Shown one piece after another: positions 1 through 64,000 of a stretch of 64,000 nucleotides of DNA. The translations under genes and the position numbers were made by a program. Numbering within the stretch: position 1 is the first letter of the stretch; each line of letters opens with the position of its first letter. Source of the DNA: a virus; IMG/VR virus record IMGVR_UViG_3300046513_000134, positions 1 to 64,000 of that record. One strand, written 5' to 3'. The notes beneath the pieces were generated by a model, which was given only the letters and a program-made list of their open reading frames with translations, ran no database searches and was not told the DNA's origin.

Positions 1-802
1 AGTGGGTGGACACCATGTAATTTATCGGCACGCCCTTTTTGTGTAGCCCCGAGCCAGCGAACCCTTTCTGGAACAGTTCGACCACGTCCTGAAAGTTCCT
101 CACGGACGTCGTACGCCCGGCAAACAGCACGTTCAGCCCCTTGGATACATCTTTTGCGTTGTTCGAGAGCCGCGTCAATTTCACGGGCACGGCTTCCTTC
201 ACCTTCGATTTCAATCGAATGACCTCGGAGGGCACCAGATAGTCCCTCGCGATCTTGTTCAAGAAGGGCCAAGACCAGAGATTGTTCATCACCACCCCCA
301 GTGAGGATAAGTATGCGGCCAAGCTGACGATGTCCATGTTGCCACAGATCGCCCAGCTCACCGTCTTGCGGAAGGAGAACATCGGCATCTCCTCCAGCCC
401 GATGATCCCCTTGTAAGTCCCCTCGTAGAACGGCACCTCCCGATGCAGGTGCGCCCGCATGTTTGGGATCTGGCCGATCCTCGACGTCAGGATGAAGTCG
501 TAGTCCCAATAGGGCGAGTAGCCGGGTGACAAGACGTCCAAGAGGGGGTCGGTAAGCTTGAACAATTCTTCCACTCGGTCGCCAGTGACATACGGATAGG
601 GGATGAGTTTGACCCTGTCCGGGAACTTGTTCAGCCATGCCATGTCCTCCTCGTTCTCTTCGGCTGACTTCGGGTAAAGCATGTAGAAGAAGGCGCTTGG
701 ATCGACGGCACTGATGTCGGCAATCAGCTTCTGAAACAGGAAAGCCGTCGAACAACGCGACGGCCTAGCTGTGTAAACTGGATCAAGGAGGAACTTGGTC
801 AT
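1..802 (-). CDS. Glycosyltransferase-like protein, 3' end cut by window edge
   Basis: An open frame runs from ATG at 802 to the left edge without a stop (about 267 codons seen). Its ATG overlaps the stop of the upstream 70-aa gene (ATGA), which supports the start. The visible part begins MTKFLLDPVYTARPSRC and contains NVLFAGRTTSVRNFQDVVE near residue 230, which resembles the 'FxGR' element opening the second Rossmann half of GT-B transferases. Its neighbours are an aminotransferase and a sugar epimerase. I infer transfer of a phage-made or phage-modified sugar; the acceptor is unknown. The family assignment is moderate because the C-terminus lies outside the window. Confidence 0.6.
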   Translation of the reverse strand, partial: MTKFLLDPVYTARPSRCSTAFLFQKLIADISAVDPSAFFYMLYPKSAEENEEDMAWLNKFPDRVKLIPYPYVTGDRVEELFKLTDPLLDVLSPGYSPYWDYDFILTSRIGQIPNMRAHLHREVPFYEGTYKGIIGLEEMPMFSFRKTVSWAICGNMDIVSLAAYLSSLGVVMNNLWSWPFLNKIARDYLVPSEVIRLKSKVKEAVPVKLTRLSNNAKDVSKGLNVLFAGRTTSVRNFQDVVELFQKGFAGSGLHKKGVPINYMVSTH

Positions 803-1011
803 CGGGGCATCCCGTCAATCATATGGCGAACCATTTCCATCGCCTGATTATAGTCGAAAAGATTGGTCCCAACGGGTTCTGCCTTCCTTGGCCAAGGCGT
901 GTTCTCATTGAACGTCTTCTGGAAGCTGATGCCGCCATCGGGGTTAAAGTTCTCCGGCAGCTTCCAACGCAGAAACTGTTCGGCCATGTGTTTGATCTGG
1001 TCTTCAGTCAT
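799..1011 (-). CDS. Small conserved phage protein, 70 aa
   Basis: The 70-residue protein begins MTEDQIKHMAEQFLRWKLPE and ends MVRHMIDGMPR. Short proteins of this pattern (MTEDQIK..A..FL.WKLPE.FNPDGGI) are common in tailed phages of proteobacteria and have no known role. It is coupled on both sides: its start overlaps the stop of the 69-aa gene and its stop overlaps the start of the glycosyltransferase-like gene. Confidence 0.8.
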   Translation of the reverse strand: MTEDQIKHMAEQFLRWKLPENFNPDGGISFQKTFNENTPWPRKAEPVGTNLFDYNQAMEMVRHMIDGMPR

Positions 1012-1217
1012 TCGAACTTACCCTTGTAGTGTTCGAGGGCTTGCCGGCCTTCGAGGGTGATTTGGCTGTGGAGGAGGTGGGCACGCTGGATCAGCTTGTT
1101 GCCAGACAGCCACGTGTAATGATTGGCCCTGATCTTCAGGGCCTGCTCATTGTGGGCTATGCCGTCCGCGTATTTCTTCAGGGCGGCGTAGCGTTTCTCG
1201 GTCATCGCCCCCTTCAT
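1008..1217 (-). CDS. Hypothetical protein, 69 aa
   Basis: A small basic, probably helical protein (MTEKRYAALKKYADGI...). Its ATG lies one base after the stop of the aminotransferase gene (TGACATG) and its own stop overlaps the next start as ATGA. I do not recognise it; tight coupling is the main evidence that it is translated. Confidence 0.65.
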   Translation of the reverse strand: MKGAMTEKRYAALKKYADGIAHNEQALKIRANHYTWLSGNKLIQRAHLLHSQITLEGRQALEHYKGKFE

Positions 1218-1218
1218 G

Positions 1219-2277
1219 TCAGTCGAGCCCCAGAATGAAGCGTTCGATGGCAGACTGCGACCAGCCGGCCATGCTCTCGTGCAGCGGCAGGCAGATATGG
1301 CCGAAGGCGATCTTCAGGGCGTTCGGGTACTGGTTATCGTCGGCAGCGTTCCGTCGCAGCCCTAGCGCCACGTCGAGCTGATCCGTGCGGGCGTAGACCT
1401 TGCCCACCTGTCGCTTGGCCTTGAAGTCGGCGTCCACGATGTAGCGATACCAGTTGGTCTCGTCCCATGTGACCAGCGGTTCCACGATCTTGGCCAGCTT
1501 TTCCGCGACGATGGCGCGCTGGGCCATGATGGTGTCTAGGGCTCGAAGCTGATGTAGAGCGACGACGGCCGTCCATTCGTCCATACGGAAATTAAAACCT
1601 TCGCCGTATTGGATGACGTCCCACCCGAAGGGGCTGGTGGCGTCGCGGAACTTGCCGTAGTTGCGGAACTCGCGAAGGAACGCCGCGTGATCGACGTCAT
1701 CCGTGACGACAATACCGCCTTCGCCTCCCGGAACTGCCTTCGTCGGATACAACGAAAAAACAGTCGGGCCAAACTTACCGAGGGTTCCTCTTCCGACGCC
1801 AAGGGCATGGGCTCCATCCGTGACGAATTTGAGGTGATGATTACTGGCAATCGACGCCGCGTCAAGATAGTGGGCTTGGTCAAAACCGCCGCCGACTGGC
1901 GTGTAGGCCAGTACCCGGGTCATGGAGGCGAGGGTCTTGTCCTTCAGCAGTTTCTCGGTGTGCTTGAGATCGAGGCAGAAGTTCTGCGGGTCGGCGTCTG
2001 CGAGGATTACCGAGTGCTTTGCTTCCTTGGCCATGGCCCCGGTGGCGAAGAAGGTATTGATCGGCACCAGCGCCGCCTTGTGGGGCAGGTTGAGGGCGCG
2101 GTAGACGGCGAACAGGGCAGTGCCGGCCGAGTTGAAGGCGATCGCCGGGACGCCATACAGCTTCTCGACTTCCTCCTCCAATAAACGGACAAAGGGGCCT
2201 TCAGTGAAGACCCCGCTGTCCAATACCCTTTGCCAGTCCTCGTGAATGGCCTTGTGATTGGCTGTTATCGTAAGCAT
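1219..2277 (-). CDS. DegT/DnrJ/EryC1-type PLP-dependent sugar aminotransferase
   Basis: A 352-aa protein of the nucleotide-sugar aminotransferase family (fold type I, PLP). Visible features are the N-terminal 'GPFVRLLEEEVEKLYG' entry, the FNSAGTAL substrate loop, DGAHALGVGRG (the Asp contacting the PLP ring) and SLYPTKAVPGGEGG with the Schiff-base lysine, followed by RNYGK. Such enzymes aminate NDP-keto-sugars using Glu or Gln. An upstream in-frame codon at 2310 exists, but ATG 2277 has AAGG six bases upstream and follows the epimerase stop by one base, so I chose it. The neighbouring epimerase and glycosyltransferase suggest an amino-sugar pathway. Confidence 0.88.
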   Translation of the reverse strand: MLTITANHKAIHEDWQRVLDSGVFTEGPFVRLLEEEVEKLYGVPAIAFNSAGTALFAVYRALNLPHKAALVPINTFFATGAMAKEAKHSVILADADPQNFCLDLKHTEKLLKDKTLASMTRVLAYTPVGGGFDQAHYLDAASIASNHHLKFVTDGAHALGVGRGTLGKFGPTVFSLYPTKAVPGGEGGIVVTDDVDHAAFLREFRNYGKFRDATSPFGWDVIQYGEGFNFRMDEWTAVVALHQLRALDTIMAQRAIVAEKLAKIVEPLVTWDETNWYRYIVDADFKAKRQVGKVYARTDQLDVALGLRRNAADDNQYPNALKIAFGHICLPLHESMAGWSQSAIERFILGLD

Positions 2278-2278
2278 C

Positions 2279-3223
2279 TCATACCTTGTGTGAGTAAAAA
2301 CGCATTGCATTGTCCAAGTGCTCGGATGGGAGCTGGATCATGTAGTTGATCGTGGCCCGCACCGAAGCGGCGAAGTCGTATTCCGTGGTCATCCCGACGC
2401 TGTCCCAATAGTCCATATTGGCGACGAGATTGACCCCCTCCTTTTCCCCATTGCGCATCTTGACATTGTTGATCCGCACCGGGGGTTCTCCGAGGACGCG
2501 GGCCACTTCGTCGCGGATGACGACGGCCGCATCATTGCAAGATATTGCACGGCCAGAGCCGAGGTCCACGATCTTCTCGGACCGGCCGAGGTGGCGGATG
2601 GCGTGCACCGTGAAGCGGGCCAGATCGCGCGTGTCAATCGGGTCGATGGTCTGGCTGCCGTCGCCGTAGACTTCGAGGTCCTTGCCGTACATCGCCAGCA
2701 TGATCATCATCGGCAGGAACTTGCGGACCGGGTAGAGATGCTGGTACGGGCCGACCGCGTTGAGCCAGCGCACCGTCGCCACTTCCATACCGTATTGCTG
2801 CTGGTAGAGCTGGCCGAGCAGTTCCCCCGAGTGCTTGGTCAGGGTGTAGCTGTTCTCGTAGTAGCCGTCGAAGTGCGGCTTGGCTACGTTGTAGACGCGC
2901 TTGACCTTCGCATGGCGGCAGGCGTCGAGGACGTTATTCGCACCAACGATGTTGACGTCACAGGCGAGGGACGAGATTGGAATGAGTTCAGATGTGCCGA
3001 GGATACCGGCCAAGTGGTAGACTTCATCACAGCCCTCGAAAGCAGCCAGCAGGGAGTTCAGGTTGCGGATGTCGGTGTAGATGAACTTGGTGTTCTCGCC
3101 CATCGACGCCTGTGGCGGAACCACGTCCACGATGACGATCTCCGTCCCGGGCTCCTTGTTCTGTAGGTACAGCATAAGGTTCGTCCCTATGAAACCAGAT
3201 CCGCCTGTGATTGCGACGCGCAT
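2279..3223 (-). CDS. Extended-SDR NAD-dependent nucleotide-sugar epimerase/dehydratase
   Basis: A 314-aa Rossmann protein. GGSGFIGTNL at residues 7-16 is the GxxGxxG dinucleotide motif, YHLAGILG is the usual strand-4 element, and YTLTK supplies the catalytic Tyr-Lys pair. IDPIDTRDLARFTVHAI is typical of UDP/dTDP-sugar epimerases and dehydratases. It probably supplies the keto or epimerised sugar that the adjacent aminotransferase uses. The gene contains one exact TGCAA-N4-TTGCA site. Exact substrate is not predictable from sequence. Confidence 0.88.
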   Translation of the reverse strand: MRVAITGGSGFIGTNLMLYLQNKEPGTEIVIVDVVPPQASMGENTKFIYTDIRNLNSLLAAFEGCDEVYHLAGILGTSELIPISSLACDVNIVGANNVLDACRHAKVKRVYNVAKPHFDGYYENSYTLTKHSGELLGQLYQQQYGMEVATVRWLNAVGPYQHLYPVRKFLPMMIMLAMYGKDLEVYGDGSQTIDPIDTRDLARFTVHAIRHLGRSEKIVDLGSGRAISCNDAAVVIRDEVARVLGEPPVRINNVKMRNGEKEGVNLVANMDYWDSVGMTTEYDFAASVRATINYMIQLPSEHLDNAMRFYSHKV

Positions 3224-3226
3224 GTG

Positions 3227-4396
3227 TTAGCCCTTTTTCCAAAGAAACTGGCGGAGGTCATAGAGTTCGTGGACGTCCGCCATTACATCCCACGTCAGTT
3301 TGCTATAGGTCTCTTCCGTGAGACCAGCAATCTCTGATCGCGCCATCGTATAGGCGATTTCCTGTTTGACAATGAGCTTATTCACACCTTCGTCGGCTAT
3401 CCCCAAGTCTGGTGACACCATAGATGCATCCTTGAAGAAGGTAATCGCCCCGAGGGCCTTCTGGATCTTGCCGTTGTCGATCCCGTAGGGCTTGAACAGT
3501 TCCTGCATCTTGTCGGTCTTGGCCCAGCGCAGCAGCGCCGAGCGGCCAATCGACGTGTGCTGGTCGAGGGCGCAGTTCGGGACCGTCGTGTAGACATCCT
3601 CGAACTGGTTGATCATGCGGGTTTCCAGCGGCTCAGTCTGCGGTGGGGTTAGCGGTATCATGGTGTAGCCCGCGCCGAGGCACATCTGGGCGGTGATGAT
3701 CTGGCCGAAATGGATGTCGTCGTTCTGCCGTTCAAAGACGATCGCCGCTGCCAGCCCCATCGCCTTGGTCTCGAAGCTGTCCTTGAGGATGCGGATCACC
3801 GTCTTCAGCAGTTCGACGTTGCCGTGCCGGCACTTCTTGCGCAGGGTCCGCAGCGCGGCGAACTGGTAGTGGGGGGCAGCATGCGTCAGCATGTCGGTCA
3901 GCACCTTGTCCGGGTTCTCGACAGAAGTCGCGTCCATCTTGAGGACATCGACGTAGACGTTCAACTGGCAGCCGAAGCGGTTCTTCGGGGAGCGGGCCAG
4001 CCGGGCGATCAGCCCCCGGGCCAGTGTCAGCTCGTTGATCTGGATCTGCTGGCGGAAGGTCTTCAGGCACATCATCAGCGCCAGAGCGGTCATCTCCAGC
4101 ACCGGAAAGCCGATATCCTCCCCGGCGACGAGGGCGAGGCAGTCGAAGGCCTTCTTGTCGTCCTCCATGTACATCCGCTGGAAGTGGCTCCACGCCAAGG
4201 CGGGCAGTCCACGGCGCATGCACTTCTGGAAGGAGGAGCGGTGGATCTCCCAGTCGAACGGGCCGTCCGCGATGTTCTCAGCCCCCGACAGTTTCATGTT
4301 GAAGGCAGAAGACCATGCATGGGCCTCGGCTATCCAGTTCTGGATGATCAGCCGCGATGAGCTGATTTCAGTGGCGGCGTTAAACATGTCGGTCAT
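3227..4396 (-). CDS. RarA/MgsA C-terminal-domain-like protein without ATPase domain
   Basis: A 389-aa mostly helical protein. Residues about 50-110 (HRSSFQKCMRRGLPALAWSH... LALVAGEDIGFPVLEM) resemble the post-AAA+ tetramerisation region of bacterial RarA/MgsA, where a 'KsmRgsd.dAAlywlaRml... l..iASEDIG' pattern occurs. No Walker A or B motif is visible, so if the relationship is real this is the helical half alone. The start overlaps the stop of the RapZ-like gene as ATGA. A role in replication-fork handling would be inference only. Confidence 0.6.
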   Translation of the reverse strand: MTDMFNAATEISSSRLIIQNWIAEAHAWSSAFNMKLSGAENIADGPFDWEIHRSSFQKCMRRGLPALAWSHFQRMYMEDDKKAFDCLALVAGEDIGFPVLEMTALALMMCLKTFRQQIQINELTLARGLIARLARSPKNRFGCQLNVYVDVLKMDATSVENPDKVLTDMLTHAAPHYQFAALRTLRKKCRHGNVELLKTVIRILKDSFETKAMGLAAAIVFERQNDDIHFGQIITAQMCLGAGYTMIPLTPPQTEPLETRMINQFEDVYTTVPNCALDQHTSIGRSALLRWAKTDKMQELFKPYGIDNGKIQKALGAITFFKDASMVSPDLGIADEGVNKLIVKQEIAYTMARSEIAGLTEETYSKLTWDVMADVHELYDLRQFLWKKG

Positions 4397-4722
4397 AGGG
4401 CTCGATGCTCGATCTTGGCTTGGATGTTGAAGTCAGAGAGGCGGTCGCGCAGCAGCTCAGCCAGCGCCACGCTCCGGTGCCGGCCCCCGAAGCAGCCAAA
4501 GGCCACGGTCAAGCCACGTCGGGCGGCTTTCTCGCCCAGTGCCAGCAGGGGTGGGGTTAGGTCAGACTTCCAGACGAAGTCCTGCACCATCTTGTTCTTG
4601 CCGGTCTGTTCCCGCAGGTGGTAGACGCTGTGGGGGTTGGGCAAGTTTCGGCAGTCGATGACGACGTCGGCGTCCTCGGGTACTCCGGTGTATTTGTAAG
4701 AAAAACTGATAATCGAGATCAC
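4393..4722 (-). CDS. RapZ C-terminal-domain-like protein
   Basis: A 109-aa protein beginning with GTG (GGAGG six bases upstream). VIDCRNLPNPHSVYHLR and VAFGCFGGRHRSVALAELL match the two signature stretches of the C-terminal half of RapZ ('D.RFLPNPy/h...' and 'IGCTGGqHRSV..aE.L'). In enterobacteria that domain binds sRNA and glucosamine-6-phosphate and controls glmS expression. Here the kinase-like N-terminal half is absent. It is the first gene after a strong promoter with a perfect palindrome over its -35, and it heads the sugar cluster. Confidence 0.8.
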   Translation of the reverse strand: MISIISFSYKYTGVPEDADVVIDCRNLPNPHSVYHLREQTGKNKMVQDFVWKSDLTPPLLALGEKAARRGLTVAFGCFGGRHRSVALAELLRDRLSDFNIQAKIEHRAL

Positions 4723-4763
4723 TGCAGCCCTCCGTGGTTGTCGGTGATTTGGGGAGTGATCCG

Positions 4764-4791
4764 ATTATAAAGGGTAGACCTTGTAGTACAA
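4764..4791 (-). promoter_or_regulatory. Sigma70-like promoter of the sugar/RapZ operon
   Basis: On the minus strand TTGTAC (4786-4791), a 16-bp spacer and a perfect TATAAT (4764-4769) lie about 40 bases before the GTG start at 4722. The perfect inverted repeat CCTTGTA-G-TACAAGG (4780-4794) covers the -35, suggesting repression. Confidence 0.75.
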
Positions 4792-4794
4792 GGG
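4780..4794. promoter_or_regulatory. Perfect palindromic operator candidate over -35
   Basis: CCTTGTAGTACAAGG is a 15-bp perfect inverted repeat (7-bp arms, one central base). It sits between the XRE-regulator gene and the RapZ-like gene and overlaps the -35. The XRE protein encoded just upstream is the obvious candidate ligand, by proximity only. Confidence 0.6.
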
Positions 4795-4806
4795 TTTTCG
4801 CGCTGT

Positions 4807-5100
4807 TTATCGCACGCCCAAGATGCGGTCGGCAGCCAGTTTCGAGCGGCTGTGGGCATCGGTAAAGATGGAGTTCTGGCGGTTCATCGCCTCTTTCTTG
4901 TTCTCGGCCGTGATCGCGTCCAGCTCGTAGCCCAGAACCTGAAGGATGGTTTCCACGATCTCAATCGCGACGCCTGCATGGCCGTCCTCCAGCTTGCGGA
5001 GGGTCGAGCGATTGATCTTGGCATACGACGCCAGACGGCGTTGCGACATGCCCTGCGCCTCGCGCAGTCCCTTAATCAGTTGGCCCCAAAAGCTTGCCAT
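4807..5100 (-). CDS. XRE/Cro-type helix-turn-helix regulator, 97 aa
   Basis: Residues 5-60 (LIKGLREAQGMSQRRLASYAKINRSTLRKLEDG.. ILQVLGYELD) form a clear five-helix HTH_3 domain with the MSQ..LA recognition pattern. A basic C-terminal tail follows. The gene overlaps the acetyltransferase gene upstream by 29 bases and is followed by a promoter carrying a palindrome, so it may autoregulate or control the sugar operon. Family assignment is firm; the target is inferred. Confidence 0.85.
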   Translation of the reverse strand: MASFWGQLIKGLREAQGMSQRRLASYAKINRSTLRKLEDGHAGVAIEIVETILQVLGYELDAITAENKKEAMNRQNSIFTDAHSRSKLAADRILGVR

Positions 5101-5548
5101 GTTCTGCCCCGGTTTCGCCTAGATCGATAACGTACCGGTAAGTGGCCAGCGAGGCGTGGCTGCGGTCGAGAATGTCGATCAGGACGTCATCATCCGCAGG
5201 CACGTCGATAAAGAGTTCGGAGCAGCCGAACCGTTCCAAGTAGGCTTTCGCTTCCTTAAAAAGCATACCGAAGACGCCAAGTTTGCGACTGCTTGGCTCG
5301 ACGTAGATCAAGGTGATCTTCGCCGCTTCGGCAAACCCAAGAACGGTGTAGGTCATGAGCCCAATCACTTCGCCCTTGCCGGTGACCGCGTAGAATGCCG
5401 CCGACGAGTTTGCCACGGTAGACAGAAACTGGTGATCGATTGACGATAGGACACCCTGAGCCACGGCTTCAGCGAACAGCCCTTTTGCGTCGCTGGTAAG
5501 CACGTTTGCTGCGTGTCTGATCGTCACTTCAAGCACCGAGACCTCCAT
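5072..5548 (-). CDS. GNAT-family N-acetyltransferase
   Basis: The 158-aa form starts MEVSVLEVTIRHAAN at 5548; a longer frame to 5599 exists, but it would translate through the palindromic GTGCAA-N4-TTGCAC site at 5557-5572. Motif A of GNAT enzymes is visible as ITLIYVEPSSRKLGVFGMLF, followed by KAYLERFGCSELFIDV. The substrate is unknown. Phage GNATs can modify host proteins or small molecules, but nothing here decides that. Confidence 0.75.
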   Translation of the reverse strand: MEVSVLEVTIRHAANVLTSDAKGLFAEAVAQGVLSSIDHQFLSTVANSSAAFYAVTGKGEVIGLMTYTVLGFAEAAKITLIYVEPSSRKLGVFGMLFKEAKAYLERFGCSELFIDVPADDDVLIDILDRSHASLATYRYVIDLGETGAEHGKLLGPTD

Positions 5549-5556
5549 GTCCTGCT

Positions 5557-5572
5557 GTGCAATAAATTGCAC
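5557..5572. promoter_or_regulatory. Dispersed palindrome site (GTGCAA-TAAA-TTGCAC)
   Basis: An exact copy of the recurrent motif, 9 bases upstream of the preferred ATG of the acetyltransferase gene. At this distance it would lie in the leader or initiation region of that gene. Confidence 0.75.
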
Positions 5573-5649
5573 CGCATTCCGGTTTTGCATAATGAGCAAT
5601 CGGTGAATGCGGTGCCAAAGTCAATGGGTATAAATCCGTCACCAACAGA

Positions 5650-6000
5650 CTAATTTATCGTTGGCCCAGTAGGGAACCCGGGGGTTTTTCCGTCCAGTGC
5701 CAAGTGTGTCAATAATCCCACATAGTCGGACAGTGCCGCATGCGACATCTCCAGATCGTCGTCGGGCTGCAACCCCTTGTCAGGGAACACCAAGGCTGCC
5801 GCCACGGTCAGCAGCAGCGCGTGGATCACTTCGTTCTGGGTCATGTCGAGGGCGTTGACGGCGCTGGCGATTGACGCCCCTAGCGCGGCGGTCACAGCGG
5901 TGCGGCGTTCGGCCTCATCACCGATGCTGACCTGCTGGATGATCGGCGCGAGGGCCATCAGTTCGAAGGCCAGCTTCTGGCCGTGGTACTGCTCTGTCAT
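5650..6000 (-). CDS. Hypothetical helical protein, 116 aa
   Basis: Begins MTEQYHGQKLAFELMALAPI. It is Ala/Leu-rich with amphipathic helices (TAALGASIASAVNALDMTQNEVIHALLLTVAA) and no transmembrane-length charged-free segment. I do not recognise a family. Codon pattern and absence of any competing frame support it; it stands alone with untranslated gaps on both sides. Confidence 0.65.
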   Translation of the reverse strand: MTEQYHGQKLAFELMALAPIIQQVSIGDEAERRTAVTAALGASIASAVNALDMTQNEVIHALLLTVAAALVFPDKGLQPDDDLEMSHAALSDYVGLLTHLALDGKTPGFPTGPTIN

Positions 6001-6168
6001 TTACAATGCCTTTTGCGTGAGTTCGTGGACGGGGGATAGTGCGTTCTGGGCCGTTGAATGGACCCCTGTCCAGAAACCCTCCGTGGTTTTCAAGATAGGA
6101 GATCAGAATATCGGTCGAACTGCAGGAAGACAATCGGATTGTTCAGGATTTACCAGTTAATCGGGTAA

Positions 6169-6648
6169 TCACCGCCGCGATGAAAAGGAGAGCACCAAGC
6201 GCTTCGATGGCTTTGAAGGCGTAGGCTTCGGCTCGGGCACGGGGGCTGCTACGATCCGTGGTGCCGGATAGTCGATCCCAAGCGACGCCTTGGCCAGCAG
6301 ATTGGCCGCGCCCCTGATCCGGTCGGGCATCTTGTCCCATTTCAGGGCGAAGCCGGTTCCAGCTTTCAACTGCTTTCTGTCCACGTAGCTCTTGTGCCAA
6401 TGGTTTATCCTCGAAAAGTTTTCGTCCAACTCGAAGCAGATGCGATCGTACATGGCGTCCGACAGAATGGAAACGTCGCGGACGTAGTAGAGATAGCTTG
6501 CCATCAAATACCACGGAACCAGCAGGTTCTCGGAGCGCTTGATATCGGATCGAGCCATGTCATCAAGGTTGGCGGCTCGGCCCTCCGTGTCCGGTGTCGG
6601 CGCTGGAGGGGCTACGGGGGTAACGCGCGGCTTAAAGATAAGTTTCAC
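6169..6648 (-). CDS. Conserved phage protein, DNA-ligase-domain-Ia-like pattern, 159 aa
   Basis: The central part (LVPWYLMASYLYYVRDVSILSDAMYDRICFELDENF.. HWHKSYVD) resembles the 'YY..d.p..sD..YD.L...L' pattern of the small Ia domain of NAD-dependent DNA ligases, which binds NMN. No nucleotidyl-transfer lysine motif is present, so ligase activity is not expected. The flanks are Pro/Ala/Lys-rich and probably disordered. The start overlaps the upstream stop by four bases. Confidence 0.65.
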   Translation of the reverse strand: MKLIFKPRVTPVAPPAPTPDTEGRAANLDDMARSDIKRSENLLVPWYLMASYLYYVRDVSILSDAMYDRICFELDENFSRINHWHKSYVDRKQLKAGTGFALKWDKMPDRIRGAANLLAKASLGIDYPAPRIVAAPVPEPKPTPSKPSKRLVLSFSSRR

Positions 6649-6917
6649 TTTTGTGTCCTATAAGTCTTAAAACGTGAGATCGCCACGATGTCAATGGCGT
6701 CCCGGTTGACGGAGCGTTCCTCTTCCCGACTGACGATCAGGGCCTCGGGGTCCTGTGGGTCGATGGTGGCGTATAGGCGGATCGCGGAGATTGCGTCGTT
6801 CTCTTTCAGGTGTTTCAAGACCTCTTCCACCGTATTGAATGGCAGCCTGAAATTGCCAAAATAAGGCGTCCCGCGAAACGGGTCGAGCTTCTTGAACCTG
6901 ATATAAAAAAGTGCCAT
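6645..6917 (-). CDS. Hypothetical protein, 90 aa
   Basis: Begins MALFYIRFKKLDPFRGTPYF. It has a mixed alpha/beta composition with no recognised motif. It is coupled to the 159-aa gene by an ATGA overlap. Confidence 0.65.
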   Translation of the reverse strand: MALFYIRFKKLDPFRGTPYFGNFRLPFNTVEEVLKHLKENDAISAIRLYATIDPQDPEALIVSREEERSVNRDAIDIVAISRFKTYRTQK

Positions 6918-6956
6918 GGGTCCAGCCTTGCTGATTTGATTGTAGGTCAGGGGTTT

Positions 6957-7019
6957 TTACCCCAAAGCCGGCCTACGACTGAAGTCTTCATTTCCATAGC
7001 GGTCGTCGCACCGGTCCAT
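6957..7019 (-). CDS. Possible 20-residue leader peptide
   Basis: A short frame (MDRCDDRYGNEDFSRRPALG) begins four bases after the palindrome at 7024-7039. It lies in the gap before the 90-aa gene. It may be a leader peptide or chance; no clear Shine-Dalgarno sequence is separable from the palindrome. Confidence 0.2.
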   Translation of the reverse strand: MDRCDDRYGNEDFSRRPALG

Positions 7020-7023
7020 GCCG

Positions 7024-7039
7024 ATGCAACATGTTGCAC
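7024..7039. promoter_or_regulatory. Dispersed palindrome site (TGCAA-CATG-TTGCA)
   Basis: An exact motif copy three bases after the stop of the 144-aa gene and about 107 bases upstream of the 90-aa gene start. Confidence 0.75.
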
Positions 7040-7041
7040 GT

Positions 7042-7476
7042 TCAGTGGCGGGTCGGCAGGCTGGCTTGGGCCTCCAGCATCTCCATGGCGACCTCCATGT
7101 CAGCTTCCTCGTCCTCGTCGTCCTCGTCATACTCGTCCAGCGCCCCTTCCTCCTCAAGGAAGCCGAAGAGCTTGCGGTAGTCGGCGGCACGCAGCGAGAG
7201 GAAGGTGTTGCCCTTGGCCTGTTCGATGTAGGCGTCGGGGAGGATGCCGTAGAGGCCGTCCCACGGGATGCCTAAGCACTCTCCGGTGGGGTAGACGCCC
7301 TCGACCATCGGGAGCTGGTCAGGGTGCCACGGCTTCTCGTCATAGGCCATGATGATGACGTAGCCCTCGGCGGTGTGTTCAACGCAGCAATCGCAGGGGG
7401 CGTAGGTGACAAACAGGGATCGATCGACCCCCTTCATTTCGGCGCACCAGTAGCAGAAGCGGTTAGGTTGCGGCAT
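7042..7476 (-). CDS. Hypothetical zinc-finger-like protein with acidic C-terminus, 144 aa
   Basis: The N-terminus has FCYWCAEMKG and YAPCDCCVEHTAEG, two paired-cysteine knuckles that could bind one zinc. The C-terminus is a run of Asp/Glu (EYDEDDEDEEADMEVAMEM), as in DNA-mimic or protein-binding tails. Function is unknown. It has its own leader with an inverted repeat at 7505-7520. Confidence 0.7.
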   Translation of the reverse strand: MPQPNRFCYWCAEMKGVDRSLFVTYAPCDCCVEHTAEGYVIIMAYDEKPWHPDQLPMVEGVYPTGECLGIPWDGLYGILPDAYIEQAKGNTFLSLRAADYRKLFGFLEEEGALDEYDEDDEDEEADMEVAMEMLEAQASLPTRH

Positions 7477-7504
7477 GACAGGCCCTCTTACAAAGCACTA
7501 GGGA

Positions 7505-7520
7505 GAGAGTATCCACTCTC
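7505..7520. promoter_or_regulatory. Inverted repeat GAGAGT-N4-ACTCTC upstream of the 144-aa gene
   Basis: A perfect 6-bp-arm palindrome about 30 bases before the ATG at 7476, containing GATACT, a possible -10, on the minus strand. It is an operator candidate only. Confidence 0.35.
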
Positions 7521-7542
7521 GCACGGGAGAAAAGCGACAACT

Positions 7543-7824
7543 CTATGACTGGCTCTTCTTGTACACCGTCTTGTCTTTGGAGACCGGGCTGTACTGGCCG
7601 CAGCGGGCGTCTGGGGGCGTCCAGCAGGAGTTGTGGGTGCAGAACCGCAGTTCCTTGTCCTTGAGCGCTACGGGCAGCGCACGGTCGTACCATTTCATGC
7701 AGGTGTTGCACCGGCCTTCGGGTACGGCGGGTTTCGACTTCTTGAAAAAGAGGAGGGGCTTGTTGACCCTCCTCTCTTCCTGAGCCGCTGCTGAGGGAGA
7801 TTTAAGCGGCAGCTTCAGCTTCAT
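7543..7824 (-). CDS. Small Cys-rich protein, 93 aa
   Basis: Starts MKLKLPLKSPSAAAQEERRV inside the end of the XRE gene (23-base overlap); a longer upstream frame is only the shadow of that gene. Cysteines at CNTC, FCTHNSC and RC could form a zinc ribbon. The N-terminal MKL-x-P style recurs in two neighbouring genes (6648 and 10197). No function assigned. Confidence 0.7.
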   Translation of the reverse strand: MKLKLPLKSPSAAAQEERRVNKPLLFFKKSKPAVPEGRCNTCMKWYDRALPVALKDKELRFCTHNSCWTPPDARCGQYSPVSKDKTVYKKSQS

Positions 7825-8227
7825 TGTCAGGGCTTTCTGCGGAGAGTGAACGCACGACCGTCTGTACCACCGTCTTGTGCTTGTCGGAAAGACCATTGAA
7901 GGTGGTGGCCAGTCGCAGTGACCGGGCATCCAGTTGGGCGGCGATGCTGCCAGCCGGGGGCCGTCCCTCGACTGCATGGGCTCCGTCGAACAGGTCGGAG
8001 ATCTTGACCCCGAGGCATTCGCTGATCAGCAGCAGCTTCGACGCCGACACCCGGTTGGTGCCCTTCTCGTATTTCTGTACCTGCTGGAAGGTGATGCCGA
8101 GGGCGTCGGCCAGCCCGGTCTGGCTCATCCGCGCCGTGGTGCGATAGCGCCGCAGGTTTTCCCCGACCTTGCGATCGATGGCGCTCTCGCGGCTGTCTGT
8201 GGAAACGGTCTTAGGCATAGTCCTCAA
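7802..8227 (-). CDS. XRE-family HTH regulator, 141 aa
   Basis: Residues 20-80 (KVGENLRRYRTTARMSQTGLADALGITFQQVQKYEKG.. LLLISECLGVKISDLFD) are a textbook HTH_3 domain of the cI/Cro type common in alphaproteobacterial phages and chromosomes. The C-terminus is helical, probably for oligomerisation. It is coupled to the upstream 92-aa gene by ATGA. It is one of two candidate binders of the dispersed palindrome; this is unproven. Confidence 0.88.
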   Translation of the reverse strand: MRTMPKTVSTDSRESAIDRKVGENLRRYRTTARMSQTGLADALGITFQQVQKYEKGTNRVSASKLLLISECLGVKISDLFDGAHAVEGRPPAGSIAAQLDARSLRLATTFNGLSDKHKTVVQTVVRSLSAESPDNEAEAAA

Positions 8228-8502
8228 TGCTCCTTTGGTTTGAGGCTGTCGCAGAGGACGGTGGTTCCGACCTCCAGTTTAAGGCCGTGCACGCCGGGGA
8301 CCGGTAATTCGGTCGCGATCCGCGTGCTCAGCAATTCGTCGGTGGGCGCATCCACGGCGTGGAACCAAAGTTCCCATCCACCACCCCGGGTGCAGATGAC
8401 TTCGAAGCCGGGCGGCATGTGGGATAAGGCCGTTTTCGGGAGGCGATCGGTGGTGACATAGAGATCACCGGACCCGTGGCCCAGTCTGATTTCATCGCCC
8501 AC
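8224..8502 (-). CDS. Hypothetical protein, 92 aa
   Basis: A beta-rich sequence beginning from GTG with AAGGAG seven bases upstream. No family recognised. It is the first gene of the operon that ends with the XRE regulator and the Cys-rich protein. A plausible promoter (TTGCTA-N16-TATACC) lies about 30 bases upstream. Confidence 0.7.
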   Translation of the reverse strand: MGDEIRLGHGSGDLYVTTDRLPKTALSHMPPGFEVICTRGGGWELWFHAVDAPTDELLSTRIATELPVPGVHGLKLEVGTTVLCDSLKPKEH

Positions 8503-8603
8503 TAGGTCACTCCTTGAAGTAGAGGGGATTGGTATAAGTCATATTGTCTAGGTAGCAACCCGAAGTCAATCAGGTCGAGCAGATTTATCTGAGGGCTGTG
8601 CCT

Positions 8604-8648
8604 GAAAAGCAAGCGGGGGCCACCGGACTAGCCTGCCGGGGACCCCCT
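8604..8648 (-). terminator. Hairpin after the tRNA region
   Basis: GGGGG(8643-8647 arm)...CCCCC(8615-8619 arm) with an inner CCGG/CCGG pairing, followed on the minus strand by GCTTGCTTTTC. It begins directly after the 3' end of the tRNA at 8649. On the plus strand it also ends in TTTT, so it could act in both directions. Confidence 0.55.
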
Positions 8649-8719
8649 TTTGATAAACGGGAGTTGAACCCGTTCCGATCGATCTCAAATCGATTGCTCC
8701 ACCGTAGAGCTTTTATCGA
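8649..8719 (-). tRNA. tRNA, anticodon read as UGA (class I shape)
   Basis: A 71-nt cloverleaf can be drawn: acceptor TCGATAA/TTATCAA with one C-A mismatch, D-arm GCTC..GAGC, anticodon stem ATCGA/TCGAT with loop TTTGAGA, T-arm ACGGG-TTCAACT-CCCGT, discriminator A. CCA is not encoded. A UGA anticodon would read Ser UCA, yet the variable loop is only four bases, unlike the long arm of normal tRNA-Ser. Identity is therefore uncertain; the T-arm is convincing. Confidence 0.55.
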
Positions 8720-8763
8720 GCACGTCCGTCTTTCGGCCTGTCCCGCCCCCGCGAGTTTGAAGG

Positions 8764-8866
8764 GACCCACGCTCTACCACTGAGCTAACCCCCATCAGTC
8801 CAAACGTAAGGTGTTTGGCTGGGGGTGCTGGGATCGAACCAGCGCGCAAGGCTTAAGGTTTTGGAG
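8764..8866 (-). tRNA. tRNA halves in permuted order (3' half precedes 5' half)
   Basis: On the minus strand a 3' half comes first: anticodon-loop-like CTCCAAA (8866-8860), T-arm GCTGG-TTCGATC-CCAGC (8843-8827), acceptor ACCCCCA (8826-8820), G73 and an encoded CCA (8818-8816). After a 21-nt spacer follows a 5' half: TGGGGGT (8794-8788), TA, D-arm GCTC-AGTGGTA-GAGC (8785-8771) and TGGGT (8769-8765). The two acceptor strands pair perfectly over 7 bp. The CCA anticodon plus G73 would fit tRNA-Trp. The joined anticodon stem is weak (4 bp) and the variable region is long (11 nt), so the exact joint is uncertain. Confidence 0.5.
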
Positions 8867-9112
8867 GCGACTATCCTATTCGACGTCTGAGGTTGTTAAT
8901 CTTGCAGGGCAAAACAGCAAAGTTAACACCTTAGTTCATGACACCTGCGGGTTCAGTGTCCCGCTTCGTAAGTTTAAATTTGGCCCTGTGGGAGGGTGCG
9001 GAGGGAGGCCCTGATGGGTCTCACCTCAATTCGAGATCGGGGAGGCTGGCCAGCCTCTGGCGTTTCTTGCCCAGAACGCCCCGCGTTGCCGCGACCCAAT
9101 GGCGGTGTTCTA
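8867..9112 (-). other. Untranslated stretch upstream of the tRNA halves
   Basis: No gene is visible. It holds a GGCGTT..AACGCC hairpin (9060-9081) and the 16-bp perfect palindrome GAGGCTGGCCAGCCTC directly beside it, both downstream of the DUF7873-like gene. They may end its transcript, though no T-run follows. No 5' tRNA half complementary to ACCCCCA was found here. Confidence 0.4.
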
Positions 9113-9859
9113 TCAGAGCGCCAGTAGCGTGGCAATCAGTTTCGCGCTGATTTCCTCGTTACCCACGTCCTGCAAGTTGGCGCGCATCCGTGCCTTCTTG
9201 GTGGCCGAGATCAGCTTGTCGAGGTTGCCGAGCACCGTAGCCTTCTTCAGCGGCGTCCACATGCCGGAGCGGTGGATCGTGGCGATCTTGGCGACGTTCT
9301 TATCGACCGTGTATTCTTTGATCTGCGCCGGGTGCTTGTCGGTCGCCTCGTAGAGGACCTTGTGCTCGTTGAGCTTTTCAGTCTTCAACTGTTCGGTCTG
9401 GGCCGAAACGAAGAAGCCTTCTCCGGCACCATCGTCCTTGTTCCAGACCGCGCCCGGGGCTAGCGTCGGGATCGCTGCGAGCATTTCCCGCAGACCCGAG
9501 AGCTTCTGTTCCAGACCGAGCAGGTAGATGCCCGGCAGGTCCTTGGCCAGCGTCGTGCCGTCCACGATCAGGTCAGCCTTGGCCGACTGGTTGGCGACGT
9601 CCTTCTGCAGTACCGCGTCGAGATACTTGCCGAAGTGCTTCAGCGCGTAGTCGAGACGGGCATCGACGCTGGTGACCACCGGCTTGGTTTCCGAGGTGTT
9701 TTCGCCCGAGCGGCTGTCCTCGAAATAGGTGGTGGTGCGCGTCTGACCAAGAAAGTGGTCAGGCTTCTTGGCGAAAGTGTTCGCCGCGTCCGCAATCATA
9801 GCTGCCGACGTCTTGAGCAGGTCCTGCTCGACTGCGAGAAGTTCGTGAAGTTTCGCCAC
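9113..9859 (-). CDS. DUF7873-like conserved phage protein, 248 aa
   Basis: The longer frame to 9928 is rejected because GTG at 9859 has a perfect GGAGG seven bases upstream and the frame above is poor. The protein starts (M)AKLHELLAVEQDLLK and contains VDGTTLAKDLPGIYLLGLEQKL, ATDKHPAQIKEY and a basic C-terminus with TKKARMRAN. This order of elements is that of a family common in phages and integrated elements with no known function. A promoter (TTGATT-N17-TACTTC) lies 40 bases upstream. Confidence 0.8.
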   Translation of the reverse strand: MAKLHELLAVEQDLLKTSAAMIADAANTFAKKPDHFLGQTRTTTYFEDSRSGENTSETKPVVTSVDARLDYALKHFGKYLDAVLQKDVANQSAKADLIVDGTTLAKDLPGIYLLGLEQKLSGLREMLAAIPTLAPGAVWNKDDGAGEGFFVSAQTEQLKTEKLNEHKVLYEATDKHPAQIKEYTVDKNVAKIATIHRSGMWTPLKKATVLGNLDKLISATKKARMRANLQDVGNEEISAKLIATLLAL

Positions 9860-9899
9860 CGTTGATCCTCCGTGATCCTGATTGTGTGTCGATGAGAGA

Positions 9900-9928
9900 G
9901 AAGTATTTGGAGAGCAGCCGTTAATCAA
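9900..9928 (-). promoter_or_regulatory. Promoter of the DUF7873-like gene
   Basis: TTGATT (9923-9928), 17-bp spacer, TACTTC (9900-9905) on the minus strand, about 40 bases before the GTG start. Confidence 0.5.
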
Positions 9929-9993
9929 GAGGGTTTTTTCGGTTTTGAACTATATTATGCGAAATCCCTGATTTTTAACGCAAAAAGGCGGTT

Positions 9994-10197
9994 TTATGCG
10001 GCTTTTATGCGGAAATCGTAGTTCGGGCAGCCCGGCTTGCCGTGGCAGGGGTTGCCGTAGACGTGCTGGCAGAATTTGCATTCGCTCGGCTCGTGCTGGC
10101 ATTCGCTGTGGGCAACGTGAATTGGCACGCTGGCAGCGGCGGAAATGACTGGTTTTACGGGGTCTGGGAGCTTTTTGGGCGGGATAATGAGCTTCAT
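9994..10197 (-). CDS. Small Cys/His-rich protein, 67 aa
   Basis: Begins MKLIIPPKKLPDPVKP two bases after the stop of the upstream gene. SECQHEPSECKFCQHVYGNPCHGKPGC carries five Cys and three His and probably coordinates zinc. An upstream in-frame ATG at 10239 lies inside the neighbouring gene and is not preferred. Confidence 0.65.
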   Translation of the reverse strand: MKLIIPPKKLPDPVKPVISAAASVPIHVAHSECQHEPSECKFCQHVYGNPCHGKPGCPNYDFRIKAA

Positions 10198-10199
10198 GA

Positions 10200-10442
10200 T
10201 TAGGCTTTCCCGGCTTTCGTGCCATGGACGTCCACCCAAATGACAGCCGCGTAGGCTTTCTTGCTGTCCTTGTCTGGATCGTTGTTGTTGATTTGCCGTG
10301 CCGCCAGAATGGCCTCGCCCTTGTACTCAAAGGTGGCGTTGTTCAGACTGAGCAACAGCTCGTTGGTGGTGACCGGGAACCCCGAGGTGTCGAGAACCTT
10401 GCCATCTCGGATGATCCCGTATCGCCGCATTCTTCCGCGCAT
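10200..10442 (-). CDS. Hypothetical protein, 80 aa
   Basis: Starts MRGRMRRYGIIRDGKVLDTS with AAGGAGG seven bases upstream, a strong translation signal. It is a short beta-rich protein, family unknown. It is followed without a gap by the Cys/His-rich protein. Confidence 0.65.
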   Translation of the reverse strand: MRGRMRRYGIIRDGKVLDTSGFPVTTNELLLSLNNATFEYKGEAILAARQINNNDPDKDSKKAYAAVIWVDVHGTKAGKA

Positions 10443-10484
10443 GAAAGCCTCCTTGCTTAACTGCTTGGAAGGCTTACGCGAACT

Positions 10485-10661
10485 TCACTTCTGCTTCAAG
10501 GCGTCTGCGAGGGCGGAGAAGTCCTTAACCACAGGTTTCGTCTTGGGCTCACGTAGCGGCCGCACTGGATTGCCGGCGTGGACGACCCTATCCTCCATTT
10601 TGGGAGGCTCTGCTGTCGTAGAGGCCGTCCCCGGCCACCACCTGTCTTTCATTCCGATCAT
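10485..10661 (-). CDS. Hypothetical basic protein, 58 aa
   Basis: ATG at 10661 overlaps the stop of the upstream 165-aa gene (ATGA). It reads MIGMKDRWWPGTASTT... and ends DFSALADALKQK. It has a basic, Pro-rich middle and a short amphipathic helix at the C-terminus. Coupling is the main evidence. Confidence 0.6.
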   Translation of the reverse strand: MIGMKDRWWPGTASTTAEPPKMEDRVVHAGNPVRPLREPKTKPVVKDFSALADALKQK

Positions 10662-11155
10662 GCATACACCTTCAGCCCCGCGATTGGGGGCGTCTCCTTG
10701 TCGAAGACGACGTAGGCCACGTCTTCTTTGGCCATGTAGGCGAAGACCTCTTGCAGGTCTACCGGTACATTCTCGAATTGCGGGTCGAAGGGCAAGAGCA
10801 CCTTGAGCAACGAACTACCGTGTCCGACCAGCGTCAGGCTGAGCAGCGACACGTGCGCGGTCGAGAGGATCGCCATCTTGTGGCATTCATACTCGGGCTC
10901 GGGTGGGGAGTAGTTGGCGGCAAGCCTCTCGCCCAGCAGCCACTGGTATTCCTCGAAGGTGCGGGCCTCGAACACTGGCACGTAGCGCAGCTCTCCGACA
11001 TAGTCCTTGAAATTATGCGACCGGACGTGCGGCGGGGTGGCGGAGCGTGTCACCGTGTGCGGGATGTCACGCAGCTTGTCGCGCATCAGCGCGTCGTACA
11101 GGGTCCGCTCATTGGCGAAGGATCGCGGGACGAAACGCCGTGCAACATGTTGCAT
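10658..11155 (-). CDS. Hypothetical protein, 165 aa
   Basis: The start used is the ATG at 11155, inside the palindrome TGCAA-CATG-TTGCA; GTG 11158 overlapping the upstream stop is an alternative, and MRDKLRDIPHTV further in is another. The body (VGELRYVPVFEARTFEEYQWLLGERL ... VFAYMAKEDVAYVVFDKETPPI) looks like a folded alpha/beta domain. Family not recognised. Confidence 0.65.
   Translation of the reverse strand: MQHVARRFVPRSFANERTLYDALMRDKLRDIPHTVTRSATPPHVRSHNFKDYVGELRYVPVFEARTFEEYQWLLGERLAANYSPPEPEYECHKMAILSTAHVSLLSLTLVGHGSSLLKVLLPFDPQFENVPVDLQEVFAYMAKEDVAYVVFDKETPPIAGLKVYA
11140..11155. promoter_or_regulatory. Dispersed palindrome site (GTGCAA-CATG-TTGCAT)
   Basis: An exact motif copy that itself contains the ATG of the 165-aa gene, so a bound protein would mask translation or transcription start signals here. 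Confidence 0.7.
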
Positions 11156-11508
11156 CACTGCTTGCCCCCGTAGTGTGGGAGCCTCGCGAGCAGGACCTTC
11201 TCAAAGTCCATCAACTCGTTATGGGCGTTCTCCATCCGCCGCATGTCCCCGGCCGTGGGTTCCATGCCCTCGTCCAGCGTCCCCATGATCGCCGTGTAGA
11301 AGTGCAAGGCTCCGGCCATGAAGGCTGCCTCCATATCCTCGACCTGCTGCTGTGGGGCGTCCTGTGGCAGCCAGACCTCCCTGAGCCCGATCCATCCGGC
11401 TCTGATCAGGTGGCCGTCGTTGGCCAGCTTGCGTTGCAGGTCGAAGCACAGCCGTTCGAACTCGGTCATGGCTTCTCTGGCCTTCTGGCGGTTCTTCGCC
11501 TCACCCAT
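11155..11508 (-). CDS. MGEAKxR-type hypothetical protein, 117 aa
   Basis: Begins MGEAKNRQKAREAMTEFERL. An N-terminal 'MGEAKrR' peptide is common on small bacterial and phage proteins. The rest is helical and acidic with no motif. The start at 11508 overlaps the upstream RHH gene by eight bases; ATG 11532 would overlap more. Confidence 0.65.
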   Translation of the reverse strand: MGEAKNRQKAREAMTEFERLCFDLQRKLANDGHLIRAGWIGLREVWLPQDAPQQQVEDMEAAFMAGALHFYTAIMGTLDEGMEPTAGDMRRMENAHNELMDFEKVLLARLPHYGGKQ

Positions 11509-11743
11509 GCTTGTGTAATCCTTCTGCTTCAATGGTCATGGTGACCCACTCTTCGAGCCGCAGGACACGCTTCTGTAGATCGATGAGCGCGGCCTGTTGT
11601 TCGCATCGGACGACGCCGACATGGGTCTCCAAAAGGTTAATGATAAACTGGTTGACGCTGCGCCCCTGCTTGGTGGCAAGGTTCGCGAGCTTTCCCTTCA
11701 GGTCAGGGGTTATGCGCAGGACGAGTGGTTCGCTGTTTGGCAT
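11501..11743 (-). CDS. Ribbon-helix-helix (Arc-like) DNA-binding protein, 80 aa
   Basis: LVLRITPDLKGKLANLATKQGRSVNQFIINLLETHVG is an Arc/MetJ-type beta-strand plus two-helix DNA-binding unit. A coiled-coil-like C-terminus (DLQKRVLRLEEWVT) follows. Start ATG 11743 has GGAG upstream, and a promoter lies at 11773-11801. It is probably a local repressor. Confidence 0.8.
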   Translation of the reverse strand: MPNSEPLVLRITPDLKGKLANLATKQGRSVNQFIINLLETHVGVVRCEQQAALIDLQKRVLRLEEWVTMTIEAEGLHKHG

Positions 11744-11772
11744 ATCCGATCTCCGTATCGGTCAATGCCAGA

Positions 11773-11801
11773 AGTCTAATATAGTTGCAACCTTATATCA
11801 A
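11773..11801 (-). promoter_or_regulatory. Promoter of the RHH gene
   Basis: TTGATA (11796-11801), 17-bp spacer, TAGACT (11773-11778), minus strand, 30 bases upstream of the ATG. Confidence 0.55.
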
Positions 11802-11840
11802 TGTGTCCCTATGGTAGGTACACGCCTACCGGTAGTCGCC

Positions 11841-12116
11841 TTAGTCGGGAAGAGCTTCCAAAGCTGCAATCACAATCTGAGTATCGGAGATGGTTTTGCG
11901 CAGCCTAGCGATGTACTCTGCCTTTCCGGTATCACCGTCAGGCTCAAGCTCCCGCAGGAGAGCCAAGGCCGTCGTATCACCGCCTTCGTTCTGTAGCCAC
12001 TCGTCGGCCTTCCGCGTTGCCCAACCGTGGTCCGCGTACTGGTCTACCAGATGGGCGTAGTCCCCACCTGCGTAGGTCTTCAACATGGTCTTCTGGAACT
12101 CATTCAACTTGGTCAT
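11841..12116 (-). CDS. Hypothetical protein, 91 aa
   Basis: Begins MTKLNEFQKTMLKTYAGGDY and is coupled to the Rmf-like gene by ATGA. It is helical and has TISDTQIVIAALEALPD at the end. The longer frame above 12116 is a shadow of the neighbour. Confidence 0.65.
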   Translation of the reverse strand: MTKLNEFQKTMLKTYAGGDYAHLVDQYADHGWATRKADEWLQNEGGDTTALALLRELEPDGDTGKAEYIARLRKTISDTQIVIAALEALPD

Positions 12117-12571
12117 AGTCTTTCTCCTGCTGCTGCGTAACTCTTGGCTTCCAGTTCCCAGTAGGTGCCGGCCATGCCGAGGCTGTTGGCCAGCACGAGG
12201 GCGAGGGCTTCTACCTTGCCGACCAGCACGTGGCGATCGCGCGCCCGCTTGAAGTCCTTGGTCAGCAGGTCGTGCTGGAAGCTGACGATCCACAGCCACG
12301 CAGTGATCGCCGTCCGGTCGAAGATCCAGCCGTCCGGTGCCTTGACCTCTCTGACGCCGAGGATCGTATCGACCTTCAGCCATTGGTAGTCGCCCTTGGT
12401 TGCAGCCGGGGGCATCTTCTTCGGGGCCAGATCGAGCGAGGCCAGACGCCAGCCTTTCTGCCATTCGCGGCGGACGGCGGTATTGACCGGATACGGGCAG
12501 CTATCGATGCTGCGTCCGTGGCGCTTGGCAACGTAGCCTTCCTGCTGCACAGGGCTCATTCCCGGTCTCAT
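12113..12571 (-). CDS. Rmf-like N-terminal domain protein, 152 aa
   Basis: Start ATG 12571 overlaps the upstream stop (ATGA). Residues 12-42 (GYVAKRHGRSIDSCPYPVN..RREWQKGW) follow the pattern of ribosome modulation factor, 'A..aG..Gr....CPy......r..W..GW'. About 110 further residues (IVSFQHDLLTKDFKRARDRHVLVGKVEALALVLA) are helical and unassigned. True Rmf dimerises 70S ribosomes at stationary phase. Whether this protein touches ribosomes is unknown. Confidence 0.65.
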   Translation of the reverse strand: MRPGMSPVQQEGYVAKRHGRSIDSCPYPVNTAVRREWQKGWRLASLDLAPKKMPPAATKGDYQWLKVDTILGVREVKAPDGWIFDRTAITAWLWIVSFQHDLLTKDFKRARDRHVLVGKVEALALVLANSLGMAGTYWELEAKSYAAAGERL

Positions 12572-12792
12572 TTCTGCATTCTCCGTTCGAGTTCTTTCCG
12601 GCATTCCTTGAAGCGATTGCCCCATGCCTTGGCCTGCTTGCCGCTGTGCGCGCCGTCTTCCCACGAGTAGGCTGTCAGCATCTGCTCGATCAGGGCGTCG
12701 TTCGACAAGGCTGGAACGTCCATCGCCCGAGGCATTATGTCACCGTCGCTCACGTCTGGTCCTTTGGGTCCGAGGATTATAGGCTTGGGCAT
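12568..12792 (-). CDS. Hypothetical protein, 74 aa
   Basis: Its ATG is embedded in the stop of the DUF6283 gene (TGATG). It has a C-terminal basic helix (AKAWGNRFKECRKELERRMQK) and a Pro/Gly-rich N-terminus. Family not recognised. Confidence 0.6.
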   Translation of the reverse strand: MPKPIILGPKGPDVSDGDIMPRAMDVPALSNDALIEQMLTAYSWEDGAHSGKQAKAWGNRFKECRKELERRMQK

Positions 12793-13202
12793 CACTTCTT
12801 TCTCCCGCGTTTTCGCTCGACCTGTGCCATCGTCTTGAAGGCCTTTTCCGAGGGAGCTTCGATGTCCTTCATGCCGTGCTCGGCCGCTTCCGCCCCGGAG
12901 GCAAATACCGGGACGTCGGTCTCATACTGGAAGGTCTCGGGTTGGACCAGACGAGAGTGCAGCCGCATGGCCAGCAGTTCCACCGGGCCGTGGCAGGCCA
13001 GCCAACCAGAACACAAGGCGTTGTTCTTCTGGTGGCAGAGGAACAGCCCGGTCGCGCCGTTCAAGGCTTGGTCAAGGATCTCGCCGTCGTAAGCCTTCAG
13101 CTTCTCGTATTCGTGGGCTTCCCAGACCCCCGAGGCCACGTCCTTTCTGTACGGGCATGACTTGCAGGGGGCGGCGAGGGCGTGGTGTGGTTCGTCACTC
13201 AT
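12792..13202 (-). CDS. DUF6283-family protein, 136 aa
   Basis: Start MSDEPHHALAAPCKSCPYRKDV at 13202 overlaps the upstream stop (ATGA). CKSCPYRKDVASGVW, FLCHQ, LCSGWLACHG and LLAMRLHSRL are the ordered signatures of DUF6283, a four-Cys protein frequent in phages and actinobacterial or proteobacterial elements. It probably binds zinc; its function is not established. Confidence 0.82.
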   Translation of the reverse strand: MSDEPHHALAAPCKSCPYRKDVASGVWEAHEYEKLKAYDGEILDQALNGATGLFLCHQKNNALCSGWLACHGPVELLAMRLHSRLVQPETFQYETDVPVFASGAEAAEHGMKDIEAPSEKAFKTMAQVERKRGRKK

Positions 13203-13612
13203 ACCTGCTCCACGTCGAAGTGAGGGTGGCATCCTTCGTCGCCGGGGAATTTACCCGCCTTGTCGGGGAGCATCACCTGCAGGACGTCGTAGTCCTCGGT
13301 GTCGAAATACTGGCCGGCCTGAATGGTGAAGTCGGTCTTGGCCTTGGGACCCGCCTTCCTGATTTTCACCAGCACGCTCCAGTCCATGTCGAACTCTCCT
13401 TCCGGCAAGGGCGAGCCGCGTTCCCGCATGATCTTCGCGAGGTCGTTGAGGGCCATGCCAAGGAGGTGATTGTCGAAGTTGCCGACGATCAGCAGCTCCG
13501 GCAGTTTGTCTTTCTGCAGACCGATCGTGTAGGCAAAGCCCGGCACCCCGACGACCGAGTGGCCGTGCGTCCCGATGGCCCGCGTGATGTTGTCTTGAAT
13601 AAGGGATGGCAT
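13199..13612 (-). CDS. DUF4262-family protein, 137 aa
   Basis: Starts MPSLIQDNITRAIGTHGHSV with AAAAGGAG upstream. GFAYTIGL followed by PELLIVGNFDNHLLGMALNDLA matches DUF4262, a small alpha/beta family of unknown role found on chromosomes, plasmids and phages. A promoter of the CCCxGGGA family precedes it. Confidence 0.82.
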   Translation of the reverse strand: MPSLIQDNITRAIGTHGHSVVGVPGFAYTIGLQKDKLPELLIVGNFDNHLLGMALNDLAKIMRERGSPLPEGEFDMDWSVLVKIRKAGPKAKTDFTIQAGQYFDTEDYDVLQVMLPDKAGKFPGDEGCHPHFDVEQV

Positions 13613-13640
13613 CTCGAAACTCCTTTTCGATTGATGTCTT

Positions 13641-13669
13641 ATCGTATCCCGGTGGCTACCGTGGTTCAA
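13641..13669 (-). promoter_or_regulatory. Promoter of the DUF4262 operon
   Basis: TTGAAC (13664-13669), 17-bp spacer ending CCACCGGGA, TACGAT (13641-13646). It is followed by the leader with AAAAGGAGTTTCGAG before ATG 13612. The -35 overlaps the end of the 185-aa gene. Confidence 0.6.
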
Positions 13670-14223
13670 TGGTCTTGCAGACAGGTTTCTACCTTCTGCT
13701 GAATTTGTTCGGCACTGAGTTCCATCCCGACGACTATCGTGTCCGCCATACCTTCAACGACGTAGGAGAGGGCGCGGCAGTGTTCTCGTATCTCGCCGGC
13801 CGTGCAGTCTTTAAACTCCTTGCCGTTGATCATCGGTAGGGTTGCCACGAAAGCGATGGCCTTCTTGATCTTCTCGATCTGAGGTGCAACCTTTTCGTTT
13901 ATCTGCTCCTTGATCTCGTTCTTACTCGGCGTAGCCGCCACGTTTGTGGGTGGAATTTGCTGTGGCTTAGATACTGTCGTATCGGGTTTTGGCGTTGAGA
14001 GAACGATCAACGACTGAAGATTGTTCTGGAACCAAACAGCAATGACGTCTTCCAGCAGGTCGATGTTCTCTTCTCGCATCAACTCCTTGGCGAAGGCACG
14101 TTTAATTTTGCCTTTGTCTACCACGAGGTCGCGATCGGTTGCCGCGTCGAACAACAGTTTGCGAGCCCCTTTGGCCCACGACAAAAGAGGCTGCCCGTAC
14201 TTTGCCATCTCCAACAGTTTCAT
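13666..14223 (-). CDS. Hypothetical protein, 185 aa
   Basis: Begins MKLLEMAKYGQPLLSWAKGA. It has a helical N-terminus, a Pro/Thr/Lys linker (residues 80-105) and a C-terminal helical part (EQINEKVAPQIEKIKKAIAFV). Its GC content is lower than its neighbours. Family not recognised. Confidence 0.6.
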   Translation of the reverse strand: MKLLEMAKYGQPLLSWAKGARKLLFDAATDRDLVVDKGKIKRAFAKELMREENIDLLEDVIAVWFQNNLQSLIVLSTPKPDTTVSKPQQIPPTNVAATPSKNEIKEQINEKVAPQIEKIKKAIAFVATLPMINGKEFKDCTAGEIREHCRALSYVVEGMADTIVVGMELSAEQIQQKVETCLQDH

Positions 14224-14234
14224 CGACTATCTCC

Positions 14235-20586: not shown

Positions 20587-20812
20587 CACTGCCCTCCTCA
20601 TAGTATTCGAAGCCCACGCCATTGTGGTCCTCAGCGTAACCCTCGACCCCGCCATTGTAGCGCCAGTCGATAATAGGAGACGCCGCGTCCGCCTTCTTGG
20701 TCAGGGGTCGCAACGTCTCCGCGATCGTATCGGCCGCACGGGCGTCGGCCAGTTCATCGTCCTCGACCTCGATCAGGATATCGACCGTGGCCATCATCAC
20801 CTTCAGTGCCAT
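20579..20812 (-). CDS. Hypothetical protein, 77 aa
   Basis: Start MALKVMMATVDILIEVEDDE at 20812, one base after the stop of the upstream gene. An acidic, ferredoxin-like secondary-structure pattern is suggested; family unknown. Confidence 0.6.
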   Translation of the reverse strand: MALKVMMATVDILIEVEDDELADARAADTIAETLRPLTKKADAASPIIDWRYNGGVEGYAEDHNGVGFEYYEEGSDV

Positions 20813-20813
20813 T

Positions 20814-21158
20814 TCAGTAGTTCCTTGAGCTATGGGTTTCGACAAAGTACCTGTTGTTGAAGACGTGCCTCACCTCGGATACATAGGTGTTCCAGCAACC
20901 GCAGCAGTCATGCTCGTGCTGGCAGGAGGAGCCCCCGAGGGTGTCCCGGATGGCCTCACAGATCAACGACAGGGGCTGGGGCTCTTCCAGTTCGACCCGG
21001 ACGATCATCGTCGTCTTGGTGGCCTCACAATCATCCTCCTCGTCTACCTCGGTCTCGCGGCAACGAATGTCGAGGGAACCAATGTACTGGTGGGGGTCGA
21101 GGTAGGACCACCCGGCCACGTATGTGTGGCGATTGCGACGTTCAAGAGAGATTGCCAT
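20814..21158 (-). CDS. Hypothetical protein, 114 aa
   Basis: MAISLERRNRHTYVAGWSYL with AAAAGGAG upstream. CEAIRDTLGGSSCQHEHDCCGCWNTY is a dense Cys/His cluster, likely metal-binding. It is first after its own promoter and likely heads the short run down to 18.3 kb. Confidence 0.65.
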   Translation of the reverse strand: MAISLERRNRHTYVAGWSYLDPHQYIGSLDIRCRETEVDEEDDCEATKTTMIVRVELEEPQPLSLICEAIRDTLGGSSCQHEHDCCGCWNTYVSEVRHVFNNRYFVETHSSRNY

Positions 21159-21190
21159 CAGTCGAACTCCTTTTCTGATCTGATAATAGG

Positions 21191-21219
21191 AGTGTATCCC
21201 GGGGACCACTTTGGATCAA
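21191..21219 (-). promoter_or_regulatory. CCCxGGGA-family promoter
   Basis: TTGATC (21214-21219), 17-bp spacer ending TCCCCGGGA, TACACT (21191-21196), minus strand. Confidence 0.7.
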
Positions 21220-21234
21220 TCCCCGGGCCTGACA

Positions 21235-21414
21235 TCAGGGCGTGACCTTCAGAGTAGCCTCGACCGTGACGTCACCGTTGACGTAGCTGTCGTGGACACC
21301 ACGGTTGTGGTCGGCTTCGGCCTCCTTGACCGCCCGCTTGAATTTGGCCTCAGACGTGTAATGGACCACGTCGAGACCATACTTGCCATATGTGGCGACC
21401 CAATAGATTTTCAT
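21235..21414 (-). CDS. Hypothetical protein, 59 aa
   Basis: MKIYWVATYGKYGLDVVHYT.. ending VEATLKVTP. Its ATG overlaps the stop of the upstream 83-aa gene as ATGA. No motif recognised; coding supported by coupling and codon pattern. Confidence 0.6.
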   Translation of the reverse strand: MKIYWVATYGKYGLDVVHYTSEAKFKRAVKEAEADHNRGVHDSYVNGDVTVEATLKVTP

Positions 21415-21662
21415 GGTTCGTCTCCTTGAACGAGATCAACCAGCTCAGCCGCCCCGACCGTCATGGCCGGCGACAGCGATACGTCAGGAAGATCGGGATT
21501 GTCGTAGTCGAGGCCACTGATGGGCAACTCCTCGTCGTCCTGCTCGGACAGCGTAAGGCAGGTGCCTTCAAGCCCTGCAATTATCATGGTCGCTTCGGCC
21601 GCGTCCTTGGCTTTCACATAGACGGTGGCGTGGATCAGTATGTCGGCGCTGTAGACGTTCAT
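21411..21662 (-). CDS. Hypothetical acidic protein, 83 aa
   Basis: MNVYSADILIHATVYVKAKD.. Strand-helix-strand N-terminus like an inhibitor or decoy fold; acidic C-terminus. Coupled on both sides by ATGA. Confidence 0.6.
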   Translation of the reverse strand: MNVYSADILIHATVYVKAKDAAEATMIIAGLEGTCLTLSEQDDEELPISGLDYDNPDLPDVSLSPAMTVGAAELVDLVQGDEP

Positions 21663-21946
21663 GGCAACTTCCTTTGCAGATACCGCAGGGTTTCGAGATC
21701 GGTGAGGACGGCGCGGTAATACGACGGTAACACCCGATCCACCAGCGTCAACGAGTGCAGCATGTAGGTGTTGTAGTCCTCGTGGGCGTTCTTGCCATAG
21801 AAGGCGTACTTGCCACCCATCTGGGCGATCAGCATGCCGTAATGCTTACCATTGACGGTGACGGGGTGGATCGTCGCCCGCCTATTCTTGGCCTGACAAA
21901 TGAGGAGCTTTAGGCTCTCGCGCAACGAAATGGGCTTAACCGTCAT
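21659..21946 (-). CDS. Hypothetical protein, 95 aa
   Basis: Start MTVKPISLRESLKLLICQAK at 21946, inside the end of the upstream gene. VNGKHYGMLIAQMGGKYAFY suggests a beta hairpin; the C-terminal helix DLETLRYLQRKLP is basic. Confidence 0.58.
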   Translation of the reverse strand: MTVKPISLRESLKLLICQAKNRRATIHPVTVNGKHYGMLIAQMGGKYAFYGKNAHEDYNTYMLHSLTLVDRVLPSYYRAVLTDLETLRYLQRKLP

Positions 21947-22166
21947 GGTGGAAATCCTCGTAGCTATCGGACTGCTTGTCGATGCCACTGAAATCTTCTT
22001 CGGCCCACTCTTCCATATCAGAAACGGGCTCGGCCGACAGGTCGGTGCCCTGCTGCATCATCACCTCGAACTCGGGGAGAGCCGCCTTGAACTCGAAGAG
22101 GAAGTCCAGCGACAGATGGGTGTAGCCCGCCTTCAGGGCCATGGCTGTAAGCTTAGGAAACGGCAT
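21936..22166 (-). CDS. Hypothetical acidic protein, 76 aa
   Basis: MPFPKLTAMALKAGYTHLSL.., starting one base after the upstream stop (TGACATG). The C-terminus is very acidic (MEEWAEEDFSGIDKQSDSYEDF), as in DNA mimics, but no family is recognised. Confidence 0.6.
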   Translation of the reverse strand: MPFPKLTAMALKAGYTHLSLDFLFEFKAALPEFEVMMQQGTDLSAEPVSDMEEWAEEDFSGIDKQSDSYEDFHHDG

Positions 22167-22167
22167 G

Positions 22168-22470
22168 TCAGAACTCCCCGTACATGGCGTTGATGACCGA
22201 GGTGATTTGGGGAACCAGTACGATCGGGCCACCCCGGACCTCAGTGACCTTGTCAGAGAGGTTGGCGTCCTCGACCCATTCCCGGACCACGTTGTTGCTG
22301 TAGGCCGTGACCCGCGAGTGGTGGCCTTCGGACTGGGTGTCGATGTCGAACCGCAGGGCCAGCTTGAGGAACAACTGATGAGTGGCCCCGCCACCACCGG
22401 TCGGGCAGACCGTGGCCAACGCGGCGACCAACATAGACATTTCATTACGGGTAAGGTCAATCTCAGACAT
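22168..22470 (-). CDS. Hypothetical protein, 100 aa
   Basis: MSEIDLTRNEMSMLVAALAT with AAAAGGAG upstream and its own promoter. Contains HQLFLKLALRFDIDTQSEGHHS. Family not recognised. Confidence 0.63.
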   Translation of the reverse strand: MSEIDLTRNEMSMLVAALATVCPTGGGGATHQLFLKLALRFDIDTQSEGHHSRVTAYSNNVVREWVEDANLSDKVTEVRGGPIVLVPQITSVINAMYGEF

Positions 22471-22499
22471 CGGTCAAACTCCTTTTAATCCGATGATCT

Positions 22500-22528
22500 A
22501 TTGTCTCCCGGGGACGACGGTTAATCAA
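22500..22528 (-). promoter_or_regulatory. CCCxGGGA-family promoter
   Basis: TTGATT (22523-22528), 17-bp spacer ending TCCCCGGGA, GACAAT (22500-22505), minus strand. Confidence 0.72.
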
Positions 22529-22557
22529 TCCCCGGGCCTACCTTTAGCCATGAGCGG

Positions 22558-22800
22558 CTAGGCGTAGTACCGCTCAATGGAGTACTTGTCGCGCTTGCGC
22601 CTGTCGGCAATGCTCTCGGTCATGACCTTGAGGTATTCCTGTCGGCCGGCTCCGCCAAGGTTGGACAACGGGAACGTACACTCCCATACGGTGATGCCGT
22701 TCTCCTGTACCTCCTCCAGCGCCTCGGTGTTGCCGAGGTACAATTCTCCACGGTACGCGCGACCGTGCAGTTCTTGCTCGTGAACGTAGTCTGGGGTCAT
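22558..22800 (-). CDS. Hypothetical protein, 80 aa
   Basis: MTPDYVHEQELHGRAYRGEL.., coupled to the 79-aa gene by ATGA. It ends RKRDKYSIERYYA. No motif recognised. Confidence 0.6.
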   Translation of the reverse strand: MTPDYVHEQELHGRAYRGELYLGNTEALEEVQENGITVWECTFPLSNLGGAGRQEYLKVMTESIADRRKRDKYSIERYYA

Positions 22801-23036
22801 CGTTCGATTACCTCTGCCTTGAGTTCGTATCGGGTTCCCGCTCCACCACCGGGGGCGTTAACCAGATCGTGGTAGGCATCGACTAGTTCCTCGGCCTCAG
22901 CCCGTGTGGCGAATTTGGTGTAGGCCGACCCGATCGACATCCGTGACAGGAAAGGATCGGTCAACGACTTCCTCCGGTCCTTGAAGAACTTCGGGTAACC
23001 CTCGGGGTGGACCGGCGTGTATTGAACGTAGAACAT
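22797..23036 (-). CDS. Hypothetical protein, 79 aa
   Basis: MFYVQYTPVHPEGYPKFFKD with AAAAGGAG upstream. Contains FATRAEAEELVDAYHDLVNA. It follows a promoter and palindrome pair. Confidence 0.63.
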   Translation of the reverse strand: MFYVQYTPVHPEGYPKFFKDRRKSLTDPFLSRMSIGSAYTKFATRAEAEELVDAYHDLVNAPGGGAGTRYELKAEVIER

Positions 23037-23071
23037 GGGTAGAACTCCTTTTCATTCCCATTTACACGGGT

Positions 23072-23100
23072 AGTGTCTCCCGGGAACAACAGGAGATCAA
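23072..23100 (-). promoter_or_regulatory. CCCxGGGA-family promoter
   Basis: TTGATC (23095-23100), 17-bp spacer ending TTCCCGGGA, GACACT (23072-23077), minus strand. The palindrome at 23109-23124 lies 8 bases upstream of the -35. Confidence 0.72.
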
Positions 23101-23108
23101 GGGTCGGC

Positions 23109-23124
23109 GTGCAATATGTTGCAC
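23109..23124. promoter_or_regulatory. Dispersed palindrome site (GTGCAA-TATG-TTGCAC)
   Basis: An exact motif copy that touches the stop of the 93-aa exported-protein gene and sits directly upstream of a promoter. Confidence 0.75.
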
Positions 23125-23405
23125 TACTGGGCGAATTGATTGCCCATGAAGCCGCCGTAGCAGTTCTTGCCGTTGGGGTCACAGACCCGGGCCTGATTGT
23201 CCGTCATCTTGCAGAGACCCATACCGAGGGTGACGTACTTGTCGGGTTCGATACGGTGGCAGAGACTGTAGTCGCCACGTTCGACCTCGCCGGCTGAGGC
23301 ACAGACCATCATCAGCCCGTCCTTCTCGTCGGCCTTGGCCTTCGGTGCGAAGACGAGAAGACCTGCCACAAAGGACAGGCCGCAAACCAGAATGAACTTA
23401 TCCAT
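23124..23405 (-). CDS. Exported Cys-containing protein, 93 aa
   Basis: MDKFILVCGLSFVAGLLVFAPKAKA followed by DEKDG is a good Sec signal peptide with an AKA cleavage site. The mature part of about 68 residues has five Cys, consistent with a disulfide-bonded periplasmic protein. A role at the host envelope, such as superinfection exclusion, is possible but inferred. Confidence 0.7.
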   Translation of the reverse strand: MDKFILVCGLSFVAGLLVFAPKAKADEKDGLMMVCASAGEVERGDYSLCHRIEPDKYVTLGMGLCKMTDNQARVCDPNGKNCYGGFMGNQFAQ

Positions 23406-23423
23406 TAGCTACTCCCTAGAACG

Positions 23424-23450
23424 AAAAAAACCGGGGCATTCGCGCCCCGG
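23424..23450 (-). terminator. Rho-independent terminator
   Basis: CCGGGGC-GCGAAT-GCCCCGG (23431-23450) then TTTTTTT on the minus strand, 11 bases after the stop of the 77-aa gene. Confidence 0.9.
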
Positions 23451-23461
23451 CAAGTTGCTCT

Positions 23462-23695
23462 CTACCTCCGGCTTAACCCCGCCGTGGGGAACTGGTGAAC
23501 GGTGGCTGGCGCGTAATCGAGCGTCAGCTTGGTGATAGCGTATCCGAGGGTTCGGATACTGTGGGGCGTGAACGATCGCTGCTGTGCATCCTTGAGGGCG
23601 ACCAGCATTGCAGCCCGCTCGTCTTCAGTCAGGATGACCATGTGGACCTCGGCTGCTCGGCACTGCGCTTCCAGTTCTGCTACTGTCTTTGGCAT
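23462..23695 (-). CDS. Hypothetical protein, 77 aa
   Basis: MPKTVAELEAQCRAAEVHMV with AAAGGAG upstream. LTEDERAAMLVALKDAQQRS is a helical segment. It lies between two terminators, with no separate promoter obvious. Confidence 0.6.
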   Translation of the reverse strand: MPKTVAELEAQCRAAEVHMVILTEDERAAMLVALKDAQQRSFTPHSIRTLGYAITKLTLDYAPATVHQFPTAGLSRR

Positions 23696-23719
23696 GACAT
23701 TCGCTCCTTTGCTACTGGC

Positions 23720-23747
23720 AAAAGGGGAAGGCCCGAAGGCCTCCCCC
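23720..23747 (-). terminator. Rho-independent terminator
   Basis: GGGGGAGGCC-TTCG-GGCCTTCCCC then TTTT on the minus strand, between the GRERWFD-protein B gene and the 77-aa gene. Confidence 0.8.
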
Positions 23748-23768
23748 GTTCTTGGGTGATGTCGAGGG

Positions 23769-24227
23769 TTACTCGACTACGGCATCCTTCACGATGAAGG
23801 CCTGCATGTCGCGCTGGACCGCTTCCTTGTAGGTGACGATGGCGTACAAGCCGTCGTCGTCCTTACCCCAGTTGTGGATCTTGGTCCGGTCGAACCAACG
23901 TTCGCGGCCCTTGAACATCGGCGTCCGTATCCACTTCGGCTCGCCCGAGGCCATCTTCGCCCCGTGTTCGTAGGTGCCTTCCGGCATCCGCAGCTTGACC
24001 AGCTTCTTGTCGTTGACCTTGTCGGCTGCTTCGACCACCGGGGTCTCCGTCTCCGTCGTGGGTTCGACCAGCGACTGGAGAACAGCCGGCGTTTCAGTCT
24101 GGGCGGTGAGGACCGTCATGGCCGCGTCGATCGCGTCGCCGTGAGGGGTATGGGACTTGGTTGCCTGAGCAGCCTTGGCTGCGCCGAGTGCGGTGAGCGA
24201 TGCGAGAGTGACAGTTTTCTTCGACAT
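23769..24227 (-). CDS. GRERWFD-domain protein B, 152 aa
   Basis: Start MSKKTVTLASLTALGAAKAA at 24227 with AAAGGA upstream. After a variable Thr/Glu/Pro region it shares FKGRERWFDRTKIHNWGKDD and VQRDMQAFIVKD with the protein at 16111-16560. The pair agrees at both ends and differs in the linker, as expected of an old duplication. It has its own promoter and terminator. Confidence 0.72.
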   Translation of the reverse strand: MSKKTVTLASLTALGAAKAAQATKSHTPHGDAIDAAMTVLTAQTETPAVLQSLVEPTTETETPVVEAADKVNDKKLVKLRMPEGTYEHGAKMASGEPKWIRTPMFKGRERWFDRTKIHNWGKDDDGLYAIVTYKEAVQRDMQAFIVKDAVVE

Positions 24228-24292
24228 GGGACGAATTCCTTTCAAATCCCGGTTGCATTCCCCGATGTCTTCGTGATCACCGGATTGATTGA

Positions 24293-24321
24293 AGAATGTC
24301 AGGGTAGCGACCCTTTCTCAA
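24293..24321 (-). promoter_or_regulatory. Promoter with inverted repeat in the spacer
   Basis: TTGAGA (24316-24321), 17-bp spacer containing the palindrome AGGGT-AGCG-ACCCT (24301-24314 on the plus strand), CATTCT (24293-24298). Confidence 0.45.
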
Positions 24322-24412
24322 TAGGGTAACCTACTCTTTTTTCTCGACTATCTGCGGGGTGCCCGGGTTTTTGGGACACACACGAAGAACGCGCACGCAC
24401 GCGCGCTGGGCC

Positions 24413-24688
24413 TCACCTACCGGGCCACCTCCGCTTGACCAACTCAACTGTCAGACGTACCAGCTCAACCACCAGCTTGACGTACAGCATAGCGCACCAG
24501 CCCAACATGGCAACCAGCATCAGCACCAGCAACAACGGGTACATCGGCAGCCGCAGCACCTGCAACAGCCACGGCCGGGGCTTGGGGGCGCTGGCTAGCA
24601 TATACAGTTGCGCCCCGGCATCGCCACGGCCACTGGGGACGGAGGGGAGGGCGTCAGCCAGCATATACTCTTTTGTCTTATCAATCAT
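24413..24688 (-). CDS. Membrane protein, 91 aa
   Basis: MIDKTKEYMLADALPSVPSG; a hydrophobic span (PLLLVLMLVAMLGWCAMLYV) then an amphipathic helix and a basic end KRRWPGR. Two copies of the GTATATGCT element lie inside the frame. It overlaps the macro-domain gene by four bases. Moderate confidence because of biased composition. Confidence 0.5.
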   Translation of the reverse strand: MIDKTKEYMLADALPSVPSGRGDAGAQLYMLASAPKPRPWLLQVLRLPMYPLLLVLMLVAMLGWCAMLYVKLVVELVRLTVELVKRRWPGR

Positions 24689-25398
24689 CGACGTTCACAA
24701 TTCTCTTTGTTGGTGGCTAGGGTGGCTTCGACCCCGCAGTGGGTGCAGACCGCAACTGAGGAACCGGTAATGACGTTGCCCGTGGTCCTGACGCCCCAGA
24801 TATGGGGCTTGCGACCGAGGTGGGCGATATGGTTATGCTCTGTCTGCGCGTCCCGCCATGAGGCTGGGAATTTGTTGGCGACCATCCCGTCTGATATTCC
24901 TCTGACCATCAGGGCCACGGCGCTCTCGGCATCAACCTCACCACAGCCGGTGCCCATACCGGTGAACAGGATGGACCTGATCTTGATTTTCCGGGTCACC
25001 CGGATGGCAGCCCGGGCCGCGAGGTAGATGGCCGTGGGGTCCACGATCTTGGTGGGGACCCGCATGGTCGGGGCCGAGATCAGCCACCGCCAGATAGGGT
25101 GTTCGGTGTATACGAAGTGGGCCTGACCGACGAGGAGTTCACCGTCGAAGTTGTGTTGGATGGCCGACTGCAGTCGCTGCATGATGTGCCAGCCGAGCTG
25201 GTCACTGATCCGGTAATCGACGTTGCCGTCCATGAAGCCGAAGGAGTTGGCCGGGGAAACGACGGCCTCAGCCTCGACGCTGAAGAGATCCCCGTGGGTC
25301 CCTCCGCCGCCCATCTTCTGGTTCCACGCATCAACGACGCGTTTGTCTGTGTCTGCTAGAAAGATCTGCACTTGAGCAATCCCGCTATGCGGTTCCAC
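24685..25398 (-). CDS. Macro-domain (ADP-ribose-binding) protein, 237 aa
   Basis: VVSPANSFGFMDGNVDYRIS is the NAN/GG-loop equivalent. LVGQAHFVYTEHPIWRWLISAPTMRVP and SILFTGMGTGCG are the later strands and the phosphate loop of macro domains. These bind or hydrolyse ADP-ribose and derivatives. The C-terminus adds a CTHCGV pair, perhaps zinc-binding. The start is uncertain: GTG 25398 has a weak ribosome site, GTG 25371 is the alternative. It overlaps a 41-aa gene. A role against NAD-based host defence is plausible inference. Confidence 0.8.
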   Translation of the reverse strand: MEPHSGIAQVQIFLADTDKRVVDAWNQKMGGGGTHGDLFSVEAEAVVSPANSFGFMDGNVDYRISDQLGWHIMQRLQSAIQHNFDGELLVGQAHFVYTEHPIWRWLISAPTMRVPTKIVDPTAIYLAARAAIRVTRKIKIRSILFTGMGTGCGEVDAESAVALMVRGISDGMVANKFPASWRDAQTEHNHIAHLGRKPHIWGVRTTGNVITGSSVAVCTHCGVEATLATNKENCERR

Positions 25399-25481
25399 AC
25401 CTTGTGGAGTTCGCGTTCATTCTCTTCGAACTCTTCGATCATCGCCTTCAGGACAATGATCCGTTGTTGCCGCTCAGTCAT
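25356..25481 (-). CDS. Small helical protein, 41 aa
   Basis: MTERQQRIIVLKAMIEEFEE..: one long charged helix. Its ATG overlaps the upstream stop (ATGA), the best evidence that it is real. It overlaps the macro-domain gene by about 43 bases. Confidence 0.5.
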   Translation of the reverse strand: MTERQQRIIVLKAMIEEFEENERELHKVWNRIAGLLKCRSF

Positions 25482-25807
25482 GGCTCGTACCCCGCAGCCT
25501 TGGCTTTGGCGAGGGCGGCGTCGATCAGCTCACGGCACGCCAGTGCGTTATCCTCGTGCCATCTGTTTTTGGGCTCTACCCACGTCCTAGCTGACCCCAG
25601 CGCCGCCACCAGTTCGCGGATCAGGGCGTCCTTGGCGACGTCATTTGCGACCGCCTCCTCGGCCATTTGGCACCAGAAGCGCCATAGGTTACCTCCGCTA
25701 GTCAGCCCGTGCTCGATCTCGATGCTGTCGAGCGCCCGCTCCAGTTCTACGATGCGGGCATCCTTTTCTTCGTGCGTCATCGGTCTTGAATTTTCAGGGA
25801 CAGTCAT
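25478..25807 (-). CDS. Hypothetical helical protein, 109 aa
   Basis: MTVPENSRPMTHEEKDARIV; coiled-coil-like N-terminus (ELERALDSIEIEHG) and C-terminal CRELIDAALAKAKAAGYEP. ATGA coupling on both sides fixes the start at 25807. Confidence 0.62.
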   Translation of the reverse strand: MTVPENSRPMTHEEKDARIVELERALDSIEIEHGLTSGGNLWRFWCQMAEEAVANDVAKDALIRELVAALGSARTWVEPKNRWHEDNALACRELIDAALAKAKAAGYEP

Positions 25808-26016
25808 GGCTGTTTCTCCGTCACCCGGATGAGGCCGTACTGCTTCGGCATGAAGGTCCCGTTGACCTGCTGCTGCGCCCATCCCGCGTCGAGATCATAG
25901 GCGATGCAGTTGGGCAGATGTGTGTCGTCAAGGAAGACCTTGTCTACCTTGGCGATCGCCTGCTTGTTGTAGAACGGCGAGAGATGCGATGAGGATAGTC
26001 GGCGTGGCAGTCCCAT
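25804..26016 (-). CDS. Hypothetical protein, 70 aa
   Basis: MGLPRRLSSSHLSPFYNKQA.. CIAYDLDAGWAQQQVNGTFM; no motif recognised. It follows the membrane protein gene by six bases. Confidence 0.6.
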   Translation of the reverse strand: MGLPRRLSSSHLSPFYNKQAIAKVDKVFLDDTHLPNCIAYDLDAGWAQQQVNGTFMPKQYGLIRVTEKQP

Positions 26017-26022
26017 TGGTTC

Positions 26023-26295
26023 CTACTTGTCGTTGGCCGGCGTGCGGGGTGCTTCCGGTTTCTTTCCAGCGGTCAACTCAATGATGAAGTAGGTGAACCA
26101 CGCGACGAACAGACCGCCAAACTTTGCCCCAACCCCTTCCATCCAGAAGATGTTGTAAGCACAGACCATTCCGAACAGGCCAAGGGTCATCCACATCGCT
26201 GCCTTGAAGCAGCCCCGCCCTTCCGGCGTCATGGGTGATAGTTCGTACTTTCGTTCCTTGACGCCCTTGCCGATTTCCCGTTCACGAATGATCAT
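26023..26295 (-). CDS. Two-TM membrane protein, 90 aa
   Basis: A cytoplasmic basic N-terminus, then MWMTLGLFGMVCAYNIFWM and FGGLFVAWFTYFIIELTA spans and a Lys/Pro/Glu tail. GGAGG precedes the ATG. A promoter (TGGACA-N17-GATATT) lies at 26363-26391. Confidence 0.68.
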   Translation of the reverse strand: MIIREREIGKGVKERKYELSPMTPEGRGCFKAAMWMTLGLFGMVCAYNIFWMEGVGAKFGGLFVAWFTYFIIELTAGKKPEAPRTPANDK

Positions 26296-26475
26296 TTTGG
26301 CCTCCTAGCCGGGGTTACGCCGCCTCCACTCCTTGGTTGGTCGGTGTTGTTGATCTGGTCAGAATATCCCGTGGAAACCGCTATGTGTCCAGAGGTAAAA
26401 TCAACCACTGAGAGCCTTGAGAAATCCGGCCCACCAAGGGGGTGGCAGTGGGCCGGTAATCTCAATGGCTACCGT
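26296..26475. other. Intergenic region with promoter and hairpin
   Basis: Contains a promoter candidate, minus strand TGGACA (26386-26391), 17-bp spacer, GATATT (26363-26368), and the strong hairpin described next. No gene. Confidence 0.45.
26427..26455 (-). terminator. Strong hairpin after the Gly/His-rich gene
   Basis: CCGGCCCAC...GTGGGCCGG (9-bp perfect arms) then ATTTCTC on the minus strand, 20 bases after the stop of the Gly/His-rich protein. The T-tract is weak. Confidence 0.6.
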
Positions 26476-27168
26476 TTAGTAGCCGCGAGATCCTTGTGAC
26501 CCACCGTTGTTCTTGGGTCCGTTACCGTTGTTGCCGGTGCCGTGGTTGCCGCCGCCTTGGCCGGGATTGGACGGGTCGGTGTTGTCGGGATCGTTACCGT
26601 GTCCGTTGTCGTCGTGACCATCCTTTGGCCCGCCAGTATCGTCGTCATCGCCACTAGGGTCGCTAGGATTGTCCCCCGAACCGTGGTGCCCATGGTGACC
26701 AGAATGACCGTGCCCGCCGTGATTGCCGTGATGAGAATGACCACCGCCATGGTGTCCTCCGTGATGCCCGCCCGGGTTCTCTGGACCTGTCGGGTCAGTT
26801 GGGTCTGCCGGGTCCGTAGGATCAGACGGATCTGTCGGGCCGGTAGGGTCGGTGCCGTGATCGTCAGGCGTGCCTCCGGGGTTGCCGGGGTTAGACGGTT
26901 CAGACGGCGTGGTTGGCGACGACGGCTGGCTCGGGTTGGATGAAGGGCTATCATCCTTGCCGCCATTGCTGGCCGGGGTGGAGGGAGATGATGGCTTGGA
27001 CGGCGCTGTCGCGGTCGCCGCACGACGATCCGGTCGGCTGCTGTCGCAATGGGTAGCCCTGAAGCCCCATGCGTTCACGCGGTCGTTGCAGGAGTAGTCG
27101 GCTGCGGCTGCCATCATAGTGGACGCCAGCAGGGAGGCGCTGGCCAATGCAAGCACTTTCACGTTCAT
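26476..27168 (-). CDS. Exported low-complexity Pro/Gly/His/Asp-rich protein, 230 aa
   Basis: MNVKVLALASASLLASTMMAAAA then DYSCNDRVNAWGFRATHC: a signal peptide and short Cys-bearing head. The rest is disordered: Ser/Pro repeats, then DPTGPTDPSDPTDPADPTDP, then a Gly/His block, then Asp/Gly/Asn/Pro. Such a His-rich tail can bind metals. Start ATG 27168 has AAAGGAAAG upstream. Function unknown; the frame is unlikely to be chance because the signal peptide and two Cys sit correctly. Confidence 0.7.
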   Translation of the reverse strand: MNVKVLALASASLLASTMMAAAADYSCNDRVNAWGFRATHCDSSRPDRRAATATAPSKPSSPSTPASNGGKDDSPSSNPSQPSSPTTPSEPSNPGNPGGTPDDHGTDPTGPTDPSDPTDPADPTDPTGPENPGGHHGGHHGGGHSHHGNHGGHGHSGHHGHHGSGDNPSDPSGDDDDTGGPKDGHDDNGHGNDPDNTDPSNPGQGGGNHGTGNNGNGPKNNGGSQGSRGY

Positions 27169-27246
27169 GAGGTCTAACTTTCCTTTCGGGGATGCGGCTC
27201 CAAATAGCCGGATAAGGGTACAATCCCTTGTCGAGCCATTTGTGTT

Positions 27247-27273
27247 CCCCCGATAGATCAAAAGTATCGGGGG
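27247..27273. repeat. Perfect 9-bp inverted repeat CCCCCGATA-N9-TATCGGGGG
   Basis: A strong hairpin between the 195-aa gene and the exported-protein gene. There is no T-run on either side, so an operator or RNA structure is as likely as a terminator. Confidence 0.55.
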
Positions 27274-27305
27274 AGCAACGTCATTTCAAAGGATTTCTAT
27301 ACGAC

Positions 27306-27893
27306 CTATAGTGGATCTTCGTAGCGGGCCAGCGCCACTTCAATCCGGTAGAGCATGGTCTTTGTTACCGGCTCGGTAGGGCGCATCCTGACGAGCTGGT
27401 AGACCTCGGCCAGCAGCCCATAAACCCCCGTGATGGTCTCCCACGCTGCATAGGGGTCATCAGGCTCCCCGACCATCGTGGCGATCTTCTTCAGTTCACC
27501 CTCGGCCGTGTCCTCGTGCGCCTTATCGACCATCATGTTGGAGAGCTTGCTGATGGATTTCTCCAGTGAGGTGGCGATGTCGTCCCATTCCCGGAGCTTC
27601 GGGTCCCCCGTATCGGGCTCTGGCGCGCTCTGGAGAGGTTCTTGTGATTGGGATGGGTCCCAGATCGAATTGGCATGTCTGCGCGTGTCCTCGTGTTCCG
27701 TAGACCATGAAGCCAGACGGGCGCTCCGCCATTGCTGTTTCTCGGCGTCGGACCACGTGCGGCCTGACTTGGTCTCGAAGTCGATTGCCACGACCCCAGC
27801 CTCATAGCCCCGGATGAAGGCGACCTTCGCGTCGTTCGTAGGCCGGCCGGCGAACATGTCGGCCAGTTCCTGTTTGGCGTAGTCTGACATCAT
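27306..27893 (-). CDS. Hypothetical protein, 195 aa
   Basis: Start MMSDYAKQELADMFAGRPTN is embedded in the epimerase stop (TGATG). It contains KVAFIRGYEAGVVAIDFETK and a long acidic linker, then helices (ISKLSNMMVDKAHEDTAEGE). Family not recognised. Translationally coupled to the epimerase. Confidence 0.65.
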   Translation of the reverse strand: MMSDYAKQELADMFAGRPTNDAKVAFIRGYEAGVVAIDFETKSGRTWSDAEKQQWRSARLASWSTEHEDTRRHANSIWDPSQSQEPLQSAPEPDTGDPKLREWDDIATSLEKSISKLSNMMVDKAHEDTAEGELKKIATMVGEPDDPYAAWETITGVYGLLAEVYQLVRMRPTEPVTKTMLYRIEVALARYEDPL

Positions 27894-28876
27894 CAGATTT
27901 GCTCCCAATACTTCGAGCGTTCCCACTCGATCTGTGACCGCATGATTTCCTCAATGCTGGACTGGAGCGGCTTCCAGCCCGTGAGGTTGTGAAGGGTGCT
28001 GCCGCCAGACACCATGTAGTCCACGTCGCCCGCACGCCGGTCGAACGCCTTGATCGGCAGTGGCTTGCCGGTGATCTTCTCGGTGACGGTGATCAGGTCG
28101 TTGATGCTGTTGGGCGTCATGGCGGCGACGTTTGAGGTGAACTTGCCGCCCCGGTCCCGGCAATAGCGATAGCTCTCGACCACGGCGTCAGCCACGTCGA
28201 TCACATGGATATAGTCCCGAGTAGAGTGGCCGTCGCCATACAGGTTGAGGCTGTTGTCCCACCCGGCCGCGACCGACGCGATCCGCTTGGTGATGTTGCC
28301 TGCCATTCGGTTGTAGGGGCCGAGCTTCGAGCCGTTGGCCCCGCCGACGTTGAAGAACCGCAGGTTGGCATAGCAGAAGCCTTGGTGGGCGTTGGCGAAG
28401 TCCCTGACCAGTTGTTCTGCCATCAGCTTCGACCAGCCATAGGGCGAGGACGGGGAGAGCGCGGGGGCACCGGGATCTTGGCCCCAGAAGTCGTGGCCCA
28501 CGGTCTGGTTACCATAGACGGCAGCCGAGGAGGCGAGGACGAAGTTGGCCACCCCAAACTCGTAGCCCACGTGCAGCAGGTTGGAGGTCGAGACGACGTT
28601 GGTGTTGTAATAGGCCAACGGGTCCTTGAAGCTTTCCGGGACCGAGATCTTCGCCCCGAGATGGATGACCGTGCTGATCTGGTAGCTGCTGAACACGTCG
28701 TGCAGCACGTCGCGATCGAGCATGTCGTAGTGGTAGACCTCGGCCTTGCCCGGCATCGAGCGCCGGTAGCCCGACGAGAAGTCGTCCAGAATGACCACGA
28801 CGTGGCCCTCGTCAATCAGTTGGCGGACCACGAAGCTGCCGATGTAGCCAGCGCCGCCTGTTACCAGTATTGCCAT
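27893..28876 (-). CDS. galE: UDP-glucose 4-epimerase-like SDR (GalE type), 327 aa
   Basis: MAILVTGGAGYIGSFVVRQL carries GxxGxxG. VIHLGAKISVPESFKDPLAYYNTNV is the GalE 'HfAg.k.v.eSv..P..YY.nNv' block. LASSAAVYG and YGWSK supply Ser, Tyr and Lys. RFFNVGGA and HSTRDYIHVIDVADA complete the family signatures. It interconverts UDP-Glc and UDP-Gal or N-acetyl forms. Start 28876 follows the upstream stop by one base. It lies far from the other sugar genes but may feed the same pathway. Confidence 0.9.
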   Translation of the reverse strand: MAILVTGGAGYIGSFVVRQLIDEGHVVVILDDFSSGYRRSMPGKAEVYHYDMLDRDVLHDVFSSYQISTVIHLGAKISVPESFKDPLAYYNTNVVSTSNLLHVGYEFGVANFVLASSAAVYGNQTVGHDFWGQDPGAPALSPSSPYGWSKLMAEQLVRDFANAHQGFCYANLRFFNVGGANGSKLGPYNRMAGNITKRIASVAAGWDNSLNLYGDGHSTRDYIHVIDVADAVVESYRYCRDRGGKFTSNVAAMTPNSINDLITVTEKITGKPLPIKAFDRRAGDVDYMVSGGSTLHNLTGWKPLQSSIEEIMRSQIEWERSKYWEQI

Positions 28877-28877
28877 G

Positions 28878-29078
28878 TCATTCCTCTTGTTTTGGGAGCC
28901 CGCGCACGAGCCCCTTGTAACGTTCTTCGTAACGGCTGCGGGGTGGAGGTACCTCACCATCCAGCATCTTTTTCAGTTTGGCATGGACCTCGCGGATTTC
29001 GATGCTCTCGGTTCCGCTCTGGGCTCTGCGCTTCAGGTCTTTCCTAAACTTCTCGATTTTGTTGTATAGCTCTGCCAT
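28878..29078 (-). CDS. Hypothetical basic helical protein, 66 aa
   Basis: MAELYNKIEKFRKDLKRRAQ.., then LKKMLDGEVPPPRSRYEERY. It is the first gene after the promoter at 29219-29247. No motif recognised. Confidence 0.6.
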   Translation of the reverse strand: MAELYNKIEKFRKDLKRRAQSGTESIEIREVHAKLKKMLDGEVPPPRSRYEERYKGLVRGLPKQEE

Positions 29079-29218
29079 GTCTCGCATCCTCGCGTTGAAC
29101 ACATCATGTGCGTAACGCGTATAAGTCCCAGCTTGTTCATTAAGCCGGCATAGTCAGGGTTGGGAAAACTTTGCGGAACATTAACGCCTCCGTGCGTATG
29201 ATGACCTGTCTATAAATG

Positions 29219-29247
29219 ATTGTCCCCCAAATACAACCGGGGAACAA
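29219..29247 (-). promoter_or_regulatory. galE: Promoter of the epimerase operon
   Basis: TTGTTC (29242-29247), 17-bp spacer ending TTTGGGG, GACAAT (29219-29224), minus strand. The palindrome at 29255-29270 lies 7 bases upstream of the -35. Confidence 0.7.
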
Positions 29248-29254
29248 GAGGTCG

Positions 29255-29270
29255 GTGCAATAAATTGCAC
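29255..29270. promoter_or_regulatory. Dispersed palindrome site (GTGCAA-TAAA-TTGCAC)
   Basis: An exact motif copy immediately upstream of the epimerase-operon promoter, the same arrangement as at 16054 and 23109. Confidence 0.75.
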
Positions 29271-29273
29271 GCA

Positions 29274-29310
29274 AAGAAAAGGTGGGAAAAGCGCCAACTC
29301 CCCTCCCACC
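29274..29310 (-). terminator. Rho-independent terminator
   Basis: GGTGGGA...TCCCACC-type stem (29281-29310) followed by TTTTCTTT on the minus strand. It ends the three-gene operon 29959-29347. Confidence 0.7.
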
Positions 29311-29346
29311 ATGTCACGTTGCTGGTTGGACCCAGCCGCGTGGCAT

Positions 29347-29535
29347 TCAGATTTCGCGGATCGACAGGACCTCGACACCGAATTCGTCACAGACCTTGGC
29401 GTGGGTCGAGACGGGCATCTTGCCTTTGAAGATCGTCTCCATCAGCACCAGCCCGAGTTCACCCTTGCGGGGGCCGAACAGCTTCTTGCCCTCCGTCTTG
29501 GAGACGTCGATTTCGAGTTCCACTTTGAGCTTCAT
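29347..29535 (-). CDS. Hypothetical protein, 62 aa
   Basis: Start MKLKVELEIDVSKTEGKKLF at 29535 overlaps the upstream stop (ATGA). A small alpha/beta protein ending VCDEFGVEVLSIREI. No family recognised. Confidence 0.6.
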   Translation of the reverse strand: MKLKVELEIDVSKTEGKKLFGPRKGELGLVLMETIFKGKMPVSTHAKVCDEFGVEVLSIREI

Positions 29536-29777
29536 TCCACGTACCCCATGTTGCGCAGCATCTTGGCTACGAGGTTCCATACCGTATTGGTCTCGCGGTC
29601 ATGGTTCTTGACCTTGCCCTCGATCGCCGTGTGGACGAAGGCCGGGGCTGCCATCAGCTTGCCATCGTAGCTGATGACGTTGCCCTCGGTGGCAGTGCCG
29701 TCCGCCTCGATCCGCAGCTCCGCGAGTTTGACTGTCTTCTTGTTGAACGTCTTGCGCTCGATGGTCACGATGATCAT
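29532..29777 (-). CDS. Hypothetical protein, 81 aa
   Basis: Start MIIVTIERKTFNKKTVKLAE at 29777 overlaps the upstream stop. Contains VISYDGKLMAAPAFVHTAIEG. No family recognised. Confidence 0.6.
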   Translation of the reverse strand: MIIVTIERKTFNKKTVKLAELRIEADGTATEGNVISYDGKLMAAPAFVHTAIEGKVKNHDRETNTVWNLVAKMLRNMGYVE

Positions 29778-29959
29778 GCCGGGACCACCCGGAACATGTC
29801 TTCCTGCCTCGGATACCATTTGCGGATGAAGCGTTCCGCGACTTCCCGGTTGGGGAACTCGTATGGCTTCTCCCCGGTCGGGTGAACCTTGCGCCATTCC
29901 CGCAGCGGGCCGCGATCATGGTTGCCGGGGGTGACGAGTTCGACTTCGACGTGGAACAT
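29774..29959 (-). CDS. Hypothetical protein, 61 aa
   Basis: MFHVEVELVTPGNHDRGPLR.. FPNREVAERFIRKWYPRQED; reads like a small domain with a helix following 'Yefpnre.A', common in tiny phage proteins. First of a three-gene coupled set. Confidence 0.6.
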   Translation of the reverse strand: MFHVEVELVTPGNHDRGPLREWRKVHPTGEKPYEFPNREVAERFIRKWYPRQEDMFRVVPA

Positions 29960-30047
29960 TCCTCTACTCCGTTAGAGGTGAGTGAATTGATGTCTTTTCT
30001 TCCCATAGGTGCGACAGGTTTTCAAGGGGTCAGTGCCGCTGGTCCCC

Positions 30048-33000
30048 TCAATAAACAGTCAGCTTCCGTACGATCCATGCGATGCCGTTCCAGACCTTCA
30101 ACGGGTAAATCCGCCATTCTGTTCCGGTCCAGACCTTGACGAGTGGCCCGACAAACTCCCCGAACTGGGCGCTGATCCAGAAGTAGATCGTCGTGGTCAC
30201 GTTCAGCGTCTTGGCCATGGCCTTGGTGGCCGTGACCCCGATGCCGGCGAGGACGGCTATAGGCTTGCTCAGAGCCTTCTTCAGGGCGACCGTCGTGCCC
30301 ACGGTGAGGTTGACGACGACCTGTTTGACCTTGATCCCAGAAGCGACGACCGTCCCCGTCAGGGTCATGGCGACCAGCTTGGCGATCAGCTTGAGGTTGG
30401 CGACCGATACCCCGATGTTGATGTTGGCCGTGGTGCGGGCCTGCTTGAGGGCGATCACGGCCGAGGCTGCTGCAATTGTCACAGTGTTTCTGGATTGCTT
30501 GATCAGTGTGACAGAGGGGCTGCAGGCGATGCTGACCGTCTTCAGGAACACCCGGATGGCGTTGGCGGTCTCGGTGACGGTTGCGCTGACGCTGACCTGC
30601 TTGGCCGCCTGCTTGGCCGAAGTTACCGCAGCCGTGGCCGTGGCATATACTTTCGTGCCGATCTGCTTGGAAGTCGTGATCACCGAGGTGGCCGCAATCG
30701 CCAAAGTCGGGCGAGCCTGCTTGCTGAGGCTGAGCGTGGCCGTTGCCGAGATTGCCACGGTCTTGAGGAACACCCTGATGGCGGCTGCCGTCTGGGTGAG
30801 CGCCGAGGTGAGGCTGACGCTCTTGGCGATTGCCTTCAGGGTCGTGATGGTTGCTGTGGTGGCGACGGTCAGTTTCGTGCCGACCTGTTTACCAACCGTG
30901 ACCGTGGAAGTGGCGGTGATCGCGAGGGTCTTCAGGAAAGCCCGGGAGGCGGCCGTGACGACCGTTCCGAGGGCAGTGATAGCCAAGGCCCGGTTCACCC
31001 TCTTCACGGCGCTGACGACGCTGCTGGCGGCGATAGCGAGAAGGCGGCTTGGTTGCTTGACGTTCGTGACCGTGGGGTTGGCCGTAAGGGTGATGGTCTT
31101 GCCGGCACGCTTGCTGAGGGCAATCGTCAGGGCAGCAGCGATGCTGACCGCCTGATCGAAGGTGGTGCTGCCGCCGCCTGCGTCGAGCAGCATAGGAGGG
31201 GCACTCTTGTAAGTATGGCCGCTGGGTAGCGACCCTTCGAGGCCGTTGTTCCAAGCGATGTACCCTTCGACAAAGGCGATGTCGTCGGCCGTCATGATCC
31301 CGAAGACCACGACCAGTTCGGCGTAGCGGGCCGTGGCATACCCTTCGCTGAAGGCGGCCGTGCCGAAGCCAAGGCGATCGATGTACGGCGTGTTGATCCC
31401 TGCACTGGCGGTACTGCCGGGTGTACCGTTATAAGCCGACCGGGCATGGGTGCTGTCGGTGGCGTAGCCTTCGAACAGAGCGGGGGTATCGGGCGTGTAG
31501 GCTATCGGCGCGCGGTTGAAGTCGTAGAAGTATTCGAACGTGTCGGTCCCGAAGTTCCAGATCGGGCCGCAGCCGCTGGTCGTGCCGAAGGCGTCATGTC
31601 CCCCCGGGGTGATAGCCGAGACGATGCGCAGGTTCGCGCCAGAGGCAAGCCGCAGGACGGCAAAGGCGTTGACCGGGACACCTGCCGGATAGACCATACC
31701 AGCCGCAGTGCGGAACGCCCCTGCCGCCGCGCTGTCCACGGTCGGGATGCCGGTGCCGAGGCCGGTGGCGTTGTAAGTGAGCGTGCCTTCCTTGACCAGC
31801 GTGCGGCCGTGGCCGGAGCGGTCGGTCCAGTTGGTGATCGCCGTACCGTTGTAGAAGTCCGAGCCGGGGGTAACGAAGCCATCCGGGTCAACCGAACGGT
31901 ACCAGCCTTCGAGGGTCACGGCGCTGCTGGAGAACCCGTCTGTGGGCTTCTTCAGGGCAGGTGCAAAGACGACGCCGATATAGATGCCCGGGTAATCGGG
32001 ATCGACCAGTTCTTGGTCGGTGAGGTCTGTGGACGTCGCCTTCTTGTAGACCAGAGCGTTTGCTGCGATCTGGAAGTATTCGTCGGGCTCGATCGCCGTG
32101 TAGTCGGCCCAGATCGGCTCGCGCCGGAACAGGAAGTCGAAGTCGCCAACCGAAGTCTTGGTCTTCAGGTTGACCAGCGGGGGTTCGCCAAAAGTCTCGG
32201 CATTAAAGATCAGCGTTCCGATGGCGACGCCAGATGCCGGGATGTCGAATGTCAGCGACGTGCCGTCGATGCCAAGCGGGGGATGGATCAGGCCAACCTG
32301 CGTCGGGACGAGGGCAACGCCCTTCAGGACGTGCGTCGATGTCACGCCCCAAACGTGAACGTCCCCCGGGTCGTCGGCGCAACTGATGGTGAGCGAACCG
32401 TCGCTGTTCGGGGTGTCGAGGGGCAGGACGTCGTTGGTATCAATCGGGGCCGTCAGAATGTAGATGCCGGTGCTGGCATCGATTGCGGTCGCGATGAACG
32501 GTACGTTGCTGGCGAGGTTTGTTGTTCTATAAGTGAAACCGCTAGCGCCAGTGACCGTGGATGTTACGGCCCTGATGATGATGGCAACGATACGGCCTTC
32601 AAACTCCGGCCCGACCTCTACATTGCGCTCGTCAACGTCCAAGGCCTCGTTGGCGGGCGTGTTATTGGAGTAGGTGACGGTAATGCCGTTTACCTTGGAC
32701 CCCCGCGGGTTCGGGTAGTGCAGGCCCTTGGCGACGTAGAAGTAGTCATCGTCGTCGGCATACTCATAAAAGAACTGGTAGTAGGCATTGGCGTAGTTGC
32801 CAGCGGTCGCGCCGAGAGCCTGATCGAACGTCGGGAAGTCGTCAGGGACGCCGACATTCGGGGTGCCGTGGTAGAGGGCGTATTTGACGCCAGACGCTGT
32901 GCCAGTCTCGGTGACGTCGGTCCAGAAGTCGTAGGGGGACGTTGTCAGATCCGCGAGCGCTGCGTCGGTCAGGATTATGCCGGCCCGGTGCGCATTTCTA

Positions 33001-35705
33001 TTGGTCGGGTAGCTCAGCGACTTCCACGTCGCCGCTGTTACCGGAGTGCCGTCTACGTTCCCGGAGCTGTCGCTCCCATCGACGCCAACCCGCACATGCG
33101 GCCGTGACGTGCGGTAGACCTGATAGATAAGACCAGCGGTATTGATCCATGCGGCCAGACTGGTTTCGCCACCGTTGGCGTAGAACTTGCCGTCTGTCGT
33201 TCCGAAGGTCGGCGTTGAGGTGTTGCCGTCAAACTCGATGCCGTCTTCCCGTGACGGGGCGGCTACGTGGCGGGTGCTGATGTCGCCTGTAGCGTAGGCA
33301 TGGATCAGCACCAAGTCGTTGGCTTGAAGAGGGTTGTCAAAGACGATCGGGTTAGCCCCGGCGACGAAGCCGTGCTCGACCAGCGTGATGTCACTGGCGG
33401 GGAGGGTCAGCGGTGCAAAGCTGACGGCAAAGCCTGTGTCCCCGACCCCGCTCCAGTTGTAGGCTAGATCGAGGTAGTAATAGCTGCCCTCTGCATGCTG
33501 GCTCTGGATGATGTAAGAGTTGCCCGCCCCGTCATAGTGATAATAGTCGTAGCGGTCGGGCGACCCGCCACTGGTGAGGACGTCAGATACGAAGTCGAAA
33601 TCATCGGCGCGGATGAAGCCGATAGAGACGCTGCTTTCGTCGGTGTAGGTGTACGGCTGCGCGGCGCTGTCTTCCGGCACATAATTGTAGTGCTCGACTA
33701 CATCTTCGACGCCCAGCATTTCGTGGGCCTGAATGATCTTGTGCGACGCCAGTCCTGTCCCCGCCAACACCAGATTGACGTTGGTCCCGGTCGGGACGGT
33801 GGCCGAGATGACGGTAATGCCGTCATACAGGTAGCCCGAGGTGCCGGGGACGGTGAAGACATTGGCCGTGATGCCGCCAAGCGTGGCGCTGGTGATGGTG
33901 ATCGGGGCGCTGCTGCCGTTGAAGGCCTGCACGATCACAGCAATGACGCGGTCGGTCGCGGCGTGGGCCGTCGCCAGCGTCGAGGTGGTGCCGGAGACGT
34001 GGCTCGCGCTCTCCAGATTTTGCTCGATCAGCCAGACTGGGCCGGTTGCCTTCGGATTGTAGGTCCCGGGCGTGGTGGTGGTAATGTCGGTGCTGACATC
34101 CGTGGTCAGCCCGGCTGCTACGGCCAGCTTCTTGCCAACGCTCTTGATTGCGGCGACGGTGGGGGAAGAGGCAACGGCCAGTCGCTTGGCAACCTGCTTG
34201 CGGGCGACGACGGCCGACGTGGCAGCAATGCTGGCAATCTTTCGCGCCTGTTTAGCAGCGGTAACTGTCGCGGTGGCTGCGATAGCGGTGGTCTTGCGCG
34301 CCTGCTTGATAGCAGCGACTGCAGAAGCCGGGGCGATCGCTAAGGTCCTGCGGGCCTGTTTGAGGGCGCTGACGACGCTGCTGGGTGCAATGGATGCAAT
34401 CTTGCGGGCCTGTTTGAGGGCGCTGACCGTGGTGGCTGACGAGATGGTAACGGTCTTGTTGGTGGTCGAGCCGCCACTGACGGCTGCTTTCAGTGCGACA
34501 AGGATCACCGACCACGGCGCGCCGATCCCGCCGTTACCGTTGGTCTGCGATATGCTGCCGCTCGCGCCTGCGGTCGCCTGCATCTTGTCAGCCGAATAAA
34601 TAAGACCGTCGTAGCGTTCAGTGAAACCGGTCGGCGGTGATAGTGTTCCCGTCGCGTTCCAATCGTGCGAAGACCAAACAAGCAGATCATTTGCGACTGT
34701 CGTCGTGACGCTTGGCGCTATGGTTGTTTGTGTGCCGCCCGGATCGTTAATTGACGCCTTCGAATAAACGTCAACGGGCGAACCGGACGTGATGCAGCCG
34801 GAATACGCACGCAACACGCCATTAGTGTTTGCTGTCGCATGCGTGAAAGTGTAGCTGCCGCTTTCGGACGCGGCACGTTTCCAATAAACGAAAAATCCGC
34901 CCCTGAACGTGTCGCCGCTTGCGTCAGAAACCGCCGTACTATCAATCAATGTGAAACCGGCTGGCGCGGTTGGGGTAACCAAACCGCCGGTGCTGTCATT
35001 GCGACCAGTGAAAATCTCGGCAATCAGAATGTCATCGTTCGCCAGCCCGGCAGGTGCTGTTAGAACGGTACTTGTGTGTGACGCTCCGTACGCAACGGTA
35101 GATAACGAACGGAATAGAATAAGCGGCAATTCCATAACTTCAACAGAAGTCACGATATAGTAAAGATCAGTGCCGCCGAGTGTGATGAAATTAGAAAGTG
35201 GCGCGGTCGTCACAACGCCGTTGCTGTCATGCCCGGCAATTTCTTGCGCCGAAACAATTGCCGACGTTCTGTTAGTGTATCCGGTCGGCGGGGTTTCCAC
35301 CGCCGTGTCAGTCGCCTTATGCGTAGCCATGCGCACAACCCAACTAGGGCCAAGGTTTTGCATGGTCGTTGCAGGATACGAAAGCAGCGTGCCGTCGTTG
35401 GAAAGAATGCTAGACCCGCCAACGACGAGTTTATAACCCGCCGTTGGTCGGTAAACCATGATAAGCAAACCGGTTGCGCCGGTCCATGTTCCCGACGCCA
35501 TGCTTGACGAAGTCGCAACTTGACGTGCAACTACAGCGCCGAACGTATTGACGGCGTTTGTCGCAATGGAGGTCCAACCGGCTGGCATGGTTGGCGGCGT
35601 CTGAACGCCTTCGGTCGAAGCGAACGCAATGAGTAGGTCACCCGCCTGATGCGTCGGCATGGTGACTGAGTTAGTACCAGTGGCCGATCCAACGTAGCTG
35701 GTCAT
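30048..35705 (-). CDS. Giant tail-fibre/adhesin, 1885 aa, with 18-residue repeats
   Basis: Residues 1-400 look like two related beta-rich domains (each with 'GDLLIAF...TPP..PAGWT'/'NDDILIAEIF..TPTAPAGFT' starts). Residues about 420-530 and 1510-1840 are tandem 18-residue units of the type TLAIAPASAVAAIKQARK. Between them are further beta domains, including a laminin-G/concanavalin-like one (SLEGWYRSVDPDGF.. DRSGHGRTL.. EGYIAWNNGLEG). The architecture suggests a long fibre with a rod and binding modules. DNA coding the first ~400 residues is visibly lower in GC, suggesting module exchange. Confidence 0.8.
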   Translation of the reverse strand: MTSYVGSATGTNSVTMPTHQAGDLLIAFASTEGVQTPPTMPAGWTSIATNAVNTFGAVVARQVATSSSMASGTWTGATGLLIMVYRPTAGYKLVVGGSSILSNDGTLLSYPATTMQNLGPSWVVRMATHKATDTAVETPPTGYTNRTSAIVSAQEIAGHDSNGVVTTAPLSNFITLGGTDLYYIVTSVEVMELPLILFRSLSTVAYGASHTSTVLTAPAGLANDDILIAEIFTGRNDSTGGLVTPTAPAGFTLIDSTAVSDASGDTFRGGFFVYWKRAASESGSYTFTHATANTNGVLRAYSGCITSGSPVDVYSKASINDPGGTQTTIAPSVTTTVANDLLVWSSHDWNATGTLSPPTGFTERYDGLIYSADKMQATAGASGSISQTNGNGGIGAPWSVILVALKAAVSGGSTTNKTVTISSATTVSALKQARKIASIAPSSVVSALKQARRTLAIAPASAVAAIKQARKTTAIAATATVTAAKQARKIASIAATSAVVARKQVAKRLAVASSPTVAAIKSVGKKLAVAAGLTTDVSTDITTTTPGTYNPKATGPVWLIEQNLESASHVSGTTSTLATAHAATDRVIAVIVQAFNGSSAPITITSATLGGITANVFTVPGTSGYLYDGITVISATVPTGTNVNLVLAGTGLASHKIIQAHEMLGVEDVVEHYNYVPEDSAAQPYTYTDESSVSIGFIRADDFDFVSDVLTSGGSPDRYDYYHYDGAGNSYIIQSQHAEGSYYYLDLAYNWSGVGDTGFAVSFAPLTLPASDITLVEHGFVAGANPIVFDNPLQANDLVLIHAYATGDISTRHVAAPSREDGIEFDGNTSTPTFGTTDGKFYANGGETSLAAWINTAGLIYQVYRTSRPHVRVGVDGSDSSGNVDGTPVTAATWKSLSYPTNRNAHRAGIILTDAALADLTTSPYDFWTDVTETGTASGVKYALYHGTPNVGVPDDFPTFDQALGATAGNYANAYYQFFYEYADDDDYFYVAKGLHYPNPRGSKVNGITVTYSNNTPANEALDVDERNVEVGPEFEGRIVAIIIRAVTSTVTGASGFTYRTTNLASNVPFIATAIDASTGIYILTAPIDTNDVLPLDTPNSDGSLTISCADDPGDVHVWGVTSTHVLKGVALVPTQVGLIHPPLGIDGTSLTFDIPASGVAIGTLIFNAETFGEPPLVNLKTKTSVGDFDFLFRREPIWADYTAIEPDEYFQIAANALVYKKATSTDLTDQELVDPDYPGIYIGVVFAPALKKPTDGFSSSAVTLEGWYRSVDPDGFVTPGSDFYNGTAITNWTDRSGHGRTLVKEGTLTYNATGLGTGIPTVDSAAAGAFRTAAGMVYPAGVPVNAFAVLRLASGANLRIVSAITPGGHDAFGTTSGCGPIWNFGTDTFEYFYDFNRAPIAYTPDTPALFEGYATDSTHARSAYNGTPGSTASAGINTPYIDRLGFGTAAFSEGYATARYAELVVVFGIMTADDIAFVEGYIAWNNGLEGSLPSGHTYKSAPPMLLDAGGGSTTFDQAVSIAAALTIALSKRAGKTITLTANPTVTNVKQPSRLLAIAASSVVSAVKRVNRALAITALGTVVTAASRAFLKTLAITATSTVTVGKQVGTKLTVATTATITTLKAIAKSVSLTSALTQTAAAIRVFLKTVAISATATLSLSKQARPTLAIAATSVITTSKQIGTKVYATATAAVTSAKQAAKQVSVSATVTETANAIRVFLKTVSIACSPSVTLIKQSRNTVTIAAASAVIALKQARTTANINIGVSVANLKLIAKLVAMTLTGTVVASGIKVKQVVVNLTVGTTVALKKALSKPIAVLAGIGVTATKAMAKTLNVTTTIYFWISAQFGEFVGPLVKVWTGTEWRIYPLKVWNGIAWIVRKLTVY

Positions 35706-35745
35706 TTGGGTTCCCTACTCAAGGCATATCTGGCAGTCAGACGCT

Positions 35746-36099
35746 TTACGCGAAAGTGGTGTTCATCGTGAAGGCGATGCTGTCACCAGACGCGAGGTTG
35801 ATCACCGTGAAGTCGGCATACATGTCCATGTTGCCGGCCGTAACGGCGTCGAACGCCCCGACTTCGGTGATGGCGCGTGTGGCCGATGCGGTGATCGTTG
35901 CCGTCAGCACCAGCTTGTCGTTGGTGACGGTCGTCGTGCCCTGTACCGGAGTTGCCGAGGAACGGGCCTCGCCCGGTGCCGTGACGTTGGATGCGGTCTT
36001 GGCGGCCGCCGAGCCCGTGCCCCAGCCAAGCCACCATGTCAAGGCAGCGAGGGAAGCGGTGATGCGCGCCAAACCGGCGTTCTGTACCTGTGAAGCCAT
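35746..36099 (-). CDS. Small tail-associated protein, 117 aa
   Basis: MASQVQNAGLARITASLAAL.. TTTVTNDKLVLTATITASAT.. AITEVGAFDAVTAGNMDMYA. The 'ITEvGaFda' pattern is found in phage tail-fibre-associated small proteins. It lies directly upstream of the giant fibre and was probably assembled with it. Confidence 0.65.
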   Translation of the reverse strand: MASQVQNAGLARITASLAALTWWLGWGTGSAAAKTASNVTAPGEARSSATPVQGTTTVTNDKLVLTATITASATRAITEVGAFDAVTAGNMDMYADFTVINLASGDSIAFTMNTTFA

Positions 36100-36102
36100 G
36101 GG

Positions 36103-36279
36103 TTAAGCCTTTCTTCCTTTGAGGAACTGCGTGACGCGCCAAGCGAGCTGCCGCAGCGGGTTTTTGTTGTAGTAAGCGATGGTGCCGAGGTCTTCGACCC
36201 GGCCATCTGCCCGAGTGATGACAGCAGTCAGTCGCGTTTCCTGCACGTCGGTCTGAGTTAAAAAGCCGCCCTTAATCAT
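36103..36279 (-). CDS. Small conserved tail-module protein, 58 aa
   Basis: Start MIKGGFLTQTDVQETRLTAV at 36279 overlaps the upstream stop by 8 bases. AVITRADGRVEDLGTIAYYNKNPLRQLAW resembles small proteins commonly found beside tail-fibre genes in phages. The longer frame from 36414 is a shadow. Confidence 0.65.
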   Translation of the reverse strand: MIKGGFLTQTDVQETRLTAVITRADGRVEDLGTIAYYNKNPLRQLAWRVTQFLKGRKA

Positions 36280-36469
36280 TGGTATCGATCCATATGCTGT
36301 TAACAGTTGGGTTGAGCGGGGGTGTGGTCCCCACGTGGATGTCGAGAAGCGCAGCGGTCCCCGCTCCTTCGATCGAGCCCATTGCCCCGGTTTGCCCGGG
36401 GACGAGGACTTCAATGATCGCCGGGCTGGAGGACACTATGATTTCAATGATGGTGGGCTCAGTTGCCAT
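36272..36469 (-). CDS. Small tail-module protein, 65 aa
   Basis: MATEPTIIEIIVSSSPAIIE.. VPGQTGAMGSIEGAG.. PTVNSIWIDTND; a short collagen-like G-x-G segment and an N-terminal beta hairpin typical of tail-fibre linkers. Overlaps both neighbours. Confidence 0.6.
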   Translation of the reverse strand: MATEPTIIEIIVSSSPAIIEVLVPGQTGAMGSIEGAGTAALLDIHVGTTPPLNPTVNSIWIDTND

Positions 36470-36806
36470 TCAGACCTCCTGCAAGGGTGATGGGGCCATA
36501 AAGCAAGGTCTTCTGATCACTGAGGATGAAGCGCTCTATCTCGTAGGTCGCCCCGCCTTGGACGAGATTGTCGGTCAAAGCCGCCGTCTCGGCTGCTGTC
36601 AGGGTGACCGTGGCTTCACCATTGGCCGGATCAATATCCCATCCTGAAACGTCGCTGTCCTTGGTGATCGGGCTGTCCGCGCGGATGGTAAGGACAAGCC
36701 TAGAGCCCGTCAGATCAAACGGCGACCCGTCCGCGTTCTTGAAGCGAAAGCCAAAAGCTTCGGTGTTGCCTTTCCAGACGGATAGGGTCTTCTTCACGGG
36801 GGCCAT
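36459..36806 (-). CDS. Baseplate/BppU-N-like protein, 115 aa
   Basis: Start MAPVKKTLSVWKGNTEAFGF at 36806 (the palindrome lies just upstream). 'F.f.ksDG.pfDLTGs.lvltIr', VSGWDIDPANGEATVTLTAAETA and the C-terminal YEIERF follow the pattern of beta-sandwich proteins at the top of phage baseplates. Function inferred from pattern and position. Confidence 0.6.
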   Translation of the reverse strand: MAPVKKTLSVWKGNTEAFGFRFKNADGSPFDLTGSRLVLTIRADSPITKDSDVSGWDIDPANGEATVTLTAAETAALTDNLVQGGATYEIERFILSDQKTLLYGPITLAGGLNGN

Positions 36807-36824
36807 GAGGGGTGCCTTCGATCG

Positions 36825-36840
36825 GTGCAATTCGTTGCAC
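36825..36840. promoter_or_regulatory. Dispersed palindrome site (GTGCAA-TTCG-TTGCAC)
   Basis: An exact motif copy just downstream of a -10, so it would cover the transcription start of the small tail operon. Confidence 0.75.
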
Positions 36841-36843
36841 GCA

Positions 36844-36871
36844 GCCTTACGGCCCCCGCTTTTTTGGTCAA
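36844..36871 (-). promoter_or_regulatory. Promoter of the second tail module
   Basis: TTGACC (36866-36871), 16-bp spacer, TAAGGC (36844-36849), minus strand, followed within three bases by the palindrome. Confidence 0.5.
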
Positions 36872-36893
36872 GCCCCCGTGGTTCGCTAGCGGA

Positions 36894-38519
36894 TCAGGTG
36901 TTCGCCGTGATCCACGCGATCATCGGGTTGTCCAGATGCGGCTGCCCACCCTTGCCGCCACCGGCTACGCGAGGGTGGGTCCCGTCGTCAGACATGTAGC
37001 CGACACCCGGAAGCGCCCAGTAGGTATCCCCGATCGCCTGTGCGTTGGTGAAGGCAGCGGTGACCGTCAGGTCGCCTGCGGTGTTGGTCGAACCCGCCTT
37101 GGTCGCGCCGATGTTGGCCCCGGTCAAAGGCTGCAGGACGCCGTTGGCGAAGGTGCTGTTGCCGGCGTTGTAGTTGGAAGTGAAGCGCGAGGTCGAGACC
37201 ACCGAGGCGACGGTGATAAGCTGGGCTGCAGGCAGCAGGCTATCCTCGCCGGCTACCAGCCAGCGGCCGCTGTCACGCGACGGTTCGCAGGCATCCGCCC
37301 ATTCGACATAGCCATCGAACACGCCGCCACGTACCCATGCGTTGAACAGGCCACGGGCCGAAGATCCCCCGGCTGCGAAGGAGGCGCTGAATGCAGTCAT
37401 CAGCCCGGCGACCAGTGTCGGTTTCCAAGCGGTGACGGTAATCGTCCCGGTGGCGGTAGGCGAGGCCGAGCCGGCGAACAGCAGGGTGATGGTGTTGCTG
37501 CCGGTGTTGATGGCGGTGCAGAACTTGGTACCGTTGTATTCGGTTTCGACGGCCCCGGCGACCGAGTAGAATTGGTTGACCGTGAACTTCGTCGCATCGG
37601 GCACCGTCATGGTGATCAGGGTTCCCGACGATGTGGTCGAGGACGCGGTGATGACCGTGGCGGAAGACGCAGTTCGCGGCAGCATGGTGATGTGGGCGTA
37701 GCGCATACCTGCCGTGCGGACCATGTCACGCGCCGTGGTCAGGTAGCCCTGCAGGGTGGAGAGGGTGACTGCCCCGCCAAAGTCGTTGGTGCCGAAGTTG
37801 GTCATAACCCAATCGACGCCGAGCAGGGCGCAGAGCGCCACTTGCTTGGTGAAGTTGGCCCCGGCGCTTGCCATGTAGGTGGTGGCCGTGGTGCCGGTGA
37901 TCGAGTTGAGGTAGGCAGGGCAGCGACCGGTGGCGGCGGTGATCAGCGAGCCGCCGTTGTTGGTCATGATGCTGTCGCCAAAGCCGCCGATCGCCTTCTT
38001 CAGCAGCGTCGATTTGGCGTAGGTGCGCAGCCCGGCGAAGCCGAGGTTGAGGATGTATGTGGCGGCGTTGGCAACGGTCGAGGCAGCGTTGACCTTGAAG
38101 GTTGCGCCGGCCGGGATCGGGGTCGAGAGGGTGATGTCGGAGGTAGCGACGTTGCCACCTGCGGTGACAGTGACCGCATAGGTGCCGACCTGTGTGCCGA
38201 CCGGGTATTCGATCGAGCCGGTGACGTCATAGGAGGCCGAGGCGTCGGTGGTGCCAGTGGTCCGCAGGGTCCAGCCTTGGAACACCACGGAGGCAATCGA
38301 GATCGCTGCCCCGGACAGGTTGACGAAGTTGGCTCCGTAGGTCTTGGAGGTGCCGTCCCCGGTCAGAGGTGCCGCTCCGCTGTTGTAGCCTGCCCCGTAA
38401 AGGGTGTGGGCCAGCCGGCGAACAAACCGGGGAGAGCCGCCGAGGAGAGGGTGGCCGATGAAGCTGACGCCACCCTGTGTCAGGACATTTCCGGGAATGT
38501 CGCCCCGAACCCGCACCAT
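36894..38519 (-). CDS. SGNH/GDSL-hydrolase tail protein, 541 aa
   Basis: Start MVRVRGDIPGNVLTQGGVSF at 38519, just after the upstream stop. The N-terminal ~170 residues are beta-rich. GFGDSIMTNNGG (nucleophile Ser block I), WVMTNFGTNDFGG (block III GxND) and DDGTHP (block V Asp-His) give the SGNH catalytic set. Such tail enzymes remove acetyl groups from host surface polysaccharides. The gene sits among tail proteins, supporting a receptor-processing role. Confidence 0.8.
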   Translation of the reverse strand: MVRVRGDIPGNVLTQGGVSFIGHPLLGGSPRFVRRLAHTLYGAGYNSGAAPLTGDGTSKTYGANFVNLSGAAISIASVVFQGWTLRTTGTTDASASYDVTGSIEYPVGTQVGTYAVTVTAGGNVATSDITLSTPIPAGATFKVNAASTVANAATYILNLGFAGLRTYAKSTLLKKAIGGFGDSIMTNNGGSLITAATGRCPAYLNSITGTTATTYMASAGANFTKQVALCALLGVDWVMTNFGTNDFGGAVTLSTLQGYLTTARDMVRTAGMRYAHITMLPRTASSATVITASSTTSSGTLITMTVPDATKFTVNQFYSVAGAVETEYNGTKFCTAINTGSNTITLLFAGSASPTATGTITVTAWKPTLVAGLMTAFSASFAAGGSSARGLFNAWVRGGVFDGYVEWADACEPSRDSGRWLVAGEDSLLPAAQLITVASVVSTSRFTSNYNAGNSTFANGVLQPLTGANIGATKAGSTNTAGDLTVTAAFTNAQAIGDTYWALPGVGYMSDDGTHPRVAGGGKGGQPHLDNPMIAWITANT

Positions 38520-38524
38520 CTGGA

Positions 38525-38815
38525 TTAAGCCGGGTTGTAGGCAGTGAGGTTGCCGGTGATGACCTGCTGGACGTTGTTGACCTTGACGTTGGCCTTGATC
38601 TTCGCCCAGACCTGCGCGCCCGATGGGATGTTGGTGAACGGGAAGCTGTCGCCGGAGGCCAGCTCGATGGTGCCGACGATGTTGGCCGAGGTGTCCGCAA
38701 CGCCGAGAATGACGACGTTGGTGGTCGAGTTCAGGATCGTGGAGTTGACCACGCTCGACGCGACCGAGACCCAAGTAGCAGCATTGATGGTGGGATTGGT
38801 AACGAAGTTTGACAT
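38525..38815 (-). CDS. Small structural protein, 96 aa
   Basis: MSNFVTNPTINAATWVSVAS.. VVILGVADTSANIVGTIELASGDSF: a beta-rich pattern of tail decoration proteins. Start 38815; a near-consensus promoter lies 40 bases upstream. Longer frames are shadows. Confidence 0.62.
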   Translation of the reverse strand: MSNFVTNPTINAATWVSVASSVVNSTILNSTTNVVILGVADTSANIVGTIELASGDSFPFTNIPSGAQVWAKIKANVKVNNVQQVITGNLTAYNPA

Positions 38816-38855
38816 GGTGAAGTCCCTCGAACTATGACCGTTAGCTGTGAGGGAC

Positions 38856-38883
38856 GGTATAGCCGAGGGACTTCCAGTGTCAA
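38856..38883 (-). promoter_or_regulatory. Near-consensus sigma70 promoter
   Basis: TTGACA (38878-38883), 16-bp spacer, TATACC (38856-38861), minus strand. One palindrome copy lies 41 bases upstream of the -35. Confidence 0.8.
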
Positions 38884-38924
38884 CGCAAGTGGGCTGCGGC
38901 GGGCACCGCCTGCGTTGCCGCTGT

Positions 38925-38940
38925 GTGCAACATGTTGCAC
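38925..38940. promoter_or_regulatory. Dispersed palindrome site (GTGCAA-CATG-TTGCAC)
   Basis: The fully symmetric 16-bp form, three bases after the stop of the 63-aa gene and upstream of the 38856 promoter. Confidence 0.8.
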
Positions 38941-38943
38941 CGA

Positions 38944-39135
38944 TTATTCCGGGCGCAGGACGGTGTCGAGGGCTGAAACAATGCGGTTGCGGACCTCGCG
39001 ATGCAAGATGTCCCGACTGGTATGGCATGACTGGTGGGCGGCGATCATTGAGGCGGCGATGGCCTTGATGGTGTTTTCTGCGATGGCGGCGACATGATGC
39101 TCAATCGCGCCCAGATTGACAGGTGCGTCTTCCAT
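38944..39135 (-). CDS. Hypothetical helical protein, 63 aa
   Basis: MEDAPVNLGAIEHHVAAIAE.. Two amphipathic helices with several His. Preceded by AAGAGGGG. No family recognised. Confidence 0.58.
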   Translation of the reverse strand: MEDAPVNLGAIEHHVAAIAENTIKAIAASMIAAHQSCHTSRDILHREVRNRIVSALDTVLRPE

Positions 39136-39185
39136 GACTTTACCCCTCTTAAAGTTCGGGAGGCTCGATGGCCCCCCGTTGCAAA

Positions 39186-39371
39186 TCAGATCATCCGTAC
39201 ATCGACCGGGCGCTGCAGATCGTCAAGCACCTCCAAGGCGGACTTAACAGCTTTGATCCGATTGCTGATCTCGATAGCCTCCACCGAAGATGGATACAGG
39301 TGGTTCTTGCGTACCTGAAGAGTGTGAAGGCGATGTGTCAGAGCATGGTGCTCGTTGGAGATGTTCAGCAT
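39186..39371 (-). CDS. Hypothetical protein, 61 aa
   Basis: MLNISNEHHALTHRLHTLQV.., helical. Start 39371 with AAGGGA upstream; its promoter is at 39462-39490. No family recognised. Confidence 0.58.
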   Translation of the reverse strand: MLNISNEHHALTHRLHTLQVRKNHLYPSSVEAIEISNRIKAVKSALEVLDDLQRPVDVRMI

Positions 39372-39461
39372 GATTATCGTTCCCTTAGTTTTTAGACCGG
39401 TGCCCAACGCGTGACATGGCGATTAGTTCCGTAGTCCGATCAACTCCTTCGATCTGGGTCT

Positions 39462-39490
39462 ATAGTCCCATGGGAGCCACTATTCCGCAA
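39462..39490 (-). promoter_or_regulatory. CCCxxGG-family promoter
   Basis: TTGCGG (39485-39490), 17-bp spacer ending CTCCCATGG, GACTAT (39462-39467), minus strand. Confidence 0.55.
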
Positions 39491-39508
39491 GGGGTAATCC
39501 AGCGAAAG

Positions 39509-40168
39509 TTATAGGGCTCCGCGTTCAACCACGAAGCGACGAAACTGTAGTTTTGGGTCATAACGGTCCCAAACTTTCGCCCATACCGCGTATTCCGGGA
39601 AGTCTGGGTCCTTCAGCACGAGTTGCTTCTCGAATGTGACCACCGAAGGAGGTACGCCCACCAGATGGCATACCGTGGTAGCGTAAGGCATGACGGCCAG
39701 CGTTTCCATGATGTGGGTGCGGATCGGCTGGAACTGCTTGGCCACATCTACCGCAAACTCCTCCTTGAACGTGGGGTCGGTGTGTATATGATTGGTAACG
39801 TAGCCCCAGATCGTCTCGTACTGCTTCCAGTCGATGTTGACGCTGTAGCTCATCAGGTCAGGAGCGAGGCGTTCGACGTAGAACTTCGTGTTGAGGGCCT
39901 GCACCCAGATCGTCCAGCACCCCTTGGTATATTCCCATTGGTACACCAGCTTGAAGTAGTTGGACGGCGTCGTGGGTGAGACCGTGGCTGTCTTCAGCCC
40001 CGACAGCTCACTCTGCCATGAAAAGTTGGAGTTGTACCCTTCGATGGCCCGCTTCAGGATCGTTTGACGCTGCTTCAGATAGCACGTGGCAACGGCCGTC
40101 AGGAACTTTTTGTTGTAGCCGGAAACCTCTGGCCCCGGGGGTATCCCGCCGAGATCGAGTTCGGCCAT
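39509..40168 (-). CDS. Hypothetical protein, 219 aa
   Basis: Start MAELDLGGIPPGPEVSGYNK at 40168 overlaps the upstream stop (ATGA). AVATCYLKQRQTILKRAIEG and several Trp/Tyr-rich segments are seen; no family recognised. The frame above 40168 is a shadow. Confidence 0.65.
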   Translation of the reverse strand: MAELDLGGIPPGPEVSGYNKKFLTAVATCYLKQRQTILKRAIEGYNSNFSWQSELSGLKTATVSPTTPSNYFKLVYQWEYTKGCWTIWVQALNTKFYVERLAPDLMSYSVNIDWKQYETIWGYVTNHIHTDPTFKEEFAVDVAKQFQPIRTHIMETLAVMPYATTVCHLVGVPPSVVTFEKQLVLKDPDFPEYAVWAKVWDRYDPKLQFRRFVVERGAL

Positions 40169-40731
40169 CAGCTCTTCTCCCCGCGCTTCAACCGCTCCAT
40201 GCGACCGAGGTAATCTTCGTCGTCTTCGAGGTGCTTCCAGCCGGCGACGTAGCGCAGATCGACGTCCGGGTGGTTGGGGATACCCGGCGTGTTGATGACG
40301 AACGAGTTCCGCACGCCGTCCCAATAGGTGATGATGGTGTGGCCAAGCCCAGTCAGCAGCAGGAAGCGTCGCAGGTGCTGCGGTGGGAAGCGATCGATCG
40401 AGAACCATGTCTCGTAGCGGGTGACGCGGTAGAACGGCGTCCCCTCGTCGGCCCCGTCAGGGGTGGTGTAGAGCCAGTGGTCGCGCAGGATGGTGCCTTC
40501 CTGCTGTTCCTCGGGCGGCAGCACCGCAGCCGGTTGCACGGTGATGATCGGGAAGTTGATGCCCCGCTTGACCGAGTAGCGGATCGGCTCCAGCATCCCC
40601 CACGTCCTGAGACCGAGGGTCAGGCCTGCAGCCCCTAGAGCCAGCCCATATTGACCGGTGACGGCCGCGATGCCGACGACTGATCCTGTGAGTACCATCC
40701 CGGCTTTGATAAGTGTTTTTTCTGAGAACAT
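40168..40731 (-). CDS. Membrane-anchored hypothetical protein, 187 aa
   Basis: Two N-terminal hydrophobic spans (GMVLTGSVVGIAAVTGQYGLALGAAGLTLGL), then a soluble part with RDHWLYTTPDGADEGTPFYR and WFSIDRFPPQHLRRFLLLTG. It overlaps the end of the upstream 180-aa gene by 97 bases. Confidence 0.62.
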   Translation of the reverse strand: MFSEKTLIKAGMVLTGSVVGIAAVTGQYGLALGAAGLTLGLRTWGMLEPIRYSVKRGINFPIITVQPAAVLPPEEQQEGTILRDHWLYTTPDGADEGTPFYRVTRYETWFSIDRFPPQHLRRFLLLTGLGHTIITYWDGVRNSFVINTPGIPNHPDVDLRYVAGWKHLEDDEDYLGRMERLKRGEKS

Positions 40732-41177
40732 GCCTTCAGCCCTAATTCGATGATTTCTTCCAAACTTAACCCGGTGTCGCGGACCCGCGCAAACAGTTTA
40801 GCGTCGATGCTGGTCTTGACGTTCTTCGAGATGCGGCCGGGGGCCTCCCGCTTGGTGAAAGCGATCAGGTAGTCCCGTGCAATTTGTTGCAGATCGGCCG
40901 GGGTGATCTCCGCACCCGGCAGGGTGACCAATTCGAGCAAGGTCTCCTTGTGCATGTGGCTGTGGTATTGCAGCCCGAGTTTCTTCGCCGTGACGTCGGT
41001 CGGGGTGACGTTGTAGAACCGCCGCAGGGGCGCGCTCCAGTACGAGTTCCTGATCCTGATCAACGGACCTTTGTTCACGGCCTCCAGTACCCGGTACTCA
41101 GGCTTGGTGCGCCCATCCTTGTACCTCGGGTAGACCTTGCCGTTGCGCTTGCGCATGGGGACGACGGTGGCTGACAT
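40635..41177 (-). CDS. Hypothetical protein, 180 aa
   Basis: Start MSATVVPMRKRNGKVYPRYK at 41177 with GGAG upstream. Contains ITPADLQQIARDYLIAFTKR and DAKLFARVRDTGLSLEEIIE, the last reading like a small helix-turn-helix. An exact palindrome copy lies inside the coding sequence at 40877. Family not recognised. Confidence 0.62.
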   Translation of the reverse strand: MSATVVPMRKRNGKVYPRYKDGRTKPEYRVLEAVNKGPLIRIRNSYWSAPLRRFYNVTPTDVTAKKLGLQYHSHMHKETLLELVTLPGAEITPADLQQIARDYLIAFTKREAPGRISKNVKTSIDAKLFARVRDTGLSLEEIIELGLKACSQKKHLSKPGWYSQDQSSASRPSPVNMGWL

Positions 41178-41189
41178 GCATACTCCTAA

Positions 41190-41240
41190 TGCAAAGACCA
41201 CCCCTAGCTGGGACTAGGGATGGCTGGCAAGCATATACTA
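41190..41240 (-). other. Hairpin plus GTATATGC element between genes
   Basis: CCCTAG-N6-CTAGGG within a larger CCA..TGG stem, followed by TCTTTG, and one GTATATGCTTGCC element just upstream. It could be a weak terminator. Confidence 0.35.
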
Positions 41241-41243
41241 TTT

Positions 41244-41609
41244 TCAGTGGGCGTTTTCGCTGACCGTGCCGTTCGGGCCATGCTTGGTCGGGCCGGCCTT
41301 TAGGAACTTCGGCATGTCGCTGAGATCCATTTCGATCGCGCTGGTGATCTCGCTGTCGATCTGCTTCTCCAGCTCGGGGATCAGCGGTGCTTCGAGGTCG
41401 ATGGTGCCCTTGACCGGCGCGACATTGGCCGCATCGAGCGTGGCCTTGGCGGCCCGGAGCGATTGCAGTTTCAGCAGCAAGGACGCCTGCGTCGCATAGT
41501 CCTCGGTGTCTTTGCTGATGTGCTGCTGCAGCGCTTCCTTGACCCGCTGGTACGCTCGGTCGTTGACGAGACGGGCAAAGTTCAGGCTGGCAGTATTCGT
41601 CTGTGTCAT
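41244..41609 (-). CDS. Hypothetical helical protein, 121 aa
   Basis: MTQTNTASLNFARLVNDRAY.. Long helices with coiled-coil character (LLLKLQSLRAAKATLD), then LEAPLIPELEKQIDSEITSA. Coupled to the 115-aa gene by ATGA. Confidence 0.62.
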   Translation of the reverse strand: MTQTNTASLNFARLVNDRAYQRVKEALQQHISKDTEDYATQASLLLKLQSLRAAKATLDAANVAPVKGTIDLEAPLIPELEKQIDSEITSAIEMDLSDMPKFLKAGPTKHGPNGTVSENAH

Positions 41610-41953
41610 GCTTCTTCTCCGCGACGGCTGAGTTGATTGTATCCGGCCAAGGTCGTCGCACCAATGACAGGAAACAGGTGGGGCAGTCTGCTTGGGTCCA
41701 TTACCTCGTGGGGACGGAACAAGCTACCTTCAATCGTGATCGGGCGGGGAGTGTTGATCGTGTACCGGATGCCGTAGACGTGACCCGACCGATCGGCCAG
41801 ATACTTCTTTTCGGCCCAGCCGAGATCGACCAGATGGCCCATGGCGTATCGCTCTTGCGAACCGCCGTAACTGAGAGACGCGAAGTCTAAAATCAATTCT
41901 GGTTCTTCCAGCATTTCGCGTCTGATTTGTGCAAGCACTTCATCTCTGACCAT
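41606..41953 (-). CDS. Hypothetical protein, 115 aa
   Basis: MVRDEVLAQIRREMLEEPEL.. SLSYGGSQERYAMGHLVDLGWAEKKYLADRSGHVYGIRYTINTP; the middle reads like a winged-helix-like segment. First gene after the promoter at 42007-42035. Family not recognised. Confidence 0.6.
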   Translation of the reverse strand: MVRDEVLAQIRREMLEEPELILDFASLSYGGSQERYAMGHLVDLGWAEKKYLADRSGHVYGIRYTINTPRPITIEGSLFRPHEVMDPSRLPHLFPVIGATTLAGYNQLSRRGEEA

Positions 41954-42006
41954 CTTCGATCTCCATGACGCACACTCCTTGTTCGCTCATGATTATCAGT
42001 ATGTAG

Positions 42007-42035
42007 ATGGTAGGTTGTAGACAACTCGGTGTCAA
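42007..42035 (-). promoter_or_regulatory. Sigma70-like promoter
   Basis: TTGACA (42030-42035), 17-bp spacer, TACCAT (42007-42012), minus strand. It begins directly behind the terminator of the preceding operon, so it starts an independent unit. Confidence 0.7.
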
Positions 42036-42039
42036 ATAT

Positions 42040-42103
42040 AAAAAAACGCCTCCGTCCCGTTGGCTCACTCGACACAAGGTCAGGTGCGGGAGGAGGCGTC
42101 TTT
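42040..42103 (-). terminator. Rho-independent terminator of the recombination operon
   Basis: GACGCCTCC...GGAGGCGTTTTTTTAT: a long stem (42047-42100) and seven Ts on the minus strand, 55 bases after the stop of the 398-aa gene. Confidence 0.85.
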
Positions 42104-42157
42104 GGTCCCCGAAAGGAACAGTCTGGGTATAACGGGTCAGCTAAGTCCCGTCAACCC

Positions 42158-43354
42158 TCAAGCAGCTTCGTCTTCGTCCTCACCGACAGAGATGTTGATG
42201 GTCTCTTCGGGGAAGGCGTCGATCAGGGCCTGTGCCGCTTCCTGCAGGCCGAGGGTGGCCAACTGGTCCTTGAGCGGCGCTGGCTTGGTGGTCTGGCCCT
42301 TCTTGCCGGTTGCGCCGGAGTTGAAGGCGACGCAGATGAACTCAAGCGCCACGGTGTTGACGTCGGTCTTGGCTTCCGCCTTGGCCTTGTCGAGTGCCGC
42401 CTGAATGTTCTCCTTCTGGTCGCTATGTACCTTGAAGGCCATAGTGCTGATGACCTCGGAAGGCGGTGCCGAAAGCTGGGCAGTGACGTCTTCCTTGCCG
42501 GCAGCCTTGTAGGACTTGACCAGATTGATCAGATTGTCGATGCCGTTCTCGTTGGCCGTCTTGACCCAGCTCTCGACGTTGTCCGGGTTGATGACAGAGG
42601 CGATTTCCTTGAGCTTCGACCACTTGACCGAGGATACGTCCGAATACGGGACGCCGGAAGCGACGAGGTCCTTGTAAATCGCGATCTGGTACATCGCCTT
42701 GCGGTAGCCGAAGCTGTGGCGGTCTTCGATGAATTCGCGGAACGTCGAGAAGCCCTGATCCTTGTACCATTCCTCTTCCTGAATGCGGGAAAGCACCGCG
42801 CCCAGTTTGAACAGGGTCAGTTCGGACTGATCGACCAGCTTGTCAACGAGGTCGAGGGCGTCCTTCTGCTTCAGGTTCTCGATTTCCGAGACCGTGGTCG
42901 AGAACTCATCGGCCGAAAGGACGTCGCCGTGCAGGATGTGGGTGGTGGCGACCGCCGTGGACTTCTTGCTAACCTTGCCCTTGGACTTGGTGGCCGGCTC
43001 CTGCGGCAGTTCCTGCTCGACCTGTGCGACCGGGGCTTCTTCAACCGGGGCTGCGGCAGTTTCCGTGCCTTCGGTCTCGTCCTCTTCGCTGCCGAAGTTA
43101 GCCTTCAGCCAATCGACCTTCTGGTCCTTCTTCCACTTCTTCCACTCAGCCGGGGTCTCGATCCCCAACTCAGTGACAGTCTCATCGAGCTGCTTGGCCG
43201 TCATGTTCTCGATATCGAGGTTGACTTCCTCGGCGGCATCTTCGCTCGCCGCTTCCTCAACCGGTGCTGCCTCTACAGGCTCAGCAGGGGCGGCTGCTAG
43301 TTCGTCTGCCAGCGTCTTCTTCGACGCGGACTTCAAGGATGATAGTGCTGACAT
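42158..43354 (-). CDS. Conserved hypothetical protein with helical DNA-binding-like core, 398 aa
   Basis: An acidic Ala/Glu/Pro N-terminal half (to about 130), then EFSTTVSEIENLKQKDALDL, ILSRIQEEEWYKDQGFSTFREFIEDRHSFG and KLKEIASVINPDNVESWVKT. The core resembles helical modules of phage nucleoid or anti-nuclease proteins, but I cannot name a family. It ends acidic (VGEDEDEAA). It has its own promoter, and a strong terminator follows. Confidence 0.65.
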   Translation of the reverse strand: MSALSSLKSASKKTLADELAAAPAEPVEAAPVEEAASEDAAEEVNLDIENMTAKQLDETVTELGIETPAEWKKWKKDQKVDWLKANFGSEEDETEGTETAAAPVEEAPVAQVEQELPQEPATKSKGKVSKKSTAVATTHILHGDVLSADEFSTTVSEIENLKQKDALDLVDKLVDQSELTLFKLGAVLSRIQEEEWYKDQGFSTFREFIEDRHSFGYRKAMYQIAIYKDLVASGVPYSDVSSVKWSKLKEIASVINPDNVESWVKTANENGIDNLINLVKSYKAAGKEDVTAQLSAPPSEVISTMAFKVHSDQKENIQAALDKAKAEAKTDVNTVALEFICVAFNSGATGKKGQTTKPAPLKDQLATLGLQEAAQALIDAFPEETINISVGEDEDEAA

Positions 43355-43404
43355 GGTATGTTTACCCTCCGTGGTAACGCCCCATCGGTATCGGGGTCGA
43401 GTTT

Positions 43405-43433
43405 AGTGTATTTTCTAGTGCAACATATTTCAA
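43405..43433 (-). promoter_or_regulatory. Promoter overlapping a degenerate palindrome copy
   Basis: TTGAAA (43428-43433), 17-bp spacer, TACACT (43405-43410), minus strand. The near-match TGCAA-CATA-TTTCA (43419-43432) covers the -35, and its one mismatch is what creates the TTGAAA. Confidence 0.55.
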
Positions 43434-43445
43434 TAGTGAGGCCGA

Positions 43446-44015
43446 CTAATTCAGTTTTAATTGACCGGCGATCTCCCTCTGCTTGGCAGCCAGACCGTTG
43501 AGCGCGTGCAGGGAGCAAAGCCCCACCAAACTCAGGAAGAAGGCGTCGGCCATGTCGTCTGTCTTTGCCTCGTAGCCCATGTCGCCAGCCGCTTGGACCA
43601 TGCCTTCTTTTTTGGCCCCGCCGTTGCCGGTGGCGAAAATCTTCAGTTCTGCCGGGGTCGGTTCGACCCATGAATAGCCAGCCTTGCGGATCAGGTAGCG
43701 CAGCACCCCGCCGAGGGTGACCAGCGGCACCAGCGCCGTCTTGTTCTTCAGGTTGAGGCCGTAATATTCGATGGCGATGATATCCGGCTTGTGGAAGTCG
43801 ATGAAGGCGAGCGTCGTGTCCCACATGATGTGCTGGCGTTCAACGAGGGACAGCGTCGTCTTGGGCTTGACCAGCGTGTCCGCGATCAGTTCCGCTCCGG
43901 TGGATAGACTGCCGCTGAGCAGCACGAGGCCAGTGGATTTGGTGGACGGGTCGATGCCAAGGCAGGTCTTCGGCGCGTCGAGGCGCTTCTGCGTGGATAA
44001 GTTCAGCTTCGCCAT
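43446..44015 (-). CDS. RuvC-like Holliday-junction resolvase, 189 aa
   Basis: LGIDPSTKSTGLVLL (first Asp of the RNase-H-like fold), IIAIEYYG (second acidic residue) and KTDDMADAFFLSL (last Asp pair) give the RuvC catalytic set. It would resolve four-way junctions made during phage recombination and before packaging. It overlaps the PD-(D/E)XK gene by one base. Confidence 0.85.
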   Translation of the reverse strand: MAKLNLSTQKRLDAPKTCLGIDPSTKSTGLVLLSGSLSTGAELIADTLVKPKTTLSLVERQHIMWDTTLAFIDFHKPDIIAIEYYGLNLKNKTALVPLVTLGGVLRYLIRKAGYSWVEPTPAELKIFATGNGGAKKEGMVQAAGDMGYEAKTDDMADAFFLSLVGLCSLHALNGLAAKQREIAGQLKLN

Positions 44016-44929
44016 TATTTCTTGTCCCAGTGATGGACTGCGGGGAAGTCGCCGCTAAAGCACGCCTTGCTTCGTGGGCAGGTCTTGGCTCTTGTATCGA
44101 ATGCCGTGTCACAAAGTCCAGAGGGCATTCCATGTTTTCCATTGCGAAAATCGAAGGCGACCTTGGCCCGGGCAGCCATCTCGTTGGTGGCCTTGTCGTC
44201 GCGGGTGACCTCGAATTCCTTGAACGGCGAGAAGTATTCGCCCATCCCCCACTGTCGCACCTCCATGTCGGAGACGCCATAGCCCCCTTTGGTGGTGTAG
44301 AGGATGCGGGCCTTCTTCGGGTTGACCTGCTTGGCGATCGGGTCGGTGCTCTCGCTGACGATGCGCAGGTAGAAGTTGGTGCGCAGCCGATGTTCGGCCA
44401 GCGGGGCGACCAGTTTCTTGAACTCGGTCGGGTCGATGGTCTTGATCTCCACGATCTCCCACGCGCCTTCGAACCATGCCAGCATGTCGGTGCCGCAGCT
44501 TGCGCCGTTCTTGGCCGAGACGAAGCGTGGTTCCTTCGGGGTGAACGAGGTGCAGCCGCATTGCCCGCATTCCGGGGGTCTACGCCCGTACTTGTAGAGC
44601 AGCCGGCAGTTGCCGTTGTCGCACACCCAGTTGGAGATGCCGATGCCGATCTCCGAGAAATACTCGACCAGCTTGTCCTGCCACAGTCGGCCGATCTCCC
44701 ACGTGGCGTTCTCCGAGGTGGTGGTGGACCTGTCCGGGAGCGTACCTTCGACCAGTGAGTTGATCGCATAAAAACGAGGGCAAATGCCCCCTTCCTTGGT
44801 CAGTTCCGAGGCGTGCACCGTATCGGTCCCACGGTGCGTGTCCATGGTCGAGAGGTGTTGGTGCAACCTATATTTTAGGCTGGTCTTCGGGACGACGTCC
44901 GAGAGCTTCTTAAGGAAGGTCATCAACAA
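44015..44929 (-). CDS. PD-(D/E)XK exonuclease, Cas4/RecB-like, 304 aa
   Basis: HASELTKEGGICPRFYAINS and WEIGRLWQDKLVEYF lead; a CDNGNC..CGQCGC zinc-like pair follows. GTDMLAWFEGAWEIVEIKT holds the D..ExK active site and EHRLRTNFYLRI the Q/R-motif helix. The C-terminus has three more Cys (CDTAFDTRAKTCPRSKAC), as in iron-sulfur Cas4-type nucleases. It probably resects DNA ends for the RecA-like protein encoded next door. Confidence 0.75.
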   Translation of the reverse strand: MLMTFLKKLSDVVPKTSLKYRLHQHLSTMDTHRGTDTVHASELTKEGGICPRFYAINSLVEGTLPDRSTTTSENATWEIGRLWQDKLVEYFSEIGIGISNWVCDNGNCRLLYKYGRRPPECGQCGCTSFTPKEPRFVSAKNGASCGTDMLAWFEGAWEIVEIKTIDPTEFKKLVAPLAEHRLRTNFYLRIVSESTDPIAKQVNPKKARILYTTKGGYGVSDMEVRQWGMGEYFSPFKEFEVTRDDKATNEMAARAKVAFDFRNGKHGMPSGLCDTAFDTRAKTCPRSKACFSGDFPAVHHWDKK

Positions 44930-45266
44930 TTTCTTTCATCAGAGCCATCGGCACGAGGCACCAGTCACCGTTCGGGATCGAGTGGCCGCTTTCGGTGGTG
45001 AAGCTGATTGACAGGATGGGGCGCTTGTTGGTGAACAGCGCCTCTTTGCTGATCTTGGCCAGCCAGTCGAACTTCAGTCCGAGGCTGTCGTTCTTGGTGC
45101 TCTTGTGTTCAAAGAGAAAATCCTTGACCCGGAAGTCCCCTTTCATCCCCTCAATTGCACCGGAGGCGGGGGTTTGTTGTCCCCCGAAGGATTTCGTCGT
45201 CCTCTTCTCAGAAACGCGTCCTGCGCGCCCTGATCCCCCCTGTCGTCGTTTCTCAAAGATATTCAT
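44910..45266 (-). CDS. Putative Hjc/PD-(D/E)XK-type nuclease, 118 aa
   Basis: SGAIEGMKGDFRVKDFLFEHKSTKNDSLGLK contains G-D..ExK spacing of small PD-(D/E)XK enzymes, followed by a helix (WLAKISKEALFTNKRPILSI). It overlaps the RecA-like gene by 4 bases and the exonuclease by 20. Position and motif suggest a recombination nuclease; moderate certainty. Confidence 0.55.
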   Translation of the reverse strand: MNIFEKRRQGGSGRAGRVSEKRTTKSFGGQQTPASGAIEGMKGDFRVKDFLFEHKSTKNDSLGLKFDWLAKISKEALFTNKRPILSISFTTESGHSIPNGDWCLVPMALMKEIVDDLP

Positions 45267-46354
45267 GGGGTCTCCCCCTCGTCATGTTCTGCCGCCAGCG
45301 AGGCCTTCTTGGTCAGGTCATCGATCAGCGCGTTCTTCAGGGTGGTGGCAAAACCGAAGTCACTCATCAGGGTCTGCTTGAAGGCGTCCTGCGTCGGGTA
45401 AGGCTGGTTGAGCACGAGCCAGCCGCCCTTCTCGCCCTTGACCCATTCGCCGCGTTGTTCCAGCAGCGCCTTGATCAGCGTATAGTCGTCGGCCTGTCCG
45501 ACCTTGAAGCCCTTGTGGGCGATGGTGGCCATCTGGAATTCGCCCGAGGCCGAGAAGATCGGCACCTTCCACTTCTTGATGACGAACTTGACTTCCTTCA
45601 TCACCGGCAGGTCCTGATTGACCTTGGCGTCGATGATGTTCTTGCCGTAGACGCGGACCCACATGGCGGTCTGGAAGCGCGGCAGGTTGCCGCCCGGCAT
45701 GGTCTCGGGGTCGCCAAACATGACGCCGATCTTGTGGCGGATCTGGTTGATGTAGATCAGCGACGGCTTGCGGCCGTTCTTGTCGGCTTCGCCAAGGGCC
45801 AGCGAGGTCTTGCGGCACAGCTTGGCGACGGGATTGGAGTTGCCAGCGACGACGGCCTTCTCACCGCTGCTCTCGAATTCGTTGGCGGTGACCATCGCCG
45901 CGAGGCTGTCGATGACGACGAGGCCGCAGTCGGCGGCGTGCAGCAGGGCTTCCGCGATATCGACCACCTGTTCGGCAAAGGTCGGCTGGACGATCTTCAG
46001 CTTGGTGATGTCCACCCCGAACTTCTTGGCGTAGCCGGCGTTGTACTCGTGTTCGACGTCGATGAAGCTGCAGACCAGTTTCGGCCAGAGCTTCTGATGC
46101 GCGGCGATCGCCAGATAGGCGAGGTTGGTCTTGCACGAGCTTTCCGGCCCGTAGATGATCGAGCACTTGCCCCGGGGGAAACCGCCCCCGGTGGCTAGGT
46201 CAAAGGCAAGGATGCCGGTCGGAATACGCTCAACGGACGGGATGGTCTTCTTGTGATCGGCAACGATTTCTGCGCCGTACTCCTTCTGAAAGGATTTTAG
46301 GAGAGCGTCGGTTTCGCCGCCGCCGTTTGCAGGCTTGAAGACCAGCTTCGCCAT
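45263..46354 (-). CDS. RecA/UvsX-like recombinase, 363 aa
   Basis: IPTGILAFDLATGGGFPRGKCSIIYGPESSCKT holds the RecA-type Walker A (GPESSxKT). LVVIDSLAAM is Walker B, and YINQIRHKIGVMFGDPETMPGG is loop L2. The C-terminus is shorter than bacterial RecA and differs. It catalyses strand exchange on ssDNA and works with the nucleases, SF2 helicase and ssDNA-binding protein around it. Confidence 0.92.
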   Translation of the reverse strand: MAKLVFKPANGGGETDALLKSFQKEYGAEIVADHKKTIPSVERIPTGILAFDLATGGGFPRGKCSIIYGPESSCKTNLAYLAIAAHQKLWPKLVCSFIDVEHEYNAGYAKKFGVDITKLKIVQPTFAEQVVDIAEALLHAADCGLVVIDSLAAMVTANEFESSGEKAVVAGNSNPVAKLCRKTSLALGEADKNGRKPSLIYINQIRHKIGVMFGDPETMPGGNLPRFQTAMWVRVYGKNIIDAKVNQDLPVMKEVKFVIKKWKVPIFSASGEFQMATIAHKGFKVGQADDYTLIKALLEQRGEWVKGEKGGWLVLNQPYPTQDAFKQTLMSDFGFATTLKNALIDDLTKKASLAAEHDEGETP

Positions 46355-46358
46355 TGAG

Positions 46359-46622
46359 CTATTCGTCCTTCACAAATTCGACGGACATGTTGCCGTCGTC
46401 GTCCTGCGTGATGTTGATGTCGTAGACCGGAATGTTGTTGTGGTCTTCCTGCTCTTCGAACTGCTCGGAGTAGCCAGAGTATTCGATGTCGTTCTGGATC
46501 ATGCGAGCGCGGGCGTCGGTGATCAGGATCTGGCCGAGGATTTCACGGACCTCGTCGGGGTTGTCCTGCAACACATCGCGGGACACATAGACGCGCCCGG
46601 GTCGGTTCAGAATGTCTGACAT
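46359..46622 (-). CDS. Hypothetical acidic protein, 87 aa
   Basis: MSDILNRPGRVYVSRDVLQDNPDEVREILG.. then a run of acidic residues. It lies four bases before the recA-like gene. Family not recognised. Confidence 0.62.
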   Translation of the reverse strand: MSDILNRPGRVYVSRDVLQDNPDEVREILGQILITDARARMIQNDIEYSGYSEQFEEQEDHNNIPVYDINITQDDDGNMSVEFVKDE

Positions 46623-46671
46623 AGCTTATTCCTTAATTTTCGGGGACGGTGGAGAAGGGCCGAAGCCCTCC

Positions 46672-47136
46672 TTATTCTGCTTCGGTTTCGAGGTAGCATT
46701 CCTGCAGCCGGGTATCGACCCAGTCCTTCAGGAAGCCGTAGGCCTCATCGATCTCGGCCGGCTCGATCGGCAGCGACAGGCCGATGTTGACGCGGGTCGA
46801 ATTGAAGTTGCCGAGGTTCTTGGTGAAGCCCCCGGAATACCACGCGACCGGGTTCTGCGTCTGGGCAGTCGGGTTGACGATCTTGCCGCTATCGACTTCG
46901 ACGGTCTCTTCCGACTGCGAGACGATCTCGCCGGTCTTGTTGTCAACCGTTTCCTTCTGCACCGTGCCGGTGGCCTTGGCGGTGGTCGCCTTGGTCGAGG
47001 CAGCCTTGCCAACGGTTTTACCGCCAGAAAGCTTGGTCTTCGAGGGGGCTTCGGCCTTGGCGACCGGTGCTTCCTCGACTACTTCCTTCTTGGCAGCCGC
47101 GACTTCTTTCGCGGATTTATGAAAGGTGATGGCCAT
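46672..47136 (-). CDS. Conserved phage protein, 154 aa
   Basis: A Lys/Ala/Glu-rich N-terminus (to about 60), then YSGGFTKNLGNFNSTRVNIGLSLPIEPAEIDEAYGFLKDWVDTRL. The C-terminal domain resembles short recombination-associated phage proteins with 'G.T.NlGnf.s.ki.vgl' but its function is not known. A short GGGC-TTCG-GCCC hairpin follows the stop (46654-46667). Confidence 0.62.
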   Translation of the reverse strand: MAITFHKSAKEVAAAKKEVVEEAPVAKAEAPSKTKLSGGKTVGKAASTKATTAKATGTVQKETVDNKTGEIVSQSEETVEVDSGKIVNPTAQTQNPVAWYSGGFTKNLGNFNSTRVNIGLSLPIEPAEIDEAYGFLKDWVDTRLQECYLETEAE

Positions 47137-47154
47137 CGTTCACTCCTTATTTGA

Positions 47155-48522
47155 TTAAGCCATTTCCACTACTTCAGCGCCGATGGACTTGTACCAATCG
47201 CGACGCTTATTCGCGTAGCCGAAGAAGACTGGACTATCGAGGTCCATGAAATCGAAGACTACGGGAAACTTCTTGCCCTCCCACTCGCGGCGGATACGGC
47301 CGGTCGCCTGTCGCACGTCGGAGCGCGGCATGGCGAAGGTGCACGTATCGAGCCAGTCGATGGAGGTCCCCTCATTCATCATGGCGTAGGTCGTGAAGAT
47401 GATCGGCTTGACCTTGACCCTCTCGCGCTCCGCCTTCTCTTCCTTGGTCGATGCCGACTTGTAGACCCCCATCATCTTGTACGGGATGCCGTGCAATTTG
47501 TTGCAAGCATCAAGCATCAGGTCGAGGTGTTCCAGCCGATTGGAGAAAATCACGTGGCATCGTTTGGCTTCATAGGCCTGATTGATGCACTCCACGATCT
47601 GCCTCGTGCGGATCGGATCGTTCATCAGAAAGGTTTCGATGTGAGCGGTTTTCCCTGCCGTATGGGGTATCTTCTTCAGGACTTTCTGTCCAGTCCCTTC
47701 ATCGAATGTCCACCGCGCAGGACAGTCCCATGCCGTCTGGTAGCGCAGCACTTTCGGCACCATCAGCTCGGCGTCGGCGGTGGCACGGATCGGCCCGACA
47801 TTGGTGTAGATCATCACCTCCTTGCCGTCCTTGCGGTCGGGGGTGGCGGACAGGGCGAGGCGAACCTTGGCCGGGAACATGGTGACGACGTTCTGGAAGT
47901 AGTCGGCCGGCATCCGCTGGCACTCGTCAAAGATCACCAGCCCGAAGTTGTCCACGATCCAGTCGGGGTACTTGCCTTCCTTGCACAGCGATTGCACCAG
48001 CGCCACGCAGAAGTCGGTGTCGATCACTTCGCACTTGTCGCCCCGGATATTGCCGATCCGCCACTTGGGGACGCCGAGGAATTCGTGCGCGCCCTTGATC
48101 CATTGCTCGTAGATGTCTTCCTTGGTGGTAATGACCAGCGTCTTCTTCTGCAGCGTATAGGCGGCGAGGAACCCCAGCAGGGTCTTGCCGAAGCCGGTAT
48201 AGGCGACCGCGACACCGGAGAGCTTCTGGCTGATGAACTCCTCGACGTCCTTGAACATCTTGCCCTGATGCGGCCGGGGCTGCGGCTTCTTCGGGAAGTG
48301 GACGTCCTGCCCATCAACCCGGGTGTCAGTCTCGCCTATCGGGCAGACGCCGCGTGGCAGATAGATGAACTCGTCATCCTTCTTGTACAGGTTGATCATG
48401 TCATCGAAGCGGGTGATGAAACGGAACTTGCGTTCCAAGGCATAGCTGTAGGGGTATTTGGCCATGCACCCGGTTTCGATGGGCTGCTCGGTCATCATGT
48501 ATTTGGCGATACCCGTGGACAT
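47155..48522 (-). CDS. SF2 helicase, UvsW-like, 455 aa
   Basis: Start MSTGIAKYMMTEQP at 48522. Q-rich HQGKMFKDVEEF precedes Walker A AYTGFGKT; DECQ is motif II; LALSATPDRKDG motif III; IIFTTYAMMNEGTSID and QATGRIRR motifs V and VI. This order matches T4 UvsW-type helicases, which remodel recombination intermediates and R-loops. An exact palindrome copy lies in the coding region at 47491. Confidence 0.88.
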   Translation of the reverse strand: MSTGIAKYMMTEQPIETGCMAKYPYSYALERKFRFITRFDDMINLYKKDDEFIYLPRGVCPIGETDTRVDGQDVHFPKKPQPRPHQGKMFKDVEEFISQKLSGVAVAYTGFGKTLLGFLAAYTLQKKTLVITTKEDIYEQWIKGAHEFLGVPKWRIGNIRGDKCEVIDTDFCVALVQSLCKEGKYPDWIVDNFGLVIFDECQRMPADYFQNVVTMFPAKVRLALSATPDRKDGKEVMIYTNVGPIRATADAELMVPKVLRYQTAWDCPARWTFDEGTGQKVLKKIPHTAGKTAHIETFLMNDPIRTRQIVECINQAYEAKRCHVIFSNRLEHLDLMLDACNKLHGIPYKMMGVYKSASTKEEKAERERVKVKPIIFTTYAMMNEGTSIDWLDTCTFAMPRSDVRQATGRIRREWEGKKFPVVFDFMDLDSPVFFGYANKRRDWYKSIGAEVVEMA

Positions 48523-48591
48523 GCAGTGCCTTTCAGATAGCAACGCCTCCCGTTGTTCAGACGAGAGGCGTGTTTCAGGACGGGTGAGGGC

Positions 48592-49494
48592 TTAGAGCTG
48601 GTTCTTCAGGTTGCCGGTATCGACGTTGCCGTTGTGCTTGGTGCCGACCCCGGTGAAGTTCTTGCCGATGCCAAGGTCGATCAGTTCTTCCGGCGACTTG
48701 TAGACGATCTCGGCATTGTAGTCGGCCGGCTGCACTTCGTCAGGCTTGAGGCTCTGCTCCTTGGCGAATGCGCCCCGGCTTTCCCACTGCAGGTCGGGGA
48801 TGAAGTTGTCACCGACTGCCGGGGTCTTGTCGCCGCCAGAGCGCGAGGCGTCGAAGGTCCAGCCGGTCAGGCCACCCTTCTTCGAGGCGATCTTCGACAG
48901 GATCTTGATCGTCCCCTGCTTGCACTTGAACAGCTTCTTCTGGTTCTGCACGGTGTTGCCGGCCTTGGCCCCCGACTTGATGGTGTAGGGCGTGTGGTCG
49001 ATCACCGTCATCAGCCCGACGAGGTAGCGCTTGTTGCTGATGGCGCAGAGCGGGCACGGCTGCGAGGTATCGACCTCGGCGGTGCAGACGTACTGATCGT
49101 AGCCCCCGGCCATCTGCAGGTTATGCTCGTGGTACATGGTGATGTTGAGAATGCCGTCCGGGCCGATGTCACCGTCGAGGAAAGTGATGCGACGTTCCTC
49201 GCCTTCCTTCATGCGGAAGTCGAACATCTTGCCCTGTTTTTCCTTGTTGGCTTCGATCTTCGCCTGTTCCTGCTTGAACATGGCCTGTGCGTCGGCCCCC
49301 TTCTTCAGGAAGCCCATGCCGCCGCCAGCGGATTTCTGCGGAGCGGGTTCGTCATCGGAGGACTTGGCTTGTGTGTGAGCGGTGGAAGACGCCGCGTTCT
49401 TGTTCAGCGACGACAGCCCTGTCTTCTTCGGGGCCTGTTCTTCGACTACTGCGCCCTTAGCTTCAGCAGCCTTCTTGAGAAAGCTCAATGCCAT
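48592..49494 (-). CDS. ssDNA-binding-like protein (gp32-type), 300 aa
   Basis: Start MALSFLKKAAEAKGAVVEEQ at 49494. A disordered N-terminus is followed by KMFDFRMKEGEERRITFLDG, CPLCAISNKRYLVG (zinc-type Cys pair with another Cys upstream) and a beta-rich region. This layout is that of gp32-like ssDNA-binding proteins in large phages. The neighbouring primase and helicase support the role. No OB-fold proof from sequence alone. Confidence 0.65.
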   Translation of the reverse strand: MALSFLKKAAEAKGAVVEEQAPKKTGLSSLNKNAASSTAHTQAKSSDDEPAPQKSAGGGMGFLKKGADAQAMFKQEQAKIEANKEKQGKMFDFRMKEGEERRITFLDGDIGPDGILNITMYHEHNLQMAGGYDQYVCTAEVDTSQPCPLCAISNKRYLVGLMTVIDHTPYTIKSGAKAGNTVQNQKKLFKCKQGTIKILSKIASKKGGLTGWTFDASRSGGDKTPAVGDNFIPDLQWESRGAFAKEQSLKPDEVQPADYNAEIVYKSPEELIDLGIGKNFTGVGTKHNGNVDTGNLKNQL

Positions 49495-49580
49495 TTTCGT
49501 GCTCCAATGTTTCCCGATGTGTGCCAATGATCCTCATGGATCGATGTCGAGATTGGCACGGCGAGGACTTCTCGACAAGG

Positions 49581-50558
49581 TCAAATCGGTATGTGCGGGG
49601 CCAATACAGAGGCTATTTCACCGAAATTACAGGCCCCGGGGTCCTTGCGGTGCGGTGGTGGGACGACGTGGGTGATGACGTGGGTCTTGCCGAAAACCTT
49701 GTCGATCCGTTCGCGGCCTTTGTCGCCGCCCGTGCCGTGGTCGAAGAAGGTGATGAACTCGGAAACGTGGGCCATCCGCATCAGCTTTTCGATCGACGGA
49801 TTGGCGAAGAGCGGACTGGTGACGTTGTCGTAGACCGGCAGGGTGGCAGCCAGATCGAAGTAGCCTTCGACAATCACCACCGGGCGATCGGTATCGACCC
49901 AGTTCTCCCCGAGCCAGTATTGTGGATTGTTCTTGCCCTTGTACAGGTACATCCGGTAGCGCGGATCGATGTCGTCTGACATGGCGCGGCCGTGCAGCCC
50001 GATGTACTGTTCCTTGGTGTTGCGCAGCGGGCAGCAGACGCGGTTCTGGTGCGGGTCGTAGCGCAGCTCCAGATACTCGATCACGGCGGGCTCGATGCCT
50101 CGCTCCACGGTCAGGTACTTCATCGCCGCTGGCGAGTGGATGGCCAACGGGAAGGTCTCGACCCACCACTTGTCGAAGATCGTCACGTCGTTCTTGTTGG
50201 CCAGCAGCGCCTCTTCGTAATCGATCGGCTCGAAATCGAACACCACTTCGTCGTCGGCCTTGACGCACAGTTCCATGGCCTTCTTGAAATCGTATTCGCC
50301 GTGCGGTTCGCCAGCGTTGAAGTTGCGCATCTTCAGAACGAGGTCCGCGCCTGAACCGTGGTAGCCGCATGCGAAGCAGTTGCAGAAGGGGTCCCCCTGC
50401 TCCAGTCGCACACCAAAGACGTCGTCCCCTGACTTTCCGTCCTTGTGTTCCCATGCCTGTAAAGGACAATTAGAAACTACCCATTTAGCGCGGCCTTGGC
50501 TCTTCGGGACCTTGGCTCCAAGAGCGTCAAGGAATTCCATGACATCTGATTTCTTCAT
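49581..50558 (-). CDS. DNA primase (zinc finger + TOPRIM), 325 aa
   Basis: Start MKKSDVMEFLDALGAKVPKS at 50558 overlaps the upstream stop (ATGA). NCPLQAWEH..FCNCFACGYHG is a CHC2-type zinc finger. DRPVVIVEGYFDLAATL and FITFFDHGTGGDKGRERI are TOPRIM strands with the conserved Glu and Asp. It would make RNA primers for the DnaB-type helicase encoded four genes downstream in transcript order reversed, i.e. upstream at 52.7 kb. Confidence 0.85.
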   Translation of the reverse strand: MKKSDVMEFLDALGAKVPKSQGRAKWVVSNCPLQAWEHKDGKSGDDVFGVRLEQGDPFCNCFACGYHGSGADLVLKMRNFNAGEPHGEYDFKKAMELCVKADDEVVFDFEPIDYEEALLANKNDVTIFDKWWVETFPLAIHSPAAMKYLTVERGIEPAVIEYLELRYDPHQNRVCCPLRNTKEQYIGLHGRAMSDDIDPRYRMYLYKGKNNPQYWLGENWVDTDRPVVIVEGYFDLAATLPVYDNVTSPLFANPSIEKLMRMAHVSEFITFFDHGTGGDKGRERIDKVFGKTHVITHVVPPPHRKDPGACNFGEIASVLAPHIPI

Positions 50559-50743
50559 GACTTGTCCGAAACGTAGAAGATCCCTTCGTAGACGGCGACG
50601 GTCAAGACCCCGGCGAGAAGTACGCATGGGCCAATCGCGATCCACGGGACTGCTCCGAACCAGTTGTTCACGATGACCAGCATGCAGATGAAAATGATAT
50701 TGCTGAATATCGCAAACAGCGCCATCGCGGCACGTTCTCTCAT
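50555..50743 (-). CDS. Small membrane protein, 62 aa
   Basis: Start MRERAAMALFAIFSNIIFIC at 50743 overlaps the RNase H stop (ATGA). Two hydrophobic spans (AIFSNIIFICMLVIV, IAIGPCVLLAGVLTVAVYEGIFYV). Role unknown; it could anchor the replisome, but this is speculation. Confidence 0.6.
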   Translation of the reverse strand: MRERAAMALFAIFSNIIFICMLVIVNNWFGAVPWIAIGPCVLLAGVLTVAVYEGIFYVSDKS

Positions 50744-51387
50744 GCTGGCACCTTCTCTTTCTTTACCTTTGGCTTCTTTAAAAATCTGCCGTCGTAGAAC
50801 TCGTCCTTGGGCCTCACCCACCAGACGCCGTCTTCGCCCTCGTAGAGAGCAGCCGGCACCATGCTTGCTTCGATATAGACACCCGTGTCCCGAAGCATGC
50901 GATACTTTCCCCCAGACTTAATATGCGTGTGGGTCCATTTGAACTCGACTTCAGACCCCCGCGATTGGGCTTGGGCCAGCTTGTCGGCAATTTCGTTGAA
51001 CTGGTTTCCGGCATGGCCCTTGACCCATTCGAAAGTGACCTCGACGCCGAGGCCCTGCTTCAGTTCCCAGAGCCGCTTCCAGTGCTCCTTGTTCTTCACC
51101 TGTGTGCCGTTCGACGTCATCCAGCCGTTTGACTTCCACGCATAGATGTAGTCGGAGATGCCTTGGACGACGTACTGGCTGTCACTGATGATGGTCAGCG
51201 GTTCGTCAATGTCCATGATATCGGTCAGGGCCATGATCGGCCCCATCAGCTCCATGGTGTTGTTGGTGGCCCCGTCTTCCTGCCCAGAGGCGGCGCGGAT
51301 CTGTTTGCCGTCCTCGACTACGACGTAGGCCCATCCGCCGCTGCCTTCTTTGGTGACAGCCCCGTCAACGTAAATGGAAAGGGCCAT
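50740..51387 (-). CDS. rnhA: Ribonuclease HI with C-terminal extension, 215 aa
   Basis: SIYVDGAVTKEGSGGWAYVV (first Asp), NTMELMGPIMAL (Glu), IISDSQYVVQGI (second Asp) and VKGHAGNQFNEIADKLA (His and last Asp) are the complete RNase HI catalytic set. About 65 extra C-terminal residues with KPKVKKEKVPA are unusual. It removes RNA primers. Confidence 0.92.
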   Translation of the reverse strand: MALSIYVDGAVTKEGSGGWAYVVVEDGKQIRAASGQEDGATNNTMELMGPIMALTDIMDIDEPLTIISDSQYVVQGISDYIYAWKSNGWMTSNGTQVKNKEHWKRLWELKQGLGVEVTFEWVKGHAGNQFNEIADKLAQAQSRGSEVEFKWTHTHIKSGGKYRMLRDTGVYIEASMVPAALYEGEDGVWWVRPKDEFYDGRFLKKPKVKKEKVPA

Positions 51388-51653
51388 CAGGGACGGAACC
51401 CCGCCAGTGTCTCGGACACCCGGCCCGGATTGACGTTGAAGAACTTGGCGATCTCGACCTGCGATGCCCCCGGGTTCTGCTTCTTGAAGGTGCGGATCTG
51501 TTTCCGCAGCTCTTCCGTCATCGGCACCGACTTGGCACGGGTGCGTTCCTTCGGAGAGCGACGTTCCAGTTCGTCGGCCAGTTCAAACAGCCGCTGGCAG
51601 CGCAGGTCGTAGGCCAGAGCGCGCAGCTCGGCGCGGATCTCGGGGATGCGCAT
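51387..51653 (-). CDS. Helix-turn-helix protein, 88 aa
   Basis: MRIPEIRAELRALAYDLRCQ..; SQVEIAKFFNVNPGRVSETL is a convincing HTH reading. It overlaps the RNase H start by one base. It is probably a DNA-binding accessory protein of the replication operon. Confidence 0.68.
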   Translation of the reverse strand: MRIPEIRAELRALAYDLRCQRLFELADELERRSPKERTRAKSVPMTEELRKQIRTFKKQNPGASQVEIAKFFNVNPGRVSETLAGFRP

Positions 51654-52058
51654 TCATGCCTCCTCTTCCGACGACATGGCCCCGGCGACGGTGACCTTCT
51701 TCGAGTAACCGGTGACGCCGAGACGGAAGGTCAGGAGTTTGCTGATCGGGGAATACGACATGTCGTGGCTGATGCCGACGATGATCTCGACCTTGCTGTT
51801 GGAGATGGCTAGATTGGAGCCGATCGCCTTGAGCACCGTGGCCATGATGGCGTTGCCGAGGTTGGACATGGTGATGTAGTCATCGAACTCCGTGTTGTAT
51901 TCACGGGGTGTCACGGTCAGCGTCACGTCGGGGTCCAACTGTGACTTGACGTCGGCCGGGCCGGGCCGGTTGAGGGTCAGAACCCGGACGCGGTCGGGGA
52001 CGTTCAATGCAACATATTGCACGACGCGGCGTCGAAAATCGAGATCGAGGTCAGTCAC
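51654..52058 (-). CDS. Hypothetical protein, 134 aa
   Basis: GTG 52058 overlaps the upstream stop (GTGA) and is preferred over the longer frame from 52124. Contains VDPDVTLTVTPREYNTEFDD and IIVGISHDMSYSPISKLLTF. An exact palindrome copy lies in its first 20 codons (52007-52022). Family not recognised. Confidence 0.62.
   Translation of the reverse strand: MTDLDLDFRRRVVQYVALNVPDRVRVLTLNRPGPADVKSQLDPDVTLTVTPREYNTEFDDYITMSNLGNAIMATVLKAIGSNLAISNSKVEIIVGISHDMSYSPISKLLTFRLGVTGYSKKVTVAGAMSSEEEA
52007..52022. promoter_or_regulatory. Dispersed palindrome site within coding DNA (ATGCAA-CATA-TTGCAC)
   Basis: An exact TGCAA-N4-TTGCA core in the 5' part of the 134-aa gene. Other in-gene copies are at 2536-2549, 40877-40892, 47491-47506 and 54383-54398. 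Confidence 0.6.
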
Positions 52059-52561
52059 TTCTTTGCCTTCTCCGCTACGCCGGCCAACGTGATGTTGCGC
52101 TTGGTTTCCTCGACGGAGAGGCACAGCGCCTTTTCCTCCGGTGTCAGGTAATTGTCCACGGCAGTCAGCGGGAAGGCGCAGGCCCCGAGGAAGGCGTCCT
52201 TCTTCATCTTGCCGAAGATGTAGAGCATGTCGATGATGGTGCGCTTGATCCCGACCTTGCCGAGCTTCAGCTTGTTCTTCTTGCTCTCGACAAAGAATTC
52301 CTTGTCCTTGATCGCCACCTCGTCGGGATAGTGAACCGGCACCAGTGACATCAGGTCGGCTTCGAGCGGGGCCAGATCGACCTGCTTCAAGGTCAGTTCC
52401 TTGATCTGGGCCTTGATCGCCTCGTTGGCGGCGAGGGCGTCGTGGTACTTGTCGATAGCCTTGTGCAGGACGGTTTTGTCCAGCACCTTCGGGTCAACGA
52501 TCTGGGCCTGTTTCTCCGGCGCGATCACGCCTTTGGGGGTAGACTTGATGATGAAAGCCAT
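52055..52561 (-). CDS. Hypothetical helical protein, 168 aa
   Basis: MAFIIKSTPKGVIAPEKQAQ.. ALAANEAIKAQIKELTLKQV (coiled coil), KKDAFLGACAFPLTAVDNYL. First gene of the 52-49-kb replication transcript, behind a good promoter. Family not recognised. Confidence 0.65.
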   Translation of the reverse strand: MAFIIKSTPKGVIAPEKQAQIVDPKVLDKTVLHKAIDKYHDALAANEAIKAQIKELTLKQVDLAPLEADLMSLVPVHYPDEVAIKDKEFFVESKKNKLKLGKVGIKRTIIDMLYIFGKMKKDAFLGACAFPLTAVDNYLTPEEKALCLSVEETKRNITLAGVAEKAKK

Positions 52562-52589
52562 GTGTCAATCTCCGTATTGATCTTCAAAA

Positions 52590-52617
52590 AGTATATCTGG
52601 AATGGGCTTCAAAACAA
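52590..52617 (-). promoter_or_regulatory. Sigma70-like promoter within the replication block
   Basis: TTGTTT (52612-52617), 16-bp spacer, TATACT (52590-52595), minus strand, 30 bases before the 168-aa gene. Confidence 0.68.
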
Positions 52618-52665
52618 GGGTTTAGAGGTCCTTGTAGGCGTGTTTTGTCGTCAGTATTTTGGCCA

Positions 52666-53955
52666 TCACAAAAAGTTCAGCTCTTCTACGGTCGGCTCTT
52701 CGTACTGGCTGAAGTCCATCGAATTAAAATTCCAGTTGGTGGTGAACTGCCCGGTTTCGCCCTTGCGGCCCTTGAGGATGTCGATGACGCGTTGGACGAC
52801 GGTCTCGACGCTATCCTTCTGCATGATGCCGCAGACCAGCGAGGACACCTGCCCGATGGCGTCGGAGTACCCGATGTCCTCCAGATCCTTCTTCTGCGGT
52901 TCGCCCTTCTTGCCGCCCTTGTTCTTGTCGCGGGCGAACTGCCATGTCGCCACGGTCGGAGCGATCTCGGCCAGTTGCGATTTCATCAGGTCGGCGTTCT
53001 CGGCCACGCGCTGGTAACGGTCCTTGATGGTCGGATGCTTGGCGAGGTAGGCCCCGTCAATGCCGATGGCATCCGGCTTGAGCTGGCGGGCGATCATCCA
53101 CATGTCATCGACGGTCGCCGCGAGATTACCGTCCACGATCCAGAACGGCGCTCCAGCCATCTTGATCTCGGTCAGGCCCTCCTTCAGCTTCTTCTGGCCG
53201 CTGCTCGACAGGGTGGCCTTGTCGAGGTCGGAGTAGGGCATCGACAGCAGCATAGACGTCAGGCGTTGGGCAATCGGCAGCGGCTTCATCTCCATCGAGA
53301 ACAGCAGCCGGGACTGGCCCTGTTGCAGGATCTTGCCGTCCTCGTCCAGCGTGTCCTTCCAGCCGTGCATCATCAGGTACAGGAGCTGCCACGTCTTGCC
53401 CATCGCCGGTCGGCCGACGAAGCTGAGCATGTCGCCCTTGGCCAGTCCGCCTGACATGTCGTCAAGGAACGGCCAGCCGGTGAATAGCCGGTGGCTGTCG
53501 TCGCCGGTCATCTGCTGGACGTAGTCGCCCCAGACCATCTCGTAGGCCTCGCGGAAGTCCACGATCTGCTTGCCGAACTTGTGGGTGGTCAGCTCCATCA
53601 CCTTCTCGGTGACGATCTCCAGCGCCTTGTGCGGGTCGAGGTTGCCGCCGACCTGCAGGTACTTGTTGGCCTCTTGGAAGGTCAGGTTGAGCGCCTGCTG
53701 GGTGAAGCGCTTCAGCAGCTCGTCGTAGTAGTAGCCCGGGGCCTCCGGGGCGATCGGCAGTTCTTCCTTGGTGTGCAGCTCGACCGTGCCGATGGTCGGG
53801 ATCTTGCCGTACTTCTTGACGTGCTCCTTGACGAAGGCATAGGCCGGCAGCTCGTTGATCTTGAACAGGTGGGTGATGTCGCCGTGGTTCAGGAACTCGT
53901 ACGTGCTCCCGCCTTCGAGACATGCCGCCAGAAATTGGTGACCCATCGTCGCCAT
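52666..53955 (-). CDS. DnaB-type replicative helicase (SF4), 429 aa
   Basis: FTGWPFLDDMSGGLAKGDMLSFVGRPAMGKTWQLLYLM holds Walker A. RLLFSMEMKPLPIAQRLTSML is motif 1a/2 of DnaB, and AIGIDGAYL the Walker B position. SDAIGQVSSLVCGIMQKDS and FTTNWNFNSMDF complete the fold. The N-terminal domain is reduced compared with DnaB. It unwinds DNA at the phage fork. Confidence 0.88.
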   Translation of the reverse strand: MATMGHQFLAACLEGGSTYEFLNHGDITHLFKINELPAYAFVKEHVKKYGKIPTIGTVELHTKEELPIAPEAPGYYYDELLKRFTQQALNLTFQEANKYLQVGGNLDPHKALEIVTEKVMELTTHKFGKQIVDFREAYEMVWGDYVQQMTGDDSHRLFTGWPFLDDMSGGLAKGDMLSFVGRPAMGKTWQLLYLMMHGWKDTLDEDGKILQQGQSRLLFSMEMKPLPIAQRLTSMLLSMPYSDLDKATLSSSGQKKLKEGLTEIKMAGAPFWIVDGNLAATVDDMWMIARQLKPDAIGIDGAYLAKHPTIKDRYQRVAENADLMKSQLAEIAPTVATWQFARDKNKGGKKGEPQKKDLEDIGYSDAIGQVSSLVCGIMQKDSVETVVQRVIDILKGRKGETGQFTTNWNFNSMDFSQYEEPTVEELNFL

Positions 53956-53958
53956 TGG

Positions 53959-54501
53959 TCAGTTACCCTTCATTTCGAGCGCGGAGTAGGTGGCTTGGAC
54001 GTGATTGGCGATCGCCGCGCCGTAGGCCGTGCGGAACTTGTCGATGTTGCTGACCTGCACCACGGTCTTCTTGCCCTTGGCAGCGCGGCGGACGAGGATG
54101 TCGTAGATCGCCGGCAGCTTCCAGTTCTGGATCACGTCTCCGTGGGCAGTGTGGTTGTAGAAGTTGGCGATGAACAGGCAGGTGATGTCGAACAGGTCTT
54201 CGTCGGCGTCGTGGTCGAGCAATTGCTGCAGCGTGTAGAACCGGGCGCGGATGAAGTTGCGGGTCAGCATCCCGGCCATCGCCATCATCTCCATCGTCGG
54301 GTCGCCCGATCCCACGAGGATCAGACCATTTTCGTCAGGCGCGATGAACTTGTAGCGGCTCAGCCACAACGCCTCTTGATCCGTGCAATATGTTGCACTG
54401 GAATACATGATCATCGACGGCGGGATGTTGGCGTCGAGGGCATAGCCTTCGATCCCCTTGATCAGCCGCTCGTGGATGACTGGGTCGAGAACGGACTTCA
54501 T
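53959..54501 (-). CDS. Possible helicase-loader-type protein, 180 aa
   Basis: Lies between the initiator-like gene and the helicase, the usual place of a loader. Sequence (GYALDANIPPSMIMYSSATY.. FIAPDENGLILVGSGDPTMEMMAMAG) has no Walker A lysine, so it is not a DnaC-type ATPase. An exact palindrome copy lies inside (54383-54398). Function by position only. Confidence 0.5.
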   Translation of the reverse strand: MKSVLDPVIHERLIKGIEGYALDANIPPSMIMYSSATYCTDQEALWLSRYKFIAPDENGLILVGSGDPTMEMMAMAGMLTRNFIRARFYTLQQLLDHDADEDLFDITCLFIANFYNHTAHGDVIQNWKLPAIYDILVRRAAKGKKTVVQVSNIDKFRTAYGAAIANHVQATYSALEMKGN

Positions 54502-54504
54502 GGC

Positions 54505-55449
54505 TCAGTCCCCCTTGAACACCTTCAGACCCTTCAGCGCGGCTGGCACGCCGTCGTCGGTCTTGACGACCTCGGTGGTCACCCCGGTGGTCTTGGTGAA
54601 GTGATAGGCGACGTGGCGGTGCTCGAAGAAGAACGCGAAGGTCGGCTGCGACGGAACCTTGCTGACGTGCGGGAACAGATCCCGGACCTTCTCGGTGAAG
54701 CCGACCCAGTCGGTGACCACGTCCTTGATCCGCTCGACCGGTTTGAACTTCGGGTCCTTGGTGCCGTGGACAAACATCTTCATCTGCCCGACCTGCTTGC
54801 CGCTGAAGTTCGGCTGGAACTCGCCGGTCTTCTCGGCACAGCGATCCCGCCATTCGGCAATGGCCTTGTTGAGCGTGGTGGTGTTGTTCGCCCCCTTCTT
54901 AGGGTTGAGCTTGCCAGAGATGACGTCTTCGACCGAATGGAGGAACTTGGGCATGTGTTGGTCCTCTGAATTTTTTCCCTCTCCCGAAAGGACTTCGGGT
55001 GATGGGGGTAGGGGGTTCTGCGAACCCGTCTTCGGGTGAGCCTTATCTAGTGTTAATTCTAGTGTAGTCTCTAGTGTACTATAAGGATTGTCCCCCGAGG
55101 GCTGTACTGGCGAGTGCTCCGAAGGGGTATCCGGGGTAGCCCCTAGACCGTCAATCTTGGCCTTGAATTCGGCCGTCAGCCGGGCGTAGGTGTGGCTGGC
55201 ATTCTTGAATAAATGGCTCTCGGTGACCACGGCCCCGATCTTGCGCAGGTGGGCAATCGAGCGGTTGTATTGCTTGCGGGTGAGGCCCGTATCCTCCATC
55301 CAGTCGATCGCCTGTTTGACGACCCAGACGTGGTCCCCGAATTTGATGCGCGCGTATTTCGACCAGTGCACGATCCGCAGAAGCAGGATGGCAGCCGTTG
55401 CGTCGCCGCCCGTCTCGGTGACGGCCAAGGAGAAGATATTGCTGGGCAT
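54505..55449 (-). CDS. Replication-initiator-like protein (O-type), 314 aa
   Basis: The N-terminal ~100 residues (AAILLLRIVHWSKYARIKFG.. WMEDTGLTRKQYNRSIAHLRKIG) form a winged-helix pattern of phage replication proteins. A Pro/Ser/Thr linker (100-160) carries the DNA repeats at 55046-55077. The C-terminal part (NKAIAEWRDRCAEKTGEF.. WVGFTEKVRDLFPHVSK) is helical. Domain order and an internal repeat array copy the lambda O arrangement. Function by analogy. Confidence 0.65.
   Translation of the reverse strand: MPSNIFSLAVTETGGDATAAILLLRIVHWSKYARIKFGDHVWVVKQAIDWMEDTGLTRKQYNRSIAHLRKIGAVVTESHLFKNASHTYARLTAEFKAKIDGLGATPDTPSEHSPVQPSGDNPYSTLETTLELTLDKAHPKTGSQNPLPPSPEVLSGEGKNSEDQHMPKFLHSVEDVISGKLNPKKGANNTTTLNKAIAEWRDRCAEKTGEFQPNFSGKQVGQMKMFVHGTKDPKFKPVERIKDVVTDWVGFTEKVRDLFPHVSKVPSQPTFAFFFEHRHVAYHFTKTTGVTTEVVKTDDGVPAALKGLKVFKGD
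55041..55086. repeat. Three 12-bp tandem repeats flanked by CCTTAT/ATAAGG, candidate origin
   Basis: TCTAGTGT starts at 55046, 55058 and 55070, an exact 12-bp period, between inverted CCTTAT (55041-55046) and ATAAGG (55081-55086), inside the linker of the initiator-like gene. Confidence 0.55.
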
Positions 55450-55483
55450 GGAAGGAAAACCCTTGTGATTATGAGTGAGCCAA

Positions 55484-55517
55484 TAAAAACCCTCTACCCC
55501 GGTTAAGAGGCAGAGGG
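55484..55517 (-). terminator. Rho-independent terminator
   Basis: CCCTCT...AGAGGG stem (55490-55517) then TTTTTATT on the minus strand, 31 bases after the stop of the 255-aa gene. Confidence 0.7.
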
Positions 55518-55547
55518 GAAGGCCCTTACGGGGTAATCCACAGGTTA

Positions 55548-56315
55548 CTAGCCGGGGAATTTAGTAACGTTGGTATCATCGTCCTCGGCTGTGTCTTCTT
55601 CGCCACTATCGGCGTCATCTTCGTCGTCTTCGAGATCATGGTCCGCGAACTCGTCTTCTGCGACGTCCTCGTCAGGGCTGTCGTCATCGTCTTCACCCGT
55701 GACGCCAATCTCGTCAGCCAGATCCCCGAGCGACGGTTCGTAACCAGCCGTGGCTGCTGCCACGCCCTGCCCTGCGGGGTTTCCACCTGACACCTTGCCA
55801 CCGTCTTGGTATTTCTGCGCGCACAGCCCTGTCCAGACCGCCAAGGTGGCCGGGTAGAGCATCGCCGCGATGTGTTGCTTGAAGTCGTCCAGCGTCGTCA
55901 GCCCGAAGGCGTCGTCCGGCAGGGTGACATGGGCAAGGATGCCTTCGTCCCAGATCTTCTGGGCCAGCTCGATCGGGTCGAGCCCGACCAGTTCGCCATC
56001 GTCGTTGATCGACGGGTCGATGTGCAGTCCCAGATCCTTGTGGAAGCTGGACCGGGTGTCGTCGGTCTGCGCCCACGCGCCGGGGAACAGGTCACCCGGG
56101 TTGGTCGGCTTCTCCGTTACCTCGTTGCCGGTGACGCGCTTGATGAAGTCGTCGGAGACGTAGGCTGCCCGGACCCGCAGATTGGCGTGCAGGTTGTTTG
56201 AGGTGAACCCTAGACCGGCGATTTTCAGCGACAGGACGGTATTGCCCTTGGCCGCGATGCCGATGTAGTCGAAATGCCCGCCTGTGCCTTTTACCATGAA
56301 TGGAAGCTTTGACAT
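55548..56315 (-). CDS. Conserved hypothetical protein with acidic tail, 255 aa
   Basis: MSKLPFMVKGTGGHFDYIGI with AAAAAGGAG upstream. A folded N-terminal ~180 residues, then about 50 nearly all acidic residues and a short basic end NVTKFPG. The layout resembles ssDNA-binding proteins (core plus acidic tail), and it sits at the head of the replication block, but no OB-fold motif is certain. Confidence 0.6.
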   Translation of the reverse strand: MSKLPFMVKGTGGHFDYIGIAAKGNTVLSLKIAGLGFTSNNLHANLRVRAAYVSDDFIKRVTGNEVTEKPTNPGDLFPGAWAQTDDTRSSFHKDLGLHIDPSINDDGELVGLDPIELAQKIWDEGILAHVTLPDDAFGLTTLDDFKQHIAAMLYPATLAVWTGLCAQKYQDGGKVSGGNPAGQGVAAATAGYEPSLGDLADEIGVTGEDDDDSPDEDVAEDEFADHDLEDDEDDADSGEEDTAEDDDTNVTKFPG

Positions 56316-56375
56316 GTGAAACTCCTTTTTCCTGTCAATTCCCAGTTATCAGTCTAGTGGTTTACCACCCCGTTT

Positions 56376-57605
56376 CTAGGGTTTTTTCTTGAAAACGAGC
56401 TTTGGTTTCGCTGCCCCAAGCTGCTTGACGGCCTTCTTCACCTCGGCCTCGATCACGGCCGGCGTGGTGTGGTTTCCGTGCTTCTCGGTGATCACCAGAT
56501 CATAGATCTTGGCGTACATCATCTCATTGTCGCCGTGGCCGTACTGGGCCAGCACCTGCTTCAGGAAGGTCGTTGCTTCCTTCGGCGGCAGCGCGTTGAT
56601 CCGCATCACCTCGTCCAGTCGGCCCGGCCGGTAGAACTCCTTGGGGATGGCGCTGATGTCGTTGGTGGTGCAAATCGTCAGCACCTTGGTCGTGTGGGTC
56701 TGCATCCACCACAGCAGCACCGAGATCAGTTCCTGCGAGTAGTTGGATGAACCGGTGTTGATCACCTTCTCGACCTCGTCAATCAGCACGACGCACGGTT
56801 CCTGCTGGTCGAGGGTGTCGAGGTTCTGCTGCAGGAACTTGGCCGAGTTGCCGACGTATTTGTCCTGTGTGGTGGCGAGGTCCAGTCGGTACAGCGGCAC
56901 CTCGAACTGGCGGGCAATGTATTTCGCCGCCTCTGACTTGCCGGTTCCCGGTTCCCCGTCCAGCATCAGGCCCCTCGGCACCAGCCGGGTGTCGGTCTCG
57001 GTCAGGAAGAACTTCTTCTCGCGATCGACCCAATCCTTGAGGGCAGGGGCGGGCGTGTAGAGCGGTTGGTCGGTCAGGACGGGGTACAGGCCCTTCTGGG
57101 GCTTGAACAGCTCGTTGCGGCTCTGGGCGAGGCCGGCAGGGGTCAGCGAGCCGTAGACCGCCATCGAATAGCGGGCGATGTCGTTGGCCTCCTTCAAACT
57201 CAGACCGCCGAGGCAGTTGAGGGCGCTCTTCAGCAGCTCCGGGCTCTTGGCAATCGGCTTCAGCATGTTGGCCATCATTTCCTGCGGCACCGGGATCATT
57301 CCCGCCGACAGGGTCAGGTCGTCATTGTGCTGCGCGGGAGGATTGACGATCAGCAGCGAGCACGAGTTCTTCGGGTCGAGGAACTTGGTGCGAAGAAGGG
57401 CGGCACCTTCCGGGTCGCTGAACCCGCCGCCGACGACGTAATACAGGGTATCCTTGGTGATCGGCGCGGCCGGGCCTGCCCACTTCTCGATCTTCTTGCC
57501 CGGGAAGAAATGGGCCAGCGTTTCGGGGAGGTTGGTGACGTCGCGGGTGGTGCAGGCAATGAGCGGGACGCGGCCCTTGACGGCATTCTGAAGTTTGTTC
57601 GCCAC
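56376..57605 (-). CDS. AAA+ ATPase, 409 aa
   Basis: GTG start with AAAGGAG upstream. LMLDGEPGTGKSEAAKYIAR is Walker A; PCVVLIDEVEKVI Walker B; ICTTNDISAIPKEFYRPGRLDEVMRI includes sensor 1 and the arginine-finger region of the classic AAA clade. The N-terminal ~200 residues are unassigned. It could load or remodel replication proteins. It is transcribed separately from the initiator because a terminator lies between. Confidence 0.85.
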   Translation of the reverse strand: MANKLQNAVKGRVPLIACTTRDVTNLPETLAHFFPGKKIEKWAGPAAPITKDTLYYVVGGGFSDPEGAALLRTKFLDPKNSCSLLIVNPPAQHNDDLTLSAGMIPVPQEMMANMLKPIAKSPELLKSALNCLGGLSLKEANDIARYSMAVYGSLTPAGLAQSRNELFKPQKGLYPVLTDQPLYTPAPALKDWVDREKKFFLTETDTRLVPRGLMLDGEPGTGKSEAAKYIARQFEVPLYRLDLATTQDKYVGNSAKFLQQNLDTLDQQEPCVVLIDEVEKVINTGSSNYSQELISVLLWWMQTHTTKVLTICTTNDISAIPKEFYRPGRLDEVMRINALPPKEATTFLKQVLAQYGHGDNEMMYAKIYDLVITEKHGNHTTPAVIEAEVKKAVKQLGAAKPKLVFKKKP

Positions 57606-57640
57606 GGATAACTCCTTTATCTCTAGTGGTATGATCCATC

Positions 57641-57695
57641 TTAGAAAGGAAAGGCCCCGAGTACAAGGTCTCAGGGCCGCATCATTTGGGTTTGT
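57641..57695 (-). terminator. Hairpin with T-rich tail
   Basis: GGCCCTGAG...CTCGGGGCC then TTTCCTTTCT on the minus strand, between the lysis-side membrane genes and the AAA+ gene. Confidence 0.55.
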
Positions 57696-57706
57696 GCCTG
57701 ACGGGC

Positions 57707-58276
57707 TCAGCCCGCCTTGAGGAGACTTCGATCAGGGAGTTTGAAGGGGCCGATAGTTTGTCGGACGGGCCACAGCTTGTGCTTCGGCATGTGCGTAATC
57801 TCCACGAACCAAGACGAGAGAGGGGTCTCGCCAGCCCCTACGAGCAACCAGTTTCGCCAAACTTGGCAGCCTGTCGTTCGTCCAGACTTGATCGGTGTCA
57901 ACATCTCCAGACGGGCTGGGTCCATCATGCCATCGGGAGTGCCGAAGGCCACCTTCATAGACTGGAAGTCGTAGTCATGCGCCTTGCACAGGGTCCCTGA
58001 CAGCAGCAGCAGGTCTTTGCCGACCCACTGCTGGTCGAGGATCTGGAAGGCTGGATAGTTGGCCACGGTGGTCTTGCCGGTCGCGGGGTCGGTGATCTCG
58101 ACCGCTCGCGCCTCCAATGTTGGCATGACCCATTCCTGCAGGGTTTCGCCGGCCGTGGTGAAAGCCGCCGATCCGAAGGTGTTGGAGAATGCCAACGCCA
58201 CAGCAATCAGGAGAACAAGTCCCGTGTACTCCACAAACCGCTGTGTCGCGTAGTTAAACGATGCCCTGATCGTCAT
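57707..58276 (-). CDS. Membrane-anchored hypothetical protein, 189 aa
   Basis: Start MTIRASFNYATQRFVEYTGL at 58276. One N-terminal span (GLVLLIAVALAFSNTFG) then a periplasmic-style beta-rich domain. It overlaps the 109-aa membrane gene by 23 bases. Family not recognised. Confidence 0.62.
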   Translation of the reverse strand: MTIRASFNYATQRFVEYTGLVLLIAVALAFSNTFGSAAFTTAGETLQEWVMPTLEARAVEITDPATGKTTVANYPAFQILDQQWVGKDLLLLSGTLCKAHDYDFQSMKVAFGTPDGMMDPARLEMLTPIKSGRTTGCQVWRNWLLVGAGETPLSSWFVEITHMPKHKLWPVRQTIGPFKLPDRSLLKAG

Positions 58277-58583
58277 TGCTGGGTCCCTTCTTAATCCGGC
58301 TCTCAATCAAATCGTAAAACCATCCTACGACAGCGACCCCACCTGCCCCCAACAGGAAACCGGAGAGTTCGAGCTTACCTTTCAAGGCCTCGGCATTGAC
58401 GACATTTCCAATAACCCACCGTAGAAGTTCAGGGCCTTCCGGCCCCAAGTATCTGGCAACGAGCGCCCCGGAAACCACGTTAATGACGAACTCCTTCCAG
58501 TCGGCCCGGTAGTAGAGCGACCGTAGAAGTCCACCTGCGGCTCCTGCCAGCGTGAGCTGAAGCATTTCCATAAGGGTGACCAC
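58254..58583 (-). CDS. Holin-like membrane protein, 109 aa
   Basis: LQLTLAGAAGGLLRSLYY, EFVINVVSGALVARYLG and GFLLGAGGVAVVGWFYDLIE are three hydrophobic segments with a charged tail, a layout of phage holins or their partners. The start is uncertain (GTG 58583 or ATG 58571). It lies close to the lysozyme and spanins. Confidence 0.55.
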   Translation of the reverse strand: MVTLMEMLQLTLAGAAGGLLRSLYYRADWKEFVINVVSGALVARYLGPEGPELLRWVIGNVVNAEALKGKLELSGFLLGAGGVAVVGWFYDLIESRIKKGPSNDDQGIV

Positions 58584-58725
58584 GATTGTTATCCACTTGT
58601 TCTGGCCGAATAGATGCTGTCCACTCGACCGTTGTGATACGGCTTGAGATTATTGTCATTGACAAAATGCTGAGTGGATGAGGGGCTGGCCGGTAACGTG
58701 ATCCGGGGCTTAGGAGCCAAGACGA

Positions 58726-58750
58726 GAAAAAGCCCCACATCCGTGAGGCT
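58726..58750 (-). terminator. Rho-independent terminator of the lysis cassette
   Basis: AGCC(T)CAC-GGAT-GTG(G)GGCT (58731-58750) then TTTTC on the minus strand, after the Rz1-like stop. Confidence 0.75.
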
Positions 58751-58786
58751 CCTCCCAGCTCGTTATAGGTCTAAACACTTTAAATA

Positions 58787-59170
58787 TCAAGACTTCTTCG
58801 TGTCTTGGTCCCATTGCCAACAGGCGACGATGCGGTTGTTGGCTTTTGTCAATGCACCGTCAAGTTTGGTGATGACGACGCCGTTCGGGTCTGTGGATTT
58901 CACGTCCGATTGCACCCGGTACTGGCACCAGTCTGGCTTGACCGGCTGCGCCTTGTAGAGATCGATCACCTGATCCATCTGCTTCAGGCTGTCCTCCCGG
59001 GCGCTGGCCTCGGCCGCAGCCTTCTTGTTGGCGAAATACTGGCTATCGGTTGTTGTGCAGCTTCCTAAAAATATCAGTATCGATAACATCAACAGGGCAG
59101 TCAGGATGAGCCCGAGCAGCGGACTTGGCGCGCTCCTCAAGTTCTGCAATAAGTCGCGCAGTTTCTGCAT
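58787..59170 (-). CDS. Rz1: Outer-membrane spanin subunit (Rz1-like lipoprotein), 127 aa
   Basis: The N-terminal hydrophobic stretch ends LIFLGSC, a lipobox with Cys for lipidation. The mature part is helical then Cys-containing (PDWCQYRVQ.., IVACWQW). It starts inside the Rz-like gene and overlaps it by 128 bases, the usual overlapping spanin layout. It would fuse inner and outer membranes with Rz at the end of lysis. Confidence 0.75.
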   Translation of the reverse strand: MQKLRDLLQNLRSAPSPLLGLILTALLMLSILIFLGSCTTTDSQYFANKKAAAEASAREDSLKQMDQVIDLYKAQPVKPDWCQYRVQSDVKSTDPNGVVITKLDGALTKANNRIVACWQWDQDTKKS

Positions 59171-59501
59171 CGTCTTGGTCCTCTTGGGCTCTGGCCTTCT
59201 CCAGCGTGGCGGTTGCCTGCTGGGCGCGGTCCATCTTGGCCTTGTAGTCGTCGCTGGCCGCCTTGAAGCGGGCCGCCTGCCTCTGGCTTTCGGCTAGCTG
59301 GGCCTGCAGTTTCTCCTTCTCAGCCCCAGTCACCATTTCGTGGACGCGGGCCTCGACGGCCTTCTTCACAGCCGACGTCGTATCCCACCAGCCGAGACCG
59401 TACCACGCAGCTACGGCAGCCACGATCAGTCCCAGTGGCAGCGGGATCTGGATCTTGGCGATCGACCAGATGATCTTGAGCAGCGGCAGCAGGAAGGCCA
59501 T
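59043..59501 (-). CDS. Rz: Inner-membrane spanin subunit (Rz-like), 152 aa
   Basis: One N-terminal span (LPLGLIVAAVAAWYGLGWW) and a long coiled coil (VEARVHEMVTGAEKEKLQAQLAES..), with Cys near the end. Typical i-spanin. It starts directly after the stop of the DUF6527-like gene. Confidence 0.8.
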   Translation of the reverse strand: MAFLLPLLKIIWSIAKIQIPLPLGLIVAAVAAWYGLGWWDTTSAVKKAVEARVHEMVTGAEKEKLQAQLAESQRQAARFKAASDDYKAKMDRAQQATATLEKARAQEDQDDAETARLIAELEERAKSAARAHPDCPVDVIDTDIFRKLHNNR

Positions 59502-59837
59502 TCATTCCTCCCATTCGGGCAGCGGCACGTCTTGGCCGGCCAGTGCATGAGTGCAGTCGGACAGGAACTTGATCCGACCCTCGGTGACGTAGGAGTGGCA
59601 GATATGCTTCTTGTCCTTGCTCTCGTCGTCAAACTCGCCCTCGACGTCGCTGGGTTCGTTCCATGTCACGAGGATAGACGGGAAGAAGGTCGGGCTAGCC
59701 GGCTGCTGATTATAGTCCCAGCGCGGGCCGGGGCCGGTGTCGATGTTGACTATGTGGCGTTCGTTGCATCCCGGGCACATGAAGGAAAGGCGGCCGGGGG
59801 TGAAGCAGCGGAGGACCTTGGAGAGAATGATGCTCAT
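59502..59837 (-). CDS. DUF6527-like protein, 111 aa
   Basis: FMCPGCNERHIVNIDTG, WDYNQQPASPTFFPSILVTW, CHSYVTEGRIKFLSDCTHALAGQDVPLPEW follow the conserved order of this phage family, often mislabelled ammonia monooxygenase. It has Cys/His that could bind zinc. It often lies among lysis genes; its function is unknown. Confidence 0.82.
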   Translation of the reverse strand: MSIILSKVLRCFTPGRLSFMCPGCNERHIVNIDTGPGPRWDYNQQPASPTFFPSILVTWNEPSDVEGEFDDESKDKKHICHSYVTEGRIKFLSDCTHALAGQDVPLPEWEE

Positions 59838-59839
59838 AG

Positions 59840-60454
59840 CTATAATCCTGAGACACAGAGTTCGGCTTCGCCCATGCGCTGGGCGTCACCCATCTCTCGG
59901 CGCACGACCAGTCCACGAACGATCTTCTTGCCTGCCTTGTTGAAGGCAGTCTGGGCTTCGCATGCCTGCCGGTAGTTGTGGGTGACGATCCACCGGGCCG
60001 CCGTGGATTTCTTCATGGCGAAGAGCCCGAAGTTGTAGGCCCCGGAGGTGGCGGCGGCTTGGACGCTGTCAGGGGCGAGCACGAAGTCAGCCACGCCATC
60101 GACCAGCGGCAGATAGTAGTCGTGGATCACCTCGTTGATCAGGCGGTCCTCACATTCCTTGTCGGTGGCGTAGTCGCCCATCTTGACGCCACTGGTCGCC
60201 CCGTAGCAGATCGTCGGAACCTTGACAATGTCGAGGTAGGCCTTGTTGGAGAAGCCCTCCCACGGTTTGATCAGCTTGTCCACAGCCAAGCGGACGGCCG
60301 GAGGGATGTAGCCCTTGGCCACCAGTTCGTGCACCTTGGCGGGGGTTGGATGGTCGTGCATCAGCGTGGCCCAGCCGCTGGTGAGGGCAAACAGCGCGGC
60401 GGCCGCAACGGCAGCGATCCCGCGCTTGCTCGACGTGATCTTATTCACTGGCAT
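59840..60454 (-). CDS. GH24 lysozyme (endolysin) with N-terminal membrane anchor, 204 aa
   Basis: Start MPVNKITSSKRGIAAVAAAA at 60454, overlapping the holin-like gene by 14 bases. A hydrophobic N-terminal segment (AAVAAAALFALTSGW) may be a SAR signal. KPWEGFSNKAYLDIVKVPTICYGATSG gives the Glu-8-Asp-5-Thr triad of T4-type lysozymes. It cleaves peptidoglycan. Confidence 0.88.
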   Translation of the reverse strand: MPVNKITSSKRGIAAVAAAALFALTSGWATLMHDHPTPAKVHELVAKGYIPPAVRLAVDKLIKPWEGFSNKAYLDIVKVPTICYGATSGVKMGDYATDKECEDRLINEVIHDYYLPLVDGVADFVLAPDSVQAAATSGAYNFGLFAMKKSTAARWIVTHNYRQACEAQTAFNKAGKKIVRGLVVRREMGDAQRMGEAELCVSGL

Positions 60455-60683
60455 CGTCGTCTCCGAATTTCTGTTGAATGAAGCGGCCGAGATAAGCCAA
60501 GCTGCCCGACAGGCTTGCGCCGAGGAGGAGCCAGCGTTGGTCGATCGGGATGTAGTCGCCCATGAACGGGAGCACGGCTTGAGCACCGTCGAGGATCGTG
60601 AAGACCATGCTGAGTTCGATGAACCGGAGCGTTATCGACTTCTTCCAAGTCGTCTTGGCATTTTTGATGAGCTTCGGTGCCAT
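60441..60683 (-). CDS. Holin-like protein, 80 aa
   Basis: A basic N-terminus (MAPKLIKNAKTTWKKSITLR) then two hydrophobic spans (FIELSMVFTILDGAQAVLPFM, WLLLGASLSGSLAYLGRFI) and an acidic tail. This matches small class II holins found before endolysins. ATG 60683 chosen; the frame continues up to 60710 through the palindrome. A consensus promoter precedes it. Confidence 0.7.
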   Translation of the reverse strand: MAPKLIKNAKTTWKKSITLRFIELSMVFTILDGAQAVLPFMGDYIPIDQRWLLLGASLSGSLAYLGRFIQQKFGDDDASE

Positions 60684-60694
60684 GGGCCGCCCCC

Positions 60695-60710
60695 GTGCAA
60701 TATGTTGCAA
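60695..60710. promoter_or_regulatory. Dispersed palindrome site (GTGCAA-TATG-TTGCAA) at the lysis promoter
   Basis: An exact core two bases after the -10 of the lysis promoter, so it covers +1. This is the position of a repressor operator. Confidence 0.78.
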
Positions 60711-60712
60711 TT

Positions 60713-60741
60713 GGTATCGGAGGAGGGCGGCCTGCTGTCAA
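60713..60741 (-). promoter_or_regulatory. Lysis-cassette promoter
   Basis: TTGACA (60736-60741), 17-bp spacer, GATACC (60713-60718), minus strand. Confidence 0.75.
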
Positions 60742-60766
60742 CTCGGGCGGTCTAGCGCTGGAGCCG

Positions 60767-61411
60767 CTACTCCTCCGGGATTATCTCCACGAGGGTGAGG
60801 GGCGGCCAGTGGCTGTCGTCTTGATAATCTTCTGGAATTGGGTCGGCGTCTTTCAAGGTCCGGGCTGCGAAGATGTGGGCTTTCTTCCATGCCAAGGCGG
60901 TCTTTCCAAACGCGAACATCATATGGGCGTCCATGGCCAGCTTGGAGTTGTCGGCAGCGATCCATTCAAAGTCTTCGTCAGGATCGGCCCAACGCAGGTT
61001 GCCCTCTTCCGCCCCAGCCATAATCGCGGCCAAGGCGAGTGTCGCGGCTCCGGCGATGTCCTCGCGGTTGGCAGGTGCTGACTGGAATATCTTGCCGCCG
61101 AAGACGACGCCGATGCTGATCCGTTTGTCGCGCTCGACATCGACGTCAGAGGCGCTTGGGCCTAGTGGTTCAGGCTCTGGCTCCATACCCAAATCTTCAG
61201 GCTTAATGTACCCCCAGCGCTGCAGGGCGAAGTCAAACACCCGCAGATTACCGGGGTACTCGTCGGGAGGCGCGATGAAGGTGGCGTTGCTCGGCAGGAG
61301 CCACACACCTTCGTCCAGTTCAGCGGGGTTCTCCAGAGGGTCAGGGTCTGCATAGCCGAAGCCGATGAAGAACTTGTAGGTAGGGTCCACGTTATAGACG
61401 AGCTTGCTCAT
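60767..61411 (-). CDS. DUF4376 tail-fibre-assembly-like protein, 214 aa
   Basis: The C-terminal DVERDKRISIGVVFGG.. ALAAIMAGAEEGNLRW.. DDNSKLAMDAHMMFAFGKTALAWKKAHIFAA region follows the DUF4376 pattern of tail-fibre chaperones or fibre-tip proteins. The N-terminal half is variable, as usual. It lies directly downstream of the collar fibre. Confidence 0.78.
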   Translation of the reverse strand: MSKLVYNVDPTYKFFIGFGYADPDPLENPAELDEGVWLLPSNATFIAPPDEYPGNLRVFDFALQRWGYIKPEDLGMEPEPEPLGPSASDVDVERDKRISIGVVFGGKIFQSAPANREDIAGAATLALAAIMAGAEEGNLRWADPDEDFEWIAADNSKLAMDAHMMFAFGKTALAWKKAHIFAARTLKDADPIPEDYQDDSHWPPLTLVEIIPEE

Positions 61412-61420
61412 GATGGCCTC

Positions 61421-62485
61421 TTAATAGCGAATGCAGGCGAGGAGGGCGACGTTACGCGGGCGGGTTTCCGCGCCACCGGCAGCGGCGATCGAGATGCCGG
61501 TTCCAGCCCCGTAGATGCCGATACCCGTACCCGCAGCGGCTGTACCTGCGGTAATGTCTTTACCGTAACCGGGGTTACCGTCGAGCGAACCGTTTCTGTT
61601 ACCGTCAACCAAATAACGGGTATAGTTGTGGGCGTGACCGGGGTCATAGACCGAGTGGGCATGCGTCGGGTCTGAAACGCCGTGGTTGTGGCTGGCGAAC
61701 AGATGGGCCTGCAGTGACCCGAAGACACGGGATGCATCCACGCCACGCGCGTCGTCCCAGCCGCGAATGAACTCGCCACGCAGATCAGGAACGTTGAAGG
61801 TCGTGCTACCGTCCCCGACGCCGTAGGTCGTTCCTACCTGTGTGTACAGGGCCGCGTAGGTGGTTCGGCTGATGGCTGCGCCGTTGCACTTCAGCCAGCC
61901 AGTCGGAGGCGTGCTACGGGCGAACCAAGCGACCTGTGACGGGTCGCCGGCCGATACCGGTGCCGCGAAGACGTAGGCGACGCCAGCATTATCCGTGACG
62001 ACAATGATCGTCTGCCCGGCAACAACCGCGAGGTTGGAGCCCGAGCCGGTGACGATGTTCGCACCATTGGTGATCGTCAGAGACCCGGAGAAGCGCACGT
62101 ACTTGACGGCGTTTGCCCGAGTGCCGAAGGACGAGATCGCGGTAGTCCCCGAAATTATCACATGCTCGGTAGTGGTCGCCATGATGTCGGTGGTCGTGGC
62201 CGAGGCGACCGTCGTCTCTGGCCGGTGGTTGGTCAGATCCGGTATCCACTTGTGCGTGGTCGGATCGACGGTGCCGAGCAGCAAGTCGGCTGCCCCGTCG
62301 TAGCTTTTCATCAACCACTGCGCCGCAGCCGTGTCCAGCCACGTCTGGCCGGTCTGGATGTAACTGGGTCGCGCGGTCCCCGAGTGCGTCGTAGCAAGCG
62401 CCGTCCTGAAGCTGCCAATGATAGCGGCCAGCGCGGTGCCGGTTGTCGTGGTGGGGTTGATAGTGCTGAAATCGTACTGGCTCAT
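61421..62485 (-). CDS. Tail-collar-domain fibre protein, 354 aa
   Basis: An N-terminal trimerising part. GWLKCNGAAISRTTYAALYTQVGTTYGVGDGSTTFNVPDLRGEFIRGWD is the Phage_Collar domain. Multiple HxH elements (SHNHG, HAHS, HAHN) form the metal-binding needle typical of such tips. It overlaps protein J by four bases (ATGA). It probably carries a receptor-binding tip. Confidence 0.88.
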   Translation of the reverse strand: MSQYDFSTINPTTTTGTALAAIIGSFRTALATTHSGTARPSYIQTGQTWLDTAAAQWLMKSYDGAADLLLGTVDPTTHKWIPDLTNHRPETTVASATTTDIMATTTEHVIISGTTAISSFGTRANAVKYVRFSGSLTITNGANIVTGSGSNLAVVAGQTIIVVTDNAGVAYVFAAPVSAGDPSQVAWFARSTPPTGWLKCNGAAISRTTYAALYTQVGTTYGVGDGSTTFNVPDLRGEFIRGWDDARGVDASRVFGSLQAHLFASHNHGVSDPTHAHSVYDPGHAHNYTRYLVDGNRNGSLDGNPGYGKDITAGTAAAGTGIGIYGAGTGISIAAAGGAETRPRNVALLACIRY

Positions 62486-64000
62486 CTCTTCACTCCGTAG
62501 CCGACCGCCGTGTAGTCGAAGGTGCGGCTGATTGCCGTCCCGACACTGTTATAATAACGGATGGTGAAGCCGTTCTCCGACTTCGCCGTGATCGCCGCAC
62601 GGTCCCCGGTGGCCATGTCTTGGCTTGCCATCGAGAGACCCGTGAGGCCCTTAAACGGTGGGTCGAAGACGACGGTAAGCCCGCCTGTGGGAACCACTAG
62701 GTCATTTCCTGCTATGATGCGGTCAGGCATGTCAACGGTGACGTTGAGGGTACGGAGCACGGGCGTAACCGCAGGGTCGTACGAGATCAGCTTGGCGCGG
62801 AACTTGATCGCCCTGAAATTAACGTCGCGGGTGATGAACGGCACCCATTCAGACCACGTCGGCTGGGACGTGATTAGTTCGGCCGCCCGGGTTACCGTTG
62901 CCGTGGTGGTCGGAATGATCGACGTTGGAGTAAGCCCTGTCTCAAGCTGGTAGTCAGAGAGGCGGCAAGCAAGCAAGCCGACCGTCCCGGCGTAAGCCTG
63001 TGCGTTGGCTACGGCGCAAGGGAAAACCCCGACGCGGGTATTGTTGGCCGCGCCTCCGGGGGACGGAGTGCCGCTAACCCAACAACGGAATAGGCCGTTA
63101 CCTAGTTTCTGGACGCCGCATTGCCCGTTAGTAGCGGTACCCAGCGCTGTCTTGAACGTGACGGTAGGGTTGTTAGGGTCGGTCAAGTCAAAGTTGGCCG
63201 CGACTTGGTTGGATAAGATTTCGTCCCATATAAAAAGCTGAAACAGCTTTCGACCTTCGGGGTCGATGACGCAAGAGAAACAGCTCGCGATGTTGGATAC
63301 CCGTGAGATGTTGGCCGCATAGAGTGCTTTGCTGGCATTGGTTGTCGAACTTTCGGTGATTTCCATCATGTTGGTGACGCCGTCAACGCTCTTGCGCGTT
63401 CCTACGGCAAAGGTCGCCGTTGTCGATTGCTTAGTCCAGAAAGCATTGGTGAAATCCCTTGACCAGAGCATGTAGTTCGTCTTGGCCTGCTCATCCAACA
63501 GCACTGGTGCGGCCAGCAGGTCGGCAGGGTTGAAGTTGTAGCGCGGGGCGTTAGCGGCCGCCGTCTTCAGGATGCCATCGGCGTCGAAGTAGGTTCCGGT
63601 CGAAGTGCGAGTTACAACGGCAGTCGGACTGTCCAGTGTCGTGGCATATTCGAGGGCGAAGTTCCACGCGTCGGAGGAAGCCGTCGAGAGCGCGTCCACC
63701 GTGGACAGCGACGCCCACTTGTCGATCGTGTCGCGGCTGTCGAGGCCGAAGACTTCGATGGATGCCGTCAGGCGGGACGTGTATTCATCCCCAAGGTCCA
63801 CGACCGTCGCGAAACTATAAACGCCAACCCCCGGGAAAGCCCCGCCAAAGGGCGTCAATTGCAAGTCGCCCAGCACCACCTGTGAATTGCCCTTGGCTCC
63901 AGAGAAAGTGGGGGCTTCGATCAGATCGACCACGGCGTTGCGGGCGGCGGCGGTGACCGTGTTGATCACCATGGCGACGCCGTCCGAGTAGGTCCCGACA
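62482..64000 (-). CDS. Tail-tip/host-specificity protein J, 3' part, runs off the window
   Basis: The frame is open to the right edge with no stop; ATG 63972 is unlikely to be the true start. The C-terminus (LVVPTGGLTVVFDPPFKGL.., NGFTIRYYNSVGTAISRTFDYTAVGYGVKR) matches the ending common to J-type central tail tips of alphaproteobacterial siphophages. It contains LEYATTLDSPTAVVTRTSTGTYFDADG, a beta module seen in fibre proteins. It directs host recognition and DNA passage. Confidence 0.72.
   Translation of the reverse strand, partial: VGTYSDGVAMVINTVTAAARNAVVDLIEAPTFSGAKGNSQVVLGDLQLTPFGGAFPGVGVYSFATVVDLGDEYTSRLTASIEVFGLDSRDTIDKWASLSTVDALSTASSDAWNFALEYATTLDSPTAVVTRTSTGTYFDADGILKTAAANAPRYNFNPADLLAAPVLLDEQAKTNYMLWSRDFTNAFWTKQSTTATFAVGTRKSVDGVTNMMEITESSTTNASKALYAANISRVSNIASCFSCVIDPEGRKLFQLFIWDEILSNQVAANFDLTDPNNPTVTFKTALGTATNGQCGVQKLGNGLFRCWVSGTPSPGGAANNTRVGVFPCAVANAQAYAGTVGLLACRLSDYQLETGLTPTSIIPTTTATVTRAAELITSQPTWSEWVPFITRDVNFRAIKFRAKLISYDPAVTPVLRTLNVTVDMPDRIIAGNDLVVPTGGLTVVFDPPFKGLTGLSMASQDMATGDRAAITAKSENGFTIRYYNSVGTAISRTFDYTAVGYGVKR

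What the first reader, a model, noticed from the sequence alone, without database searches (positions are those of the whole stretch)
8764..8866. tRNA gene with halves in reversed order
A 3' half (Trp-like anticodon loop CTCCAAA, T-arm, ACCCCCA, G73, encoded CCA) precedes a 5' half (TGGGGGT, D-arm) by 21 nt. The acceptor strands are perfectly complementary, and no other matching partner half exists nearby. The spacer pairs internally (CCAAAC/GTTTGG). This is the layout of circularly permuted tRNA genes known from red algae and archaea, or of a permuted intron-exon arrangement making a circular product. Either would be very unusual in a phage.
Basis: partly seen in the sequence, partly recalled or inferred. 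Interest (0 to 1): 0.78.

Follow-up and report, generated by a model that had tools for sequence, protein, structure and literature searches.

The report
Permuted tRNA-mimic RNA beside DUF7873 gene
The 'back-to-front tRNA gene' in this phage is not a tRNA but one domain of a conserved, apparently undescribed structured RNA that imitates tRNA and sits directly behind a protein gene of unknown function (DUF7873) in many phages and bacteria.

Summary
In detail: on the minus strand a T-arm, ACCCCCA-G-CCA, a 21-nt spacer, TGGGGGT and a D-arm follow one another with 7/7 acceptor complementarity. The tRNA-Trp/permuted-tRNA-gene reading does not. The 'anticodon loop' CTCCAAA is the base of another helix, is not conserved, and relatives have no anticodon (U33 in only 26 of 62). 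The layout is that of YrlA, the Ro60-bound bacterial Y RNA whose head is a circularly permuted tRNA mimic (Rfam YrlA, 29 bits, below its cut-off). But Ro is absent from this phage and from all but one genus of the DUF7873 phages tested. Instead the RNA lies directly downstream of DUF7873 in 80 of 82 phage loci and at least 51 of 83 bacterial loci, and in none of the upstream, antisense or shuffled controls. Stems covary strongly. Many loci add a normal-order tRNA-like element with a changeable anticodon (here the annotated 'tRNA-Ser') and a terminal hairpin. Ro-bearing phages carry the same kind of module beside Ro and lack DUF7873. Best reading: a Y-RNA-like tRNA-mimic RNA with DUF7873 as probable protein partner. 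Binding and function are inferred, not shown.

The parts
9113..9859 (-). DUF7873 (PF25283) gene, 248 aa, directly upstream of the RNA on the same strand; proposed protein partner
   Evidence: Pfam 251 bits, E 1.3e-74; same gene beside the RNA in relatives
8894..8928 (-). upstream hairpin TGTTAACTTTGC/GCAAGATTAACA with loop containing TTTTGCCC; motif TTATYGCYC recurs at about the same distance in many relatives
   Evidence: sequence; motif scan
   Evidence: pairs with 8743-8750; helices in this zone exceed mispartnered controls; MFE fold
8848..8852 (-). anticodon-stem-like 3' strand (39-43), partner of 8765-8769
   Evidence: anticodon-side stem covaries across relatives; not used for detection
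8827..8843 (-). T-arm
8816..8826 (-). acceptor 3' strand ACCCCCA, G73 and encoded CCA
   Evidence: N-CCA in 82 of 99 phage modules
8795..8815 (-). spacer inside the acceptor stem; part of hairpin CCAAAC/GTTTGG then ACTGA
8788..8794 (-). acceptor 5' strand TGGGGGT, 7/7 complementary
8771..8785 (-). D-arm
8765..8769 (-). anticodon-stem-like 5' strand (27-31)
8743..8750 (-). lower helix 3' strand GGGGGCGG
8738..8874 (-). whole permuted tRNA-mimic module (model R1 span)
   Evidence: 75 bits, E 1.1e-20; only hit at E<=1e-5 in the 100.5-kb record
8649..8719 (-). normal-order tRNA-like element annotated tRNA-Ser(TGA); relatives have one at the same distance with other anticodons
8607..8647 (-). terminal hairpin GGGGGTCCCCGGCAGGCTAGTCCGGTGGCCCCC plus T-rich tail
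   Evidence: z -3.1 here, mean z -3.9 over 41 loci

Best explanation
The feature is the head of a structured non-coding RNA of the Y-RNA (YrlA) type. A tRNA-like fold is joined to the rest of the RNA through its anticodon-side stem, so T-arm and acceptor 3' strand come before acceptor 5' strand and D-arm, and no rejoining of halves is needed. SHOWN computationally: conserved fold, covariation, no anticodon, and fixed position behind DUF7873 in phages and bacteria. INFERRED: the RNA is transcribed with or near DUF7873; DUF7873 binds the long stem below the head as Ro60 binds Y RNAs; the tRNA-like head (and the second, anticodon-bearing tRNA-like element) engages enzymes that recognise tRNA. The use I think most likely in a phage is to occupy or redirect tRNA-cleaving or tRNA-processing enzymes during infection (about 0.3 for this particular use).
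For: Rfam YrlA aligns end to end over 8740-8870 (29.4 bits, E 2.8e-4, below cut-off 69). A published comparison describes the bacterial Y RNA head (6CU1) as superposing on tRNA by circular permutation (PMC11472068). 66 of 82 DUF7873 phage loci have the module downstream by strict pairing; 0/78 upstream, 0/82 antisense, 0/82 shuffled. The covariance model recovers 14 of the 16 others at 46 bits or more, so 80 of 82. In bacterial DUF7873 loci 51 of 83 by strict rule, 67 with the model at E<=0.01. Covariation score 0.771 against 0.206 shuffled and <=0.213 slid. Anticodon-side stem, not used for detection: 62 of 75 with >=4/5 pairs against about 16% mispartnered; U33 in 26 of 62. Best model hit adjoins DUF7873 in each of 12 phage genomes searched whole. 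TROVE absent from G000, TM16, Y1_11 and 13 further DUF7873 phages. Ro-bearing phages have YrlA-like modules next to Ro, found by both models, and lack DUF7873.
Against: No transcript or binding data. DUF7873 has no recognisable fold or RNA-binding family. Some Cytophagales carry DUF7873 without the RNA. The RNA could be a cis element of the DUF7873 mRNA. The single-sequence fold of the window module is not more stable than shuffles (z -0.8).
Confidence: 0.72

Rival explanations
1. The RNA is cut inside the acceptor spacer (RNase P at 8794, 3' processing to CCA) into two pieces held together by pairing, like two-piece tmRNA, and presents a free, perhaps charged, CCA end.
For: N-CCA follows the acceptor in 82 of 99 phage modules, also in the window and TM16, whose neighbouring normal-order element lacks encoded CCA. 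Many spacers are short, A/T-rich and end in TAT. One bacterial locus holds an insertion of about 190 nt in the spacer (L145). Weak partial tmRNA matches.
Against: Bacterial modules mostly lack CCA (14 of 73) and often have 6-8-nt capping loops. Acceptor sequences and N73 vary freely with no constant G-U pair. A real D-stem, unlike tmRNA; a tag reading frame was not sought.
Confidence: 0.2
2. It is a cis-acting 3' element of the DUF7873 transcript, for example a tRNA-like signal for processing, stability or feedback by DUF7873.
For: Always same strand and directly downstream.
Against: Spacing of about 120 to 600 nt, several separate modules and a terminal hairpin of its own suggest an independent RNA; Ro-bearing phages carry similar modules as separate YrlA-like RNAs.
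Confidence: 0.12
3. It is a classical YrlA that works with a host Ro60 protein.
For: YrlA model match; Ro-linked RNAs of Cuauhnahuacvirus TM30 score 65 and 48 bits with the same model.
Against: No TROVE gene in this phage or most relatives; association is with DUF7873; score below the YrlA cut-off. The host is unknown, so a host Ro was not tested.
Confidence: 0.06
4. A genuine circularly permuted tRNA-Trp gene, or permuted intron-exon gene, spliced to a working tRNA.
For: Order of halves, perfect acceptor, encoded CCA.
Against: CTCCAAA not conserved; no U33 rule or anticodon across relatives; anticodon-side stem runs into a long helix; no intron family match. Known permuted tRNA genes rely on a BHB splice motif and had been reported from algae and one archaeon (PMC3978253).
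Confidence: 0.02

Closest known systems
YrlA / bacterial Y RNA (RF02553) with Ro60/Rsr
   Same: T-arm, closed acceptor hairpin, D-arm and anticodon-side stem in the same permuted order on a long basal stem; often more than one copy per locus.
   Different: Linked to DUF7873, not Ro; score below the YrlA cut-off; phage members encode N73-CCA; a normal-order tRNA-like element and terminal hairpin often follow.
Two-piece (permuted) tmRNA, RF04321/RF01850
   Same: Acceptor 3' strand with CCA precedes acceptor 5' strand; spacer between.
   Different: True D-arm and anticodon-side stem; partial weak match only; no tag-coding part identified.
Circularly permuted tRNA genes (algae, Thermofilum)
   Same: 3' half before 5' half.
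   Different: No anticodon loop to restore; structure continues as a helix where the splice would be.

Membership tests
YrlA / Y RNA | permuted tRNA-like head with basal stem | tested here: met
YrlA / Y RNA | score above Rfam RF02553 gathering cut-off (69) | tested here: not met
   29.4 bits; Ro-linked phage RNAs also fall below it (39.6-50 bits), so weak as a criterion
YrlA / Y RNA | encoded with Ro60 (TROVE) | tested here: not met
YrlA / Y RNA | binds Ro60 and an effector such as PNPase | not testable with these tools
   needs biochemistry
Circularly permuted tRNA gene | halves in reversed order with complementary acceptor | tested here: met
Circularly permuted tRNA gene | conserved anticodon loop with U33 | tested here: not met
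Circularly permuted tRNA gene | bulge-helix-bulge splice motif and endonuclease | not tested
   no search for a BHB motif was run; a continuing helix lies at that place
Two-piece tmRNA | full tmRNA model match | tested here: not met
   only 61 nt of beta_tmRNA at 18.7 bits and a partial permuted-tmRNA match at 14.8 bits
Two-piece tmRNA | tag-coding reading frame | not tested
   not searched
DUF7873 (PF25283), the neighbouring protein | Pfam cut-off 27 bits | tested here: met
   251.5 bits

The most novel reading that the evidence does not exclude
A new class of ribonucleoprotein, separate from Ro/Y RNA: DUF7873 plus an RNA of about 300 nt carrying two tRNA-like heads, one presenting an acceptor end and one presenting an exchangeable anticodon, spread between phages and bacteria as a two-gene unit that handles tRNA or tRNA-targeting enzymes.
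Probability: 0.45. Interest if true: 0.92.

Novelty: new variant of a known kind. Interest (0 to 1): 0.8.

Why it matters
It links an uncharacterised protein family in phages, Actinobacteria, Bacteroidota, Myxococcota, Planctomycetes and cyanobacteria to an RNA partner candidate that can be tested at once. It also shows that Y-RNA-like tRNA mimics are not confined to Ro60 neighbourhoods. tRNA annotation tools report nothing here, or call parts of these RNAs odd tRNAs (Ser, suppressor), so such annotations need correction. If DUF7873 binds the RNA, a second, Ro-independent family of tRNA-mimic particles exists.

Tried and rejected
tRNA-Trp: the anticodon loop is helix, not conserved. Group I/II intron halves: nothing in Rfam even at a lax threshold. 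tmRNA: weak and partial. Chance juxtaposition in a tRNA array: pairs of adjacent normal tRNAs reach about 38 bits with model R1, against 75 here. Defence-system and NCBIfam models for DUF7873: nothing informative. Structure: AlphaFold2 pLDDT 94, but no Foldseek match at E<=0.001 in PDB or viral models; the VIA second look gave 3kdq at Z 9.2, rmsd 6.7 A, a protein of unknown function. Neighbouring genes in the bacterial loci examined are not shared. A TROVE-based scan of viral contigs found nothing. Papers: no paper held mentions DUF7873; the main Y RNA papers (PMC4201824, PMC10870794) are not held, so it cannot be excluded that they mention such loci.

Full report
WHAT IS THERE. On the minus strand at 8870-8743 the window carries, in this order, a T-arm, ACCCCCA, G, CCA, a 21-nt spacer, TGGGGGT, TA and a D-arm. 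The acceptor strands pair 7/7. ARAGORN and Rfam at the curated cut-off see only the neighbouring tRNA-Ser at 8649-8719. At a lax threshold the best Rfam match for the feature is YrlA, Y RNA-like, over its full length (29.4 bits, E 2.8e-4, cut-off 69), ahead of weak tmRNA fragments.

WHY IT IS NOT A tRNA GENE. RHph_TM16, 81% identical, has CCCCCAAACC there. Over 75 distinct modules an anticodon-side stem of 4-5 pairs is kept, although it was not used to find them (62 of 75 with at least 4 of 5 pairs; about 16% with partners from other loci), but the next bases do not form a tRNA anticodon loop: U33 occurs in 26 of 62. Below that stem a further helix tends to follow (score >=18 in 41% against 9% of controls).

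RELATIVES. The gene just upstream is DUF7873 (PF25283), for which no paper was found. It occurs in 73 phage records, in at least 286 stretches of IMG/VR, and in bacterial genomes from many phyla. Of 82 distinct phage loci, 66 have the permuted module within 1 kb downstream on the same strand by strict pairing, 13 have two, and none of 78 upstream, 82 antisense or 82 shuffled controls has one. The covariance model R1 finds 14 of the 16 remaining ones at 46 bits or more; one is weak (L069, 23.9 bits) and one lacks it (L030). In bacterial loci 51 of 83 pass the strict rule and 67 pass the model at E<=0.01; 16, mostly Cytophagales, have DUF7873 with no module found, and in several of those inspected the next gene follows at once. 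Searched whole, 12 phage genomes have their best hit beside DUF7873; G000 has only this one.

STRUCTURE STATISTICS. On 50 aligned modules 90.3% of cells pair (61.3% shuffled), covariation is 0.771 (0.206 shuffled, at most 0.213 slid). T, D and acceptor pairing were part of the detection rule, so the unbiased tests are the anticodon-side stem and the acceptor test with T- and D-arm anchors only: 50 of 66 at 7/7 against 0.9%. N-CCA, also not used for detection, follows in 82 of 99 phage modules but 14 of 73 bacterial ones, where a 6-8-nt loop often closes the acceptor.

THE REST OF THE RNA. In 42 of 118 loci ARAGORN finds a normal-order tRNA-like element starting 40-80 nt after the D-arm; in the window it is the 'tRNA-Ser', which has no long variable arm. 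Its anticodon differs between near relatives: L083 TGT and L085 TAA, L127 CTG and L149 ATG, window TGA and TM16 TGT. A stable hairpin follows (mean z -3.9, 36 of 41 below -2). An upstream hairpin with a TTATYGCYC-like loop recurs at similar distance; in the window it is 8928-8894. These outer parts rest on weaker evidence than the head.

RELATION TO Ro/Y RNA. A published comparison reports that a bacterial Y RNA superposes on tRNA with a circular permutation (PMC11472068), and a review describes a basal stem that tethers Rsr and a tRNA-like part that binds PNPase (PMC8394870). Ro is absent from G000, TM16, Y1_11 and 13 further DUF7873 phages, present only in Cuauhnahuacvirus (TM30, Y65). Conversely the Ro phages Olaya, CcrColossus and Kradal have YrlA-like modules next to Ro, found by RF02553 (39.6-50 bits) and by R1 (up to 68 bits), and no DUF7873; a fourth Ro phage, crAss-like cr112_1, has neither DUF7873 nor a clear module. 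TM30 has both genes and three modules. So the same kind of head accompanies either protein; DUF7873 is the likely partner here. That DUF7873 binds the RNA is inference from linkage.

FUNCTION. Jumbo-phage authors place TROVE proteins with RNA repair (PMC7824862), and the YrlA tRNA-like domain has been proposed as a competitive inhibitor of an anticodon nuclease (PMC7790460). By analogy, and because of the exchangeable anticodon of the second element and frequent location inside phage tRNA arrays, I favour a particle that engages tRNA-recognising enzymes. This is the least certain step.

Noticed in passing
window 8649-8719 (-): 'tRNA-Ser(TGA)' of 71 nt has no long variable arm; the homologous element in relatives carries other anticodons, in near-identical bodies too (L083/L085, L127/L149).
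   Followed up: partly
L145 3714-4460: A bacterial locus has about 190 nt, including an inverted repeat, inserted in the acceptor spacer of the permuted module, with the stem still complementary.
   Followed up: no
L128, L131, L144, L157, L161: Cytophagales-type loci have DUF7873 but no recognisable RNA; the protein may have another partner or none there.
   Followed up: partly
L021 4018-4097 (Klebsiella phage FBKp24): An annotated 'tRNA-Sup-TTA' overlaps a permuted module and looks like a misannotation of it.
   Followed up: yes
L004 16592-16873 (RHph_TM30): Two further permuted modules lie just upstream of the Ro/TROVE gene in a phage that also has the DUF7873 pair, so both kinds coexist.
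   Followed up: partly
G002 159383-159507: A 62-bit R1 hit about 30 kb from the DUF7873-linked one in a 209-kb phage record.
   Followed up: no
L138, L147, L152: The normal-order element has a Leu-like body with long variable arm but a Phe (GAA) anticodon.
   Followed up: no
L113: A contig binned as Lokiarchaeota carries the DUF7873 pair and is the bacterial/archaeal-collection hit most similar to the phage query; possibly a virus or misbinned contig.
   Followed up: no
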